A DNA stretch of 55,844 bases, taken from an uncultured Woeseiaceae bacterium (GTDB lineage Bacteria > Pseudomonadota > Gammaproteobacteria > Steroidobacterales > Woeseiaceae). Location: positions 1 through 55,844 of the forward strand of contig CAMYMR010000006.1 in assembly GCA_947259285.1 (NCBI GenBank), in the 5' to 3' direction. Every line of letters starts with the position of its first letter. Position 1 is the stretch's first letter. Below are positions 1-55,844 of the stretch, piece after piece. The notes under the pieces were generated by a model. That model was not told where the DNA came from, did no database searches, and was given only the letters and a program-made list of their open reading frames with translations. A program made the translations under genes and the position numbers.

Positions 1-42
1 TTGTTTCCCCAATTCAACGCGTGTTGTGTTTCGATGAATGTA

Positions 43-2118
43 TCATCCGTTGTCGCCATCTGCCGTTTCGCTGAGCTGTGCGGCCAGGGCTTCCCAGGTG
101 GTGACGGGCATCTCGCAGTGTGTGCCAAGGCAGCGGTAAGCGACCGTCTCACCATCGATTGCGGCCCGGTCCGCCAGTGCGCCCGGCAGGTCGAGCGCGC
201 CGGCGTCGATCGCGAACACGAGGCGCCGTGGCGCGTAAAGCCTGGCCGCCGCGTCCCGCCACCGACCGATCTCCTCCGTGTCTCCACGAATCACGATGAT
301 CTCGGGATGATGCAGGTATTCTTCCAGCGCTATCAGCAGGCTGACGTGGCCATGCGGGTACTCCTTGATGGCCTGCCAGCTTGCGCCCAGCGTTCTCTCG
401 GCCGCATCCAGGTAGCGAGTGTCGCCGAGCAGGAAGCCCAGGCGCTGCAGCGAGAAAGCGGCAATGCCGTTGCCTGACGGCACCGCCTCATCAGCCAGCG
501 GTTTCGGGCGATGGATCAGCGTTTCGTGATCGTCGGCGGTAAAGAAGAACGCGCCTCCTTCGCTATCCTCGAAATGTTCCAGCATGAGATCGGCAACCTC
601 GATGGCAAACGCGAGATGTGCCGTGTCCCAGCGTGCCTGCAGAAGTTCCAGCAGTGCATCCAGGAGGAAAGCGTGATCGTCGAGGTAGGCGGAAAACCGT
701 GCTTCGCCATCTTTATAACTCACGCGCAGTCGGCCATCGACCAGCAGTGTGGACTGCAGGAAGTTCGCGCCGCGCACGGCGGCGTCGATAAGCTCCGGAC
801 GCTCGAGCGCGCGACCCGCGATCGCAAGTCCTCGAATTGCCAGTGCGTTCCAGGACGTCAGCTGTTTTTCGTCGCGGCCGGGCGGGACACGCTTCAGGCG
901 CTCCGACAACAGCGTTTTCTTAGCCTTATCGACTGCCGACGCTACGTCTTTTTCTTTCCGGCCGTTCGCCTTCGCGATATCGCTGATCGACTGGCGCACG
1001 CTCAGGTGCCACTGTCCCTCGAAGTTCGCGTCCTGATCAAGGCCGAAGCGCTGCGCGAATAGGTCGTACTCGTCGCCGAGCAGCTCTCGGACCTGTTCGG
1101 GGCGCCAGAGGTAGTAGATGCCCTCGTGACCTTCCGAATCGGCATCGCGCGTGGCGAAGAAGCCGCCATTGTCGGCCTGCATGTCGGCAAGCAACCAGTC
1201 CGCGGTCGCATGTGCCGCTTCCGCGAACCGTTGATCGCCCGTCGCCAGCGCGGCCTGCGCATACAGGGCAAGCAGCGGACCGTTGTCGTACAGCATCTTT
1301 TCGAAGTGCGGAATCTGCCAGTGCCGATCCACCGAGTAGCGGCAGAATCCGCCGCCGACGTGATCGAAAAGGCCGCCATCGGCCATGCGTGTCAGCGTCA
1401 GGGCCGCCATGAACAGGGCCTCGACATCGGGCTCGGCGTCATTGGCGCTGGCGCGCCAGCGGCGCAACAGGAAATCGACGGTTGTGGGGTGCGGAAACTT
1501 CGGCGCCGCGCCGAAGCCGCCGTACTCCCGGTCGAAGGTCCGCTCGAAGGTTTCCCGCGCGGTCTCGAATGGCCCGGAATCGAGCGTGCCGTCCGATCCG
1601 GCGGGCGGCGGTTCCAGTTGTTTGAACACGTCGAGGAGCCGGGCGCTCTGCGAGCGCACCTCGTCCCGCTTTTCCGCGTAGTAGGCGGCAACGTTTTTCA
1701 GCAATTCGCCGAAAGCCGGCATGCCGTAGCGCGGCTCTTTGGGAAAATAGGTGCCGCCGAAGAAGGGCCGCTGGTCGTCTCCGTCCAGGAACATCGTGAG
1801 CGGCCAGCCGCCGCCTCGCTGCGTCAGCAGCTGGTGGGCGGTCTGGTAGATCTTGTCGACGTCCGGGCGCTCTTCGCGATCGACCTTGACGTTGACAAAC
1901 AAATCGTTCATCAGCGCCGCCGTGACCGGGTCCTCGAAGGATTCATGAGCCATCACGTGGCACCAGTGACAGGCCGAATAGCCGACGGACAGCAACACCG
2001 GCTTGCCCGTATCGCGCGCCAGCTGAAACGCCTCATCGCCCCATGGATACCAGTCAACCGGGTTGTCGGCATGTTGCTGCAGGTACGGACTTGATTCCTG
2101 TCGTAGTCGATTCGCCAT
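43..2118 (-). CDS. DUF255 thioredoxin-fold protein (YyaL/SSP411 family)
   Basis: A 691-residue protein. The N-terminal region (about 1-160) is the DUF255 thioredoxin-like domain: it opens with [20 protein letters not shown] and carries a CHWC redox motif at residues 50-53. The rest resembles the alpha/alpha-barrel of N-acylglucosamine 2-epimerase-like and glycosidase-like proteins, with repeated helical segments rich in W and H. Proteins of this family are widespread and their biochemical role is not established; a thiol-redox or sugar-related role is only suggested by the folds. The length is normal for the family. The gene is transcribed away from lgt, leaving an 84-base divergent gap. The ATG at 2116-2118 opens the conserved N-terminus directly, so the start is secure. 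Family assignment is firm, function is not. Confidence 0.93.
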
Positions 2119-2202
2119 GAATTCCCTGCGGCGGGCGCCACTATGACGCGCTCGCGAAACTGACTATGATACCCGTCTTGTACTGACGCCGAGCGAGATT
2201 TC

Positions 2203-2994
2203 ATGCTGACCTATCCTGAGATTGACCCGATCATCTTCTCGATCGGGCCTCTCAAAATCCGCTGGTACGGCCTCATGTATGTCATCGGCTTTCTGTTTGC
2301 CTGGTGGTTGGCAAAGCGTCGTTGCACGCGCAGCGATTCGCCGATCAACTCGGCGCAGGTCGATGACCTCATTTTCTACGCCATGCTGGGCGTCATTATC
2401 GGCGGGCGCGTTGGCTACGCGGTGGTCTACGGCTGGAGTCAGCTGACGAGCGATCCCCTGTATCTCTTCAAGATCACCGAGGGCGGCATGTCGTTCCACG
2501 GTGGGCTGGTGGGTGTGATGACCGCGATGTGGCTATATGGCCGCAAGCTCGGCCACTCCATCTGGCGCATGACGGATTTCGTTGCGCCGATTGTGCCGCT
2601 CGGGCTGGGTTTCGGCCGCATCGGCAATTTCATCAATGGCGAACTGTGGGGTAAACCGACCGATGTTCCCTGGGGATTCCTCGTAAACGGGCAGGTGCTG
2701 CATCCGTCGCAGCTGTATGAAGCGATCCTCGAGGGCTTCCTGCTGTTTGCGATTCTCTGGCTGTACACGGCGAAACCGCGACCGTACCTGGCTACGTCGG
2801 GTATGTTCCTGCTGCTGTACGGCGTTTTTCGCTTTTTCGTCGAGTTCTATCGCATTCCCGATGCGCACCCGGGCTACCTGGCATTCGGTTGGGTGACGAT
2901 GGGTCAGGTGTTGAGCCTGCCGATGATCATTGCGGGTGCTATCTTGTTAATCATGGCCTACCGTTCGGCCAATACCATGGAGGCAAAGGCCTGA
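2203..2994 (+). CDS. lgt: Prolipoprotein diacylglyceryl transferase
   Basis: Inner-membrane enzyme that moves diacylglyceryl from phosphatidylglycerol to the lipobox cysteine of prolipoproteins, the first step of lipoprotein maturation. The 263-residue product is strongly hydrophobic with about seven membrane segments. It has the FHGG motif (His99) and the Lgt signature [13 protein letters not shown] at about 138-150, with the essential Arg and Asn residues in place. The C-terminus is a short polar tail. The stop codon is followed after one base by the thyA start, matching the lgt-thyA pairing of other gammaproteobacteria. Likely substrates within the window include RlpA and LolB, both with lipoboxes. 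Confidence 0.97.
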
Positions 2995-2995
2995 C

Positions 2996-3790
2996 ATGCG
3001 CCAGTACCTGGACATGATGCAGCTCGTTCGCGATACCGGCGTGCGCAAGGAAGACCGCACCGGCACCGGCACGTTGAGCATTTTCGGTCACCAGATGCGC
3101 TTCGACCTCAACCAGGGATTCCCGCTCGTGACGACGAAGAAGCTGCATCTGCGGTCGATTATTCACGAGCTGCTGTGGTTCCTGAGCGGCGACAGCAACA
3201 TTCGTTACCTGAAGGAAAACGGCGTGTCGATCTGGGACGAGTGGGCCGACGAAAACGGCGACCTCGGACCGGTCTATGGCGTACAGTGGCGCAGCTGGCC
3301 GACGCCGGATGGCGGCAGCATCGATCAGATTGCCCAGGTCATGCAGCAGCTGCGCGACAATCCGGATTCCCGACGCATAATCTTAAGCGCCTGGAATGTC
3401 GCCGAGATCGAGAACATGGCGCTGCCGCCATGCCACTGCCTGTTTCAGTTCTGGGTGGCCAACGGCAAGCTCTCCTGCCAGCTCTATCAGCGCAGCTGCG
3501 ACATCTTCCTCGGGGTGCCGTTCAACATCGCTTCGTATTCGTTGCTAACGCATATGCTGGCTCAGCAGGCCGACTTGAGTGTCGGCGATTTCATCTGGAC
3601 CGGGGGCGACTGCCACCTGTACCTCAATCACCTCGAACAGGCCGATGAGCAATTGCGCCGTGACCCGTTGCCGCTTCCCCGACTGGCGATAAAGCGCCGG
3701 CCCGGGAGCATTTTTGAATACAGGTTCGACGATTTCGAAATCCTGAACTACGAATCGCACCCGCACATCAAAGCTGCCGTCGCGGTTTGA
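2996..3790 (+). CDS. thyA: Thymidylate synthase
   Basis: Converts dUMP plus 5,10-methylene-tetrahydrofolate to dTMP and dihydrofolate. The product is 264 residues, the same length as the E. coli enzyme. The nucleophile lies in PCHC at residues 145-148 (Cys146). The folate/dUMP-binding segments [10 protein letters not shown] near the N-terminus, RRIILSAWN (126-134), and [17 protein letters not shown] follow in order. It starts one base after lgt and ends nine bases before folA, so dTMP synthesis and regeneration of the dihydrofolate by-product are encoded together. A cytoplasmic homodimer is expected. No oddities seen. Confidence 0.98.
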
Positions 3791-3799
3791 CGCTTTGCC

Positions 3800-4291
3800 A
3801 TGATTAGCATCATCGTCGCGGCGTCGACGAACAACGTCATCGGCAGAGAGGGCGGCCTGCCGTGGAAACTCTCGGACGATCTGAAGCGCTTCAAACGGCT
3901 GACGATGGGCAAGCCGATCGTTATGGGTCGCCGAACGTGGGAGTCCATCGGCCGGCCGCTGCCGGGTCGGCAGAATATCGTGCTGACCGGCCAGGCCGGT
4001 TTCGACGCGCCTGGCTGCGATGTCGCTACGTCGCCCGCCGAGGCGTTGGGCGCTGCCGGTACTGCCGATGAAATCATGATCATAGGGGGCAGTCAGATTT
4101 ATGCCTTATTCCTGCCCAAAGCGAGCCGGCTTTATCTGACGCGGGTGCACGCCGAGATCGATGGCGATGCGTATTTTCCCGAGATCGACGACGCGCAATG
4201 GCGACTCGTAGAAAGCGAAGCCCACGAGTCCGACGATATTAACCAGTTTGCCTACGAATTCAGGACCTACGAACGGACAGATCGTTCCTGA
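3800..4291 (+). CDS. folA: Dihydrofolate reductase
   Basis: Reduces dihydrofolate to tetrahydrofolate with NADPH, recycling the product of ThyA. The 163-residue protein has the expected N-terminus (ISIIVAASTNNVIGREGGLPW), the catalytic acidic residue Asp27 in KLSDDLKRF, the NADPH-binding MGRRTWESIG, and the GG-containing IIGGSQIY near residue 95. It starts nine bases after thyA. Its 3' end overlaps the 3' end of the convergent kmo gene by 32 bases. In E. coli folA faces apaH; here it faces a kynurenine cassette that sits between folA and apaH. Confidence 0.97.
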   Translation: MISIIVAASTNNVIGREGGLPWKLSDDLKRFKRLTMGKPIVMGRRTWESIGRPLPGRQNIVLTGQAGFDAPGCDVATSPAEALGAAGTADEIMIIGGSQIYALFLPKASRLYLTRVHAEIDGDAYFPEIDDAQWRLVESEAHESDDINQFAYEFRTYERTDRS

Positions 4292-5651
4292 CCGAATCGA
4301 TCGGCGGCAGTCGATTCTTCACCGCCGCTTCCGCGGCATTCACGTCGACGTCGTCCATCGTGTTCGCGGTCGCTGTGAATTCTTCCAGCAGCGCGCTTTG
4401 CACCTCGCCGCGCTGCTGTGCGACCAGGTACGGGATGTTCGCATGGAACATCACCATCGAGTAGCGCGGGATGAAGTGATCCGGCAAGCGCTGTTCCAGT
4501 TCGAAGGCCAGCGCCTTGCGTAAAGCGAACTTCGGATCACGCACCGTGTCCCGCATCTCGATGTAGTTATCCAGCGCCATGTCCGCTATGGCGTTGGCGT
4601 TCGCAAGCTGCTCCGCCTCGAATCGCGCAAAGATTGTCGACCAGTCGTCATGGTAGTCACTGATCATGCGATCGAGCAGCACGCAGTCTTCGAACGCCAG
4701 GTTCATGCCCTGTCCATGGAACGGCACGATCGCATGCGCGGCGTCGCCGAGCAGCAATACATTGCCACGATCGTGCCAGTGCCGGCAGCGTATGGTCCCC
4801 AGTTCGCCAAGCGGATGATTCAGCATGTCGTCACAAAGGTTGGGAATGAGGGGGGCGGCATCGGGGAAGTGCTCGGCAAAGAAGGCGATCACCGATGCTT
4901 CGTCGCAAAGCGCTTCGAAGCTGTTCTCCCCGTTATTGGGCAGGAACAGCGTCAGCGTGAAGTCGCCGCCGGGATTTGGCAGTGCAATCAGCATGAACCC
5001 GCCGCGGGGCCAGATGTGCAGCGCGTCTGGCGACAGCTGATACCGGCCGTCGGGGCCCGCGGGTATCGACAGCTCCTTGTAGCCGTGACGCAGCAGCGTC
5101 TCAACGCCGCCGAAGGTATCGGACCCGTCGAACGATCGACGTATGTTCGAGCCCGCGCCATCCGCGGCGAAAAGGGGATCGGCTTCGACCTGGTACAGGC
5201 TGCCGTCAGTCTCATCGCGAACATGCACCGTGTGATCCGGCGCGTCGTAACCAATGGCATTCTGCTCAAAGTTCAGACGCAGGTTAGCCGTGTCGTCGGC
5301 CACACCCAGCAGCATCTGGTTCAGGCCGAGGCGGGTCACTGAATATATGACCTCGTCTGCCTGCTGGCCATAGCGCAGAAAATCCGTCGTTCCATCCTGC
5401 TGGTGCACCATGCGGCCGCGCATCGGCACCAGCACCGGTTCGATCAGCGATTCGATACCGACCTGCTGCAGCGCATTCAGGCCGCGCGCGGCAAGCGCGA
5501 GATTGATCGAGCGGCCCGCCTCGGCATCCTGCACACGAGGATCCTTGAAGCGCTCATAGACCTCTACCTGGAAACCATGCCGCGCCAGCATGATCGCGAT
5601 CAGCGTGCCGCACTGGCCGGCCCCGATGATATTGACGGTTTTCCGGCTCAC
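4260..5651 (-). CDS. kmo: Kynurenine 3-monooxygenase
   Basis: FAD-dependent aromatic hydroxylase making 3-hydroxykynurenine from kynurenine with NADPH and O2. The 463-residue protein begins with a Rossmann motif GAGQCG (10-15) and ends that strand with an acidic residue in VEVYERF. The second FAD motif of this hydroxylase class is LLGDAAHAIVPFHGQGMN, about two thirds along. The C-terminus lacks an obvious membrane anchor, as in bacterial homologues. It is the last gene of a haaO-kynU-kmo run that would convert kynurenine to the quinolinate precursor for NAD synthesis. It lies six bases after kynU and overlaps folA tail to tail. Confidence 0.95.
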   Translation of the reverse strand: MSRKTVNIIGAGQCGTLIAIMLARHGFQVEVYERFKDPRVQDAEAGRSINLALAARGLNALQQVGIESLIEPVLVPMRGRMVHQQDGTTDFLRYGQQADEVIYSVTRLGLNQMLLGVADDTANLRLNFEQNAIGYDAPDHTVHVRDETDGSLYQVEADPLFAADGAGSNIRRSFDGSDTFGGVETLLRHGYKELSIPAGPDGRYQLSPDALHIWPRGGFMLIALPNPGGDFTLTLFLPNNGENSFEALCDEASVIAFFAEHFPDAAPLIPNLCDDMLNHPLGELGTIRCRHWHDRGNVLLLGDAAHAIVPFHGQGMNLAFEDCVLLDRMISDYHDDWSTIFARFEAEQLANANAIADMALDNYIEMRDTVRDPKFALRKALAFELEQRLPDHFIPRYSMVMFHANIPYLVAQQRGEVQSALLEEFTATANTMDDVDVNAAEAAVKNRLPPIDSVRNDLSVRRS

Positions 5652-5657
5652 GATGAC

Positions 5658-6923
5658 TTAATCGTCGAGGGCATCGGACAGACGCTCGGCAAAGTCGAAA
5701 ACATCGACGAAGCTGTTGTAGAGCGGCGCGGGCGCGACCCGGATCACGTCAGGATTGCGCCAGTCGCCGGTCACGTTTCGTTCGCACAGCCGGTCGAACA
5801 GGGCTTTCGCATCGATCGATTCGTCTTTGACGATGAGAGACAGCTGACAGCCCCGGGAACCAGCGGGCGTGATATTGCCAATGCGGTTGTCGAAGCGGGT
5901 TGCAATCAGCCAGTCCAGATAACCGGTCAGCATCGTGGACTTTTTTCGCAGCCTGTCGAGGCCGGCCTGTTGAAAGAGCCGCAGTGAGGCGATAACGGGC
6001 GCAAGCGAGAAGATGGGCGGATTGCTCATTTGCCATGCTTCCGCGCCCTCAGCAGCATCGAACTTCCGCCGCATTTCAAAACGGGTGCTTTGCCTGTTGC
6101 CCCACCAGCCGTGCAGAAAGTCATCGGGCGAGCGATGGCTTTCGTGCACGAACGCCCCCGCTATCGCGCCCGGGCCTGCGTTGAGGTATTTGTAAGTACA
6201 CCACGACGCGAAGTCCGGGGCCCAGGCGTTCAGTTCCAGCGCGACGTTGCCAACGGCATGTGCGAGGTCGAGGCCGACCCTGCAGCCGTGTTGACGGCCC
6301 AGTTCGCAGATGGCCTGCATGTCGAGTACCTGGCCGGTGTAGTACTGCACGCCCGGCAGCAGCAGCAAGGCGACGGAGTGGCCTTCGCGCTCGAGCATAT
6401 CTCTAAGGTCTTCGAGGCGCAGGTGCGTTTCGCCCGCACGGGGCTGCCATTCGAGCAGATCCGACTCCGGATCGAAGCCGTGCAGCCGGACCTGCGACGC
6501 CGCCGCGTACTGATCGGATGGAAACGCGCCGGCTTCGATAATAATCTTGCGACGCTCGGGCGTCGGGCGATAAAAACTCGCCATCAGCAGGTGCAGGTTC
6601 ACGGTCAGGGTGTTCATCGCGACGACTTCGCCCGGTTTTGCTCCGGTCAGCTCGGCGAATCCGGCGGTTGCGTGCTGGTGGTAGTTAACCCAGGGGCGCT
6701 CTGAGTGAAAGTGACCGTCGACGGCAAGGTCCTTCCATTTCTCGAGTTCGCTCTCAACGAAGTCCACCGCGAGCTTTGGCTGTAAGCCTAAGGAATTGCC
6801 GCAGAGATAAACGGGCGAGAAACCGTTCTTGTTCCGCGGGAAGTTGAACTCTCCACGGAACGACGCCAGCGGGTCCTCGCGGTCGAGCGATGCTGCGAAA
6901 TCAAGCGAGTCCTGGTAAATCAC
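5658..6923 (-). CDS. kynU: Kynureninase
   Basis: PLP enzyme that cleaves 3-hydroxykynurenine (or kynurenine) to 3-hydroxyanthranilate (or anthranilate) and alanine. The 421-residue protein has CGNSLGLQPK near residue 41, the acidic LDLAHAVGN (D219) that contacts the PLP ring nitrogen, and the Schiff-base lysine in CTYKYLNAGPG (K245). It is a fold-type I aminotransferase-like homodimer. The start is a GTG that directly abuts the haaO stop (TGAGTG), so translation is probably coupled; no clear separate ribosome-binding site is seen. Its neighbours kmo and haaO supply the previous and next pathway steps. Confidence 0.96.
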   Translation of the reverse strand: MIYQDSLDFAASLDREDPLASFRGEFNFPRNKNGFSPVYLCGNSLGLQPKLAVDFVESELEKWKDLAVDGHFHSERPWVNYHQHATAGFAELTGAKPGEVVAMNTLTVNLHLLMASFYRPTPERRKIIIEAGAFPSDQYAAASQVRLHGFDPESDLLEWQPRAGETHLRLEDLRDMLEREGHSVALLLLPGVQYYTGQVLDMQAICELGRQHGCRVGLDLAHAVGNVALELNAWAPDFASWCTYKYLNAGPGAIAGAFVHESHRSPDDFLHGWWGNRQSTRFEMRRKFDAAEGAEAWQMSNPPIFSLAPVIASLRLFQQAGLDRLRKKSTMLTGYLDWLIATRFDNRIGNITPAGSRGCQLSLIVKDESIDAKALFDRLCERNVTGDWRNPDVIRVAPAPLYNSFVDVFDFAERLSDALDD

Positions 6924-7445
6924 TCAGGAATCGTCCGGTGTTGGCATGATCGTGCCGCAATTGTCGCAGCGACGGTTGTCCTCCGACGAGTAGAAGCGAT
7001 CGAAAATCGGCGGCAGCTGACCAACGATGTCGTCGACGTAGACGCGTTCTTCGTACAGCTTGTTGTTGCAGGCATCGCAGAACCACATGAAGGCATCGAG
7101 TTCATGCTCGAGGCGCTTGCGCTCGATGACGAGGCCGACGGTGTCTGCAAATCGCTGCGGTGAATGCGGGACTCTCGGCGGTAGCAGCAACATCTCGCCT
7201 TCGCCGATGGTGATGTCCCTGCGTTCGCCGTTGTCGATCACCTGCAGAACCATGTGGCCCTCGATCTGGTAGAACAGCTCGGGTCCCTCATCGAGATGGT
7301 AGTCTTTTCGGGAATTTGGCCCGCCGACGACCATTACGATGAAATCGTCTTCCTCGAATACCTGTTGATTGCAGACAGGCGGGCGGAGCTTATCCCGATG
7401 CTCGTCGATCCACGCGAGAAGATTGAATGCCGTTAACGATTTCAA
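6924..7445 (-). CDS. haaO: 3-hydroxyanthranilate 3,4-dioxygenase
   Basis: Non-heme iron cupin that opens 3-hydroxyanthranilate to 2-amino-3-carboxymuconate semialdehyde, which cyclises to quinolinate. The 173-residue product has the iron ligands His50, Glu56 (in LDEGPELFYQ) and His94 (in RVPHSP). It also has the bacterial C-terminal rubredoxin-like metal site: C123xxC126 and C160xxC163. It appears to use a TTG start overlapping the apaH stop by four bases, with an AAGAGGA Shine-Dalgarno-like stretch upstream inside apaH. This ties the kynurenine genes to the apaH operon. The symbol nbaC is used for the same enzyme in some species. Confidence 0.95.
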   Translation of the reverse strand: MKSLTAFNLLAWIDEHRDKLRPPVCNQQVFEEDDFIVMVVGGPNSRKDYHLDEGPELFYQIEGHMVLQVIDNGERRDITIGEGEMLLLPPRVPHSPQRFADTVGLVIERKRLEHELDAFMWFCDACNNKLYEERVYVDDIVGQLPPIFDRFYSSEDNRRCDNCGTIMPTPDDS

Positions 7446-8263
7446 GCGCCTTGTCCTCTTACCTGCACGACGCGCGGGGTCTTCTTATCGATGCGTACCG
7501 CCGTTAGCTGACGACCCCAGACGCAGCCCGTGTCGAGGCTGATCAAATCCGGCAATACGATGAGTCCCAGCGCCGACCAGTGCCCGAACACGATTCGTGT
7601 GCCCTCCCAGGCCGGGTCTTTCATCTGGTACCAGGGTAGCAGGCCTTTGCGTGCCCGCCACGGTGAGCCGCTGAAGCGCAGATCAAGATGGCCGTCGGTC
7701 CTCATCACCCGCATGCGTGTCAAGCAGTTGATAATGAATCGAAGTCGCTTGTAGCCGCTAAGACTGCCGGTCCAGTAGTTCGGTGTGTTGCCGTACATCT
7801 TCCCAAGCAATATCGGATAGTCGTAATGCTGCAGAGCACCCTCGACTTCGGCGGCGCGCGCCAGCGTCTTCTTGACGTTCCAGTCGGGATGCATGCCTGC
7901 GTGCACCAGCATGGTCCCAAGCGCCTTGTCGTAGTGTGCGAGCGGCCGATGGCGCAACCAGTCGCAGAGCTCCTCGGCATCCGGCGCATTCAGCAGTTTT
8001 TGCAGCGAGCCGAATCGCTTGCCGAAACGTACGACGCCTGCTTGCAGTGCCAGGAGGTGCAGATCATGATTGCCGAGCACCGTGATGGCGGCGTCGCCCA
8101 GGTCTTTAACGAAGCGCAGCGTTTTCAGCGACTTTGGCCCGCGATTAACGAGATCGCCGGTAAACCACAGCGTGTCGCTGGATTCGTCAAACTGTATTTC
8201 GTCGAGCAGCCTGGCCAGCGGATCGTAGCAGCCCTGAACATCGCCGATCGCGTATACCGCCAT
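7442..8263 (-). CDS. apaH: Bis(5'-nucleosyl)-tetraphosphatase, symmetrical
   Basis: Metallophosphatase that hydrolyses Ap4A to two ADP and, in enterobacteria, removes Np4N-type RNA caps. The 273-residue protein has the classic calcineurin-like motifs in order: GDVQGCY (7-13), GDLVNRGP, GNHDLHLL, and later histidines in HAGMHPDW and FGHWSALG. It follows apaG by ten bases, the usual gammaproteobacterial order. Unusually, its stop overlaps the start of haaO, so it is followed by the kynurenine genes rather than ending next to folA. Confidence 0.97.
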   Translation of the reverse strand: MAVYAIGDVQGCYDPLARLLDEIQFDESSDTLWFTGDLVNRGPKSLKTLRFVKDLGDAAITVLGNHDLHLLALQAGVVRFGKRFGSLQKLLNAPDAEELCDWLRHRPLAHYDKALGTMLVHAGMHPDWNVKKTLARAAEVEGALQHYDYPILLGKMYGNTPNYWTGSLSGYKRLRFIINCLTRMRVMRTDGHLDLRFSGSPWRARKGLLPWYQMKDPAWEGTRIVFGHWSALGLIVLPDLISLDTGCVWGRQLTAVRIDKKTPRVVQVRGQGA

Positions 8264-8273
8264 GGGTTACCGG

Positions 8274-8654
8274 CTAATGCAGGAGGCCCGGCACCGCGAG
8301 CGTGAACGGTGCGATGGGCGCATCGAAGCTCATGCCGTCCTCAGCGACCATGCGGTACAGGCCCTGCATGGAACCAACCGGCGTCTCCAGGACCGCGCCG
8401 CTCGAGTAACGAAATCTCTCACCGGGTTCGAGGTAGGGTTGCTCCCCCACGACGCCGTCGCCACTCACTTCCTGAACCTTGCCGTTGGCATCGGTAATTA
8501 CCCAGTGACGGCTGAGCAGTTTTGCCGCGACGTCGCCATTATTGGATATTGTGATCGTGTACGCGAAAACGTAACGGCCCGCATCGGGCTCGGATTGCTC
8601 ATCGACGTAGTTCGTCGCAACCTGTATCTGAATGCCGCTTTCATTTTCGTCCAT
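8274..8654 (-). CDS. apaG: ApaG domain protein (Co2+/Mg2+ efflux-associated)
   Basis: A 126-residue single-domain protein with a fibronectin type III-like beta-sandwich fold. The conserved core [20 protein letters not shown] and the following [20 protein letters not shown] are clear, as is [11 protein letters not shown] toward the end. Its biochemical role is not settled; it is named after the apa operon and linked by genetics to cobalt resistance. It sits between rsmA (23 bases upstream) and apaH (10 bases downstream). It ends with TAG, which matters for the prfA observation in this window. Confidence 0.96.
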
Positions 8655-8677
8655 GGCGATATTCTAGCGTATGCCCA

Positions 8678-9469
8678 TTAATGTTGGTGGCTTGATTTGG
8701 CGTGCAGATGATTCGCCAGTGCGACGTACTCTGCGATACTGATCTGCTCCGGCCGAAGCGCCGAGTCTATGCCGACAGCCGCGAAATCGGGCGCTTGTGC
8801 AACTGCCTTCAGCGCGTTTCGCAAGGTCTTGCGCCGCTGCATGAAAGCGGTTGCCACCAGGGTAGAAAAAGCGGTTTGATCGTCGATAGCAAAAGTGCCG
8901 GGCGGCAGCGGGTCAAGGCGCACCACGGACGATGTGACGGCAGGCGGTGGGTCGAACGCGTTCCGGTCTACATCGAACAGCGGCTCGATGGCGAGGTGGC
9001 AACCGAGCATGATGCTCAGTCGTCCGTAGGCCTTGGTGCCCGGCCCTGCGGCCATGCGCTCGACAACTTCTTTCTGCAACATGAAATGCATATCCAGAAT
9101 CTGCGCGCGGAAATCCAGAAGGTGGAACAGCAGCGGCGTCGAGATGTTGTAGGGCAGATTGCCGACGACACGCAGTCGCTCGCCCAAGCGCTTGAAATCA
9201 AAGCTCAGCGCATCGGCCTCATGGATGGTAACCGACGCATTGTCGGCGTATCGCTTCTTCAACTGCGCCGCAAGGTCACGATCCAGTTCGACTGCGTGCA
9301 GATGACCGACCCGGCGCGCCAGGATGTCCGTCATCGCGCCCCGACCGGGGCCGATCTCAACAACAATGTCCTGTTGCGCGGGGCGGATGCTGCGAATAAT
9401 CGCGTCGATTACGCCGAGGTCCGTGAGGAAATGCTGGCCGAATCGCTTTCGGGCGCGATGGACCGTCAT
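8678..9469 (-). CDS. rsmA: 16S rRNA (adenine1518/1519-N6)-dimethyltransferase
   Basis: SAM-dependent enzyme (KsgA) that dimethylates two adjacent adenosines in helix 45 of 16S rRNA, a late check in 30S assembly. The 263-residue protein starts RARKRFGQHFLTD, has the SAM-binding motif VVEIGPGRGAMTD, the acidic AVELDRD, and the catalytic NLPYNIS motif IV. The C-terminal helical domain contains FMQRRKTLRNAL, typical of KsgA. Its ATG overlaps the pdxA stop by four bases, the conserved pdxA-rsmA coupling. Confidence 0.98.
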   Translation of the reverse strand: MTVHRARKRFGQHFLTDLGVIDAIIRSIRPAQQDIVVEIGPGRGAMTDILARRVGHLHAVELDRDLAAQLKKRYADNASVTIHEADALSFDFKRLGERLRVVGNLPYNISTPLLFHLLDFRAQILDMHFMLQKEVVERMAAGPGTKAYGRLSIMLGCHLAIEPLFDVDRNAFDPPPAVTSSVVRLDPLPPGTFAIDDQTAFSTLVATAFMQRRKTLRNALKAVAQAPDFAAVGIDSALRPEQISIAEYVALANHLHAKSSHQH

Positions 9470-10371
9470 CCTCTGACGGCCAGGGTCGCGGCCAGTTCCA
9501 CCGCCGCCATCAGGCTGCCTGTATCGGCTTCACCGCGGCCCGCAATATCGAACGCCGTACCGTGATCGACAGACGTCCTAATGATCGGCAGGCCCAGCGT
9601 GACGTTCACCGCATGGCCGAAGCCGGCATACTTCAGTACTGGCAGGCCCTGATCGTGATACATCGCGAGCACTGCGTCCTTGTGGCCGGCCGCCGGCGTA
9701 AAGGCCGTGTCGGCGGGCAGCGGGCCGCGCAGATTCAGTCCCCTGGCAAGCAGCTCTTCGATAACCGGCGCGATCACGTCACGGTCCTCGTGACCGAGGC
9801 GACCCGCTTCGCCGGCATGCGGATTCAGGCCACAGACAACGATTTCCGGATGCCTGATACCGAACTTGTCGCGCAGGTCGTTATTGAGAATTTCAAGGAC
9901 CTGCCGAACACGGTCGCGCGTGATATAGCCGGGAACCGCACTGAGCGGCATGTGCGTGCTGGCGAGGGCAACGCGAAGATCGCCGTCAACCAGCATCATC
10001 ACCGGCAACGGCGCATTCGTAAGCTCGGCCAACAGCTCGGTGTGCCCGGTAAATCGGATACCGGCGTCGGCGATAACGCTCTTGGCGAGCGGCGCCGTCA
10101 CCAGCGCCGAGAACTCGTCGCGTAGACAGCCGTCGACTGCGCGGCCCAGTCCATCCAGCAGCGTCCGGGCGTTAGCAGGATCAGGCTTGCCCGGAATCAC
10201 AGGCGCGGGAAACGGCGTATCGATAACCCGCAGGCCGCCCGTTATCAATCGCCGGTCGCCAATGACGACGACATCGTCCGCGTACGGCGAATCTGCGAGT
10301 GCACTGCACAATTCAGGACCGATTCCGGCGGGCTCGCCGGCGGTTACTACCAGTGGTCTATCCGGGGACAT
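9466..10371 (-). CDS. pdxA: 4-hydroxythreonine-4-phosphate dehydrogenase
   Basis: NAD-dependent enzyme of pyridoxal 5'-phosphate synthesis; oxidises 4-phosphohydroxy-L-threonine to the aminoacetone phosphate precursor. The 301-residue product has the opening VTAGEPAGIGPEL, substrate-site FTGHTELLA, and the metal-binding histidines in CGLNPHAGE and MYHDQGLP. It is slightly shorter than the E. coli protein (329) but lacks no motif. It follows surA by 36 bases. PLP made here serves several enzymes in the window (kynU, cbs, cth). Confidence 0.97.
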   Translation of the reverse strand: MSPDRPLVVTAGEPAGIGPELCSALADSPYADDVVVIGDRRLITGGLRVIDTPFPAPVIPGKPDPANARTLLDGLGRAVDGCLRDEFSALVTAPLAKSVIADAGIRFTGHTELLAELTNAPLPVMMLVDGDLRVALASTHMPLSAVPGYITRDRVRQVLEILNNDLRDKFGIRHPEIVVCGLNPHAGEAGRLGHEDRDVIAPVIEELLARGLNLRGPLPADTAFTPAAGHKDAVLAMYHDQGLPVLKYAGFGHAVNVTLGLPIIRTSVDHGTAFDIAGRGEADTGSLMAAVELAATLAVRG

Positions 10372-10407
10372 TAGCAGCGGTGTCGATAGAATCCGCGAGA
10401 CGCGTCT

Positions 10408-11706
10408 CTAGATTCGCGCGTCAACGAATGCCTCGTCGCGAAGGCGCTGCATCCACAGCAACGTTTCGTCTTCCATTTTGCTATTGCGAATCCGGATGTC
10501 GCAGTTACGTTTCTTGAGGTCTTCCGTATTGTCGTAGACGCGGCGGTCCAGGACTTCGAGAATATGCCAGCCAAACTGGCTGCGGAAGGGTTCGCTTACA
10601 ACGCCGATCTCCGCTTGATCAACAACCGCATCGAACTCAGGCACGAACGTTCCCGGGCTCGTCCATCCCAGGTCGCCACCCAGGTTTGCGCTGCCCGGAT
10701 CATCCGACAGCAGCTTTGCCTGCTCTCCGAAGTCCTCACCCGCGCGAATCTTTTCCAGTGCCTCGTCGAGTCGCTGCTTCGCCGTATCGTCGTCGATAAT
10801 CTCGTTCGGCGTAACCAGAATGTGCCGGACTTTGACCTGGTTTATCTCGCTCTGCTCGACAGCGCTTCTTAGATTGTCGACCTTGACGATGTGATAGTTG
10901 TTGCCACGACGAAATGGTTCGGATATGTCGCCGGCCTGCATCCCGGGCAATATCTCGGCAAACACCGTCGGTACGCTTTGGCCGGTCATCGGGCCCAGTG
11001 AGCCACCCTCGAGCGCGGTCGGCCCTTTCGAGTAGCGTGCCGCGATCTCCCGAAAATCGGCGCCGTCCATGAGCTTCGCGTAGATCTCATTGGCGAGCTG
11101 CTCCGCTTCGGCTTGCTCGGCGCCCGCGGCCGTCGCGCCAATGGGCAGCAGGATATGCGACAGCTCCCAATCTGAATTCACAACGACGTTGGTCTCCAGA
11201 TCGACAATACACTGCTCGATCTCGCGGTCGGAAACAACGATGCTCTGCGCCACTTCGATGCGTCGCAGCTGCTCGACCGTGATTTCATCACGCAGTGAGC
11301 GTCGAAAATCCGCGTAATTGACGCCGTCCTTCGCGAGCAATGCCGGCATGTCCTCGAATCGCCCGCCGTTCTGCTCGGCGATGCGCCGAATCGAATCGTT
11401 AAGCATCGCGTCAGAAACCGAGAGGCCGATTCGCTCCGCGCGTTGTAGCTGAATCTCGTTGAGAATCAGCCGTTCCAGGATCTGCTCCTCGAGCACGGCT
11501 GGCGGCGGCAACTGCATGCCTTGCGCTTGGGCGCGCTCCGTGATGGTTTTCAACTGCTCGTTAAACTGGCTCTTGAGGACGACGCCCTCGTTCACGATCG
11601 CCGCAATGCCGTCCAGGAGTTCACCCGTTTCCGAGAGTTCGTCGGCCGCTACGACAGGCGCCGCGACCAATGCGGCAAATGCGCATAAAGCGTTGATTTT
11701 ATTCAC
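10408..11706 (-). CDS. surA: Periplasmic chaperone / peptidyl-prolyl isomerase SurA
   Basis: Periplasmic chaperone that delivers outer-membrane proteins, LptD among them, to the BAM complex. The 432-residue precursor has a signal peptide cleaved around VAA-DEL (residues 19-23), an N-terminal chaperone domain (about 25-170), and two parvulin domains: one from about WELSHILLP, a second from about VKVRHILVTP. The start is GTG at 11704-11706, the only candidate that gives an intact signal peptide. It lies six bases after lptD, its best-known client. It ends in TAG. Confidence 0.97.
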   Translation of the reverse strand: MNKINALCAFAALVAAPVVAADELSETGELLDGIAAIVNEGVVLKSQFNEQLKTITERAQAQGMQLPPPAVLEEQILERLILNEIQLQRAERIGLSVSDAMLNDSIRRIAEQNGGRFEDMPALLAKDGVNYADFRRSLRDEITVEQLRRIEVAQSIVVSDREIEQCIVDLETNVVVNSDWELSHILLPIGATAAGAEQAEAEQLANEIYAKLMDGADFREIAARYSKGPTALEGGSLGPMTGQSVPTVFAEILPGMQAGDISEPFRRGNNYHIVKVDNLRSAVEQSEINQVKVRHILVTPNEIIDDDTAKQRLDEALEKIRAGEDFGEQAKLLSDDPGSANLGGDLGWTSPGTFVPEFDAVVDQAEIGVVSEPFRSQFGWHILEVLDRRVYDNTEDLKKRNCDIRIRNSKMEDETLLWMQRLRDEAFVDARI

Positions 11707-11712
11707 AATTAC

Positions 11713-13911
11713 TTACCGGAGATCTGCAGAATAGCCAAGAATACCACGTTCCAGGAGACTGTCAGCCGCTGTGCCGACACTCGACATACCCTTTAATACC
11801 AGTTGCAGACCAAATGACGAGTCCCGGGTTCCATCGCGGGTAGATATGTGGCGTCTGGATATCAGCCGTAGCCCCCAGCAGCAGCTCTCGTACTCAAGCC
11901 CGAAAAACTGTTCCAGCACTTCCTCGTCACGGAAAGAAAAGTTGTAACGGCCGACGAAGTTCCACTGCGTGCCCATCGGCCATGACCAGGAGAAATCGCC
12001 TTGCTCCAGAGAGTCGCGCCGAAAACGGTAGGCGAGATTAAGGATCTTCTTACTGGCCGGCCGATACTGCAGCCGTGCCTGCGATTGCGTCGTGCCGTTT
12101 TCACCGGTGCCCCATTGGTGGCCAAAGTCGAAGTTAATATTCTTCCAAAGCAGAAAGCGCAGCTCCGCTATGTAGTCGGACGATTCGAAGGTCGAGGCGG
12201 AATCACCTGGCAACGCGACTTCGCGATCTTCGAAGTAGCGGGTTTGCCCCACGGTCGCTGTCATCAGCTCGCGACCGGAGGTTACATCCAGGATTCGTGA
12301 AGTGACGCCGATGCTGAGTTGTTCGGTGTCGCCAATGCGATCAATGCCCAGGAACCGATTCTGCCGGTACAGCTGCACAAGATTGATGTCCGGTGTAATG
12401 GTGTCGAAGACTGGCAGATCATTCTGATCGCGGAATGGAATATTTACGTATAGCAAACGGGGCTCGATCGTCTGAACACGATTATTGCCATTCAATGCAC
12501 GCTCCAGCACCAGGCCAGTATCCAGGCTTGCGATCGGCACTGTGCGAGATGGGTCCTTGTCGGCGCCCGGCGCCGTATCGGACAGCTGATACATCGTGTG
12601 GTCGAGTGACACGGCGGGCGTGACAAACCAGCCGGGCCTGACGATGGGTAACTTGACCGACGGTTCGGCGTTGAGGCGCCATCCGGTAACGCCGACATCC
12701 CGATCGAAATTTACGACCTCGCCATCAAGGCCGAGAAGCAGATATTTTACCTGCCACGAGCTCCTGGCAAGCAGCTGGGGCAGGCGCCGGTAGGGTTCAT
12801 CGTCCGGCAGGATTGCGTTATCGATCGTCTGGTAATCCTGAACCTGTCCAGCGAGCGAAAAATGATCACCGTAGTAGTCGAATCGTATGTTGCGATCGAG
12901 ATGCGTGATGCTGGACACGCTGAGGCTGCCGCCCAGGTCCTCAAAGTATTGATTGTCGGAAACTTCCCGGAAGTTAATTCGGCTGCGCCAGCCGGAGTCG
13001 AAGATCGTTCGGTGCTGGTAACGCAACTGATGGCGCGCGTCGTCCAGGATGCTGTCGTCGGGAAGGTAGTCGGCGGTCAGAACGCCGTCGTTTCGGCGCG
13101 TCAGATAGCGAAACTGGGTTTCAAGCTGCAGGCCACGGTCTGTCAGCAAGCGCGGCGTAATCGTCGCGTCGTAGTTCGGCGCGATGTTCCAGTAATAGGG
13201 CACCCGGATTTCGTTTCCGCTGCGGCCTGCGCTGCCGAACTCCGGCGTTAACAAGCCGGATTTGCGCGCATCGCTGATCGGAAAGGACAGGTAGGGCGCA
13301 TACAGGATGGGTACGCCTTTGAACCGCAGCTTGACATTTCTGGCGGTGCCAACGCCTTCACCGGTATCGAGCTCGATCGACTCGCCTTGCAGCAGCCAGT
13401 CTTCTGATTCGGGTGGGCAGGTCGTGTATTCGACGCCGTCAAGAATCAGCCGGCCGTCCTGGTTAATCTCGAGCGCGGTTGCGGCGCCACGCCCGTCGTT
13501 GCTACCCAGCGAGAATTCGGCACCCTCGAAACGGATACGGCCGCTCAGGTAGGAAAATTCGGCAGAATCACTGTGTATCTGTGTGCTCGGATCCTCGTAG
13601 CGAACGGCACCCTGCAACAAGATCGCCTGTTGCTCGGGGTCATAGCGCGCCGTCTCGGCACCGGCGAGCTTGTCATCCTTCCGTAGCAGCACGCCGCCAC
13701 TCAAACTGGCTATTGGTTTCTCGCCAACCTGCGCTTCGACTTGACCGGCCTCGAAGACGATCGTATTCGGATCATCTGGACGTAAATCGATTAATGCCGG
13801 ATCCTCCGTTAGCGGCTCGCCGATCGACGTGCGGCAGGCGCGTGGATCGGCACCGTGCGCGCCGGCGGCGGCCAGAAGGCAGAGCGCAACAATCGATGGT
13901 TTGGGAGACAA
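11713..13911 (-). CDS. lptD: LPS-assembly outer membrane protein LptD
   Basis: Outer-membrane beta-barrel that, with the LptE lipoprotein, inserts lipopolysaccharide into the outer leaflet. The 732-residue precursor has a signal peptide (about 1-21). Next comes an N-terminal OstA-like beta-jellyroll (about 45-200), then the 26-strand barrel with many amphipathic repeats. Two cysteines lie in the N-terminal part (C26, and one in EYTTCPPE). A CC pair sits in YESCCWGLRL near the C-terminus, as required for the interdomain disulfides. First gene of the lptD-surA-pdxA-rsmA-apaG-apaH operon; 84 bases separate it from the divergent amgK. Confidence 0.96.
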   Translation of the reverse strand: MSPKPSIVALCLLAAAGAHGADPRACRTSIGEPLTEDPALIDLRPDDPNTIVFEAGQVEAQVGEKPIASLSGGVLLRKDDKLAGAETARYDPEQQAILLQGAVRYEDPSTQIHSDSAEFSYLSGRIRFEGAEFSLGSNDGRGAATALEINQDGRLILDGVEYTTCPPESEDWLLQGESIELDTGEGVGTARNVKLRFKGVPILYAPYLSFPISDARKSGLLTPEFGSAGRSGNEIRVPYYWNIAPNYDATITPRLLTDRGLQLETQFRYLTRRNDGVLTADYLPDDSILDDARHQLRYQHRTIFDSGWRSRINFREVSDNQYFEDLGGSLSVSSITHLDRNIRFDYYGDHFSLAGQVQDYQTIDNAILPDDEPYRRLPQLLARSSWQVKYLLLGLDGEVVNFDRDVGVTGWRLNAEPSVKLPIVRPGWFVTPAVSLDHTMYQLSDTAPGADKDPSRTVPIASLDTGLVLERALNGNNRVQTIEPRLLYVNIPFRDQNDLPVFDTITPDINLVQLYRQNRFLGIDRIGDTEQLSIGVTSRILDVTSGRELMTATVGQTRYFEDREVALPGDSASTFESSDYIAELRFLLWKNINFDFGHQWGTGENGTTQSQARLQYRPASKKILNLAYRFRRDSLEQGDFSWSWPMGTQWNFVGRYNFSFRDEEVLEQFFGLEYESCCWGLRLISRRHISTRDGTRDSSFGLQLVLKGMSSVGTAADSLLERGILGYSADLR

Positions 13912-13995
13912 GGCGGTTGTCGGGTCAGGGTTGGGCCCGGGCGGGCAAGGCTGGGATGTTATCAGTCATTACTATTTGTTACCTTCGCATAGTTT

Positions 13996-15051
13996 TTGAG
14001 GTGCTTCAACGCGTTACGGAGACCACACATCAATACCCAGAAAGCCGCAACCGACGCTCGGCTGCTCGCCATGCGAGACTGGATCGACAGCATTGATGCA
14101 ATCGCCGGGCAGACAGCGGCGCCGGCATCGGATGATGCCAGCTTCCGTCGGTACTTTCGATTGCATGCGGAGCCCGATAGTTTCATCGTCATGGATGCAC
14201 CGCCCGAAAAGGAAGACTGTCTGCCGTTCATTCGCGTCGCCGGCTACCTCGAGGCGATGCAGCTGAATGCGCCGCGAGTGGTGGAGGCCAACCTCGTCGA
14301 CGGCTTTCTCCTGCTTGGCGACCTCGGGACGAGACTCTATCTGGACGCGTTACTGCAAGATCGTGGTGAGGCGGCACGGCTCTATACCGATGCTATTTCG
14401 GCGCTGCTCACCATGCAGCGGCGTGGCACCGCGTTCCAGGCGCTACTGCCACCGTATGACGAGACGCTGTTGCGCTTCGAGCTGTCGCTGTTTCATGACT
14501 GGCTGTGCGGCAAGCATCTTGGTTTGTCATTCAGCGAGACGGACGAACAGCTGTGGCGTGAGTGCTGTGACCTGCTGACGGAAAATGCACTGCATCAGCC
14601 GCAGGTCTTTGTGCACCGCGATTACCATTCGCGAAACCTGATGGTTACCGACAAGAACAACCCCGGCATCCTCGACTTCCAGGATGCGGTCGAAGGACCA
14701 CTGACTTATGACCTGGTGTCCCTGTTGAAGGACTGTTACGTTCGCTGGCCCGCCGAACAGGTTCGGCAGTGGGCACTGCAATTCTACCGCGGGCTCGAGC
14801 GATCGATGCGCCTGAAGGTCGACGAGATTCAGTTTTGTCGCTACTTCGAATTAATGGGCGTGCAACGGCACGTCAAGGCGGCCGGGATATTCGCACGATT
14901 GAATCACCGCGACGGCAAAGCGGCGTATCTCGACGATATTCCCAGGACCCTCTCCTACATTGTCGAACTCGGACCGCAGTACGATGAACTGCAGTTCCTC
15001 GTTCGCCTCATCGAGGAGCGCGTGTTGCCCGGTATGGTTGGCAAGCCGTGA
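13996..15051 (+). CDS. amgK: N-acetylmuramate/N-acetylglucosamine 1-kinase (AmgK)
   Basis: APH-family kinase of the peptidoglycan-recycling bypass: phosphorylates MurNAc or GlcNAc at C1. Residues around ASDDASFRRYFRL form the nucleotide-binding start. The Brenner motif VHRDYHSRNLMV and the metal-binding ILDFQDAVEGPLTYDL follow. The start is uncertain: the reading frame is open from a TTG at 13996 (351 residues), while the first ATG is at 14071 (326 residues). The stretch before that ATG (ARLLAM) fits the family's usual R-x-x-L...W opening, so the longer form is reported. It overlaps murU by four bases. A general aminoglycoside-phosphotransferase-like annotation would be the fallback. Confidence 0.9.
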   Translation: MRCFNALRRPHINTQKAATDARLLAMRDWIDSIDAIAGQTAAPASDDASFRRYFRLHAEPDSFIVMDAPPEKEDCLPFIRVAGYLEAMQLNAPRVVEANLVDGFLLLGDLGTRLYLDALLQDRGEAARLYTDAISALLTMQRRGTAFQALLPPYDETLLRFELSLFHDWLCGKHLGLSFSETDEQLWRECCDLLTENALHQPQVFVHRDYHSRNLMVTDKNNPGILDFQDAVEGPLTYDLVSLLKDCYVRWPAEQVRQWALQFYRGLERSMRLKVDEIQFCRYFELMGVQRHVKAAGIFARLNHRDGKAAYLDDIPRTLSYIVELGPQYDELQFLVRLIEERVLPGMVGKP

Positions 15052-15701
15052 TAGCCATGCTACTGGCGGCGGGACGTGGCGAACGCTTGCGTCCCCTGAC
15101 CGACACGCTGCCCAAGTGCCTCGTTGAAGTCCGGGGGGAGAGCTTGCTCGAGCGCCATTTGGCAAGGCTCCGTGACGATGGCATCACGCACGTCGTGATA
15201 AACCTTGGCTGGCTCGGCGGGCAGATCGTCGAGCGTGTCGGGTCCGGCCGGCGCTACGGTCTGGAAGTCATCTACAGTCAGGAAGGCGACAATGTCCTCG
15301 AGACCGGCGGGGGCATACACAAAGCCCTGCCGTTTCTGGGCAAGCATCCGTTTCTCGTCATTAATGCCGACATCATTACCGATATGCCGCTGCCGAAGGG
15401 CGAACTCTCCGCGAACGCACTCGGGCATCTCGTCATGGTTCCGACCCCCGATTATCGTGATCACGGCGACTTCGATCTTCGCGACGGCCTGGTCTGCAAC
15501 GCCGATAACGCGGCGCTAACGTTCAGCGGCGTCGCGGTCTATCGGCCGGAATTCTTCGAAGGATGCGAAGCGGGCAGGTTTCCGCTTGCGCCGATGCTTC
15601 GTGAAGCCGCCGACGCCGGGCGCCTAAGCGGCGCACTGTATGAGGGACTTTGGGCAGACGTCGGCACGAGGGCACGCCTGGACGCGCTCAATGCGCGCTA
15701 G
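15048..15701 (+). CDS. murU: N-acetylmuramate 1-phosphate uridylyltransferase (MurU)
   Basis: Nucleotidyltransferase that makes UDP-MurNAc from MurNAc-1-phosphate, letting cells bypass de novo MurA/MurB steps; the pathway confers intrinsic fosfomycin tolerance in pseudomonads. The 217-residue protein has the family signature MLLAAGRGERLRPLT followed by PKCLVEV, a metal-site VINADIITD, and a C-terminal GLWADVGT. The GTG start at 15048 gives VIAMLLAAG, aligning with other MurU N-termini, and overlaps the amgK stop. Its 3' end overlaps convergent lipB by 14 bases. It ends in TAG. Identity as MurU rather than a generic sugar nucleotidyltransferase rests largely on amgK adjacency. Confidence 0.92.
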   Translation: MIAMLLAAGRGERLRPLTDTLPKCLVEVRGESLLERHLARLRDDGITHVVINLGWLGGQIVERVGSGRRYGLEVIYSQEGDNVLETGGGIHKALPFLGKHPFLVINADIITDMPLPKGELSANALGHLVMVPTPDYRDHGDFDLRDGLVCNADNAALTFSGVAVYRPEFFEGCEAGRFPLAPMLREAADAGRLSGALYEGLWADVGTRARLDALNAR

Positions 15702-16377
15702 CTCCTGCGACGTCGGGAACTTGATCCTCGCCTCTCTGGATATTCGCGTCGTCGAATCCGAGATGGTGTAGCAGGTGCGGCAGCAGTGCCGGCCAGATCT
15801 CACCCAACTCGCCGCCGGCGCCGAGCCGGTTCAAGTCGGTCATCTTGAGTTCCTTGTATCCGCAGGGGTTGATCCGGGAAAACGGCTCCAGATCGATATC
15901 GACGTTCAGCGCCATGCCGTGCAAACTGCAGCCCCTGCGTATTCGCAGGCCCACGCTGGCCAGCTTGTCCCCCGCAACGTAGACGCCCGGCGCATCCGCC
16001 CGGCTGGTCGCGGCGATGCCGGAATCCGCCGCCAGGTCGACGACGCTTTGTTCCAGCGCGGTGACCAGCGTGCGTACACCCATAGCGTAGCGACGCAGGT
16101 CAATAAGCGGGTAGACCATCAGCTGGCCGGGTCCGTGAAACGTGACCTGGCCACCACGGTCGATCTGAACGACCGGAATATCCCCCGGAGCGAGAAGGTG
16201 CTCGCTACTGGCGTTGAGCCCCATCGTGAACACCGGCGGGTGTTCGGTGAACCAGATTTCATCCGTCGTTGACTCGGCACGCGCATCGGTGAAGGCCTGC
16301 ATCGCACGCCACAGTGGCACGTAATCCTGGCGTCCCAGGTCCCGGACGATAATCGTTGGATCGGGTTGAATGCTCAC
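15688..16377 (-). CDS. lipB: Octanoyltransferase LipB
   Basis: Transfers octanoyl groups from acyl-carrier protein to lipoyl domains of 2-oxoacid dehydrogenases and the glycine cleavage H protein. The 229-residue protein has the family motif FTEHPPVFTMG, the RGGQVTFHGPGQLMVYP segment, the catalytic lysine in GDKLASVG, and the nucleophilic cysteine in RINPCGYKEL. It starts with a four-base overlap on the DUF493 gene, the usual DUF493-lipB arrangement. LipA is not in the window. Confidence 0.97.
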   Translation of the reverse strand: MSIQPDPTIIVRDLGRQDYVPLWRAMQAFTDARAESTTDEIWFTEHPPVFTMGLNASSEHLLAPGDIPVVQIDRGGQVTFHGPGQLMVYPLIDLRRYAMGVRTLVTALEQSVVDLAADSGIAATSRADAPGVYVAGDKLASVGLRIRRGCSLHGMALNVDIDLEPFSRINPCGYKELKMTDLNRLGAGGELGEIWPALLPHLLHHLGFDDANIQRGEDQVPDVAGASAH

Positions 16378-16637
16378 AACGCCATCAGGACATCGTCGTG
16401 TGATGAGACGTCGCGGTAAATGTCATCGAGCTGTTGCTGGCTGGTCGCCGTAATCGTCACGGTGATCGATACGAAGCGACCGTTACGACTGACAGCCGCC
16501 TGCACCGCGCTGTCGACAACCGGCCCCACGTGAGTTTCGACCAGTCCTCGGGCCAACGCGCGAAATTCCGGCGTGTCTCTGCCCATCATCTTGATGGGAA
16601 ACGCACAGGGAAATTGAAGTGCCGACTCTCCAGGCAT
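16374..16637 (-). CDS. DUF493 family protein (YbeD-like)
   Basis: An 87-residue protein containing the ferredoxin-like alpha-beta fold of DUF493: FPCAFPIKMMGRD at the start, then SITVTITATSQQQLDDIYRDV with the conserved Q-L-D-x-I-Y-R segment, and a DVLMAL end. Members are usually encoded next to lipB and dacA; no enzymatic activity is known, and a regulatory role by analogy to ACT-like folds is only a suggestion. It lies two bases after dacA and overlaps lipB by four. Confidence 0.95.
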   Translation of the reverse strand: MPGESALQFPCAFPIKMMGRDTPEFRALARGLVETHVGPVVDSAVQAAVSRNGRFVSITVTITATSQQQLDDIYRDVSSHDDVLMAL

Positions 16638-16639
16638 GA

Positions 16640-17785
16640 CTACTCGAACCAGAGGGTAACGCTGTCTCGTGCCCGCTGCCAGATTGAGCCGATCGGATTA
16701 TCATCCAGGGCGCTCAAGGTCGCATTGAGTAGCTCCTCTTCACCGAGGCGAACCTTCAATTGAGCAACCGGCTGACCGGCGGCAACCGGCGCTTCGATAA
16801 TGGCGGGAACATCCAGCGTCGATTCGAGCTTGTCGTAAGTGCCGCGGCGAACAGTGATGTAAAGATCTTCCAGTACACCCAGTCGCGTGCTTTCGTTGGC
16901 CGACTTCCAGATGCGGGCCGTTGATATTTCCTGGCCGGCCTCGAACAAGAGCCGGGTTTCGAAAAAGCGGAAGCCGTAGTTGATGAGCGCCTGGCTGCCC
17001 TCCGTGCGAGCCTTCGTGCTGGACGTACCCATCACAACGGAAACGATACGCATGTCGTCGCGCTTGGCCGAGGCGACCAGGCAATAGCCTGCGTCCTCGG
17101 TGTGCCCGGTCTTCAGACCGTCGACCGAGTCATCGCGCCACAGCAGTGAATTGCGGTTGTCCTGCTTGATGCCGTTGTACGTGAATTCCCTGACCGCATG
17201 CCAGTCGTAGTAGTCAGGAAACTCCGCGATGATGGCGCGCGCCAGCGTCGCAAGGTCCCGTGCCGTTGTCATATGTCCCTCGGCCGGCAAACCCGTTGCA
17301 TTCAGGAAGTGGCTGGATAGCATGCCGAGCTTTGTGGCGTTCTGGTTCATGAGCTCCGCGAACACGCTCTCCGTGCCCGCGATGTGTTCTGCAAGTGCGA
17401 CGCTCGCATCATTGCCCGACTGCACGATCATGCCGATCAACAGATCTTCAATGGATACGCGCGATCCGACCTCGATGAACATCCTCGACCCTTCTGTCCG
17501 CCAGGCCTTTTCGCTGACAGTGACTTCGTCTTCCAGACGAATCTGTCCCTGCTCTAGCGCACTGAAGACCACGTATGTCGTCATCAGTTTCGTCAGGCTG
17601 GCAGGCGCCAGCGCCGTATCCGGATTCAGAGATGCGATTTCATGCCCGGTTTGGGCATCGATGACCAGATAACTCTTGGCACCAATGACAGGCGGGGCCG
17701 GCGCCGGCATGGGATCTGCCGCATAAGTCGTCGTCGCAACAGCGAGAATCAGTGACAGGAGCACATGGGTCGGACGTTGGAACAT
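16640..17785 (-). CDS. dacA: D-alanyl-D-alanine carboxypeptidase (PBP5 type)
   Basis: Penicillin-binding protein that trims the terminal D-alanine of peptidoglycan stem peptides. The frame is open further upstream, but the ATG at 17783-17785 is preceded by AGAGG at good spacing and opens a signal peptide (about 1-22, cleaved near TYA-ADP), so that start is used: 381 residues. Active-site motifs are S63-LTK66, S123-GN125 and K225-TG. A C-terminal beta domain (about 270-360) and an amphipathic helix ending ARDSVTLWFE, the usual inner-membrane anchor, follow. It lies between rlpA and DUF493-lipB, the standard order. It ends in TAG. Confidence 0.96.
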   Translation of the reverse strand: MFQRPTHVLLSLILAVATTTYAADPMPAPAPPVIGAKSYLVIDAQTGHEIASLNPDTALAPASLTKLMTTYVVFSALEQGQIRLEDEVTVSEKAWRTEGSRMFIEVGSRVSIEDLLIGMIVQSGNDASVALAEHIAGTESVFAELMNQNATKLGMLSSHFLNATGLPAEGHMTTARDLATLARAIIAEFPDYYDWHAVREFTYNGIKQDNRNSLLWRDDSVDGLKTGHTEDAGYCLVASAKRDDMRIVSVVMGTSSTKARTEGSQALINYGFRFFETRLLFEAGQEISTARIWKSANESTRLGVLEDLYITVRRGTYDKLESTLDVPAIIEAPVAAGQPVAQLKVRLGEEELLNATLSALDDNPIGSIWQRARDSVTLWFE

Positions 17786-17864
17786 GAGACCTCTTTGATG
17801 ATGGGTGAATCGAGTGGGCGCGTATTGTACTTGGCAAATCGCCCGCCATCTAATCAAAGCGCGT

Positions 17865-18743
17865 TTATTCGGCAACCAGGTAGGGATCGGTGATGCCGAT
17901 GTTCTCGAGCTCCTCGACCAGTATGTCGTATTGGATCACGTCATCCACCGGCCCAATGCGGACGCGCTGCAGCGGTGGATCTGAGCTCCGATCTTCGTAG
18001 ATAGAGGCGTCTATACCGGCCGAATCGAGAAGACCGACGCGACGCTCCGCATTTGCGCGATCACCGAACGCGCCAACCTGCACGAAAATCCTGTGACCCA
18101 TTGCCGTTGGCGACGACTGCGGGGTTTTCGGCGCAGGCGCCACCGCTGTCGGAACAGACCTCAGTACAGGCGCAGGTTCCGGGGCCGGCGGCGTCACTTG
18201 CCGCGTTGGGCGGTCGCCGCCCGGCGCGTCAACGTCGATAGCCGTTACTTCTACGAGACTGGTGCCATCGCGAATCATGTCCAGCTTCAGAGCCGCTGAG
18301 TAAGAAAGATCGATTATCCGGTTGTGGACAAATGGGCCGCGGTCATTGACACGCACGACGATGCTCTTGTCGTTACGCAGGTTGCGCACCCGCACGTAGC
18401 TGGGTAGCGGCAGCGTCTTGTGCGCCGCCGTCATCTTGTACATGTCGTAAGTTTCGCGGTTCGATGTGAGGTTGCCGTGGAATTTCTTGCCATACCAGGA
18501 GGCGACGCCGCGCTCGCGATAGCCCCGGCCGCTCGGCATGACGGTGTAGCGTTTGCCGAATACTTCGTAAACCGGGCCATTCCCATACTTGCTGCGTGGC
18601 TCGTGCCGAGGGATCGCGTCGCCGGGCAGATCGGGAATCCGCGAGCTGCCAGAGCTCGGCGGACCGTCGCCACGCGTTCCGCCCGCATGACAGGCAGCAA
18701 TAAAAAGAACAGCCAGCAGAAGCAGCGGCAGCCTAGCCGGCAT
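17865..18743 (-). CDS. rlpA: Septal ring lipoprotein RlpA (DPBB and SPOR domains)
   Basis: Outer-membrane lipoprotein; in Pseudomonas it is a lytic transglycosylase acting on peptidoglycan lacking stem peptides. Starting at the ATG of 18741-18743 gives 292 residues with a lipoprotein signal peptide whose lipobox ends IAAC (Cys18). The double-psi beta-barrel follows (GVASWYGKKFHGNLTSNRE to about DLSYSAALKL), including the catalytic-type VRVNDRGPF. A proline-rich linker leads to a C-terminal SPOR domain (from IFVQVGAFGDRANAE) that binds denuded septal glycan. Its start overlaps the mltB end by 11 bases. Confidence 0.95.
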   Translation of the reverse strand: MPARLPLLLLAVLFIAACHAGGTRGDGPPSSGSSRIPDLPGDAIPRHEPRSKYGNGPVYEVFGKRYTVMPSGRGYRERGVASWYGKKFHGNLTSNRETYDMYKMTAAHKTLPLPSYVRVRNLRNDKSIVVRVNDRGPFVHNRIIDLSYSAALKLDMIRDGTSLVEVTAIDVDAPGGDRPTRQVTPPAPEPAPVLRSVPTAVAPAPKTPQSSPTAMGHRIFVQVGAFGDRANAERRVGLLDSAGIDASIYEDRSSDPPLQRVRIGPVDDVIQYDILVEELENIGITDPYLVAE

Positions 18744-19752
18744 CGCCCGAGACCTTTCTGCCGATTTCCTGACCCAGCTGGTGTGCGGCGAGCGCATACA
18801 TCGAGCTGCGATTGTATTTCGTGATCACAAAAAAGTTGTGAAAACCAACCCAGTGTTCGGTGCCGCCGGCGCCTTCGTAAGTCAATAGTTCGCCATTGCT
18901 GTCGGCGGACATGTTGGTGGCGAAGACGACCCCTTTGCGGCTTAGCGATTCGACCGTACTGGATGCCTTGAGCGCGTTCTTTGGTTTCGGAACGGGCCCC
19001 TTCCATTGCCCGCTCAGCGTTGCCTGCGCGACAACTTCTTCGGAAGCTTGCCAGCCGTGCTCAAGAAAATAGTTGGCGACGCTGCCAGAGACATCGGCCC
19101 AGTCGTTCCAGATATCGCGCTTGCCGTCACCGGTTGCGTCCACGGCATAAGCGCGAAAACTCGACGGCATGAACTGGGGACGGCCCATCGCGCCGGCATA
19201 GGAACCGACGGGCAGCGTTGCGTCCAGGCCTTCTTCGCGAGTGAGGATCAGGAACTGGACAAGCTCGTTGCGAAAGAACTTGGCGCGCTTCGGATAGTCG
19301 AACGCGAGCGTCGCCAGTGCGTCGAGCACGCGATCGTTGCCGGTAATACGACCAAAATAGGTTTCAACGCCGATGATGCCAACCATCATTTCGATCGACA
19401 CCCCGGTTTCCTTGTTGATGCGCTCGAGCATTTCACGGTTTTCTCGCCAGAACGCAACCCCTGCGTTGATGCGTTCCTTTGTCAGAAAGATCTTGCGGTA
19501 CTCGGCCCATGTCAGCGTGCGTTCGGCCGGCGTCGAAATCTTCTTGATGATCGATGGCTTGATTTCAGCCTGACTCAGAACGCTGCGCAGGGCATCCCGT
19601 TCGAAGGCGTGTTCGCTGACCATTTCGTCGATGAACGTAGCCACCTTCGGGCTGTCGACATCAACATAGACCTTCGCAATTTCGTCAACGGCTCGTGCGC
19701 AGGAGACGGAAAGAATGATCGCAACAAGAATGGCGAGTGTTGGGCTTTTCAT
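18733..19752 (-). CDS. mltB: Membrane-bound lytic murein transglycosylase B
   Basis: Cleaves the MurNAc-GlcNAc bond with formation of 1,6-anhydroMurNAc. The frame is open upstream through rodA, but the ATG at 19750-19752 overlaps the rodA stop (TGATG) and begins a signal peptide (MKSPTLAILVAIILSVS), so 339 residues are taken. The cysteine in SVSCARA could be a lipobox, though the context (SVSC) is weak. The catalytic glutamate is in GIIGVETYFG (Glu130). The GSYAGAMGRPQFMPSSF and DIWNDWADVSGSVANYF segments are typical of the SLT_2/MltB family. Confidence 0.95.
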   Translation of the reverse strand: MKSPTLAILVAIILSVSCARAVDEIAKVYVDVDSPKVATFIDEMVSEHAFERDALRSVLSQAEIKPSIIKKISTPAERTLTWAEYRKIFLTKERINAGVAFWRENREMLERINKETGVSIEMMVGIIGVETYFGRITGNDRVLDALATLAFDYPKRAKFFRNELVQFLILTREEGLDATLPVGSYAGAMGRPQFMPSSFRAYAVDATGDGKRDIWNDWADVSGSVANYFLEHGWQASEEVVAQATLSGQWKGPVPKPKNALKASSTVESLSRKGVVFATNMSADSNGELLTYEGAGGTEHWVGFHNFFVITKYNRSSMYALAAHQLGQEIGRKVSGDAG

Positions 19753-20891
19753 CAGTGCGGTAGTAATTTCCGGTGAGAGTGAATCGACATCAGAATACCG
19801 AATCCCGCCATAAGGGTCACCATCGACGTGCCGCCGAAGCTGACCAGCGGCAGGGGTACGCCGACCACCGGCACGAGGCCGGTAACCATCGCCGTATTGA
19901 CGAACACATACACGAGAAACGTGAGGCTTATCGAGCCTGCCAACAACCGCGAATAGGTGTCGCGGGCCTGCACGGCGATGTAAAGACCCCGGCCGATCAC
20001 GAAAATGTACAGCACAAGCAACGACAGGACGCCGAGGAGGCCAAATTCCTCGCCGAGAACGGCGAAGATAAAGTCGGTATCGCGTTCCGGCAGGAATTCG
20101 AGATGGGCCTGCGAGCCGTTGGTCCACCCTTTGCCGAATAAACCGCCCGAACCGATCGCGATCTTGGATTGAATGATGTTGTAGCCAGCGCCGAGCGGGT
20201 CACTGTCGGGGTTCAGCAGCGTCAGGACGCGCTGCTTCTGATAGTCCTTCATGAAATTCCACAGCACTACGGCCCCGGGGACTGCCAGAACCGCCATCCC
20301 CAGAATCACGCGGTACGGCAGACCGGCCAGGATGACGACAATAATGCCGGATGCCGCGATCAGCAGCGAGGTGCCGAGATCCGGTTGCCTGGCGATCAGA
20401 ATGGTCGGCACAAAGATCAGCACGGCGATGATTACCAGCTGGCCGATTTTCGGCGGCATCTGCCGGTCGTGCAGATACCAGGCCACCATCATGGGCACCC
20501 CGAGCTTCATGGCCTCAGACGGCTGAAAACGAATGCCGAGGTCCAGCCAGCGACGCGCACCCTGGCTCACCTCGCCCATAATCAGGACCAGGACGAGCAG
20601 AATGAGGCCGGCGATGTAGCCCCATATCGTCCAGCGGCGCAGAAAGTCCGGTGGCATCTGTGCGACGATGACCATGGCGACGAAAGCTGCTCCCAGACGC
20701 ACGACCTGGTTCATGAGCAAGCGGTCACTCTCGCCGACGGCGCTATAAAGGATGAACAGGCCGAAGGCGCAAACCAGGAGCAGGCCACCAAGCAGCGGGC
20801 CGTCGATATGCAGGCGCCGCATCAGGCCGGTAAAATCCGACAGCGGCGCGGCCTTGGTCGTCAGAAACCGCGTTGTCTCAGTCAATGCCAT
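19752..20891 (-). CDS. rodA: Rod shape-determining SEDS glycosyltransferase RodA
   Basis: Peptidoglycan polymerase of the elongasome that works with PBP2. It is highly hydrophobic with about ten membrane segments. SEDS hallmarks include GARRWLDLGIRFQPSEAMKL, DLGTSLLIA, and the C-terminal VVGVPLPLVSFGGTSM. Two starts are possible: ATG at 20913-20915 (387 residues, 38-base overlap with mrdA) or ATG at 20889-20891 (379 residues, 14-base overlap). The shorter is chosen because it gives the smaller overlap. Downstream mltB is coupled by TGATG. Confidence 0.95.
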   Translation of the reverse strand: MALTETTRFLTTKAAPLSDFTGLMRRLHIDGPLLGGLLLVCAFGLFILYSAVGESDRLLMNQVVRLGAAFVAMVIVAQMPPDFLRRWTIWGYIAGLILLVLVLIMGEVSQGARRWLDLGIRFQPSEAMKLGVPMMVAWYLHDRQMPPKIGQLVIIAVLIFVPTILIARQPDLGTSLLIAASGIIVVILAGLPYRVILGMAVLAVPGAVVLWNFMKDYQKQRVLTLLNPDSDPLGAGYNIIQSKIAIGSGGLFGKGWTNGSQAHLEFLPERDTDFIFAVLGEEFGLLGVLSLLVLYIFVIGRGLYIAVQARDTYSRLLAGSISLTFLVYVFVNTAMVTGLVPVVGVPLPLVSFGGTSMVTLMAGFGILMSIHSHRKLLPH

Positions 20892-22776
20892 CGTCACCGT
20901 ATCCCAGGTATTCATCCATGACTGCTTTCGCTATTGGCGCCGCGACGCGGCTGCCACTGCTGCCATTCTCCACCACAACGGCGATCGCGATGCGCGGCTG
21001 ATCAAGCGGCGCGAAGGCGATGAATAGTGCGTGATCACGCTGTCGTTCCAGCAGCTCTTCCTCGTTGTATTCCTCGTCCTGCGCGATCGAGATAACCTGC
21101 GCAGTGCCACTCTTGCCGGCCATTTTATAAGGAGCGCCAAAACCTACCGCTCTCGCCGTGCCGCGCGGCCCCTGCATGACGTCATGCATCGCTTCGATGA
21201 CGTTGTCCCAGTAGAACGTGTTGCTGATCTCAACGTCGGCCAGGCGCTCCGGTTTGATGAGCGTACGCTGACCGGTGAGCGGATCCTCGATCGCGGCAAC
21301 CATGTGTGGGCGATAGCGCTCGCCACGCGTCGCGAGGCTCGCCACGGCGGCAGCCAGTTGTAACGGCGTGGCGAGCATATAGCCCTGTCCGATCGAGGCG
21401 ATGACCGTCTCACCGTTATACCAGCGCTGGTCATCGCGATTGCGAAACGCTGTGCGCTTCCACTCGCGCGACGGAACCAGTCCGGGATGCTCACCGCCGA
21501 TATCGATGCCCGTCCTTGCGCCGAGCCCGAAACGATCGAGATAGTCGTGCATATTATCAATGCCGATTTCCTGGCTGATCTCGTAAAAATAGACATCGCA
21601 TGACTGCGCAATGGCGTCATGCAGATCGACGGAACCATGGCCCTCCGGCTTCCAGTCACGATAGCGATGCGTCGTCTCGGGCAGCCTGAAAAAGCCCCTG
21701 CAGAACGTCTTTCGAGTCAGGTTTGTCGCGCCCGTCTCCAGCGCAGCCAGCGCCAGCATCGGCTTGATGGTGGAGCCTGGCGGGTAACTTCCACGAACGG
21801 CGCGATTGAAGAGCGGCAGGTCCAGGTTGTTTTGCAGCTCGCCGTATTGGCTGGTACTCATGCCAATGGCAAACAGGTTGGGGTCGAACGAGGGGGCGCT
21901 GATCAGTGTCAATATCTCACCGGTCCGCGGATCCAGCGCGACGACCGCGCCCCGACGCCCCTCGAGCAACCGCGTTGCCAGCTTTTGCAGGTCGAGATCG
22001 ATGCTCAGATACACGTTGGAACCCGGGCCCGGTTTTTCGTCCATCGGTAACGAGTCGAGAAGATCGCTTGAGTCGCCGGGCACCTGGCGGCCACGCGCGT
22101 TCGTTATCAGGTGTCGATAGCCTGCCCAGCCATGCAGGCGCGACTCAAAACTGCCTTCGACGCCGGTCTTGCCAGTGTGCGATGTGCCGGCATAGCGAGC
22201 CGCATCCAGCCGCTTCAGATCCTCGGAACTCAACGCACCCACGTAGCCAACGGCATGGGCGATGCTCTCACCGTCCGGATAGTGGCGAACCAGCCGGGGT
22301 TGCAGGTCAACGCCGGGAAAGCGCGGTCGCTGGATAGCGAAATTCGCGATTTCCTCTTCCGTCAGTCGAACCTTGAGCGTGACGGGTCGAAACCGCGGGC
22401 CGCTGCGACTGAGTTCTTTGATGCGTGGAATTTCCTCGCTTTCGATCAGCTGCAGCGTGGCCAGTCGGGCGAGCGTGTCATCGAGGTCTTCGACCTGCTC
22501 GGGTATGAGCTCGAGCTGATACGCTGGCAGGTTTTCTGCTACGACGCGGCCCTTGCGATCGAAGATCAGGCCGCGTATCGGTGGCACCGGTTCGATGCGG
22601 ACCCGGTTGCCCTGTGCCTTCTCGGCAAACAGCTGGTGATCGATGACCTGCAGCTGAACGAGCCTCGCGACCACGACGCCAAGCAGCACGATGGCTACAA
22701 CCGAGCACATCACGATCCGCCGCAAGAACAGGCGGCGTTCGGAATGGTGGTCCTTGATTGGCGACAGCAGGCTCAT
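20878..22776 (-). CDS. mrdA: Peptidoglycan DD-transpeptidase PBP2
   Basis: Elongation-specific transpeptidase. The ATG at 22774-22776, coupled to the mreD stop by TGATG, gives 632 residues, essentially the E. coli length; the open frame further upstream is read-through of mreD. A membrane anchor (about 20-42) precedes the dimerisation/pedestal domain (PPIRGLIFDRKGRVVAENLP). The transpeptidase domain follows, with S335-TIK338, S392-CD and K555-SGT. The genes before and after (mreBCD, rodA) encode its partners. Confidence 0.97.
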   Translation of the reverse strand: MSLLSPIKDHHSERRLFLRRIVMCSVVAIVLLGVVVARLVQLQVIDHQLFAEKAQGNRVRIEPVPPIRGLIFDRKGRVVAENLPAYQLELIPEQVEDLDDTLARLATLQLIESEEIPRIKELSRSGPRFRPVTLKVRLTEEEIANFAIQRPRFPGVDLQPRLVRHYPDGESIAHAVGYVGALSSEDLKRLDAARYAGTSHTGKTGVEGSFESRLHGWAGYRHLITNARGRQVPGDSSDLLDSLPMDEKPGPGSNVYLSIDLDLQKLATRLLEGRRGAVVALDPRTGEILTLISAPSFDPNLFAIGMSTSQYGELQNNLDLPLFNRAVRGSYPPGSTIKPMLALAALETGATNLTRKTFCRGFFRLPETTHRYRDWKPEGHGSVDLHDAIAQSCDVYFYEISQEIGIDNMHDYLDRFGLGARTGIDIGGEHPGLVPSREWKRTAFRNRDDQRWYNGETVIASIGQGYMLATPLQLAAAVASLATRGERYRPHMVAAIEDPLTGQRTLIKPERLADVEISNTFYWDNVIEAMHDVMQGPRGTARAVGFGAPYKMAGKSGTAQVISIAQDEEYNEEELLERQRDHALFIAFAPLDQPRIAIAVVVENGSSGSRVAAPIAKAVMDEYLGYGDDGID

Positions 22777-23267
22777 CAGCTTGCCGTCCGCGCCCTGTAC
22801 CGGACCCCGGACAGGAACATGTACAGGAAAGGCCAAATCAAAGTACCGGTGATGACCGGTGCCCAGTAGGTTGCCGCGGCCGCCGAAACGCTGGCGACAC
22901 CGTTGATCCAGAACAGCAGGAACTGATACAGCGCCAGCAGCGCAAAAACGGTTGCCGTCAGTTGCGATAGCGGGAACACGCGCATCAACAGGTGAAAGCG
23001 CACCGTTATAAAAACGATCACGCACAGTGCGAGCGCGTGTTGACCGAGTAATGTGCCGTAGGAAACGTCCAGAATGATGCCGACGATCCAGGCGGTGCCC
23101 ACGCTCCAGGTTCGCGGCAGCTGCATTGCCCAGAAGATCGCCAGCAGTGCCAGCCAGTCGGGGCGGAACACGGCAATTGAATCGGGCAATGGCATGATGG
23201 ACAACATCAGGCCAACGAACAGTGTTCCAATAACCGGCAGGCGGCGTGAGGCCAACTCTCTACTCAT
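22776..23267 (-). CDS. mreD: Rod shape-determining protein MreD
   Basis: A 163-residue inner-membrane protein with about five predicted hydrophobic segments; part of the MreBCD-RodA-PBP2 elongasome linking MreC to cytoplasmic MreB. Characteristic features are the RPDWLALLAIFWAM segment, WIVGIILDVSYGTLLGQHAL, and a short polar C-terminus. Its start overlaps the mreC end by eight bases and its stop overlaps the mrdA start. Confidence 0.95.
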   Translation of the reverse strand: MSRELASRRLPVIGTLFVGLMLSIMPLPDSIAVFRPDWLALLAIFWAMQLPRTWSVGTAWIVGIILDVSYGTLLGQHALALCVIVFITVRFHLLMRVFPLSQLTATVFALLALYQFLLFWINGVASVSAAAATYWAPVITGTLIWPFLYMFLSGVRYRARTAS

Positions 23268-24162
23268 CGTCCATCTCCACCGGGTCCACCTCCACCGTGG
23301 CGTTGCCGTCCTCGTCGCCGATCGAAGAAGCAGACCATATCAGCATGACTTCGCGCACCTGGTCGAGGGCCGCAGAAGGCTTTGCGTTAACGTCCGCGAA
23401 TGGCTCTTGCGGAATCCTGGTTACGGTGTCGACGACGGCGACCGGATAGCCGGCCGGAAACGCGCCGCCAAGTCCGGATGTCACGAGGAGGTCACCGGTG
23501 CGAATGTCTGCATTATTGGGCAGGAAGGGCAGGTCGAGACGATCGATCTCGCCCGTGCCGACCGCAATCGTTCGCAGTCCGTTTCGGTTGACCTCGACCG
23601 GCAGCGCGTGATCGGTGTCGCTGATCAGCACGGCCTGCGATGTCATCAGGCCCGTCTTGATGACCTGGCCTACCACGCCGTCGGCGTCGACGATGGCCTG
23701 ACCGTCATAAACGCCGTCGCGGCTACCGATATCGATGACGAGGTTGTGTTCATAGGGATTGGCATCGACAGCCATGATTTCTGCGACACGCACGTCGTCG
23801 CGGACTTTGCCTCGCGCGTCCAGAAGTGCACGTAAACGAGCGTTCTCCGCTTCCAACGCGGTGAGCCGCTGCAGCCGAACGTTGGTCAGCAGTCGCTCGG
23901 CATTCAGCCGGCCGAGTTCGCGTTCGAGGTCACTTCGGGAGGTCGTCGTCTTGCCGAGCCAGGCCCAGAAACGAAGCGGTGCATCGACGATGAGCTGAAT
24001 CGGGTAGACAGCGACACCGATGCCTTTGCGAACGGCGTCGAGGTGATTTTCCCGATGATCCAGGTACATCAGCACGATACTGATGAACACCAGAGCTAGC
24101 GTCCGAATACCCAGCGCGGGTATCCGGGCAGGATTTCTGCTATTTCCCCGGGAATCGACCAT
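23260..24162 (-). CDS. mreC: Rod shape-determining protein MreC
   Basis: Bitopic inner-membrane scaffold that activates PBP2-RodA. The 300-residue protein has one membrane helix (about 19-37), then a coiled coil (about 75-115, SDLERELGRLNAERLLTNV and the following leucine-rich stretch). A pair of periplasmic beta-barrel domains follows, with GSRDGVYDGQAIVDADGVVG and LLVTSGLGGAFPAGYPVA. The C-terminus is acidic (SIGDEDGNATVEVDPVEMDDE). It lies 41 bases after mreB. Confidence 0.96.
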   Translation of the reverse strand: MVDSRGNSRNPARIPALGIRTLALVFISIVLMYLDHRENHLDAVRKGIGVAVYPIQLIVDAPLRFWAWLGKTTTSRSDLERELGRLNAERLLTNVRLQRLTALEAENARLRALLDARGKVRDDVRVAEIMAVDANPYEHNLVIDIGSRDGVYDGQAIVDADGVVGQVIKTGLMTSQAVLISDTDHALPVEVNRNGLRTIAVGTGEIDRLDLPFLPNNADIRTGDLLVTSGLGGAFPAGYPVAVVDTVTRIPQEPFADVNAKPSAALDQVREVMLIWSASSIGDEDGNATVEVDPVEMDDE

Positions 24163-24203
24163 CGCTTGAATGAAGCCCAGTCGTCAGTCGACCCGGCCGT
24201 GAG

Positions 24204-25322
<1,119 letters not shown>

Positions 25323-25393
25323 TTATTGCGGGCCCGCGTAAAGCGGGCATTATTTGGGCTTGAAGAAACAACCATTACCGTCGGAAACCTCCC

Positions 25394-25681
25394 GTGTCAC
25401 TCAGCAAAGAACAGGTAAGGCACATCGCGATGCTGGCGCGGCTGAAACTCACCGAAGAGGAGTACGCCGAGAGCGTCCAGAAGCTGTCGAAAATTGTGGA
25501 TTTCGTCGACCAGCTGTCGGCGGCGGACACTCGCGATGTTCTGCCGATGGCGCACCCGCTTCACGCGGTGCAACGTCTGCGCCCGGACGTCGTTACGGAG
25601 ACTGACGAACGGGATTACCTGCAGGAGAACGCAGCCGCCGTCGCCGACGGACTGTATCTCGTACCGAAAGTCATCGAATGA
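25394..25681 (+). CDS. gatC: Asp-tRNA(Asn)/Glu-tRNA(Gln) amidotransferase subunit C
   Basis: Small (95 residues) scaffold subunit of the GatCAB amidotransferase that holds GatA and GatB together. It contains [19 protein letters not shown] and, later, [18 protein letters not shown], the stretch that wraps the GatA surface. The start is a GTG at 25394; the family N-terminus ([11 protein letters not shown]) begins directly after it. The stop overlaps the gatA ATG by four bases. Confidence 0.97.
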
Positions 25682-27153
25682 GCGATTCACAGCAAGATCT
25701 TTTCTCGCAGTCGATGACCGAACTCGCTGCCGGTCTGGACGCCGGCGACTTCACATCGGCCGAGTTGACCGAGACGCTCCTTGAACGCATCGGCGCTCAT
25801 GACGACAAGCTCAATGCCTTCATCACCGTGACCGCCGATGAAGCCCTGCAGTCAGCTGCGCGTGCCGACGAAGCTCGCGCAAGTGGCAGGGGAGGCGTCC
25901 TGAATGGTCTGCCTGTTCTTCACAAGGATATATTCTGTACTCGCGGCGTGAAGACGACCTGCGGCTCGAGGATGTTGGACAACTTCGTCGCGCCGTATGA
26001 CGCGACCGTTGTCGAAAAACTGGCTGGCGCTGGCGCCGTCGTTCTCGGCAAAACCAACATGGATGAGTTTGCGATGGGCTCGTCGAATGAAACCAGTTAT
26101 TTCGGCCCGGTCCGCAATCCATGGAATCTCGAGTGCTCGCCGGGGGGTTCGTCCGGCGGCTCGGCCGCCGCGGTTGCGGCGCGCCTGGCGCCCGCGGCGA
26201 CGGGGACCGATACCGGTGGCTCTATCCGTCAACCGGCAGCACTCACCGGCACCGTTGGAATAAAGCCGACTTACGGGCGGGTGTCTCGCTACGGAATGAT
26301 TGCCTTCGCATCAAGCCTCGACCAGGCGGGCGTCATTACACGGACGGCAGAAGACGCGGCCCGGCTGCTCGGCGTGATGGCCGGCTTCGATGAGCGCGAT
26401 TCCACGTCAATCGATGAGCCGGTCCCCGACTATATCGCCGGCCTCGATCGACCGATCAAGGGCTTGCGCGTCGGGATCGTGCGCCAGCATTTCGATGCAG
26501 GGCTCGATGCGGATTGCGCGGTAAGCATCAGGGAAGCAATCGCGGTCCTCGAATCCCTCGGCGCGACGACGGTGGAAGTTGACTTGCCGAACCTCGATTT
26601 GTCGGTGCCGACTTATTACGTTGTTGCGCCGGCGGAATGCTCCTCCAACCTGTCGCGGTTTGACGGAGTGCGCTTTGGCCATCGCGCCGACGAAGCCGAG
26701 GACCTGATGGACCTGTATTGCCGGAGCCGCGGCGAAGGCTTCGGTGATGAGGTCAAACGCCGCATCATGACGGGAACCTACGTGCTGTCGGCGGGTTACT
26801 ACGACGCGTACTACCTGAAAGCGCAACAGGTGCGTCACCTTATTGCCGACGATTTCCGATCAGCGTTTGCCGACGTCGACGTCATCGCCGGGCCAACGTC
26901 GCCGACGCCTGCATTCAGGCTCGGCGACAAGATCGACGATCCGATAACGATGTACCTCAACGATATTTACACGATCGGCGCGAACCTCGCGGGACTGCCC
27001 GGCATGTCGATTCCCTGCGGCTTCGTCAACGGCTTGCCGGTCGGTTTACACCTTGTCGCCGCCCACTTTGCCGAAGAGACGCTGCTCAGATGTTCGCACC
27101 AGTTCCAGCAGCACACGGATTGGCACAAGGCCTGCCCGAAGGACTTCGCATGA
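25678..27153 (+). CDS. gatA: Asp-tRNA(Asn)/Glu-tRNA(Gln) amidotransferase subunit A
   Basis: Amidase subunit that releases ammonia from glutamine for transamidation of misacylated tRNA. The 491-residue protein has the amidase-signature triad: Lys83 in LHKDIF, cis-Ser158 in SPGGSSGGS, and the nucleophile Ser182 in TGGSIRQPA. Length is standard. It overlaps gatC and gatB by four bases each (ATGA), so the three subunits are translationally coupled. Together they make Asn-tRNA and/or Gln-tRNA; which one depends on whether GlnRS and AsnRS exist elsewhere in the genome. Confidence 0.98.
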
Positions 27154-28592
27154 AGGCTGGATGGGAGGTCGTCATTGGGCTGGAAATCCACGCGCAGCTC
27201 GCGACCCGGTCCAAGATTTTTTCCGGCGCGTCCACGGCCTACGGCGCGGCGCCGAACACGCAGGCCTGCCTTGTCGATCTGGGCTACCCCGGCGTTTTGC
27301 CGGTGCTGAACGAAGAGGTTGTGCATATGGCCACGATGTTCGGGCTGGCCGTGAACGCCACCGTGGCGCCGCGCTCCGTCTTTGCGCGCAAGAACTACTT
27401 TTACCCGGATCTTCCCAAGGGCTACCAGATCAGCCAATTTGAACTGCCGATCGTCGAGCACGGGGAGCTCTACATCACGGATGACGAGGGCCGTGACAAA
27501 CGCATCGGCATCACGCGTGCCCATCTCGAGGAAGACGCCGGCAAGTCGATCCACGAAGGCCTGGAACGCTCATCGGGCATCGATCTGAATCGCGCCGGCA
27601 CGCCGCTGTTGGAAATTGTCTCGGAACCTGATCTTCGTTCCGCTAAAGAAGCCGTCGCGTACATGCGTAAGATGCATTCGATCGTTCGTTATCTCCGAAT
27701 ATCCGACGGCAATATGCAGGAAGGGTCGTTTCGCTGCGACGCCAACGTCTCGGTACGGCCCGTCGGGCAACAGGAATTGGGCACGCGCACGGAGCTCAAG
27801 AATCTGAACTCATTCCGTTTTGTCGAGCGCGCGATAAATTTCGAGATCGACCGCCAGATCGAGGTTATCGAGGACGGCGGCGAGGTTGTCCAGGAAACGC
27901 GACTCTACGATTCCGACAAGGACGAGACGCGACCGATGCGCTCGAAGGAGGAATCGCATGATTATCGGTACTTCCCCGACCCCGACCTGCTGCCGGTCGA
28001 GATCAGCCCCGAGTACATCGAGACCGCGCGGCAACAGCTCCCGGAATTACCCACCGCGAAAAAGCGTCGCTTCACGGATCAGTATGACCTCAAACCCGAC
28101 GATGCGGACCTTTTGACCGGTTCGCGACCGCTGGCCGACTATTTCGAAGCCGCCGTTGCCGCAACCGGCGCGAAGCCGCAGCTCGTCGCGAACTGGGTGA
28201 TCGGTGATCTGTCGGGCGCACTCAACAGGGACAGCCTGGAAATCGCTGACAGCAAGGTGTCGGCAACCGAGCTTGCCGGATTGTTGACGCGCATTCATGA
28301 CAACACGATCTCAGGCAAGATTGCCAAGCAGGTGTTCGAGGCCATGTGGGCCGGCGAGGGCGATGCCGATACGGTGATCGACGCGAAAGGCCTGAAACAG
28401 ATTACCGACAGCACGGCGATAGAGGCGGTGGTCGATGAGGTGATCGCGGCAAATCCGGGGCAGGTTGCCGAATACAGGGCCGGTAAAGAGAAACTGATTG
28501 GTTTCTTCGTCGGCCGGGTCATGCAGGCTACCAAGGGCCAGGCGAATCCCGGACAGGTCAACCAGATACTGAAGAAAAAACTTCACGATTAG
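27150..28592 (+). CDS. gatB: Asp-tRNA(Asn)/Glu-tRNA(Gln) amidotransferase subunit B
   Basis: Kinase-like subunit that phosphorylates the misacylated residue on tRNA and receives ammonia from GatA. The ATG at 27150 overlaps the gatA stop and opens the family start [13 protein letters not shown], giving 480 residues. The catalytic core includes [19 protein letters not shown], the metal-binding HLEEDAGKS and the conserved [17 protein letters not shown]. The C-terminal YqeY-like tail (about 400-480) contacts tRNA and ends [11 protein letters not shown]. Ends in TAG. Confidence 0.98.
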
Positions 28593-28601
28593 TGTATTCG
28601 C

Positions 28602-29462
28602 ATGTCGGCGGATTCCGTTATACCGTTTGGTTTCGAGTCGCTGCCCGTACGCGGTGCGCTCATTCACTTGTCACGTTCGTGGCGCCGAATGCTGCGTGAT
28701 CATGACTACGGTGCTCTCATCGTCGAAACGCTTGGACACGCCGCGGCCGCGACCGGCTTGATCGCCCACAGCCTGAAGTTCGATGGTTCGATAACCCTGC
28801 AGATTCAGAGTCGGGGCGCTCTACGTATGCTCGTGATGCAGTGCACGAGCGACCTCAAGCTCCGAGGCCTGGCATCGGTCGGGCCTGCCGGTGACGTATC
28901 GAATTTCGCGGACTTGATCGAAGAAGGACATTGCGCGGTAACCGTGGACAATGGCAAGCGGCCCTACCAGGGCATCGTCGATATCAGTGCTGAATCCCTG
29001 TCGGCGAGCCTCGAGCACTATTTCGCGCGATCCGTGCAGGTGCCGAGCCATATAGCCCTTGTCGCCAATGAAGACGTCGCTGGCGGCATTCTGCTGCAGC
29101 AGGTTCCGGGCCAGCCCATCGATCCGGATGATTGGAACCGCCTGCATATTCTGGCTGAAACGCTGGGCGACAGAGATTTTCACGGTGACGCCGGCATCGG
29201 TCTGATCGGCAAACTCTTCGCCGAAGACGATATTCGTGTCTACAAGACACGCGCTGTCAGTTTCCGATGCCGCTGCTCGCAGCAGAAGACGGAAGACGTC
29301 TTGAAGATGCTCGGTGAAAACGAAGCTCGCGAGACGCTTGCGGCCGAGGGCGCCATCGAGGTTGTCTGCGAGTACTGTGGGCAACGGCGGAACTTCGATG
29401 CGGTGGACATTGAACGGCTGTTTGTCGACAACGTCGTTCTGGGACCCGACTCGGTCCAGTAG
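28602..29462 (+). CDS. hslO: Redox-regulated chaperone Hsp33
   Basis: Cytoplasmic holdase activated by oxidation and heat. The 286-residue protein has the Hsp33 N-terminal domain (about 1-180) and the zinc-binding redox switch near the C-terminus: Cys223 and Cys225 (CRC) plus Cys256 and Cys259 (CEYC), with the linker TEDVLKMLGENEARETL between them. All four zinc ligands are present. It starts nine bases after gatB and may be co-transcribed with it. Ends in TAG. A hairpin follows at 29471-29504. Confidence 0.96.
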   Translation: MSADSVIPFGFESLPVRGALIHLSRSWRRMLRDHDYGALIVETLGHAAAATGLIAHSLKFDGSITLQIQSRGALRMLVMQCTSDLKLRGLASVGPAGDVSNFADLIEEGHCAVTVDNGKRPYQGIVDISAESLSASLEHYFARSVQVPSHIALVANEDVAGGILLQQVPGQPIDPDDWNRLHILAETLGDRDFHGDAGIGLIGKLFAEDDIRVYKTRAVSFRCRCSQQKTEDVLKMLGENEARETLAAEGAIEVVCEYCGQRRNFDAVDIERLFVDNVVLGPDSVQ

Positions 29463-29470
29463 GAGCGGCT

Positions 29471-29504
29471 TCCCCCATTCGGGCATTGTCCCCGAACGGG
29501 GGGA
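29471..29504. repeat. Inverted repeat downstream of hslO
   Basis: TCCCCC-A-TTCGGG on the left pairs with CCCGAA-C-GGGGGGA on the right around a seven-base loop: twelve base pairs with a small internal loop. No T-run follows on the plus strand, so it is either a REP-like element or a weak terminator for gatCAB-hslO. Confidence 0.6.
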
Positions 29505-29602
29505 CGACGCCGGCCGCGATTTCGCCGTTATTCAACATAATCCGCGATTCTTGCATGGCCCCCGATCGCCAGATCGGATATACTGAATCGCCATAAGTAT
29601 GC

Positions 29603-29622
29603 ATTAATATTTATATTTTAAT

Positions 29623-29624
<2 letters not shown>
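29603..29624 (+). promoter_or_regulatory. AT-only tract with dyad at the ArsR-family gene start
   Basis: The 22 bases directly before and into the start codon of the regulator contain only A and T, in an otherwise GC-rich region. They hold an imperfect dyad (ATATT facing AATAT across TATATTTT-like sequence). No Shine-Dalgarno sequence is present between this tract and the ATG at 29623. An autoregulatory operator and/or -10 region of a leaderless or short-leader transcript is the likely reading. Confidence 0.45.
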
Positions 29625-31396
<1,772 letters not shown>

Positions 31397-31406
31397 GGGC
31401 AGGACG

Positions 31407-34400
31407 ATGGATCGCAAAGAGAGAATAGCGCAGCTCCAGCGTTCGCTGGACGAACGAATCCTTCTGCTGGACGGCGCCATGGGTACGATGATCCAGGGCT
31501 TCGGTCTTGGCGAAGACGACTATCGTGGCGAACGTTTTGCCGACTTCGATCATGACCTCAAGGGCAATAACGATCTGCTGTCGCTGACGCGACCCGAAGT
31601 CATACGTGATATTCACTCGCAGTTTCTCGAAGCCGGCGCGGACATCATCGAGACCAACACCTTCAATTCCAACGCACCGTCGATGGCCGACTACGGAATG
31701 GAGTCGCTGGTTGCCGAGCTGAATAGCGCTTCAGCGAGAATCGCGCGCGAGCTGGCCGACGCTTACGCAACGAAGACCGGGGTTCCGCGTTTCGTCGCGG
31801 GCGTGCTGGGCCCGACCAACCGCACGGCGTCGATCTCACCGGACGTCAATGATCCGGGCTTTCGCAACATAAAGTTCGACGACCTGGCCGATACCTACGA
31901 GACTGCGGCGCGCGCCCTCATCGAGGGCGGCGTCGATTTTCTGATGATCGAAACGATCTTCGACACGCTGAATGCCAAGGCCGCGATCGTCGCGCTCAAA
32001 CGCAGCTTCCGCGCGACCGGCGTCGAACTGCCCGTCATGGTTTCAGGAACGATTACCGACGCCTCCGGACGTACCTTGTCCGGCCAGACGACCGAGGCGT
32101 TCTGGAATTCGGTTCGTCACGCGAATCCGTTCATGATTGGCCTCAATTGTGCCCTCGGTGCGAGTGAGCTGCGCCCGTATGTCGCGGAGCTCGCAAGGGT
32201 TGCCGATACGCGGGTCAGTGCCCATCCAAATGCCGGGCTTCCGAACGAGTTTGGTGAGTACGATGAATCGCCGGAAGCGATGGCCGCAGTGATTGGGGAG
32301 TTTGCGAACAGCGGTCTGGTTAACCTGGTCGGCGGATGTTGCGGCACCCGACCGGACCACATTCGGGCCCTCGCTGAGGTCGTGCGCGGCCGCTCGCCGC
32401 GCAGCGTGCCGACGGTGCCAGTGAAGTGCCGCCTGTCGGGTCTCGAGCCCTTCAATATCGGTCCCGGCGATCTGTTCGTCAACGTCGGCGAACGCTGCAA
32501 CGTCACCGGGTCAGCGATTTTTAGGCGCCTGATCGAGGCCGACGACTACACGGCTGCCGTTGCGGTCGCGCGCCAGCAGGTCGACAACGGCGCACAGATC
32601 ATCGACGTCAACATGGACGAAGGCATGCTCGACTCTGAAAAGGCGATGGTGACCTTCCTGAATCTGATCGCGTCGGAACCCGATGTTTCGCGCCTGCCAA
32701 TCATGATCGACTCGTCGAAGTGGACGGTGATCGAGGCGGGTCTGAAGTGTGTGCAGGGCAAGGCGGTCGTCAATTCGATCAGCCTGAAAGAAGGAGAGGA
32801 GGCTTTCATACGCCAGGCCGAGCTTTGCCGCGACTACGGCGCAGCCGTCATCATCATGGCCTTCGACGAGCAGGGCCAGGCAGACACGATCGAGCGCAAG
32901 GTCGGAATTTGCCAACGCTCTTACCAGGTTCTCGTCGAGCAGGTCGGATTCGATCCGGCAGATATTATCTTCGACCCGAATATATTTGCCGTCGCTACCG
33001 GCATCGAGGAGCACTCGAGCTATGGCCTCGACTTCATCGAGGCCACTCGCCAGATCAAGGCGACGCTACCGCATGCATTGGTCAGTGGCGGCGTCAGCAA
33101 CGTGTCGTTTTCGTTCCGCGGCAATAACATCGTGCGCGAGGCGATCCACTCGGTGTTCCTTTATCACGCGATTCGCGCGGGCATGGACATGGGCATCGTC
33201 AACGCGGGGCAGCTTGCGATCTATGATGATCTTCCCAAGGACCTGCGTGATGCCGTCGAGGACGTTGTTCTCAACCGCGATCCGGAATCCACCGAGAAGC
33301 TGCTGGCGGCCGCCGAAAACTACAAAGGTCAGGCGAGCGGAACCGTTGCGAAAGGCCAGGATCTTTCCTGGCGAGAGCACCCCGTTCAAAAACGGCTTGA
33401 GCATGCGCTGGTGAATGGTATCGATGAATTTATCATCGACGACACAGAAGAAGCGCGGATTGCTAGCGATCGACCTCTCGACGTTATCGAAGGCCCGCTG
33501 ATGGCGGGCATGAACGTCGTTGGCGATCTGTTTGGTGAAGGCAAGATGTTCTTGCCGCAGGTGGTGAAATCGGCGCGGGTGATGAAAAAGGCGGTCGGGC
33601 ACCTGGTGCCGTTCATCGAGCAGGAGAAAGGCGGTGAGATGAGTTCCAACGGCAAGATCGTTCTTGCGACCGTGAAAGGTGATGTGCACGACATCGGCAA
33701 GAATATTGTCGGCGTGGTTCTGCAATGCAACAACTTCGAGGTTGTCGATCTCGGCGTCATGGTTTCCTGCGACAAAATTCTGGAGGCCGCCAGGCGCGAG
33801 AACGCCAACATCATCGGCCTGTCCGGGCTCATCACGCCGTCGCTGGACGAGATGGTGCATGTGGCGAGTGAGATGCAGCGGCTGGGCTACGAGCTTCCGT
33901 TACTCATTGGCGGTGCTACGACATCGCCGGCGCATACGGCTGTGAAGATCGAGCCGCGTTACGAGGGCCCGGTCATTTATGTCAAGGACGCGTCGCGGTC
34001 GGTTGGCGTGGCTCAGGCTCTGGTCGAACCCGAAACCTGTCATGCGCTGGTCGAGAAGACGCGCCAGGACAATGCGCGCCGGCGGAATGAGCACTCGAAC
34101 AAGAAGCGCCTTGCGCCTCAGCTGTCGCTCAACCAGGCGCGCGAGAGGAAACACGAGTGCGACTGGAGCGTTTATACACCGCCACAGCCGGCGTTCCTGG
34201 GCACGCGCGTGTTCGACGACATCGATCTCGCGACGCTGCGGGATTTCATCGACTGGATGCCGTTTTTCAATGCCTGGGAATTCCACGGCAAGTATCCGCA
34301 AATACTGAACGACGAGATTGTGGGCGAGGCGGCGAGCTCACTTTTCAATGATGCCGCGGCGATGCTCGACCGGATCATTGACGAACGCTGGCTGCAGGCG

Positions 34401-35120
34401 CGCGCCGTCGTCGGCTTCTATCCTGCGAACTCCGAAGACCATGACGATGTGCTCGTATATTCGGACGAAGAACGCGACGCCGTTACAAAGCGATTGGTTC
34501 ATCTTCGGCAACAGCGCGCAAAATCCGAAGGCCATGCACAATCTTGTCTTGCCGACTTCATTGCGCCGTCGGGATCCGGGCTCGCCGACTATATCGGCGC
34601 CTTTGCCGTAACGGCTGGTATCGGGATCGATGCACACGTCGAACGATTCGAGAAAGCGCACGACGACTACAGCGCGATCATTCTCAAGGCACTGGCTGAC
34701 CGTCTGGCCGAGGCGCTGGCCGAGTATATGCACCAGCGCACCCGCCGTGAGTTCTGGCCCTACGCCGCCGGTGAGCAGCTCAGCAACGAAGACCTGATCG
34801 CAGAAAAATACCGTGGCATACGGCCCGCCCCGGGCTACCCCGCGTGTCCGGATCACACCGAGAAGGCCAAGCTATGGCAGCTCCTGGATGTCGAAGCGAG
34901 CATAGGCTTGAGGTTGACCGAGTCTTACGCGATGTATCCGACGGCGGCCGTCAGCGGGTTCTATTTCGCGCACCCCGATGCGCGCTACTTCGCGGTCGGC
35001 AAGATCGGTCGCGATCAGCTCGAGTCCTACGCGAAACGGCAGGGCATCAGCGTTGCAGAAGCCGAGAAGTGGTTGGCGCCAAATCTGGGCTACGACCCCG
35101 GTGCGGCCAACGCGGCCTGA
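31407..35120 (+). CDS. metH: Cobalamin-dependent methionine synthase
   Basis: Transfers a methyl group from 5-methyl-tetrahydrofolate to homocysteine through methylcobalamin. The ATG at 31407 has AGGA upstream and gives 1237 residues, the full modular enzyme. The homocysteine-binding zinc barrel (about 1-345) ends with the zinc ligands in [12 protein letters not shown]. The pterin-binding domain (about 355-640) follows, opening [11 protein letters not shown]. The cap and B12-binding domain comes next, with the cobalt-ligating His761 in DVHDIGKN. The reactivation domain (about 900-1237) has [15 protein letters not shown] for SAM binding. No truncation seen. A flavodoxin/reductase partner is not encoded nearby. 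Confidence 0.98.
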
Positions 35121-35132
35121 ATGGCGCTAACC

Positions 35133-35182
35133 GGGGTCGAACCGAGGTTTTCGCCGAAACTGCGGTTCGACCCTAATTTTTT
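35133..35182 (+). terminator. GTCGAACC-type inverted repeat with T-run after metH
   Basis: GGGTCGAACCG (35134-35144) pairs perfectly with CGGTTCGACCC (35163-35173), followed by TAA and a run of T. It can terminate metH. It is the same repeat family as the element at 43433-43483, in the opposite orientation. The TAG stop of the convergent gene at 35173 overlaps its right arm. Confidence 0.7.
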
Positions 35183-35523
35183 TCTGTGTCTGAGGGGCGT
35201 CGCGGGCGATTGGCGTGCGCGACCGGATAAGCGTCCGCGACGTAGGCCGGTCCCTTCATGATCACGACAACGATACAGCCGATGGCGACGGTGAAAACGG
35301 CAGTCCAGACTGTAATCGTGGCCGCAATCGAGAATATATCGACGTTCAGAATCGCCTTGGCCGGATCGATGTCTTCCGCGGGCGGCAGCAGGCGCGCGAT
35401 GACCGATAAACTGGCTGGAATCAGCGTTCCTATGAGCAACGCTTTCGGCAGCCGCCGCAATATCGCCTGTTCGAGACCAGGCGGTTCACAGCGGTCATGC
35501 AGTCGCTTGAGGAATTTGCTCAT
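35173..35523 (-). CDS. Small hypothetical inner-membrane protein
   Basis: A 116-residue protein with two probable membrane helices, about 26-45 (KALLIGTLIPASLSVIARLL) and about 67-90 (AATITVWTAVFTVAIGCIVVVIM). These are separated by an acidic loop (PPAEDIDPAKAILNVD). The second helix is followed by KGPAYVADAYPV, which looks conserved in small membrane proteins of this kind. The N-terminus (SKFLKRLHDRCEPPGLEQAILRR) is basic and cytoplasmic if the positive-inside rule holds. No function can be named. It stands alone between metH (convergent) and an S9 peptidase gene on the same strand. Confidence 0.7.
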   Translation of the reverse strand: MSKFLKRLHDRCEPPGLEQAILRRLPKALLIGTLIPASLSVIARLLPPAEDIDPAKAILNVDIFSIAATITVWTAVFTVAIGCIVVVIMKGPAYVADAYPVAHANRPRRPSDTEKN

Positions 35524-35596
35524 GCCTTCAAGGTTACCATCGAGTTGTCGGCACGTTAACCGTAATTGAGAACGCCCAACGCCAGGTCACTCTGCG

Positions 35597-37645
35597 CTAA
35601 TCAAGGTGCTGGTGCAGCCAGTCGTTGACTTCCTTATGCCACTGCACGGAATTGTGCGGCTTCAGTACCCAGTGATTCTCGTCCGGAAAGTACAGGAACT
35701 TGCTGGCGATACCACGGCGCTGCAGGGCGGTGAACGTCGCGATTCCCTGCGTAACCGGAACCCGGTAATCGAGCTCGCCATGGATTACCAGCATTGGCGT
35801 TCGCCAGCGATCAACGTAGCTTGCAGGATTGAATTTCTCGTGGTTGTCCGGGTTCGCATAGTAAGGACCGCCGTTCTCCCATTCGGGAAACCACAGTTCT
35901 TCGGTGGTGTAATACATCATGCGATGGTCAAACAGCCCGTCATGATTGACCAGGCAGTCAAAACGATCCGGCCAGTTTCCGGCGATCCAGTTGACCATGA
36001 ATCCGCCGTATGACGCGCCCAGAGCACAGGTCTTGTCCCCGTCGAGAAAATCGTATTTTTCGAGCGCAGCCTTCAGGCCCAGCTTCAGATCCTCGAGCGG
36101 TTTGCCTCCCCAGTCGCCGGAAATGCTGTCGGTGAAATCCTGTCCGTACCCGGTTGAACCATGGAAATCGATGAATACCGCCGCGAATCCTTGTCCCGCA
36201 TAGGTCTGCGGGTTCCAGCGATAGTGGAAACTATTGCCGAAGCTGCCCTGCGGCCCGCCGTGAATGAGGAAGGCAACCGGGTATTTCCGGCCCTTCTTGA
36301 AGCCGGTCGGCTTGACGACGTAACCGAACACGGTGTCATCGGCAGCGCCGGTGAACGAAAACTGCTCGTAATCGCCCATCTCGATATCTTTTAGCTGTGG
36401 TGCCGAAAAACGGGTCAGCTGACGGGCCTTAGTCTCGCCGTCCGCGATCGCGTAGATCTCGCTCGGCGACTTCAGGTCGTTCTTTGCGAACACGACCCCA
36501 TTGCGCCCGGTGTCGATCGCGCTGACGCTGCCACGGTGCACCATTTTCACCGCTTCGCCAGCGCTAACGTCGATGCGCCACAAGGTCTTGTTGCCGACGT
36601 CCTGCGCGTTTGCATACAGCGCCGATCCATCCGTCGAAAAATGGATGGACGACGGTGAGCGGTCCCAATCCGCGGCAAGTTCACGGACCTTCCCCGATTC
36701 AAGATCCCGAATCATGATGCGAAAACGGTCCGCCTCGAAGCCGGCGCGTCGCATCGCAAGATACGCGAGACTCTTGCCGTCGGGACTGACCACGGGCGCG
36801 GTATCCCAGGCAGGATTGGAGGCGGTAAGGTTTACTGCCGGGCCGTCACCGTTCATCGGCGCTGAGTAAATGTCGAAATTGGTGGACGTTGGTTCGACCG
36901 CATCGCGAATCCTTGCCGCGAAATACACGGTAGAGCCGTCGGCTGATACGGCATATTCTTCATTGCCGCCCCAAACGCGAGAAGGCACGTCGGCGTCTAC
37001 ATCCTTGCTCAGCAGCAGCGGCTCGGTATCTGCCGCGACGCCGTCTTCCAGGGATACAGCGAACAGGCGCGAGCGCTTTTCGCTCAGCCAGTGATCCCAA
37101 TGTCGCATGAACAGGTGATCGTAGACGCTCCCTGTCGTCGCTGTTTCCGCCGCCGCCTTGTCGCGTGCGGCGATGCATGCGATGTCTTCGCAATCGAGGT
37201 AGGCCTGCAACGAGATGACCAGTCCGTCGCCCTTTGGCGTAATACGAAACGTGCCGACATCGACCGGCAGCCTCGTGACCTGGATCGCTTCGCCGCCATC
37301 GAGCGCAATGCGCCAAACTTGCGATGAACCGTTGCGTGAGGACAGGAAGTAGATGTGCTTGCCGTCGGGCGACCAGGCCGGGTCCGTATCGTTGGCCTCG
37401 TGGCTGGTCAGTTGACGCGTATCTTTCCCGTCGATACCGGTTAGCCAAAGATCGAATCGGCCTTTGTTAGCCTGCATGTCCGTGGTCCGCAGCGTATAGA
37501 CTACCTGCTTACCGTCCGGCGAAACGCCTGGCGCGCCGACGCGCTGCAAGCGCACCAGGTGTTCAGCCGAGAATGGCGCTGCTTCCGCGAGCGGGCCGGC
37601 GAGAGCGGCGAGCGATAGCAGCGATACGACAAGATTACGATTCAT
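35597..37645 (-). CDS. S9 family prolyl oligopeptidase-like serine peptidase
   Basis: A 682-residue exported peptidase. A signal peptide (about 1-23, ending AEA-APF) is followed by an N-terminal WD40/TolB-like beta-propeller (about 30-400) built of repeats such as GVSPDGKQVVYT, DPAWSPDGKHIYF and APVVSPDGKSLAYL. The C-terminal alpha/beta-hydrolase domain has the nucleophile in GASYGGFMVNW (Ser about 545), the acid in HGELDYRVPV and the histidine in DENHWVLKP. Closest in layout to acylaminoacyl peptidase or dipeptidyl peptidase types. A periplasmic or secreted role in peptide degradation is likely; exact specificity cannot be read. Confidence 0.94.
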   Translation of the reverse strand: MNRNLVVSLLSLAALAGPLAEAAPFSAEHLVRLQRVGAPGVSPDGKQVVYTLRTTDMQANKGRFDLWLTGIDGKDTRQLTSHEANDTDPAWSPDGKHIYFLSSRNGSSQVWRIALDGGEAIQVTRLPVDVGTFRITPKGDGLVISLQAYLDCEDIACIAARDKAAAETATTGSVYDHLFMRHWDHWLSEKRSRLFAVSLEDGVAADTEPLLLSKDVDADVPSRVWGGNEEYAVSADGSTVYFAARIRDAVEPTSTNFDIYSAPMNGDGPAVNLTASNPAWDTAPVVSPDGKSLAYLAMRRAGFEADRFRIMIRDLESGKVRELAADWDRSPSSIHFSTDGSALYANAQDVGNKTLWRIDVSAGEAVKMVHRGSVSAIDTGRNGVVFAKNDLKSPSEIYAIADGETKARQLTRFSAPQLKDIEMGDYEQFSFTGAADDTVFGYVVKPTGFKKGRKYPVAFLIHGGPQGSFGNSFHYRWNPQTYAGQGFAAVFIDFHGSTGYGQDFTDSISGDWGGKPLEDLKLGLKAALEKYDFLDGDKTCALGASYGGFMVNWIAGNWPDRFDCLVNHDGLFDHRMMYYTTEELWFPEWENGGPYYANPDNHEKFNPASYVDRWRTPMLVIHGELDYRVPVTQGIATFTALQRRGIASKFLYFPDENHWVLKPHNSVQWHKEVNDWLHQHLD

Positions 37646-37749
37646 GGGATTCGCCCCGAGTCAGTTTCGGAAAGCATAGCCAGTTTGTCTCGCAATGTCC
37701 GCCAGGCATGGAAAGCCCCGGTTCTCGTCGGCTGCGGCGGGCGACGGCT

Positions 37750-38685
37750 CTATAGCGCTACGCTAAGGATCAGGGGAAGATGATCGGAACCGATGCGCGG
37801 GCCGGTTCTCGTCTCGACGACACCAATGTCATCCGATACGAGCGCATGATCGATTGCGATCATCGCAAACGGCATGAATGTGGACCACGTTGGCAGGATG
37901 CCGAAGCCCTGTCGCGAGTTCCGGAGCCCCGTGCTCGCCTCCAGAACGCGGTAAGGGCGGGTCCATACCGTGGTATTGAAGTCGCCAATCAGCATTACGG
38001 GATGTTCCACCTGCCTGGCGAGAGCAGCGACGCTCTCCAGGTGTTCATTACGAGCTTCGACGTTGGCCCGGCCAAGCGGGACCATCGGGTGCGTATTGAT
38101 GACCGTCAGCAGCTCACCGTTGACGGCCAACTTGGCGATTATCGTGGGAAAATTCAGAGGCGGGCTGTCGACATGAGTGACTGAGTCGAGCGGCAGGCGA
38201 GAGAACAGGCCGATGCCGAAGTTGTCTTCCCTGGGTTCCGTGTATGTATAGGGATAGTTGTCTTGCAGGGGGCGGGTTGCCTCGAGCCATTTGGGCGAGA
38301 GTTCCTGGAGAAAAATCAGATCCGGCTGCTCGGCTGCCACGAGTTCAAACAGGCGGTCGTAGTCGTCGTTGGTTGACAGAACATTGGCGTGCAGGAGCTT
38401 GATCCCCGCACTGTCATTCTGCTGATCGCCGCCGAAATACCAGGGCAAGACATAGCTTGCGTTGAAGACGGCCGTAACCAGCAGCAACGCGCCGAGGGTG
38501 AGATTCCGTGCTGCTGCGAAGAAGATAAACAGGATCAGCGAAATCGCCAGGTACTGCAGCCTGAAATGCGCAAAGAGTTCGACGTTGTAGTGCAGATGGT
38601 CGAAGCTCGTTACGAATGAAAACAGGACTGTGAGGAGCGCGGCCGCCTGCAGCAGGCCCACAATAGTTATGCGTTCTTGGAACAT
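37750..38685 (-). CDS. Membrane-anchored endonuclease/exonuclease/phosphatase family protein
   Basis: A 311-residue protein with two or three N-terminal membrane segments (about 8-27, 40-58, 63-82), then an EEP-fold catalytic domain on the far side of the membrane. Motifs are LLHANVLSTNDDYDRLF, DLIFLQELSPKW (metal-binding Glu), NTHPM, GDFNTTVW and the terminal SDHLPLILSV (Asp-His). Homologues are often annotated as extracellular nuclease/phosphatase; substrate is unknown. Its start overlaps the moeB-like gene by 19 bases, so the two are probably co-translated, though no functional link is evident. Ends in TAG. Confidence 0.9.
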   Translation of the reverse strand: MFQERITIVGLLQAAALLTVLFSFVTSFDHLHYNVELFAHFRLQYLAISLILFIFFAAARNLTLGALLLVTAVFNASYVLPWYFGGDQQNDSAGIKLLHANVLSTNDDYDRLFELVAAEQPDLIFLQELSPKWLEATRPLQDNYPYTYTEPREDNFGIGLFSRLPLDSVTHVDSPPLNFPTIIAKLAVNGELLTVINTHPMVPLGRANVEARNEHLESVAALARQVEHPVMLIGDFNTTVWTRPYRVLEASTGLRNSRQGFGILPTWSTFMPFAMIAIDHALVSDDIGVVETRTGPRIGSDHLPLILSVAL

Positions 38686-39413
38686 GCCGGGCAGTCGGTG
38701 CGTTTTCGAATCGCCAGGTGGCGAAACTCGGTTGCAGCCGCGTCGTAGAGGCGCAGGACCGGCGCCGCGGTATCGACCCCGGCGAGGAATTTCAGCGCCT
38801 CGGCTGCCATTATGGTCCCAATCACACCCGGCACCGGCGCGAGCACGCCATTGCCGGCGCAGTTGCCGAGCGACTCGTCGGCTTCAACGTAAAGACAGCG
38901 GTAGCAAGGAGATTCGGAGTAATCGGGCCCGAAGACAGCAAGCTGTCCTTCGAAACGAATCGCTGAGCCCGTGATCAGCCGACGGCCTGCCGCGACACAG
39001 GCGTCGTTAACCTGAAAGCGCGTGCTGAAATTATCGCAACCGTCGAGCACGACGTCGGCCTCGTTTACCGCGTCGGCCAGCGCGCTATCCGAGAGCCTGA
39101 ATGGAATGGAGACAACATCGACTTCAGGATTGACCTTTCTCAGCCTCGATGCGGCGACCTCGGCCTTGAGCTCGCCGATATGTCCGGGCCCGTACAACAC
39201 CTGCCGGCCGAGATTGGTTTCATCGACAGTATCGAAATCGCAGAGCATCAGGCGACCGATGCCGCTTGAGGCGAGATACGTGGCAGCGGGGCAGCCGATA
39301 CCACCAACACCGATGAGCAAGGCGGTGCCGCGGCCAATCTGCTGCTGGCCCTGCTCGCCGACTTGCGGCAGGGCAAGATGACGTGCGGCGCGGCTCAGCG
39401 TATCGGCGGACAT
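38667..39413 (-). CDS. moeB: HesA/MoeB/ThiF family adenylyltransferase
   Basis: E1-like enzyme that adenylates the C-terminal glycine of a ubiquitin-like sulfur carrier (MoaD or ThiS). The 248-residue protein has the nucleotide motif LIGVGGIGCPAATYLASSGIG, the arginine-containing DETNLGRQVLYG, DGCDNFSTRF, and zinc-binding cysteine pairs in CYRCLY and CPAC at the C-terminus. No rhodanese domain is attached. In pseudomonads moeB lies in hemA-prfA-prmC-moeB; the order prmC, cyclophilin, moeB here is a relic of that arrangement. ThiF cannot be excluded by sequence alone. Confidence 0.9.
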   Translation of the reverse strand: MSADTLSRAARHLALPQVGEQGQQQIGRGTALLIGVGGIGCPAATYLASSGIGRLMLCDFDTVDETNLGRQVLYGPGHIGELKAEVAASRLRKVNPEVDVVSIPFRLSDSALADAVNEADVVLDGCDNFSTRFQVNDACVAAGRRLITGSAIRFEGQLAVFGPDYSESPCYRCLYVEADESLGNCAGNGVLAPVPGVIGTIMAAEALKFLAGVDTAAPVLRLYDAAATEFRHLAIRKRTDCPACSKNA

Positions 39414-39441
39414 CAGGTCTCTGCCAGTGCCTGGCTAGGCC

Positions 39442-39927
39442 CTAGTCATCGACGATGACGTCGAGGATCGTGACTGCCTCCAGCGGAACGTCTGAATGAC
39501 CGCCGCGATTGCCGGTCGGTACGGCAGCAATTGCATCAACGACATCGAGACCTTCCGAGACTTTGCCAAAAACGGCGTAGCCGAAATCCCGACCGCCGTG
39601 GTTGAGGAAGTCGTTGTCGCGGAGATTGATGAAGAACTGCGACGTCGCGCTGTCGACCACGCTGGTGCGCGCCATCGCGAGGGTGCCGCGCAGATTCGAC
39701 TCACCGTTGTCGGCTTCGTTCTTGATCGGATCGCGCGTGGGTTTGCTGGACAGGTTTTCATCCATGCCACCGCCCTGGATCATGAAGTTTGGAATGACGC
39801 GATGAAAAATCGTGTCTGTAAAGTGTCCGTCTCTGGCGTACTGGCGGAAGTTCTCGCACGAAATCGGGGCCTTGTCGTCAAACAGTTCCACCGAGATGTC
39901 GCCGTGATTAGTCTTTATGGTGATCAT
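39442..39927 (-). CDS. ppiB: Cyclophilin-type peptidyl-prolyl cis-trans isomerase
   Basis: Cytoplasmic prolyl isomerase. Starting at ATG 39925-39927 ([18 protein letters not shown]) gives 161 residues, near the E. coli PpiB length. Active-site segments are [34 protein letters not shown] and the C-terminal [14 protein letters not shown]. No signal peptide, so a cytoplasmic PpiB rather than the periplasmic PpiA. It sits between prmC and the moeB-like gene with 28-base gaps on both sides. Ends in TAG. Confidence 0.95.
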
Positions 39928-39955
39928 GTTGTCTCGAAAAAATAAGTGAGCGCCG

Positions 39956-40810
39956 TTATTTACCACCCCTGCGTGCTGCTGTCACGCGAGGGTGACCCGA
40001 AAAATCCCTGTGATTCCGGATATCCGTCCAGCCGCTTGCTGCCAGTAGCGACGCGACGTCGTCGAGTTGCTCTGCCCCGTGTTCGAGCAACAGGATGCCG
40101 TCATCCGCGAGGATATCCGCGCATTCGACCGCGAGCGCCCGAATGGCATCCAGGCCGTCCTCACCGGAAGCCAGCGCTTCGAGTGGCTCGTGTCGCAGCC
40201 TGGCGAGGGCCTCGTCGTCGGCACGAACGTAGGGCGGATTTGCCACGACAACGTCGAACTTCCTGTCGCGCACCGGCTGCGTCCAGCTGCCCTCAAGGAA
40301 AGTGATATTGCCAAGGGAGAGCTGCCGCGCGTTTTCGCGCGCGATGGCGAGCGCTGCCCGGCTGTTGTCGACCGCGCATATCTCGCACAGCAATCGCTCA
40401 CCTGCGAGCGCGATGGCGATCGCGCCGCTGCCCGTGCCCAGATCCAGTATGCTCCACTCGGCCTTGCGGGGAATCTCTCGCAGCGCCAGTTCCACCAGCA
40501 GTTCGGTCTCCGGGCGAGGAATCAGCGTCGCCGGACTGACGAGGAGCTCGCGCGACCAGAATTCCCGGGTGCCCACGATGTAGGCCATCGGCTCGCCATG
40601 CAGCCTTCGCTGCAACAACGCATCGAAGCGATCGGATGCCGCATCGTCAAGGACGTCGTCGGGATGTGCGAACAGGTAGCTGCGCGGCATGTCGATGCTC
40701 AGGCCAAGCAGGATCTCGGCATCGAGCCTTGCCGAATCACTGACCTCGGCCAGTTTTGTTGCGGCTCTCCCGAGCACCGCGTCAATCCGTCGATTATGTT
40801 CCTGACACAT
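39956..40810 (-). CDS. prmC: Peptide chain release factor N5-glutamine methyltransferase
   Basis: Methylates the glutamine of the GGQ motif in release factors RF1 and RF2. The 284-residue protein has an N-terminal helical domain (about 1-80), [11 protein letters not shown], the SAM motif [14 protein letters not shown], and the catalytic NPPYVR motif. It usually follows prfA; here it is about 3.7 kb away, separated by cbs, cth and the FN3 gene. It is divergent from cbs with an 83-base gap. Confidence 0.97.
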
Positions 40811-40893
40811 TGGATTTGATCAGAGTTTCCCTAGTGCTGGTCCGGTGCTATCGCGTACACTCGCGGCTGCTTTCCAATGTAACTGATGTCCCC

Positions 40894-42255
40894 ATGAACG
40901 TGTATTCCAATATTCTCGACATGGTGGGTAAGACGCCCATGCTCGAGGTCACGCGCATCGACACCGGGCCATGCCGCCTGTTTCTGAAGCTGGAGCTCAT
41001 GAATCCCGGCGGCTCGATCAAGGATCGCATTGGCATCTCGATGATCGGCGAGGCGGAGAAGCGCGGCGACATCAAGCCTGGCGACACGCTGGTCGAGGCG
41101 ACCGCCGGCAATACCGGGCTGGGCCTCGCGCTGGTTGCCGCACAAAGAGGCTATCACCTGATACTCGTGTTGCCCGACAAGATGAGCCAGGAAAAGATAT
41201 TCAATCTGCGCGCGATGGGTGCCGAAGTTGTCCTCACGCGGTCCGACGTCGGACGTGGCCATCCGGAGTATTACCAGGACCTCGGCAAGCGCATCGCGGC
41301 GGAGCAGGGCGCTTACTTTATCAATCAGTTCGGCAATCCCGACAATTCGCTGGCACACGAGCGGACGACGGCGCCGGAAATAATCGATCAGATGGGCGGT
41401 GATCTGGATGCAATCGTGCTTGGTGTCGGTTCGAGCGGCACGGTCAGCGGTATGGGCAAGTATCTCGAAGACAACGCGCTCGACGTCGATCTGATCGTGG
41501 CGGACCCCGTCGGCTCGGTCCTCACCGACTACATTAACAACGGCAGGCTGGGCGAGGGCGGGAGCTGGCTGGTCGAGGGCATTGGCGAAGACTTCATCCC
41601 CACGATCGCCGACTTCGGCAAAGTTGCGAAAGCGTATGCGATCTCGGACGCAGAGTCGTTTGCAGCCGCGCGCGAATTGCTGAGGAAAGAGGGTGTGCTC
41701 GCGGGCTCCTCCTCCGGAACGCTGCTATCTGCGGCGCTGAAATACTGTCGCGAGCAGACCGAGCCAAAAACCGTCGTCACCTTCGCGTGCGACACCGGCA
41801 ACAAGTACCTGTCCAAACTCTTCAATGATTTCTGGATGGAAGATCAGGGCTTTATCAAACGCAAGCAGTTCGGTGATCTGCGCGACCTGGTCGGGCGGCC
41901 GCACGGCGAGCGAGCGACCATTACGGTCGGGCCGAGCGATGTCCTGACGACGGCGCACAATCGCCTCCGCAATGCCGGGTTTTCGCAGCTGCCGGTCATG
42001 GACGAAGGCGATCTCGTTGGTGTCGTGACCGAAGATGCGATCATCCAGTTTGTGTACGGCAAACCCGAGCTCATGACCGCCAATGTCGCGGACGCGATGG
42101 AGTCCGCCTTTATCAAGCTCGATAAGAAAGAGAGCATGAACAACCTGGTCGCCATGCTCCGCGTACAGCCCTATGCGGCGGTCATGGACGGCGACGACTT
42201 CGTCGGTCTGATCACCCGATCCGACGTCCTTAATTACCTTCGTCGCGAGATGTGA
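40894..42255 (+). CDS. cbs: Cystathionine beta-synthase with CBS-domain pair
   Basis: Condenses homocysteine and serine to cystathionine, opening reverse transsulfuration toward cysteine. The ATG at 40894 begins the family N-terminus (NVYSNILDMVGKTPML); an open frame further upstream runs into the divergent prmC and is not used. Of 453 residues, about 1-320 form the PLP fold-type II domain with the Schiff-base lysine in PGGSIKDRIG (Lys43) and the PLP-phosphate loop SSSGTLL. Residues about 325-453 are two CBS domains, a likely regulatory module. It lacks the heme-binding N-terminus of mammalian CBS. Ten bases separate it from cth. Confidence 0.95.
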   Translation: MNVYSNILDMVGKTPMLEVTRIDTGPCRLFLKLELMNPGGSIKDRIGISMIGEAEKRGDIKPGDTLVEATAGNTGLGLALVAAQRGYHLILVLPDKMSQEKIFNLRAMGAEVVLTRSDVGRGHPEYYQDLGKRIAAEQGAYFINQFGNPDNSLAHERTTAPEIIDQMGGDLDAIVLGVGSSGTVSGMGKYLEDNALDVDLIVADPVGSVLTDYINNGRLGEGGSWLVEGIGEDFIPTIADFGKVAKAYAISDAESFAAARELLRKEGVLAGSSSGTLLSAALKYCREQTEPKTVVTFACDTGNKYLSKLFNDFWMEDQGFIKRKQFGDLRDLVGRPHGERATITVGPSDVLTTAHNRLRNAGFSQLPVMDEGDLVGVVTEDAIIQFVYGKPELMTANVADAMESAFIKLDKKESMNNLVAMLRVQPYAAVMDGDDFVGLITRSDVLNYLRREM

Positions 42256-42265
42256 GTATTTGCCC

Positions 42266-43429
42266 ATGACTGACACGGACAAGAAACAGGGATTCGCGAC
42301 GCGTACGATCCATGCCGGCCAGGCGCCGGACCCGTCGACCGGCGCCATCATGCCGCCGATCTATGCAACCTCCACCTACGTGCAGTCGAGTCCCGGCAAG
42401 CATCAGGGTTACGAGTACTCTCGTACGCAGAATCCCACGCGCATGGCGTACGAGCGCTGTCTTGCGGACCTCGAGTCCGGTTCGTCGGGCTTCGCATTTG
42501 CCTCGGGCATGGCGGCGACGGCGACGATACTGGAGCTGATCGACAGCGGCAGTCACGTCGTCGCGATGGACGATCTGTACGGAGGCACACGCCGATTGTT
42601 TGCTGGCGTCCGCGAGCGCAGCGCCGGGCTTACCTTCAGCTTTGTCGATATGACCGATCCCGCGGCACTGGAAAGCGCTTTCCAGGAAGACACCAAAATG
42701 GTCTGGGTAGAAACGCCGAGCAATCCGCTGCTGAAGATTGTCGACATTGGCGCAGTGGCGGCACTCGCCCGACAACGCGGCGCGATCGTCGTGGTCGACA
42801 ATACGTTTGCAACACCCTGCCTGCAGCGACCACTCGAGCGCGGCGCCGACATCGTCATGCACTCTGCGACGAAATTCATCAATGGACATTCCGACATGAT
42901 TGGCGGCATCGTCGTCACGGCCGACGCGTCACTGTCAGAGCAGCTGGCCTATCTGCAGAACTCAGTTGGCGCCGTAGCAGGCCCCTTCGACAGCTTCCTG
43001 GCGTTGCGCGGCGTGAAGACGCTCGATGTCAGGATGCAGCGGCATTGCGACAGCGCGATGCGCATCGCCACCTGGCTCGAACAGGACCCGCGTGTAGAAA
43101 GCGTCCTTTACCCGGGACTGCCGTCGCACCCGCAGCACGCACTCGCGAAGGAACAGATGGACGATTTCGGCGGAATCGTCACGTTCTTTATCACGGGCGG
43201 CCTCGACGAGGCGCGCCGCTTCCTCGAGCGTTGCCAGCTATTCTCGCTGGCCGAGAGCCTCGGCGGCGTCGAGAGCCTGGTCGACCATCCGGCAATCATG
43301 ACGCATGCGAGCGTGCCGGAAGAAGAGCGCCGCAAACTCGGCATCAACGATCAGCTGATACGGCTTTCCGTGGGGATTGAGGCGATCGAGGATCTGATTG
43401 GCGATCTCGACCAGGCGCTGGGCCAATAA
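42266..43429 (+). CDS. Cystathionine gamma-lyase (Cys/Met PLP enzyme family)
   Basis: A 387-residue fold-type I PLP enzyme of the Cys/Met metabolism family. Motifs are YSRTQNPTR (PLP-phosphate contact from the neighbouring subunit), FASGMAATATIL, WVETPSNPLLKIVDI, VVDNTFATPCLQRPL, and the Schiff-base lysine in HSATKFINGHSD (Lys203). The family includes cystathionine gamma-synthase, gamma-lyase and beta-lyase. The gamma-lyase reading, cystathionine to cysteine plus 2-oxobutyrate, comes from the cbs gene directly upstream. The ATG at 42266 is chosen over a TTG six bases earlier. Confidence 0.92.
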   Translation: MTDTDKKQGFATRTIHAGQAPDPSTGAIMPPIYATSTYVQSSPGKHQGYEYSRTQNPTRMAYERCLADLESGSSGFAFASGMAATATILELIDSGSHVVAMDDLYGGTRRLFAGVRERSAGLTFSFVDMTDPAALESAFQEDTKMVWVETPSNPLLKIVDIGAVAALARQRGAIVVVDNTFATPCLQRPLERGADIVMHSATKFINGHSDMIGGIVVTADASLSEQLAYLQNSVGAVAGPFDSFLALRGVKTLDVRMQRHCDSAMRIATWLEQDPRVESVLYPGLPSHPQHALAKEQMDDFGGIVTFFITGGLDEARRFLERCQLFSLAESLGGVESLVDHPAIMTHASVPEEERRKLGINDQLIRLSVGIEAIEDLIGDLDQALGQ

Positions 43430-43432
43430 ACA

Positions 43433-43483
43433 GGGGTCGAACCGCGGTATTCGCTTGACTGGCGAAAACCTCGGTTCGACCCC
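43433..43483. repeat. GTCGAACC-type inverted repeat between cth and the FN3 gene
   Basis: GGGGTCGAACCG (43433-43444) and CGGTTCGACCCC (43472-43483) are perfect 12-base arms around a 27-base centre. Read on the minus strand, its first 23 bases match the element after metH (35133 onward). It lies between two convergent genes and could act as a bidirectional terminator, but no long T-run is present on either side. Confidence 0.75.
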
Positions 43484-43499
43484 GGTCTATTTGTATCGA

Positions 43500-44213
43500 C
43501 TAGCGTGTATCCCGGATAGCCTGGGCCGAGAGGTCGCTCTCCATGCCCTGGCTGTTCAACGCCGTCGACGCGAAGTACCAGATGTCAGGGGTCAGGCCGT
43601 CGACGACGTAGGTTGTGATGCCCGGATTTGACACCTCGATGACGTTGCCCAGGTTTGCGGAATTGACGCCATAGTAAATGCGGTAGCCCGCAAGGTCCGT
43701 GAGCGGAGTGCCGTCGGTGTTTTGCGTGGGCGCCTGCCAGTTGAGCGTCACGGCGGCCACGCCCGTCGACGTTACCTCAATGGCGAAAGCCGGCAGCTCA
43801 GCGGTTGCTTTGCTGTCGCTGGCCGCTATCGTGATAGAGCTGTACTGGCCGACATCAGAAGCTGTCGGGGTCCCATAGAGGGCGCCCGTGGTGGGATCAA
43901 AGTCTGCCCAAGCCGGCTTATTGGCGATCGTGAAGCTCAACGAATCGCCATCCGGATCCGATGCGTCCGGCACGAAGTCGAAGAAGGAGTTCTCCAGTAC
44001 CGTTCCAGTGGGTGTCCCTGAAATACTCGGTGGAGAGTTAGTGTTCTCCCGGATTTTCTTGAGCAGTCCCTTACCCTGTCCTTTCTGGGGAGCAGTGTCC
44101 TTACGGGGCTTTGCCAATGCCTCGGGGCTGATGGCGAGGTTTGCAGCACACAGCAAGATTGCGGAGAGGCAGAAAACGCCAAGTCGAGATCGGTCCGTGA
44201 TACGTATTTTCAT
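43500..44213 (-). CDS. Secreted protein with Ig-like (He_PIG) and fibronectin type III domains
   Basis: A 237-residue exported protein. A signal peptide (about 1-34, ending ALA-KPR) is followed by a basic linker (PRKDTAPQKGQGKGLLKKI). A cadherin/He_PIG-like beta-sandwich (about 60-147) opens with PPSISGTPTGTVLENS and includes DASDPDGDSLSFTIANKPAW and FDPTTGALYGTPT. A fibronectin type III domain (about 153-235) has VTLNWQAPTQNTDGTPL, AGYRIYYG and YVVDGLTPDIWYF. No catalytic domain or sorting motif is visible. It resembles a matrix, adhesion or surface-binding module. The upstream c-di-GMP riboswitch supports a sessile-lifestyle role. Ends in TAG. Confidence 0.88.
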   Translation of the reverse strand: MKIRITDRSRLGVFCLSAILLCAANLAISPEALAKPRKDTAPQKGQGKGLLKKIRENTNSPPSISGTPTGTVLENSFFDFVPDASDPDGDSLSFTIANKPAWADFDPTTGALYGTPTASDVGQYSSITIAASDSKATAELPAFAIEVTSTGVAAVTLNWQAPTQNTDGTPLTDLAGYRIYYGVNSANLGNVIEVSNPGITTYVVDGLTPDIWYFASTALNSQGMESDLSAQAIRDTR

Positions 44214-44323
44214 CGAGATTCCTGGTCAAGTCCTTTTGCTGATTTCGGGCAAAACGACCAGAACTCTCGACCGGCGATGACGCCGGACTCGCCGAATACA
44301 GGTATTTCTTCGGCGTTGGTTTT

Positions 44324-44404
44324 GGCAACCCCGCTGTCCTAGGCTCCTGCCCGTAGACCGGTGGCTTTGCGTCCCTGGCTTTCGCCAGGTTTGCCCTTGT
44401 CATT
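44324..44404 (-). ncRNA. Cyclic di-GMP-I riboswitch (GEMM-I)
   Basis: Read on the minus strand. The 5' end AAGGGCAAACC begins P1, and a stem TGGC-GAAA-GCCA with a GNRA tetraloop follows. The hallmark GGACGCAAAGCC comes next, then the second arm CCGGTCTACGG, and the closing GGACAGC-GGGGTTGCC that pairs back with GGGCAAACC. The order and the conserved bases match the c-di-GMP-I aptamer, including the tetraloop and the GCAAAGCC core. It lies 110 bases upstream of the FN3-domain gene. Two hairpins follow the aptamer (CGCCGAA...TTCGGCG and CCGGCG-TCAT-CGCCGG) and may form the expression platform. Without a clear poly-U run, the on/off sense cannot be told. Confidence 0.93.
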
Positions 44405-44479
44405 GAGATTTAACGTAACAAATCGATGAAAAAATGCCGGCGCGTTTTGACTTAATGCACCGTGAACTTTCAGAACTGT

Positions 44480-44514
44480 GAACCGGTGCTCAATTCGAAT
44501 ACGAGACCGGTTTC
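44480..44514. repeat. Imperfect palindrome between prfA and the riboswitch
   Basis: GAACCGGTGCTC and GAGACCGGTTTC flank the self-complementary ATTCGAAT; the stem is about ten base pairs with one bulge. It is followed on the plus strand by TTGTCGACCCCTGA, which resembles one arm of the GTCGAACC repeats. It may end prfA transcription (minus strand) or be a decayed repeat. The remaining bases of the 44214-44541 gap outside the riboswitch show no gene. Confidence 0.45.
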
Positions 44515-44541
44515 TTGTCGACCCCTGATTATTCTCTAATA

Positions 44542-45518
44542 TTATTGGGTGGCGCCGAGGGCTGCTAGCTGGTCGGCCTGGTACTCGTTGATCAGCGGTT
44601 CTATCACCTGTTCGAGATGCCCTTCAATGATTTCATCGAGCTTGTAAAGCGTCAGGTTGATGCGGTGGTCGGTGACACGACCCTGTGGAAAGTTGTAGGT
44701 CCGAATGCGCTCGCTGCGATCGCCGGAACCCACCAGCAAACGACGTCTTTCCGCCTGCTCTGTTTCCTGCTCGGACACACGGACGTCCAGCAGTCGCGCC
44801 TGCAGCAGCGACATAGCCCGAGCCCGGTTCTTGTGTTGCGATCGTTCGTCCTGGCACTCGACGACGATGCCGGTCGGCAGGTGAGTAAGCCGCACGGCGG
44901 AGTCCGTCTTGTTGACGTGCTGTCCACCCGCACCCGATGCGCGATAGGTGTCGACCCTGAGATCTGCCGGATTAACCTCTTCGGCTTCGATTTCATCCGG
45001 CTCCGGCAGCCGGATACGCGGCAGATGATTTCCTTGTAGCCGCCGTGCTCTCCCTCGCGTGCCGAGAGGATTTCGATCGACCACCCCTTCGACTCCGCGT
45101 ACTTGGAGTACATGCGAAACAGATCGCCGGCGAATATCGCGGCCTCGTCGCCGCCGGTGCCTGCCCGGATTTCGAGAAAGACATTGCTCTCGTCATGCGG
45201 GTCGGCGGGAATCAACGATTTCTGCAGCTCGGCCAGCAACGCCTCGCGACGTGAGTTAAGACTCTGCAATTCCTCCTGGCCCATCTCACGAATTTCGGCG
45301 TCGGCGTCCGCCGTCATTTCCTCGGCCGAGGCGATGTCGTCGAGGATCGCCCGATAGCGTTCGAACGACTGCACGACCGGCTCGATCCGGGCGTACTCTT
45401 TCGACAGGTTGCGAAACTGGTTCTGGTCGGAGATGACGTCGGGGTCGGCAAGCAGGCCGGCAATTTCCTCGAACCGCTCCTGCACGGACTCGAGCTTTAA
45501 GCGAATAGAATCTTTCAT
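44542..45518 (-). pseudogene. prfA: Peptide chain release factor 1, internal deletion and frameshift
   Basis: RF1 terminates translation at UAA and UAG. From ATG 45516-45518 the frame reads as RF1 domain 1 and the start of domain 2 ([20 protein letters not shown] to [15 protein letters not shown]). The frame is then wrong. RF1 resumes in another frame at [22 protein letters not shown] and continues through the GGQ motif ([13 protein letters not shown]) and the normal C-terminus to the TAA at 44542. Start to stop is 977 bases against 1083 for a 360-residue RF1, so about 106 bases are missing. The lost segment is the one holding the PxT stop-codon recognition tripeptide. As written the gene cannot make working RF1. 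It lies 12 bases after hemA, the usual hemA-prfA order. Confidence 0.88.
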
Positions 45519-45530
45519 CGCACGACCCTG

Positions 45531-46784
45531 TCAGTCTTCCCGGAGCCCGAATATCGACCGCGCGGCGTCAATGAGATCCTGATCCGCTGCTTCGCCAGCT
45601 TTCCGCAGCGCGACGCTCGGCTTGTGCAGCAGCTTCTTCATCAGCGCCGCGGTCGCGTAGTCGATGGCATCCTCGGCCGACTCACCGCGTGCCAGTCGGC
45701 GCCGCGCCTGCGCGGCTATCTCGTTGCGCAAGGTTTCACCGTTCTCTCGCAGCGCCGCGATCACCGGAACCACTTCCTTCGATCGCTCGATGCCTGCATA
45801 GCGCGCGATTTCCTCGTCCAGCAGACGATTCGCCTCCACAGCCGCCGCCTCGCGATTTCCCTGGCCTTCCAGTATCACCCTGTCGAGATCGTCGATCGTG
45901 TAAAGATAAACATCGCTCAAATCGGCGACACTCGCCTCAATATCCCTTGGCACCGCGATATCGACGGCAAAGATCGGTTTACGCTTGCGAGCCTTGATGG
46001 CCGCCCGCATCTGCTCGAACGTAATGACGGGCTCTGTTGCCGCGGTCGACGTAATAAGAATGTCGGCTTCGGGAAGAGTGCCCTCGATTTCCGACAGCGG
46101 CAGGGCGAAACCGCCAAACTGGCCGGCAAGTTCCTGGGCGCGCTCTACGCTGCGGTTCGCGACGAACATACGTCCAATGCCGCGTTTGTGCAGATGCTTC
46201 GCAACCAGTTCGATCGTGACGCCGGCCCCGACGAGCAGTGCCGTGTGTTTCTTGAAGCCGGCGAAGAACTGGTTGGCAAGATTGACGGCGGCCGAGGCGA
46301 CAGACACCGGGCTTGCACCGATCTCGGTGTCCGTGCGGATTTTTTTGGCCACGGCAAAGGTATGCTGGAAAAGGAGGCTGAGCTTCCTGCCAAGCGCTTG
46401 GGATCTCTGTGCGTCACGATACGCATCTTTTAGCTGGCCAAGGATCTGCGGTTCGCCGAGTACCATGGAATCAAGGCCACAGGCGACGCGGAAAATATGC
46501 CGGATCGCATCGTTTCCCTGCAGAGTGAACAGCGAATCGCTGAAGGACGGATCAAGGTTGCGTTCGTCCTGCAACCAGGACCGCACGCGGCCGCCGCCGC
46601 CATCATCCGTTATCACGTAGAACTCGGTGCGATTGCAGGTCGACAGCAACACTGCCTCCTCGACTCCATCGAGCGCTAGCAGGCTCTTCAGCGCGCGCGG
46701 GGTGTCGTCACCCGCGAACACGACTTGCTCGCGAATTTCGATAGGTGCCGTGTTATGGTTCAGCCCGAGTATTTGCAGCGGCAT
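45531..46784 (-). CDS. hemA: Glutamyl-tRNA reductase
   Basis: Reduces Glu-tRNA(Glu) to glutamate-1-semialdehyde with NADPH, the first committed step of C5 tetrapyrrole synthesis. The ATG at 46782-46784 (MPLQILGLNHNTAPIEIRE) gives 417 residues; the open extension before it has no family match. The catalytic cysteine is Cys50 in LLSTCNRTEFY. VLGEPQILGQLKDAYRDA, the NADPH-domain VGAGVTIELVAKHL and the C-terminal dimerisation helices follow. It is divergent from the TPR gene with a 105-base gap. It and MetH are both in the tetrapyrrole sphere (heme or cobalamin), but no common control is seen. Confidence 0.97.
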   Translation of the reverse strand: MPLQILGLNHNTAPIEIREQVVFAGDDTPRALKSLLALDGVEEAVLLSTCNRTEFYVITDDGGGGRVRSWLQDERNLDPSFSDSLFTLQGNDAIRHIFRVACGLDSMVLGEPQILGQLKDAYRDAQRSQALGRKLSLLFQHTFAVAKKIRTDTEIGASPVSVASAAVNLANQFFAGFKKHTALLVGAGVTIELVAKHLHKRGIGRMFVANRSVERAQELAGQFGGFALPLSEIEGTLPEADILITSTAATEPVITFEQMRAAIKARKRKPIFAVDIAVPRDIEASVADLSDVYLYTIDDLDRVILEGQGNREAAAVEANRLLDEEIARYAGIERSKEVVPVIAALRENGETLRNEIAAQARRRLARGESAEDAIDYATAALMKKLLHKPSVALRKAGEAADQDLIDAARSIFGLRED

Positions 46785-46889
46785 AACGTTACTGTTGGCG
46801 CCGATACGGCACTCAAGGATTTCGGAGTGCGTATGATAAGCGAACTGAACCGCGAGTTCCTTGTCTGTGTAATAAACGGACGACATTTT

Positions 46890-48575
46890 ATGCATGAACT
46901 TCGACGATGGCTGTTAGCCACCGTGCTGACAACGCTATTCGCCCTGATCGCCGAGCCCGTCGCCGCCGCCGATGAGCCCAAAGCCTCTGACGCCAGCGCC
47001 CACATCCTGCAGGCCGAGATGGCCCTGCAACGACAGGACTATCTCGAGGCCGCCGTCGAGTATCGCAAAGCGGCAGAACTCAGCAAGAGCGCCGAGGTTG
47101 CCAGAAAAGCAACCATGGTTGCTTTCTCCTATCGCTTTGATGAGGAGGCGCTGAAGGCTGCGAAGCGATGGGCGAAGTTGGAGCCGGACAGCGACGAGGC
47201 GCGTATTTACCTCGCGCAATGTTATTTTCGCGGCGGTGACTTGCGTAACGCGCGCAAGAGTTTCAAGCGGCTTGTCGAGAAAGGCGAGGAGCCGGCCGGC
47301 CGACGCTTGCTTTCGCTGGTCCGATATCTGTCGGAAGAAGATGAGCCGGAAAAGGCCGACAAACTGATGCGGTCGCTGGCGAAACCCTACAAAGATTCGC
47401 CATTGGCTCATTATGCGGCGGCCGTGCTCGCGCTGGAGGCCGGCGACACCGAGCACGCAAAGCAGCGGGCCTTGCGCTCGAGCGAGCTTGACCCGGAGAA
47501 CATCAAGCCGAAGCTTCTGTACGCCCGGTCGATGCTTATCGAAGGCGACACCGAAAGGGCGATCGAGTATACGGCGCGAATTATTGGTGATGACCCGGAC
47601 CCCGATCCCGACGCCAGAATGGAGCTGGCGATCATGTACATGATGTCGGGGCGTGACGATGATGCGCTGAGCCAGGTGAATCAGGTATTGCTTGAACAGT
47701 CGGGACGTACTGATGCGCTTCGCCTTATGGCGATCATCAACTTCCGCCAGGAGTTCCTCGACGCTGCCTGGGATGATTTCGAGGACCTGCTCGCGACCGG
47801 TCAGTACCGCATGGATGCCCTTTATTATCTGGGGCGTATCGCGGATTATCGCGAAGATTTCGATCAGGCAATTCTTCTTTACCGTGAAGTTCGCTACGGT
47901 ATGAATGCGCCCGCCGCGCAGCGCCGTGCCGGCGCGCTGCTCGCATTTGAAAAAGACGATCTCGATGCGGCGGTAGAGGTGCTCGATGAATTTGCGCAGA
48001 GTTCGCCGTCGCACGCGGTTGACATGCTTATCGCCAAGGCTCAGCTGTACGCATCAGCTGAGCAATACGAGCAGTCCCTCGAGCTCTACGATCGTGCCGT
48101 CGAGTTCCGGCCAGAGCAGGAAGGCATTGCGCTTAGCCGGGCCGAGCTGTTGCTTCGCATGGGTCGGCTCGACGACGCGCTCGATGCATACACGGCCGCT
48201 GCCGGGAAGTGGCCCGATAGTGCGCTGTCACTCAACGCGCTCGGATATACGCTTGCCGATCGGACCGAGCGCTATGCCGAGGCCGAAGTGTTGATCAGAA
48301 AAGCACTCGAACTCGATCCCGACAGCCCGGCGATCATCGACAGCATGGGTTGGGTGTTGTTCAAGCTTGGCCGCCATACCGAGGCGCTGACGGAGCTGCG
48401 GCGGGCGTACGCCGGTTTCGATGATCCGGAAGTTGCCGCGCATCTCGTCGAAGTGCTTCTCGCGCTGGATCGCGAGGAGGACGCGCTCGAGCTGCTGGAG
48501 TCGGCAACGGAAAAGACCCCTGACAGTCCTTTGCTGGATGATGTTCGTAATCGCCTGTTCCCCGACACGCCCTGA
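46890..48575 (+). CDS. TPR-repeat protein with signal peptide
   Basis: A 561-residue exported protein. The ATG at 46890 opens a signal peptide (MHELRRWLLATVLTTLFALI, cleaved near VAA-ADE). The rest is a row of tetratricopeptide repeats, for example ILQAEMALQRQDYLEAAVEYRKAAELS, AKRWAKLEPDSDEARIYLAQCYFRGGDL, and toward the end LNALGYTLADRTERYAEAEVLIRKALELDPDSPAIIDSMGW-type units. It is usually found upstream of lolB in gammaproteobacteria. A scaffold or envelope-assembly role is likely, but no specific activity is known. It ends four bases before the chosen lolB start. Confidence 0.93.
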   Translation: MHELRRWLLATVLTTLFALIAEPVAAADEPKASDASAHILQAEMALQRQDYLEAAVEYRKAAELSKSAEVARKATMVAFSYRFDEEALKAAKRWAKLEPDSDEARIYLAQCYFRGGDLRNARKSFKRLVEKGEEPAGRRLLSLVRYLSEEDEPEKADKLMRSLAKPYKDSPLAHYAAAVLALEAGDTEHAKQRALRSSELDPENIKPKLLYARSMLIEGDTERAIEYTARIIGDDPDPDPDARMELAIMYMMSGRDDDALSQVNQVLLEQSGRTDALRLMAIINFRQEFLDAAWDDFEDLLATGQYRMDALYYLGRIADYREDFDQAILLYREVRYGMNAPAAQRRAGALLAFEKDDLDAAVEVLDEFAQSSPSHAVDMLIAKAQLYASAEQYEQSLELYDRAVEFRPEQEGIALSRAELLLRMGRLDDALDAYTAAAGKWPDSALSLNALGYTLADRTERYAEAEVLIRKALELDPDSPAIIDSMGWVLFKLGRHTEALTELRRAYAGFDDPEVAAHLVEVLLALDREEDALELLESATEKTPDSPLLDDVRNRLFPDTP

Positions 48576-48579
48576 GCCT

Positions 48580-49182
48580 TTGCTGCGTGCAGGCGCCTGG
48601 CTCATGCTGGGCGTTTGCCTGCTTGCCGGATGCGCCGTCACCCGCCAGGGAATGCAGCTGCCGGATATGAGCACCTGGGAGGCGCGCAGTGCGGTTCTGA
48701 GTAACGTCCGTGACTGGGAGTTCGTTGGACGCATAGCGGTCAAGGCGGGCAACGACGGTTTCAACGGTAAATTCAACTGGGCACAGCAGGACGACGCCTT
48801 CGACGCGACCGTTGGCGGACCGTTGGGAATTGGCACGGTGCGCATCGAGGGTGACGGGCGCTCGGTTTTGTTGACGGACAAAGACGGCGCCCAGACCTGG
48901 CTTCAGGATGTGGAGTCGGAACTCTATTATCGCTACGGTTGGACGATTCCCGTTGCAAGCTTGCGATACTGGGCACTCGGCGTTCCCGACCCGTCAGCGG
49001 CGGCGGAAACGGAACTCGATGAACAAGGCCGCCTTGTGCGCCTTCGCCAACGTGACTGGGTGGTCGAAATTTCCCGTTATCGTGAGGGCGGTGGCCAACA
49101 GATGCCGCGCATTCTGTCAGCGACGAATGCCGAAACGCGCGTGCGCATGGTCATCGACCAGTGGTTGTTCTTCGATCGTTGA
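48580..49182 (+). CDS. lolB: Outer-membrane lipoprotein LolB
   Basis: Receives lipoproteins from the LolA carrier and inserts them into the outer membrane; itself a lipoprotein. Starting at TTG 48580 gives 200 residues with a good lipoprotein signal (MLRAGAWLMLGVCLLAGC, lipobox cysteine Cys18). The first ATG is at 48604 and would leave a signal without a basic n-region, so the TTG is preferred. The LolB fold is shown by WEFVGRIAVKAGNDGFNGKFNW, FDATVGGPLGIGTVRIEG and YRYGWTIPVASLRYWALG. The gene normally followed by ispE is followed here directly by tRNA-Gln. Confidence 0.93.
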   Translation: MLRAGAWLMLGVCLLAGCAVTRQGMQLPDMSTWEARSAVLSNVRDWEFVGRIAVKAGNDGFNGKFNWAQQDDAFDATVGGPLGIGTVRIEGDGRSVLLTDKDGAQTWLQDVESELYYRYGWTIPVASLRYWALGVPDPSAAAETELDEQGRLVRLRQRDWVVEISRYREGGGQQMPRILSATNAETRVRMVIDQWLFFDR

Positions 49183-49207
49183 CAGCACTGGACCCTCGCC
49201 GCACAAT
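49179..49207 (+). promoter_or_regulatory. Promoter for tRNA-Gln
   Basis: A perfect -35 box TTGACA (49179-49184), overlapping the lolB stop codon, is followed after exactly 17 bases by CACAAT (49202-49207), four of six matches to TATAAT. Transcription would start about 20 bases before the tRNA. Confidence 0.65.
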
Positions 49208-49234
49208 TGCGCCGCAACGCACTTTAACGCGGAT

Positions 49235-49309
49235 TGGGGCGTAGCCAAGCGGTAAGGCATCGGGTTTTGATCCCGTGTATCGCAGGTTCGAATCCTGCCG
49301 CCCCAGCCA
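49235..49309 (+). tRNA. tRNA-Gln (TTG)
   Basis: A 75-base cloverleaf with encoded CCA. The acceptor stem TGGGGCG pairs with CGCCCCA, with discriminator G. The anticodon loop TTTTGAT gives anticodon TTG, and the T-arm GCAGG-TTCGAAT-CCTGC is perfect. It sits between lolB and prs as in pseudomonads, but without ispE between lolB and the tRNA. Confidence 0.97.
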
Positions 49310-49331
49310 TTCTGAGCCTTGAGGTTATATC

Positions 49332-50285
49332 GTGGAAGTCGGAACGATGGCGGTCTTTTCGGGTAACGCCCACCCGCAGCTCGCGCGGGATATTACCCGC
49401 TACCTCCGGATCCCTCTGTCCAAGGCCCTGGTCGGGCGTTTCTCCGACGGTGAAGTCAACGTCGAGATTCTCGAGAATATCCGCGGCAGGGAGACATTCA
49501 TCGTCCAGCCGACCTGTCCGCCGACGCAGGAAAACCTCATGGAGCTGCTGGTTATGGTCGATGCGGCCAAGCGAGCGTCGGCCGCCACCGTTACTGCTGT
49601 CATTCCGTATTTCGGTTTTGGTCGCCAGGATCGGCGACCAAGGTCGTCACGTGTTCCCATTACCGCGAAGCTCGTGGCGAAGCTGATAACGACGGCCGGC
49701 GTCGACCGGGTTCTGACGGTCGATTTGCATGCCGATCAGATCCAGGGTTTTTTCGACATCGCCGTCGACAATGTGTACGCGTCTCCGATCCTGCTGGGCG
49801 ATGCCTGGAAACAAAAATACAACGACATGGTCGTGGTATCCCCGGATGTCGGCGGCGTTGTCAGGGCGCGCGCACTGGCCAAGCGCCTGGGCGATGCGGA
49901 TCTTGTCATTATCGACAAGCGGCGTGCCGCGGCCAACCAGTCGGAAGTCATGAACATTATCGGCGAGGTCGAGGGCAAGAACTGCGTCATGATCGACGAT
50001 ATGGTCGATACGGCGGGCACCCTTTGCCAGGCGGCGGGCGCGCTGAAGGAGGAGGGCGCCGCGAGCGTCGACGCCTACATTACCCATCCCGTATTGTCCG
50101 GCCCTGCCGTTTCACGCATCCAGGAATCGGCGCTGGATAACATGGTCGTAACGGACACCATTCCCCTGAACGCGGAGGCGCGCGCCTGCACCAAGATCAG
50201 GCAGCTCTCTACCGCCGAGCTGTTGGCCGAGACCATGCGCCGAATCAGCGATAACGAGTCGGTATCGTCCCTTTACGTCGATTGA
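49332..50285 (+). CDS. prs: Ribose-phosphate pyrophosphokinase
   Basis: Makes PRPP from ribose 5-phosphate and ATP for nucleotide, NAD, histidine and tryptophan synthesis. The 317-residue protein has [31 protein letters not shown], the PRPP-type motif [13 protein letters not shown], and the Walker-like phosphate site [13 protein letters not shown]. The GTG start at 49332 has AGG at good spacing upstream and is preferred over the ATG at 49347. It is about 20 bases after tRNA-Gln and may be partly read through from it. Confidence 0.97.
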
Positions 50286-50297
50286 TCGCACCTGTGT

Positions 50298-50375
50298 TGT
50301 AGGAGCGGGCCGTGCCCGCGAGTGATGCAGCGCCGCTGCATCACCGATCGGCCGCAAGGCGGCGGCCTGCAGGGT
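50298..50375. repeat. REP-like palindromic element between prs and rplY
   Basis: GTAGGAGCGGGC-CGT-GCCCGC forms a first hairpin (about 50305-50319). A perfect 11-base palindrome GTGATGCAGCG-C-CGCTGCATCAC follows (50322-50344), and the GC-rich GGCCGCAAGGCGGCGGCC closes the element. The opening GTAGGAGCGGGC is typical of REP sequences in pseudomonads and relatives. No transposase is nearby. Confidence 0.7.
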
Positions 50376-50491
50376 GGTGGTCAGCAGCGACTTGAGTTAA
50401 GATGCGCGCCCTTGCGCAGATTGGTCGCGGTCTGCGTTTATTCGATAGCTTAAGAAATTTAAGCAAAAACAATTAGTTATGGAGAACTGTC

Positions 50492-51184
50492 ATGAGTGAC
50501 GACTTCGATCTAATTGCGGAAATCCGTGAGGATCAGGGCAAAGGTGCGAGCCGCCGCCTGCGTCATCAGGGAAAAGTACCCGCAATTATCTACGGTGCCG
50601 GGCGTCCGCCGCGGGCGCTGTCTTTCGACCACAACAAGGTCTTGAAACAGCTCGAGAACGAATCGTTCTATTCGAGCATCCTCCACATTAAGGTCGGCGA
50701 TAAAAGTCAGGCCGCGATTCTCAAGGATATGCAGCGCCATCCCGCCAGACCGCGCATCATGCATCTCGATTTTCAGCGAATCGTTGAAGACGAGGAAATC
50801 AAGATGAACGTTCCGCTGCATTTCGTCGGCGAAGACGTAGCGCCCGGCGTGAAGCTGGGCGGCGGTAAGGTCTCGCGCCTGATGACTGAAGTCGAGGTCG
50901 TCTGCCTGCCGAAGGATCTACCCGAGTACATCGATGTCGACATTTCCGAGTTGGAGCTCGACGCGATGCTGAACCTCTCCGACATCAAGTTGCCGGAGGG
51001 CGTTCAGATACCCGCGCTTGCTCAAGGTCCGGAGGCGGACCGCGGGATCGTCTCGATCCATGTGATCAAGGAAGTAGTGATCGAGGAGGAAGAGGAAGAA
51101 GTCGGAGTGACGGAAGTCGGCGAAGAAGGCGAGGCCGCGGAGCCCGAAGCCGAAACTCCAGGCGACGAGCCCGAAAGCGAGTAA
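50492..51184 (+). CDS. rplY: 50S ribosomal protein L25 (long, CTC-type)
   Basis: 5S rRNA-binding ribosomal protein of the general stress protein CTC/TL5 type. Of 230 residues, about 1-95 form the L25 domain (LIAEIREDQGKGASRRLRHQGKVPAIIYG), and about 100-190 the C-terminal beta domain (VPLHFVGEDVAPGVKLGG). An acidic tail follows (IEEEEEEVGVTEVGEEGEAAEPEAE), far longer than in E. coli L25 (94 residues). A GGAGAAC ribosome-binding site precedes the ATG. It is followed by a strong terminator. Confidence 0.97.
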   Translation: MSDDFDLIAEIREDQGKGASRRLRHQGKVPAIIYGAGRPPRALSFDHNKVLKQLENESFYSSILHIKVGDKSQAAILKDMQRHPARPRIMHLDFQRIVEDEEIKMNVPLHFVGEDVAPGVKLGGGKVSRLMTEVEVVCLPKDLPEYIDVDISELELDAMLNLSDIKLPEGVQIPALAQGPEADRGIVSIHVIKEVVIEEEEEEVGVTEVGEEGEAAEPEAETPGDEPESE

Positions 51185-51204
51185 TCATCATCACGGATGC
51201 TGCG

Positions 51205-51231
51205 AAAAGACCGCCATCTGGCGGTCTTTTT
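51205..51231 (+). terminator. Rho-independent terminator after rplY
   Basis: AAAAGACCGCC-ATCT-GGCGGTCTTTTT: an 11-base-pair stem with a four-base loop ending in a T-run, 20 bases after the rplY stop and before pth. Confidence 0.93.
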
Positions 51232-51249
51232 GTTTAACATTGCCACCCC

Positions 51250-51834
51250 ATGTCGCATGCGATTGAAATCATTGCGGGCCTCGGCAATCCCGAGGAGCAG
51301 CACGAGAGGACTCTGCACAATGCGGGTTTCTGGTTCGTGGACGCATTGGCGCGCAAATACGGCGGTGTATTTCGTTATGAGAAGAAGTTTGACGCCGAGT
51401 ACTGCCGCATCAATCTCCGCGGCGATGACGTCTGGCTCGTAAAGCCACAGAGTTTCATGAACCTCAGTGGCGGACCGATACGCTCGATGCTCGATTACTA
51501 CCGCCTGCGTGTCTCCGAGCTGCTGGTTGCCCATGACGAAATTGATCTGCCGCCGGGAACGACACGATTCAAGGAAGGCGGTGGTCATGGCGGACACAAC
51601 GGCCTTCGCGACATCATTCGGCACTGCGGGCCCGATTTCGTGCGTCTGCGTATCGGCGTCGGGCACCCCGGCGAGAAGAGCAAGGTCACGAGCTACGTAC
51701 TCAAGCGTGGTTCCAGCGAGGTAGAGTCCGAAATCCTGAAGACGGTCGACGAGGCGGTCGAGGTCATGCCGCTTCTCATGGACAAGGGACTGAACGCGGC
51801 GATGAAGGCGCTGCATACGAAAGAGCAAAGCTGA
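51250..51834 (+). CDS. pth: Peptidyl-tRNA hydrolase
   Basis: Recycles tRNA from peptidyl-tRNA released prematurely. The 194-residue protein has [21 protein letters not shown] with Asn13 and the catalytic histidine (His23), [13 protein letters not shown], and [11 protein letters not shown] with the second catalytic acid (Asp96). [14 protein letters not shown] and [12 protein letters not shown] follow. Its stop overlaps the ychF start by one base (TGATG), the conserved pth-ychF coupling. Confidence 0.97.
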
Positions 51835-52925
51835 TGGCAATTACCTGTGGCATTGTCGGTCTGCCGAACGTCGGGAAATCGACGCTGTTCAACGCGCTGA
51901 CGGCCGCCGAGATCGCTGCCGAGAACTACCCGTTTTGCACGATCGACCCGAATGTCGGTGTGGTCCCGGTGCCGGACCCGCGCCTGGACGTGCTCGCCGA
52001 GATCGTGAAGCCTCAGAAAACCCTCCCGACGACCATGGAGTTCGTTGACATTGCCGGGCTGGTCGCGGGCGCGTCGAAAGGCGAGGGTCTCGGCAACCAG
52101 TTCCTGGCCAACATCCGCGAGACCAACGCGATCGCGCACGTCGTACGGTGTTTCGAGGACGACGACGTGACGCACGTCACCGGGACGATCGACCCGACTG
52201 ATGATATCGAAACAATCAATACCGAACTGGCGCTCGCCGATCTGGAATCGGTCGAAAAACAGCTCGACAAGGCGACGCGAAACGCGAAGACCGGTCAGAA
52301 AGACGCCATCGCGCACCGCGACGCGCTGGCCGGCATCAAGGCGCACCTGGATGAGGGACTGCCGGTCCGCTCGATGCAAACCACGGACCTGCAGGAGCGG
52401 ATCCTGAAAAGCGTTCACCTGATTACGGCGAAGCCCGTCATGTACGTCGCCAACGTAGCCGAGGATGGTTTTGTCGATAACCCGTATCTCGAGGCGGTTG
52501 AGCAATATGCGGCAGACGAAGGATCTGAGGTTGTCGCGATCTGTGCCGCCATCGAGGCCGAAATCGCGCTGCTGGACGAAGCGGACAAAGCCGATTTCCT
52601 GGCGGACTTCGGCGCCAAGGAGCCCGGCTTGAATCGCGTGATCCGACATGGCTATGCGCTGCTGGGCTTGCAGACGTTTTTCACGGCCGGCCCAAAGGAG
52701 GTTCGCGCCTGGACCACCAAGGTAGGCGCTACGGCCCCGCAGGCGGCGGGCGAGATTCATACGGATTTCGAAAAAGGTTTTATTCGTGCCGAGGTCATCT
52801 CTTACGAAGACTATGTTGCGGGCAATGGTGAGCACGGCGCGAAAGAGGCGGGCCGCCTTCGACTCGAAGGCAAGGAATACGTCGTGCAGGAAGGCGATGT
52901 CATGCACTTCCGGTTTAACGTTTAG
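51834..52925 (+). CDS. ychF: Redox-regulated ATPase YchF (Obg family)
   Basis: Obg-like P-loop protein that prefers ATP over GTP and acts in translation and oxidative-stress control. The 363-residue protein has the P-loop GLPNVGKS (9-16), switch region [37 protein letters not shown] (G3), and, unlike true GTPases, no NKxD but NVAED in that position. The C-terminal TGS domain ends with [20 protein letters not shown] terminator-like inverted repeat follows. Confidence 0.98.
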
Positions 52926-52932
52926 AAAATAG

Positions 52933-52989
52933 GGGGACATTCTACTTAATCGGCTCGGATTGGGAATTAAGTAGAATGTCCCCTTTTTT
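52933..52989. terminator. GGGGACATT-type inverted repeat between ychF and the TRIC gene
   Basis: Perfect 18-base arms, GGGGACATTCTACTTAAT (52933-52950) and its reverse complement (52966-52983), around a 15-base loop, followed by six T. It sits between two convergent genes and should terminate ychF; on the other strand AAAATA precedes the matching arm. The sequence type is common as a dispersed palindrome in environmental proteobacteria. Confidence 0.75.
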
Positions 52990-53613
52990 CTATTTGTTCT
53001 TGTGCATGCCGAATGATGGCAGCGACCAGTTATATACGATCGCAAGCGCCCGAACGGTGAATCCGATGACGACGGCGACAAGCAGCGATACGTGATCGTC
53101 AAGACCCAGGCTGTCCGCGATTACGTAAACGAGTGTCGTAATAAATGCCGCCGTCGCGTAAATCTCGCGAGACAGGATCAGTGGAATCTCATTGCAGATG
53201 ATGTCACGTATCATGCCGCCGGTGACGGCCGTTGTAACTCCAAGCATGATCGCGACCACGGGCCCCGTGTCGTGCTGCAGGCAAATCTCGGTGCCGAGGG
53301 CGGCGAACAGGGCCAGGCCGAGGGCGTCCATCCAGACCAAAATCCGTCGACGTGAACCCGGCTTGTACGAGGTAAAGAAGACAATCAGAGCCGCGATGAT
53401 GGCAACGACTACATAACGATTGTCGCTTATCCAGAACACCGGAACGCGATCAATAATGATGTCTCTGACCGTGCCGCCACCGACCGCCGGCATCAGCGCC
53501 AGCACGCAAAAGCCGAAAATATCCATGTTCTTGCGGGACGCGGCCAGCGCGCCGCTGACGGCGAACGCCGCTGTTCCCGCCATTTCCAGAAGGTAGACGA
53601 AACTTAAGCCCAT
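52990..53613 (-). CDS. TRIC-type (UPF0126) cation channel family protein
   Basis: A 207-residue membrane protein with about seven hydrophobic segments arranged as two repeats of the UPF0126/TRIC domain. The two glycine-rich signatures are ALMPAVGGGTVRDIIIDRVP and VTTAVTGGMIRDIICNEIP. Bacterial TRIC homologues (for example YadS-like proteins) form trimeric cation channels in structural studies; the physiological ion here is not known. Ends in TAG immediately beyond the T-run of the repeat. Confidence 0.92.
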   Translation of the reverse strand: MGLSFVYLLEMAGTAAFAVSGALAASRKNMDIFGFCVLALMPAVGGGTVRDIIIDRVPVFWISDNRYVVVAIIAALIVFFTSYKPGSRRRILVWMDALGLALFAALGTEICLQHDTGPVVAIMLGVTTAVTGGMIRDIICNEIPLILSREIYATAAFITTLVYVIADSLGLDDHVSLLVAVVIGFTVRALAIVYNWSLPSFGMHKNK

Positions 53614-53660
53614 TTACGCAGACTGTACCGGAAAACCGGCTGCCGAGGGCTGTGATTGCC

Positions 53661-53689
53661 TTGACAGTCAGGGGTCCTATCAGGAGAAT
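53661..53689 (+). promoter_or_regulatory. Promoter of the tRNA(CAT) cluster
   Basis: TTGACA (53661-53666) and GAGAAT (53684-53689) are spaced by 17 bases. The position, about 40 bases before the first tRNA copy, fits a tRNA promoter. It would drive the interrupted copy first, then the intact one, ending at the terminator 53998-54024. Confidence 0.6.
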
Positions 53690-53731
53690 TTGCGGCCCTC
53701 GCGTGACAGCATGGTCGGCGGGCAGATTTTC

Positions 53732-53879
53732 GGTGATGTAGCTCAGATGGTCAGAGCGGCGGACTCATAAGCCTTAAGGCTCGGTGGTTCACAAAACGCG
53801 ACAGCGTTTTGGACGCCTCCGGCGCCCCCGAAGGGGGTGAGGATCGCCCAGAGGCGATCCGAATCCATTCCACCCATCA
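53732..53879 (+). pseudogene. Interrupted tRNA(CAT) copy
   Basis: The first 39 bases are identical to the intact tRNA at 53912 (acceptor strand, D-arm, and anticodon loop CTCATAA). Next, the 3' side of the anticodon stem and variable loop are replaced by the palindrome AGCCTTAAGGCT. The T-arm begins GGTGGTTCA and is broken by a 75-base insert (53792-53866). It then resumes ATTCCACCCATCA, which joins exactly as in the intact copy. The last acceptor bases and the CCA are missing (GG in place of CC). Without the insert the anticodon stem is still not paired, so a functional product is unlikely. Confidence 0.8.
53792..53866. repeat. 75-base multi-hairpin insert in the tRNA T-loop
   Basis: Four adjacent hairpins: CAAAACGC-GACA-GCGTTTTG, CGCC-TCC-GGCG, CCCCC-GAA-GGGGG and GGATCGCC-CAGA-GGCGATCC, ending GAATCC. 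It divides GGTGGTTCA from ATTCCACCC exactly where the intact copy has them joined. The terminal GAATCC looks like the 3' half of a canonical T-loop (TTCGAATCC), suggesting the element was carried from another tRNA. It has no coding capacity. Confidence 0.75.
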
Positions 53880-53900
53880 GGTGATAAGGTTGGGTGGAAT
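53867..53900. repeat. Ten-base inverted repeat after the interrupted tRNA
   Basis: ATTCCACCCA (53867-53876) is perfectly complementary to TGGGTGGAAT (53891-53900). The first arm is the remaining 3' T-arm of the broken tRNA, so that segment would now fold with downstream sequence instead of a T-arm. Confidence 0.6.
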
Positions 53901-53911
53901 ACAGACAATAC

Positions 53912-53988
53912 GGTGATGTAGCTCAGATGGTCAGAGCGGCGGACTCATAACCCGCAGGTCGGTGGTTCAATTCCACCCATCACCACCA
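53912..53988 (+). tRNA. tRNA(CAT), probably elongator Met
   Basis: A 77-base cloverleaf with encoded CCA. Acceptor GGTGATG pairs with CATCACC, discriminator A; D-arm GCTC/GAGC; T-arm GGTGG-TTCAATT-CCACC. The anticodon loop CTCATAA gives CAT. The anticodon stem GCGGA/CCCGC has an A-C mismatch at positions 31-39. CAT anticodons belong to elongator Met, initiator Met or lysidine-modified Ile2. The paired first acceptor base rules out an initiator; Met versus Ile2 cannot be settled by eye. Confidence 0.88.
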
Positions 53989-53997
53989 AGCAAATGG

Positions 53998-54024
53998 AAA
54001 GGGCGCCCTTGCGGCGCCCTTTTT
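53998..54024 (+). terminator. Rho-independent terminator after tRNA(CAT)
   Basis: AAAGGGCGCC-CTTGC-GGCGCCCTTTTT: a seven-base GC stem extended by A-T pairs, ending in a T-run ten bases after the tRNA CCA. The bases from here to about 54129 show no feature. Confidence 0.9.
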
Positions 54025-54129
54025 GTTTGCCCGTGTGACAGGGTGAATTCGAACTACCGAAGGTGGTTCATCAAAATCGCACTGTCCCGCAGATTAAGTA
54101 TTTCAGGGTCAAATTCCTGGATATGCAGA

Positions 54130-54158
54130 TTGGACAATATATCAATTGATGATATATG
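54130..54158 (+). promoter_or_regulatory. Promoter with overlapping operator palindrome, toxin-antitoxin operon
   Basis: TTGGAC (54130-54135) and TATATG (54153-54158) are spaced by 17 bases. Between and over them lies a perfect palindrome ATATATCA-ATTGA-TGATATAT (54137-54157). Transcription from this promoter would start about at the ATG of 54165, giving a leaderless toxin message. The layout fits autorepression by the downstream HTH protein. Confidence 0.6.
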
Positions 54159-54164
54159 TTGGTG

Positions 54165-54533
54165 ATGAAAGACACCGACCACACGTTACAGTTGTTGTTG
54201 GACCTGGACGGCCTCAACTACGTTTATGAGGGTGGGTACTGGATCAGGTATGCGGTCAGCGCCGTGGCAATGAGGCCGAAGTGGCCTCACGGCATTAAGT
54301 ACTCGTTGACGTTGCATGATCGCCAGGGGAAGCGAATTTTTGGAATTGATAATGCTCATTCAGCAATCACCCGCCTTGGGCCGGAACGAAAGCCGCCACA
54401 TCCCGATGCGGCAGATCATATGCATATAGACGGACGGATTTGTCGGTACGAGTTCGTAGACGCAGAATCACTATTGGCCGACTTTGACAAAGGAGTAATT
54501 GCCGCGCTGAAGAAGCGAGGAGTGAACTTATGA
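54165..54533 (+). CDS. TumE-type (DUF6516) toxin of a toxin-antitoxin pair
   Basis: A 122-residue protein from ATG 54165; an ATG at 54156 in the same frame overlaps the putative operator and is less likely. Features of DUF6516/TumE proteins are visible: GYWIRYAVSAV early, then PHGIKYSLTLHDRQGKRIFGIDNAH, followed by DHMHIDGRICRYEFVDAESLLADFDKGV. TumE proteins are small toxins first characterised on a Pseudomonas plasmid; their target is not read from sequence. It overlaps the next gene by four bases (ATGA). Toxin-first order with an HTH antitoxin matches TumE-TumA. Its AT-richer sequence and location next to a tRNA suggest acquisition by transfer. Confidence 0.82.
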   Translation: MKDTDHTLQLLLDLDGLNYVYEGGYWIRYAVSAVAMRPKWPHGIKYSLTLHDRQGKRIFGIDNAHSAITRLGPERKPPHPDAADHMHIDGRICRYEFVDAESLLADFDKGVIAALKKRGVNL

Positions 54534-54931
54534 AACAGATCAAAGTGGGAATTATGCCGTTGAAGGAATTCCAGGCATATACGAGAGCGATTGCGGCTGG
54601 CAAACGCAAACGGAAAAGAGGGGAGCCGAAAATCTGGTTCAACTCCATGACCTCGCTGGCCCAGGTCCTGTCTGATCAAAACCGAGAACTGCTTACCCTC
54701 ATCGCGGAACAGAAGCCGGAGAGTATTTCCGAGTTGGCAAGGCTGTCCCATCGCTCACAGTCGAATTTGACGCGGACGCTCAAGACGATGGAACGCTATG
54801 GCCTTGTCAGGATGAAGACCGGGGCGCGGGGAAGAAAACAGCCTTCAGTGCCGTACACGGACATCCTCGTGGACATGTCGATTCGAGACAACGCTCAAAC
54901 GGCGGGACATCCCGACCCTAGCATCCCGTAG
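54530..54931 (+). CDS. HTH antitoxin (TumA/MarR-like)
   Basis: A 133-residue DNA-binding protein. The N-terminal 50 residues are basic (AAGKRKRKRGEPKIWFNSM). A winged helix-turn-helix follows at about 60-115: LLTLIAEQKPESISELARLS, the recognition helix RSQSNLTRTLKTMERYGLV, and a wing with KTGARGRKQPSVPY. It is translationally coupled to the TumE-type toxin upstream. The expected roles are neutralising the toxin and binding the palindrome at 54137-54157. No partner beyond these two is seen. Confidence 0.82.
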   Translation: MKQIKVGIMPLKEFQAYTRAIAAGKRKRKRGEPKIWFNSMTSLAQVLSDQNRELLTLIAEQKPESISELARLSHRSQSNLTRTLKTMERYGLVRMKTGARGRKQPSVPYTDILVDMSIRDNAQTAGHPDPSIP

Positions 54932-55018
54932 CGCCTTGTACGCTTAAGGTCCTTGTGCAATCGCCATCCATAAAGGTCGACTGACCCCGACGACGATCGT
55001 CGCCGCCAGCCCTAATAA

Positions 55019-55378
55019 CTACCCGGTTACGCGGAACGGACCAAATTCTCGCGTCAGGCTGTCTTGTCGCCCCGTGACCGGATCGGTCGCATCGAAATCC
55101 ACTTCGGGGATGATCTCGGAACGAAACACTTCATTGCCGTGCTCCGTGATCAGGAAATACAGATCAGGCTTCCGTTCACCGATCGAGTCAATAGAGAGAA
55201 TATCCGCTGCCGAAAATAGAAATTCGGCAGTGCCGTCGCTGCGGAGTGAGGCCGAACCCAATTTATCATCGAGCAGGCGGTCCCGATCGAGCAGCGTGAC
55301 CTTGTATTCGGATCCCCAGAACGGCTCGCCTTCAGCATTCTCGAACCTCGCGATGACTTTGAAAAGTTCAGCTGGCAT
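55019..55378 (-). CDS. Hypothetical small beta-rich protein
   Basis: A 119-residue acidic protein without a signal peptide. It reads as alternating strands: ELFKVIARFENAEGEPFWGSEYKVTLLDRDRLLDDKLGSASL, then DGTAEFLFSAADILSIDSIG, then PDLYFLITEHGNEVFRSEII. This pattern is reminiscent of transthyretin-like beta-sandwiches, but there is no firm family match. It stands alone, with its start facing the M20 gene. The 176 bases between 55379 and 55554 hold no other feature. Confidence 0.6.
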   Translation of the reverse strand: MPAELFKVIARFENAEGEPFWGSEYKVTLLDRDRLLDDKLGSASLRSDGTAEFLFSAADILSIDSIGERKPDLYFLITEHGNEVFRSEIIPEVDFDATDPVTGRQDSLTREFGPFRVTG

Positions 55379-55554
55379 GGCTTTCAGACGACTCCTGCAG
55401 TTTGCTGCGACCTGTGTCCGTCACAATCCGTTAAGAATGGTAGCAGGAAGCGCTGAATAACAACCAGCTGTCGTCCTTGCTTGCGGTTGCCCCCGCCCAG
55501 TTTGAATAGGGTGTAGAATATGAACGGTTGACCACAGTGTTTGCTTGAACAGGC

Positions 55555-55844
55555 ATGAATACGCGGGAAAACACGTCGAGTCCCGGCATCCCATATGGCC
55601 TCAGCAATGAGCTATTTGGACGATTGGTCGTACTGCGACGCTGGTTTCACCAACATCCCGAACTCGCGTTTGAAGAGGCCGATACCGCGCAGCGGATTAT
55701 CGCGGAGTTTGATCGCCTCGAAATTCCGTACGACTATGCCGGCGTGGGTCACGCCGTGATTGGCCAAATCGCAGGAGTGGATGCCGGCAGGCCTGCCGTC
55801 GGCCTGCGTGCGGAAATGGATGCGCTGCCGGGTGACGAGACGAC
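55555..55844 (+). CDS. M20 family amidohydrolase/peptidase, 5' fragment
   Basis: The frame from ATG 55555 runs off the window without a stop. The translated 96 residues include LRRWFHQHPELAFEEADTAQ and VGLRAEMDALP, the opening signature of M20D amidohydrolases (HipO, N-acyl amino acid hydrolases, IAA-amino acid hydrolases). The expected metal ligands lie beyond the window. N-acyl or N-acetyl amino acid hydrolysis is the likely role; the substrate is unknown. Confidence 0.88.
   Translation, partial: MNTRENTSSPGIPYGLSNELFGRLVVLRRWFHQHPELAFEEADTAQRIIAEFDRLEIPYDYAGVGHAVIGQIAGVDAGRPAVGLRAEMDALPGDET

Follow-up and report, generated by a model that had tools for sequence, protein, structure and literature searches.

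The window analysed here is a stretch of 55,844 nucleotides from an uncultured Woeseiaceae bacterium (contig CAMYMR010000006.1 of assembly GCA_947259285.1). It carries an intact elongator tRNA-Met gene (copy 2) that is preceded by a broken copy of the same gene (copy 1), and the T-loop of the broken copy holds a 75-base hairpin element (Table 1). The initial annotation had placed a promoter-like TTGACA/GAGAAT pair ahead of two tRNA(CAT) copies whose first 39 bases are identical, and both points are borne out. The promoter is the sole sigma-70-like site that the scan returned between 53600 and 54150 (0.4 in shuffles), and the initial 39 bases of copy 1, counted from 53732, are those of 53912-53950 in copy 2. 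The promoter and terminator had been taken as shared by the two copies; the promoter stands by the scan, while the terminator was read from the sequence and the scan lists a hairpin there on the opposite strand only. Copy 1 is not called a tRNA by ARAGORN, which in this region reports the intact gene alone, and its Rfam tRNA score of 21.2 is below threshold. At gathering scores Rfam reports two tRNAs and one c-di-GMP riboswitch for the whole window. The latter, a c-di-GMP-I riboswitch of 87.4 bits, lies at 44321-44405 on the minus strand.

Table 1. Features at the tRNA-Met locus, in window coordinates
Feature	Positions	Strand	Basis
Stable-RNA-type promoter: TTGACA (53661-53666), 17-base spacer, GAGAAT (53684-53689)	53661..53689	+	promoter scan
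Broken tRNA-Met copy 1, 5' part up to T-loop GGTGGTTCA	53732..53791	+	39-base identity to intact gene
Palindrome AGCCTTAAGGCT, 12 bases, replacing 3' side of anticodon stem of copy 1	53770..53781	+	
Hairpin element, 75 bases, tRNA-linked-repeat kind	53792..53866	+	model R3 match 53786-53870, 62.5 bits, E 5e-15
Hairpin 1, loop GACA	53792..53811	+	sequence; helix covariation
Hairpin 2, loop TCC	53814..53824	+	sequence; helix covariation
Hairpin 3, loop GAA	53825..53837	+	sequence; helix covariation
Closing module Y-GA-[hairpin 4, 53841-53860]-GA-R, with covarying Y-R pair	53838..53863	+	
T-arm remainder (ATTCCACCC), fold-back with GGGTGGAAT instead of acceptor-stem pairing	53867..53900	+	sequence, folding
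Intact elongator tRNA-Met(CAT), copy 2	53912..53988	+	ARAGORN, Rfam
Terminator-like hairpin and T run, 3' of intact tRNA	53999..54024	+	sequence; scan places hairpin on opposite strand only
Second repeat-unit remnant: inverted T-arm and GGTGGTTCA, no element	54041..54070	+	sequence; unit complete in relative L032

In copy 1, exactly 75 bases separate GGTGGTTCA (53783-53791) from ATTCCACCC (53867-53875), and the region 53733-53905 folds more strongly than its shuffles (z -4.9; 0 of 200 as good). The split of the T-loop by four hairpins, as first described, is thus exact in its coordinates. Since the remainder of the T-arm folds on itself, copy 1 is without the 3' side of its acceptor stem; similar fold-backs were seen by eye in L029-L032 and L064. 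The palindrome noted earlier in the anticodon stem is present, and of the broken Met copies read this one alone has it; those of L029-L032 retain CCCGCAGG or CCCGTAGG instead.

The spacers between the hairpins of the element are mostly GA, and its helices are maintained by compensatory change. In an alignment of 71 copies made by MAFFT with no use of structure, 16 of the 26 pairs showed double changes, with 180 double-change cells against 52.8 in shuffled alignments (0 of 500 as high). Across wider taxa (77 matches, 75 distinct), 25 of the 26 pairs had such changes, with 433 cells where shuffles gave 98.5, in an alignment that was fitted to the covariance model and is hence biased toward it; alignments A2 and A3 were fitted to models R1 and R2, respectively. 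The Y of the YGA before hairpin 4 pairs with the R of the closing GARTC (CG 36, UA 32 and UG 3 in the 71 sequences). Because of this pairing, the terminal GAATC is the conserved end of the element itself and not a borrowed half of a T-loop, and the earlier reading of GAATCC as the 3' half of a standard T-loop has to be given up. G-U pairs make up about 1% of the inner stems, compared with 2 to 4% in tRNA stems, which suggests pairing at the DNA level.

The genome is a draft of 166 contigs, estimated to be 84.8% complete, and a decayed tRNA next to unrelated hairpins, brought together by chance or by misassembly, might be suspected. However, the window-type split tRNA-Met copy recurs in independent assemblies of other species (L029, L031 and L032, with L030 and L033 cut by contig ends), which refutes this reading, and the covariation of the helices also speaks against it. 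We therefore give an artefact next to no credence.

The element is not confined to this locus. The hairpin-1 pattern alone was found in 79 stretches of the named genome collection, 38 of them titled Woeseia or Woeseiaceae, 24 Gammaproteobacteria, 9 Proteobacteria, 5 Chromatiales, 2 Pseudomonadales and 1 a Micrarchaeota bin. A profile search over 156 of 158 sequences (L001 and L002 were left out as repeats of the window) gave 191 matches and 125 distinct copies; the loci behind this set had been obtained partly with a query containing tRNA-Met bases and otherwise through the hairpin-1 pattern alone. Further copies at tRNA genes, for which a search of the genome and its relatives had been proposed, were indeed found: a tRNA lies within 300 bp of 81 of the 125 copies, on the same strand in 80 of the 81, with 64 copies behind the tRNA and 16 in front of it. 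Sixteen isoacceptors adjoin these tRNA-linked copies. For the other 44 no tRNA was present within 300 bp, several of them being at contig ends or followed by a tRNA-like tail. In the same genome as the window, further copies are located behind tRNA-Ser(TGA), behind tRNA-Arg(CCT), and in an apparent broken tRNA-Arg copy upstream of an intact tRNA-Arg(CCG).

The point of junction is equally recurrent. Among 79 full copies with enough flank, 66 begin after the T-loop motif TTC(R)A, so that the proposed recurrence of a hairpin element in tRNA T-loops holds. A few copies of the element sit in anticodon loops, namely those of pseudo-copies of tRNA-Ser(GGA) and tRNA-Ser(CGA), one of which belongs to another family of the order. 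Broken tRNA copies (Met, Ser, Arg) upstream of the intact gene form another variant. Some neighbouring arrangements were also recorded. L052 and L071 (G026 contig 7) contain two to three units head to tail, away from tRNAs, with GGTGGCCAGGGGCGG before and ATCAACCACCGACACGCGG after; GGTGGCCAGG also precedes copies in L244 and L253 of the window's own genome. Different hairpin clusters with the same tRNA-Ser tail, i.e., further types of element at equivalent sites, occur in L003 (1679-1735), L038 and L067 (about 1040-1110). Sub-cut-off matches to sX4 (Rfam RF02223) on L226, L169, L165 and L009 overlap the tRNA-Ser genes that precede these repeats, and this family may contain a tRNA-Ser copy.

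A complete unit consists, in order, of an intact tRNA, a terminator, an arm complementary, with mismatches, to the tail of the tRNA, then GTTCGA, the element, and the tRNA tail once more, running to CCA; a second terminator often follows, and the unit is sometimes repeated in tandem. We examined 45 units that had at least 25 bases of flank and an intact tRNA no more than 300 bp upstream on the same strand. In 40 of them the arm was closer to the complement of the tail than shuffled flanks were on average, and in 27 the bases after the element matched the last 19 bases of the unit's own tRNA at 18 or 19 positions. Measured against the exact complement of the tail, the arms of these 45 units carry 49 changes that keep a G-U pair, as against 15 other transitions, together with 72 transversions. 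Such an excess suggests pairing at the RNA level, though a strand-biased C-to-T change could mimic it.

This anatomy offers a route to the split tRNA-Met copy that requires no insertion. An intact tRNA-Met with a tRNA-linked repeat (TLR) behind it would contain GGTGGTTCA twice, in the T-arm of the tRNA and in the arm before the element, and recombination between the two stretches would remove the interval and leave a split that looks precise. The window retains an inverted arm with GGTGGTTCA behind the intact gene; L032 has there a full unit of GAACCACCGAAGGTGGTTCA, element and tRNA tail; and the order at E. coli tyrT is tRNA, unit, tRNA, units. Such an event accounts for the Met case, but the copies in anticodon loops remain unexplained by it, and the split Met copies bear different element types by species, those of L032 and L064 being of other sequence than those of L029 and L031. 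On balance, we consider such a deletion plausible, with a probability slightly under even.

The initial annotation had proposed a small palindromic mobile element that targets T-loops. Of this proposal, the recurrence in T-loops stands; mobility does not follow from our data, as no enzyme, no Y1 association and, with the one pattern tried, no empty site were found. In this reading, the hairpin cluster would insert as DNA into the hairpin loops of tRNAs through a single-strand mechanism with a putative helper enzyme. The occurrence of one element kind at 16 isoacceptors fits such a spread, as do the anticodon-loop copies in the tRNA-Ser pseudo-copies, the head-to-tail units of L052, whose borders are the same and which lie apart from tRNA genes, and the scarcity of G-U pairs expected from DNA-level pairing. 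Furthermore, within a genome, copies located at different tRNAs resemble one another more than expected (0.805 over 18 pairs against 0.759 over 1060 pairs; 3 of 1000 permutations), in a comparison that used the 49 of 71 sequences with an assigned tRNA and hand-set genome labels. On the other hand, likeness is also seen between genomes for copies at one and the same tRNA (0.788 over 94 pairs; 1 of 1000), which points to inheritance in place. The empty-site pattern GATGAGAACN{2,6}GTTCRAATC, the one pattern tried, had no match in 73 genomes; the arm and the element may arise together, or the pattern may be too strict. Viral contigs gave no exact match to one pattern and plasmids none. Five phage records matched only in the tRNA-Met half. 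Y1_Tnp is absent from the copy-rich genomes G019, G021 and G036 and has one match in the window's own genome.

A Y1 transposase is a doubtful mobiliser, as it showed no association with copy number among 37 genomes of the genus (mean 4.9 copies in the 14 without Y1_Tnp, 5.4 in the 23 with it). The anticodon-loop copies and the likeness of copies within genomes would favour insertion into loops, and the likeness across genomes at the same tRNA would favour inheritance in place. Spread of a mobile element is a tentative reading, which we place clearly below an even chance.

The element might instead be the remnant of an integrative island whose attachment site is the T-loop to 3' end of tRNAs, the hairpins then being the end of the island. 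In G026 contig 12, tRNA-Ser 3' ends recur behind tRNA-Ser(CGA) with genes between, as this reading would have it. However, 64 of the 125 copies are within 300 bp downstream of a same-strand tRNA, which is too close for a gene of ordinary size, and the E. coli relatives examined are not islands. An island remnant is therefore improbable. In L069/L070 (40001-75000 of this contig), these 3' ends stand at about 2, 7, 12 and 18 kb from the tRNA; the intervals contain protein genes, a hairpin element precedes two of the four ends, and the arrangement is island- or cassette-like.

The position of the promoter bears on expression. In seven relatives whose loci have no broken copy (L020, L021, L022, L023, L026, L027 and L065), the TTGACA promoter stands directly before the intact tRNA-Met; two other such loci, L024 and L028, have no promoter directly before the tRNA. 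Where a broken Met copy is present, the promoter precedes the broken copy, the first hexamer being TTGACT in L011. In the window, the scan found no further promoter-like site between copy 1 and the intact gene. Because of this position, the precursor of the intact tRNA-Met probably includes the broken copy, and the 53661-53689 promoter probably drives both. The initial annotation had held the broken copy to be probably still transcribed, given a shared promoter and terminator; judged from the promoter comparison, transcription of copy 1 is likely. Its other suggestion, an RNA processed from a tRNA precursor, would fit as well by analogy, as E. coli relatives yield RNAs from tRNA and rRNA precursors according to passages of PMC8144298 and PMC4986893.

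The element kind extends far beyond the genus. The models contain only 6 to 7 tRNA-like bases per side. With R1, 66 of the 73 genomes searched in the genus gave matches at E 1e-4. In an order sample, 116 of 296 genomes matched (57 of the own genus, 17 of other genera of the family and 42 of other families), and in a class sample, searched at 1e-6, 49 of 370 did, including two from the own genus. With R2 at 1e-6, 50 of 397 genomes of a phylum sample matched, including the own one, and 27 of the 50 belong to other classes. Linkage to tRNAs within 400 bp was tallied among the matches listed: 23 of 30 loci in the order (30 of 58 matches, from 24 chosen carrier genomes), 9 of 10 new loci in the class, 10 of 18 in the phylum (18 of 20 loci) and 9 of 10 in G091 (10 of 12), with the G088 loci left out of the tally. 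All tRNA-linked loci of these four groups are on the strand of the tRNA. The window's own genome had 4 linked copies among the 10 inspected (10 of 14 loci), and its weaker copies were dispersed, again among the matches listed. In a genome of another class (G678, L273), eleven matches of near-equal score to a related hairpin cluster are scattered over the one genome.

R1 and R2 were built without E. coli stretches, and R2 nevertheless matches the repeat between the E. coli rrnB terminators (32.7 bits, E 2.4e-8 in 901 bases) and, in register, all four RtT units of E. coli tyrT (17.3 to 25.0 bits). The rrnB example is present in very many expression plasmids. Three E. coli argQZYV units are matched weakly (10.9 to 15.6 bits), and by eye these have mainly the last two hairpins in common with the element; the glyVXY and leuQPV stretches of E. 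coli gave no convincing R2 match. R3 was made from 36 repeats of taxa beyond the order, of which E. coli supplied four, aligned to R2. It finds the window element as its only match below E 0.5 in 55,844 bases, and it recovers copies in each of the 14 related loci searched with it, scoring up to 92 bits. Hence, the hairpin cluster is like that of E. coli members by R2 on rrnB and tyrT and by R3 on the window. The window copy lies in a tRNA operon, between the tRNA-Met promoter and the intact tRNA-Met. Its 3' tail has decayed after CCCATCA (best agreement with the tRNA end, 11 of 17) and the upstream complementary arm is absent, because of which it falls outside the simplest definition of a TLR.

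Curated Rfam families also do not formally include the window copy, because their thresholds are not reached. The region 53782-53873 resembles AaHKsRNA22 (RF02902) over its full length with 36.1 bits (E 4.5e-5), under the curated cut-off of 39.8, as are the matches in the relatives L230 (38.1 bits) and L169 (32.4 bits). For RtT (RF00391), none of 30 genomes exceeded the curated 45 bits, the best score being 41, and the window's own genome gave no match at E 1e-3. In the RtT consensus structure, too, the 3' end of the tRNA is paired with the arm that precedes the element.

TLRs have been known since 1978, with 22 copies at ten loci in E. coli (Rudd 1999), each ending in 18 to 19 bp of the upstream tRNA or rRNA gene, as stated in passages of PMC8144298. 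The same passages report that the rrnB-terminator repeat is transcribed, processed and bound by Hfq and CsrA, that CsrA binding is predicted for three rRNA-operon TLRs only and for none of the 19 tRNA-operon TLRs, and that an early claim of a role of the tyrT repeat in amino-acid starvation or the stringent response was withdrawn. Since no CsrA binding is predicted for the tRNA-operon TLRs and the early role was withdrawn, no function carries over from E. coli, and any regulatory role of the window copy would be conjectural. Descriptions of TLRs, in the source passages available, cover Enterobacterales and Pasteurellaceae, and RtT-like attenuators are assigned to BIMEs in a part of PMC2965389.

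Taken together, the 75 bases in the window are very probably of the tRNA-linked-repeat kind. Units of this kind are compact, with four covarying hairpins, and at the 3' end they normally continue into a copy of the last 19 or so bases of the local tRNA. In the window, the unit lies directly within the T-loop of a spare tRNA-Met copy and not behind an intact tRNA. The broken copy, being between the tRNA-Met promoter and the intact gene, is probably transcribed within the tRNA-Met precursor, from which tRNA maturation would probably release it as a small structured RNA. The anatomy, the family resemblance, the covariation, the linkage to tRNAs, the preference for loops and the promoter position are observed; transcription, processing, DNA-level spread between tRNA loops and any regulatory role are inferred.

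As far as we found, the breadth of occurrence, the covarying fold, the arm ahead of the element that complements the tail of the local tRNA, and the presence of copies inside broken tRNA copies (T-loop and anticodon loop) are new. The literature searched held no description of these elements in Woeseiaceae, nor of insertion into T-loops. The TLRs of E. coli, long known, have no settled function or origin. A covariation-supported model that works across orders, a defined T-loop junction and species with elements at some tRNAs only make origin and function testable by comparison. Besides, the broken tRNA-Met copy demonstrates that the element can sit inside a tRNA, not merely behind one.

A broader possibility is that TLRs form a single ancient class of nucleic-acid parasites or commensals, found throughout the phylum, that enter tRNA hairpin loops (the T-loop at about positions 57/58, the anticodon loop after TTNGA), have the tail of the occupied tRNA, either carried or regenerated, and are read from tRNA promoters as small RNAs; the tyrT and rrnB repeats of E. 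coli would then be tamed survivors. We regard this as speculative and rather unlikely.

Among known systems, the RtT units of E. coli tyrT (RF00391) have the same order of parts: an arm complementary to the tRNA tail, GAGAA, GTTCGA, hairpins, a closing GA..GAGTA, and ATCC to CCA, with GGATGAGAA included; in contrast, the element scores below the RtT cut-off in all 30 genomes searched. Like E. coli TLRs in general, it is a hairpin cluster of a kind joined to the last 18 to 19 bases of a neighbouring tRNA or 5S gene; unlike them, the window copy occupies the T-loop of a broken tRNA that stands upstream of the intact gene, its hairpin sequences differ, and its relatives also occur in anticodon loops and dispersed. 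Upstream placement resembles that of the Actinobacillus RtT RNAs, which are located upstream of tRNA-Asn and tRNA-Lys and were seen in Northern blots according to a part of PMC4986893. AaHKsRNA22 of Aggregatibacter matches over its full length, although under its cut-off. The RrA/RrB/RrF sRNAs of E. coli rRNA operons are alike in that the rrnB-terminator repeat is matched by R2, and differ in being behind 5S rRNA and not in a tRNA. REP/BIME elements are likewise dispersed palindromic repeats, whereas the window element is of a tRNA-loop-linked, four-hairpin kind for which no tie to a Y1 transposase was found.
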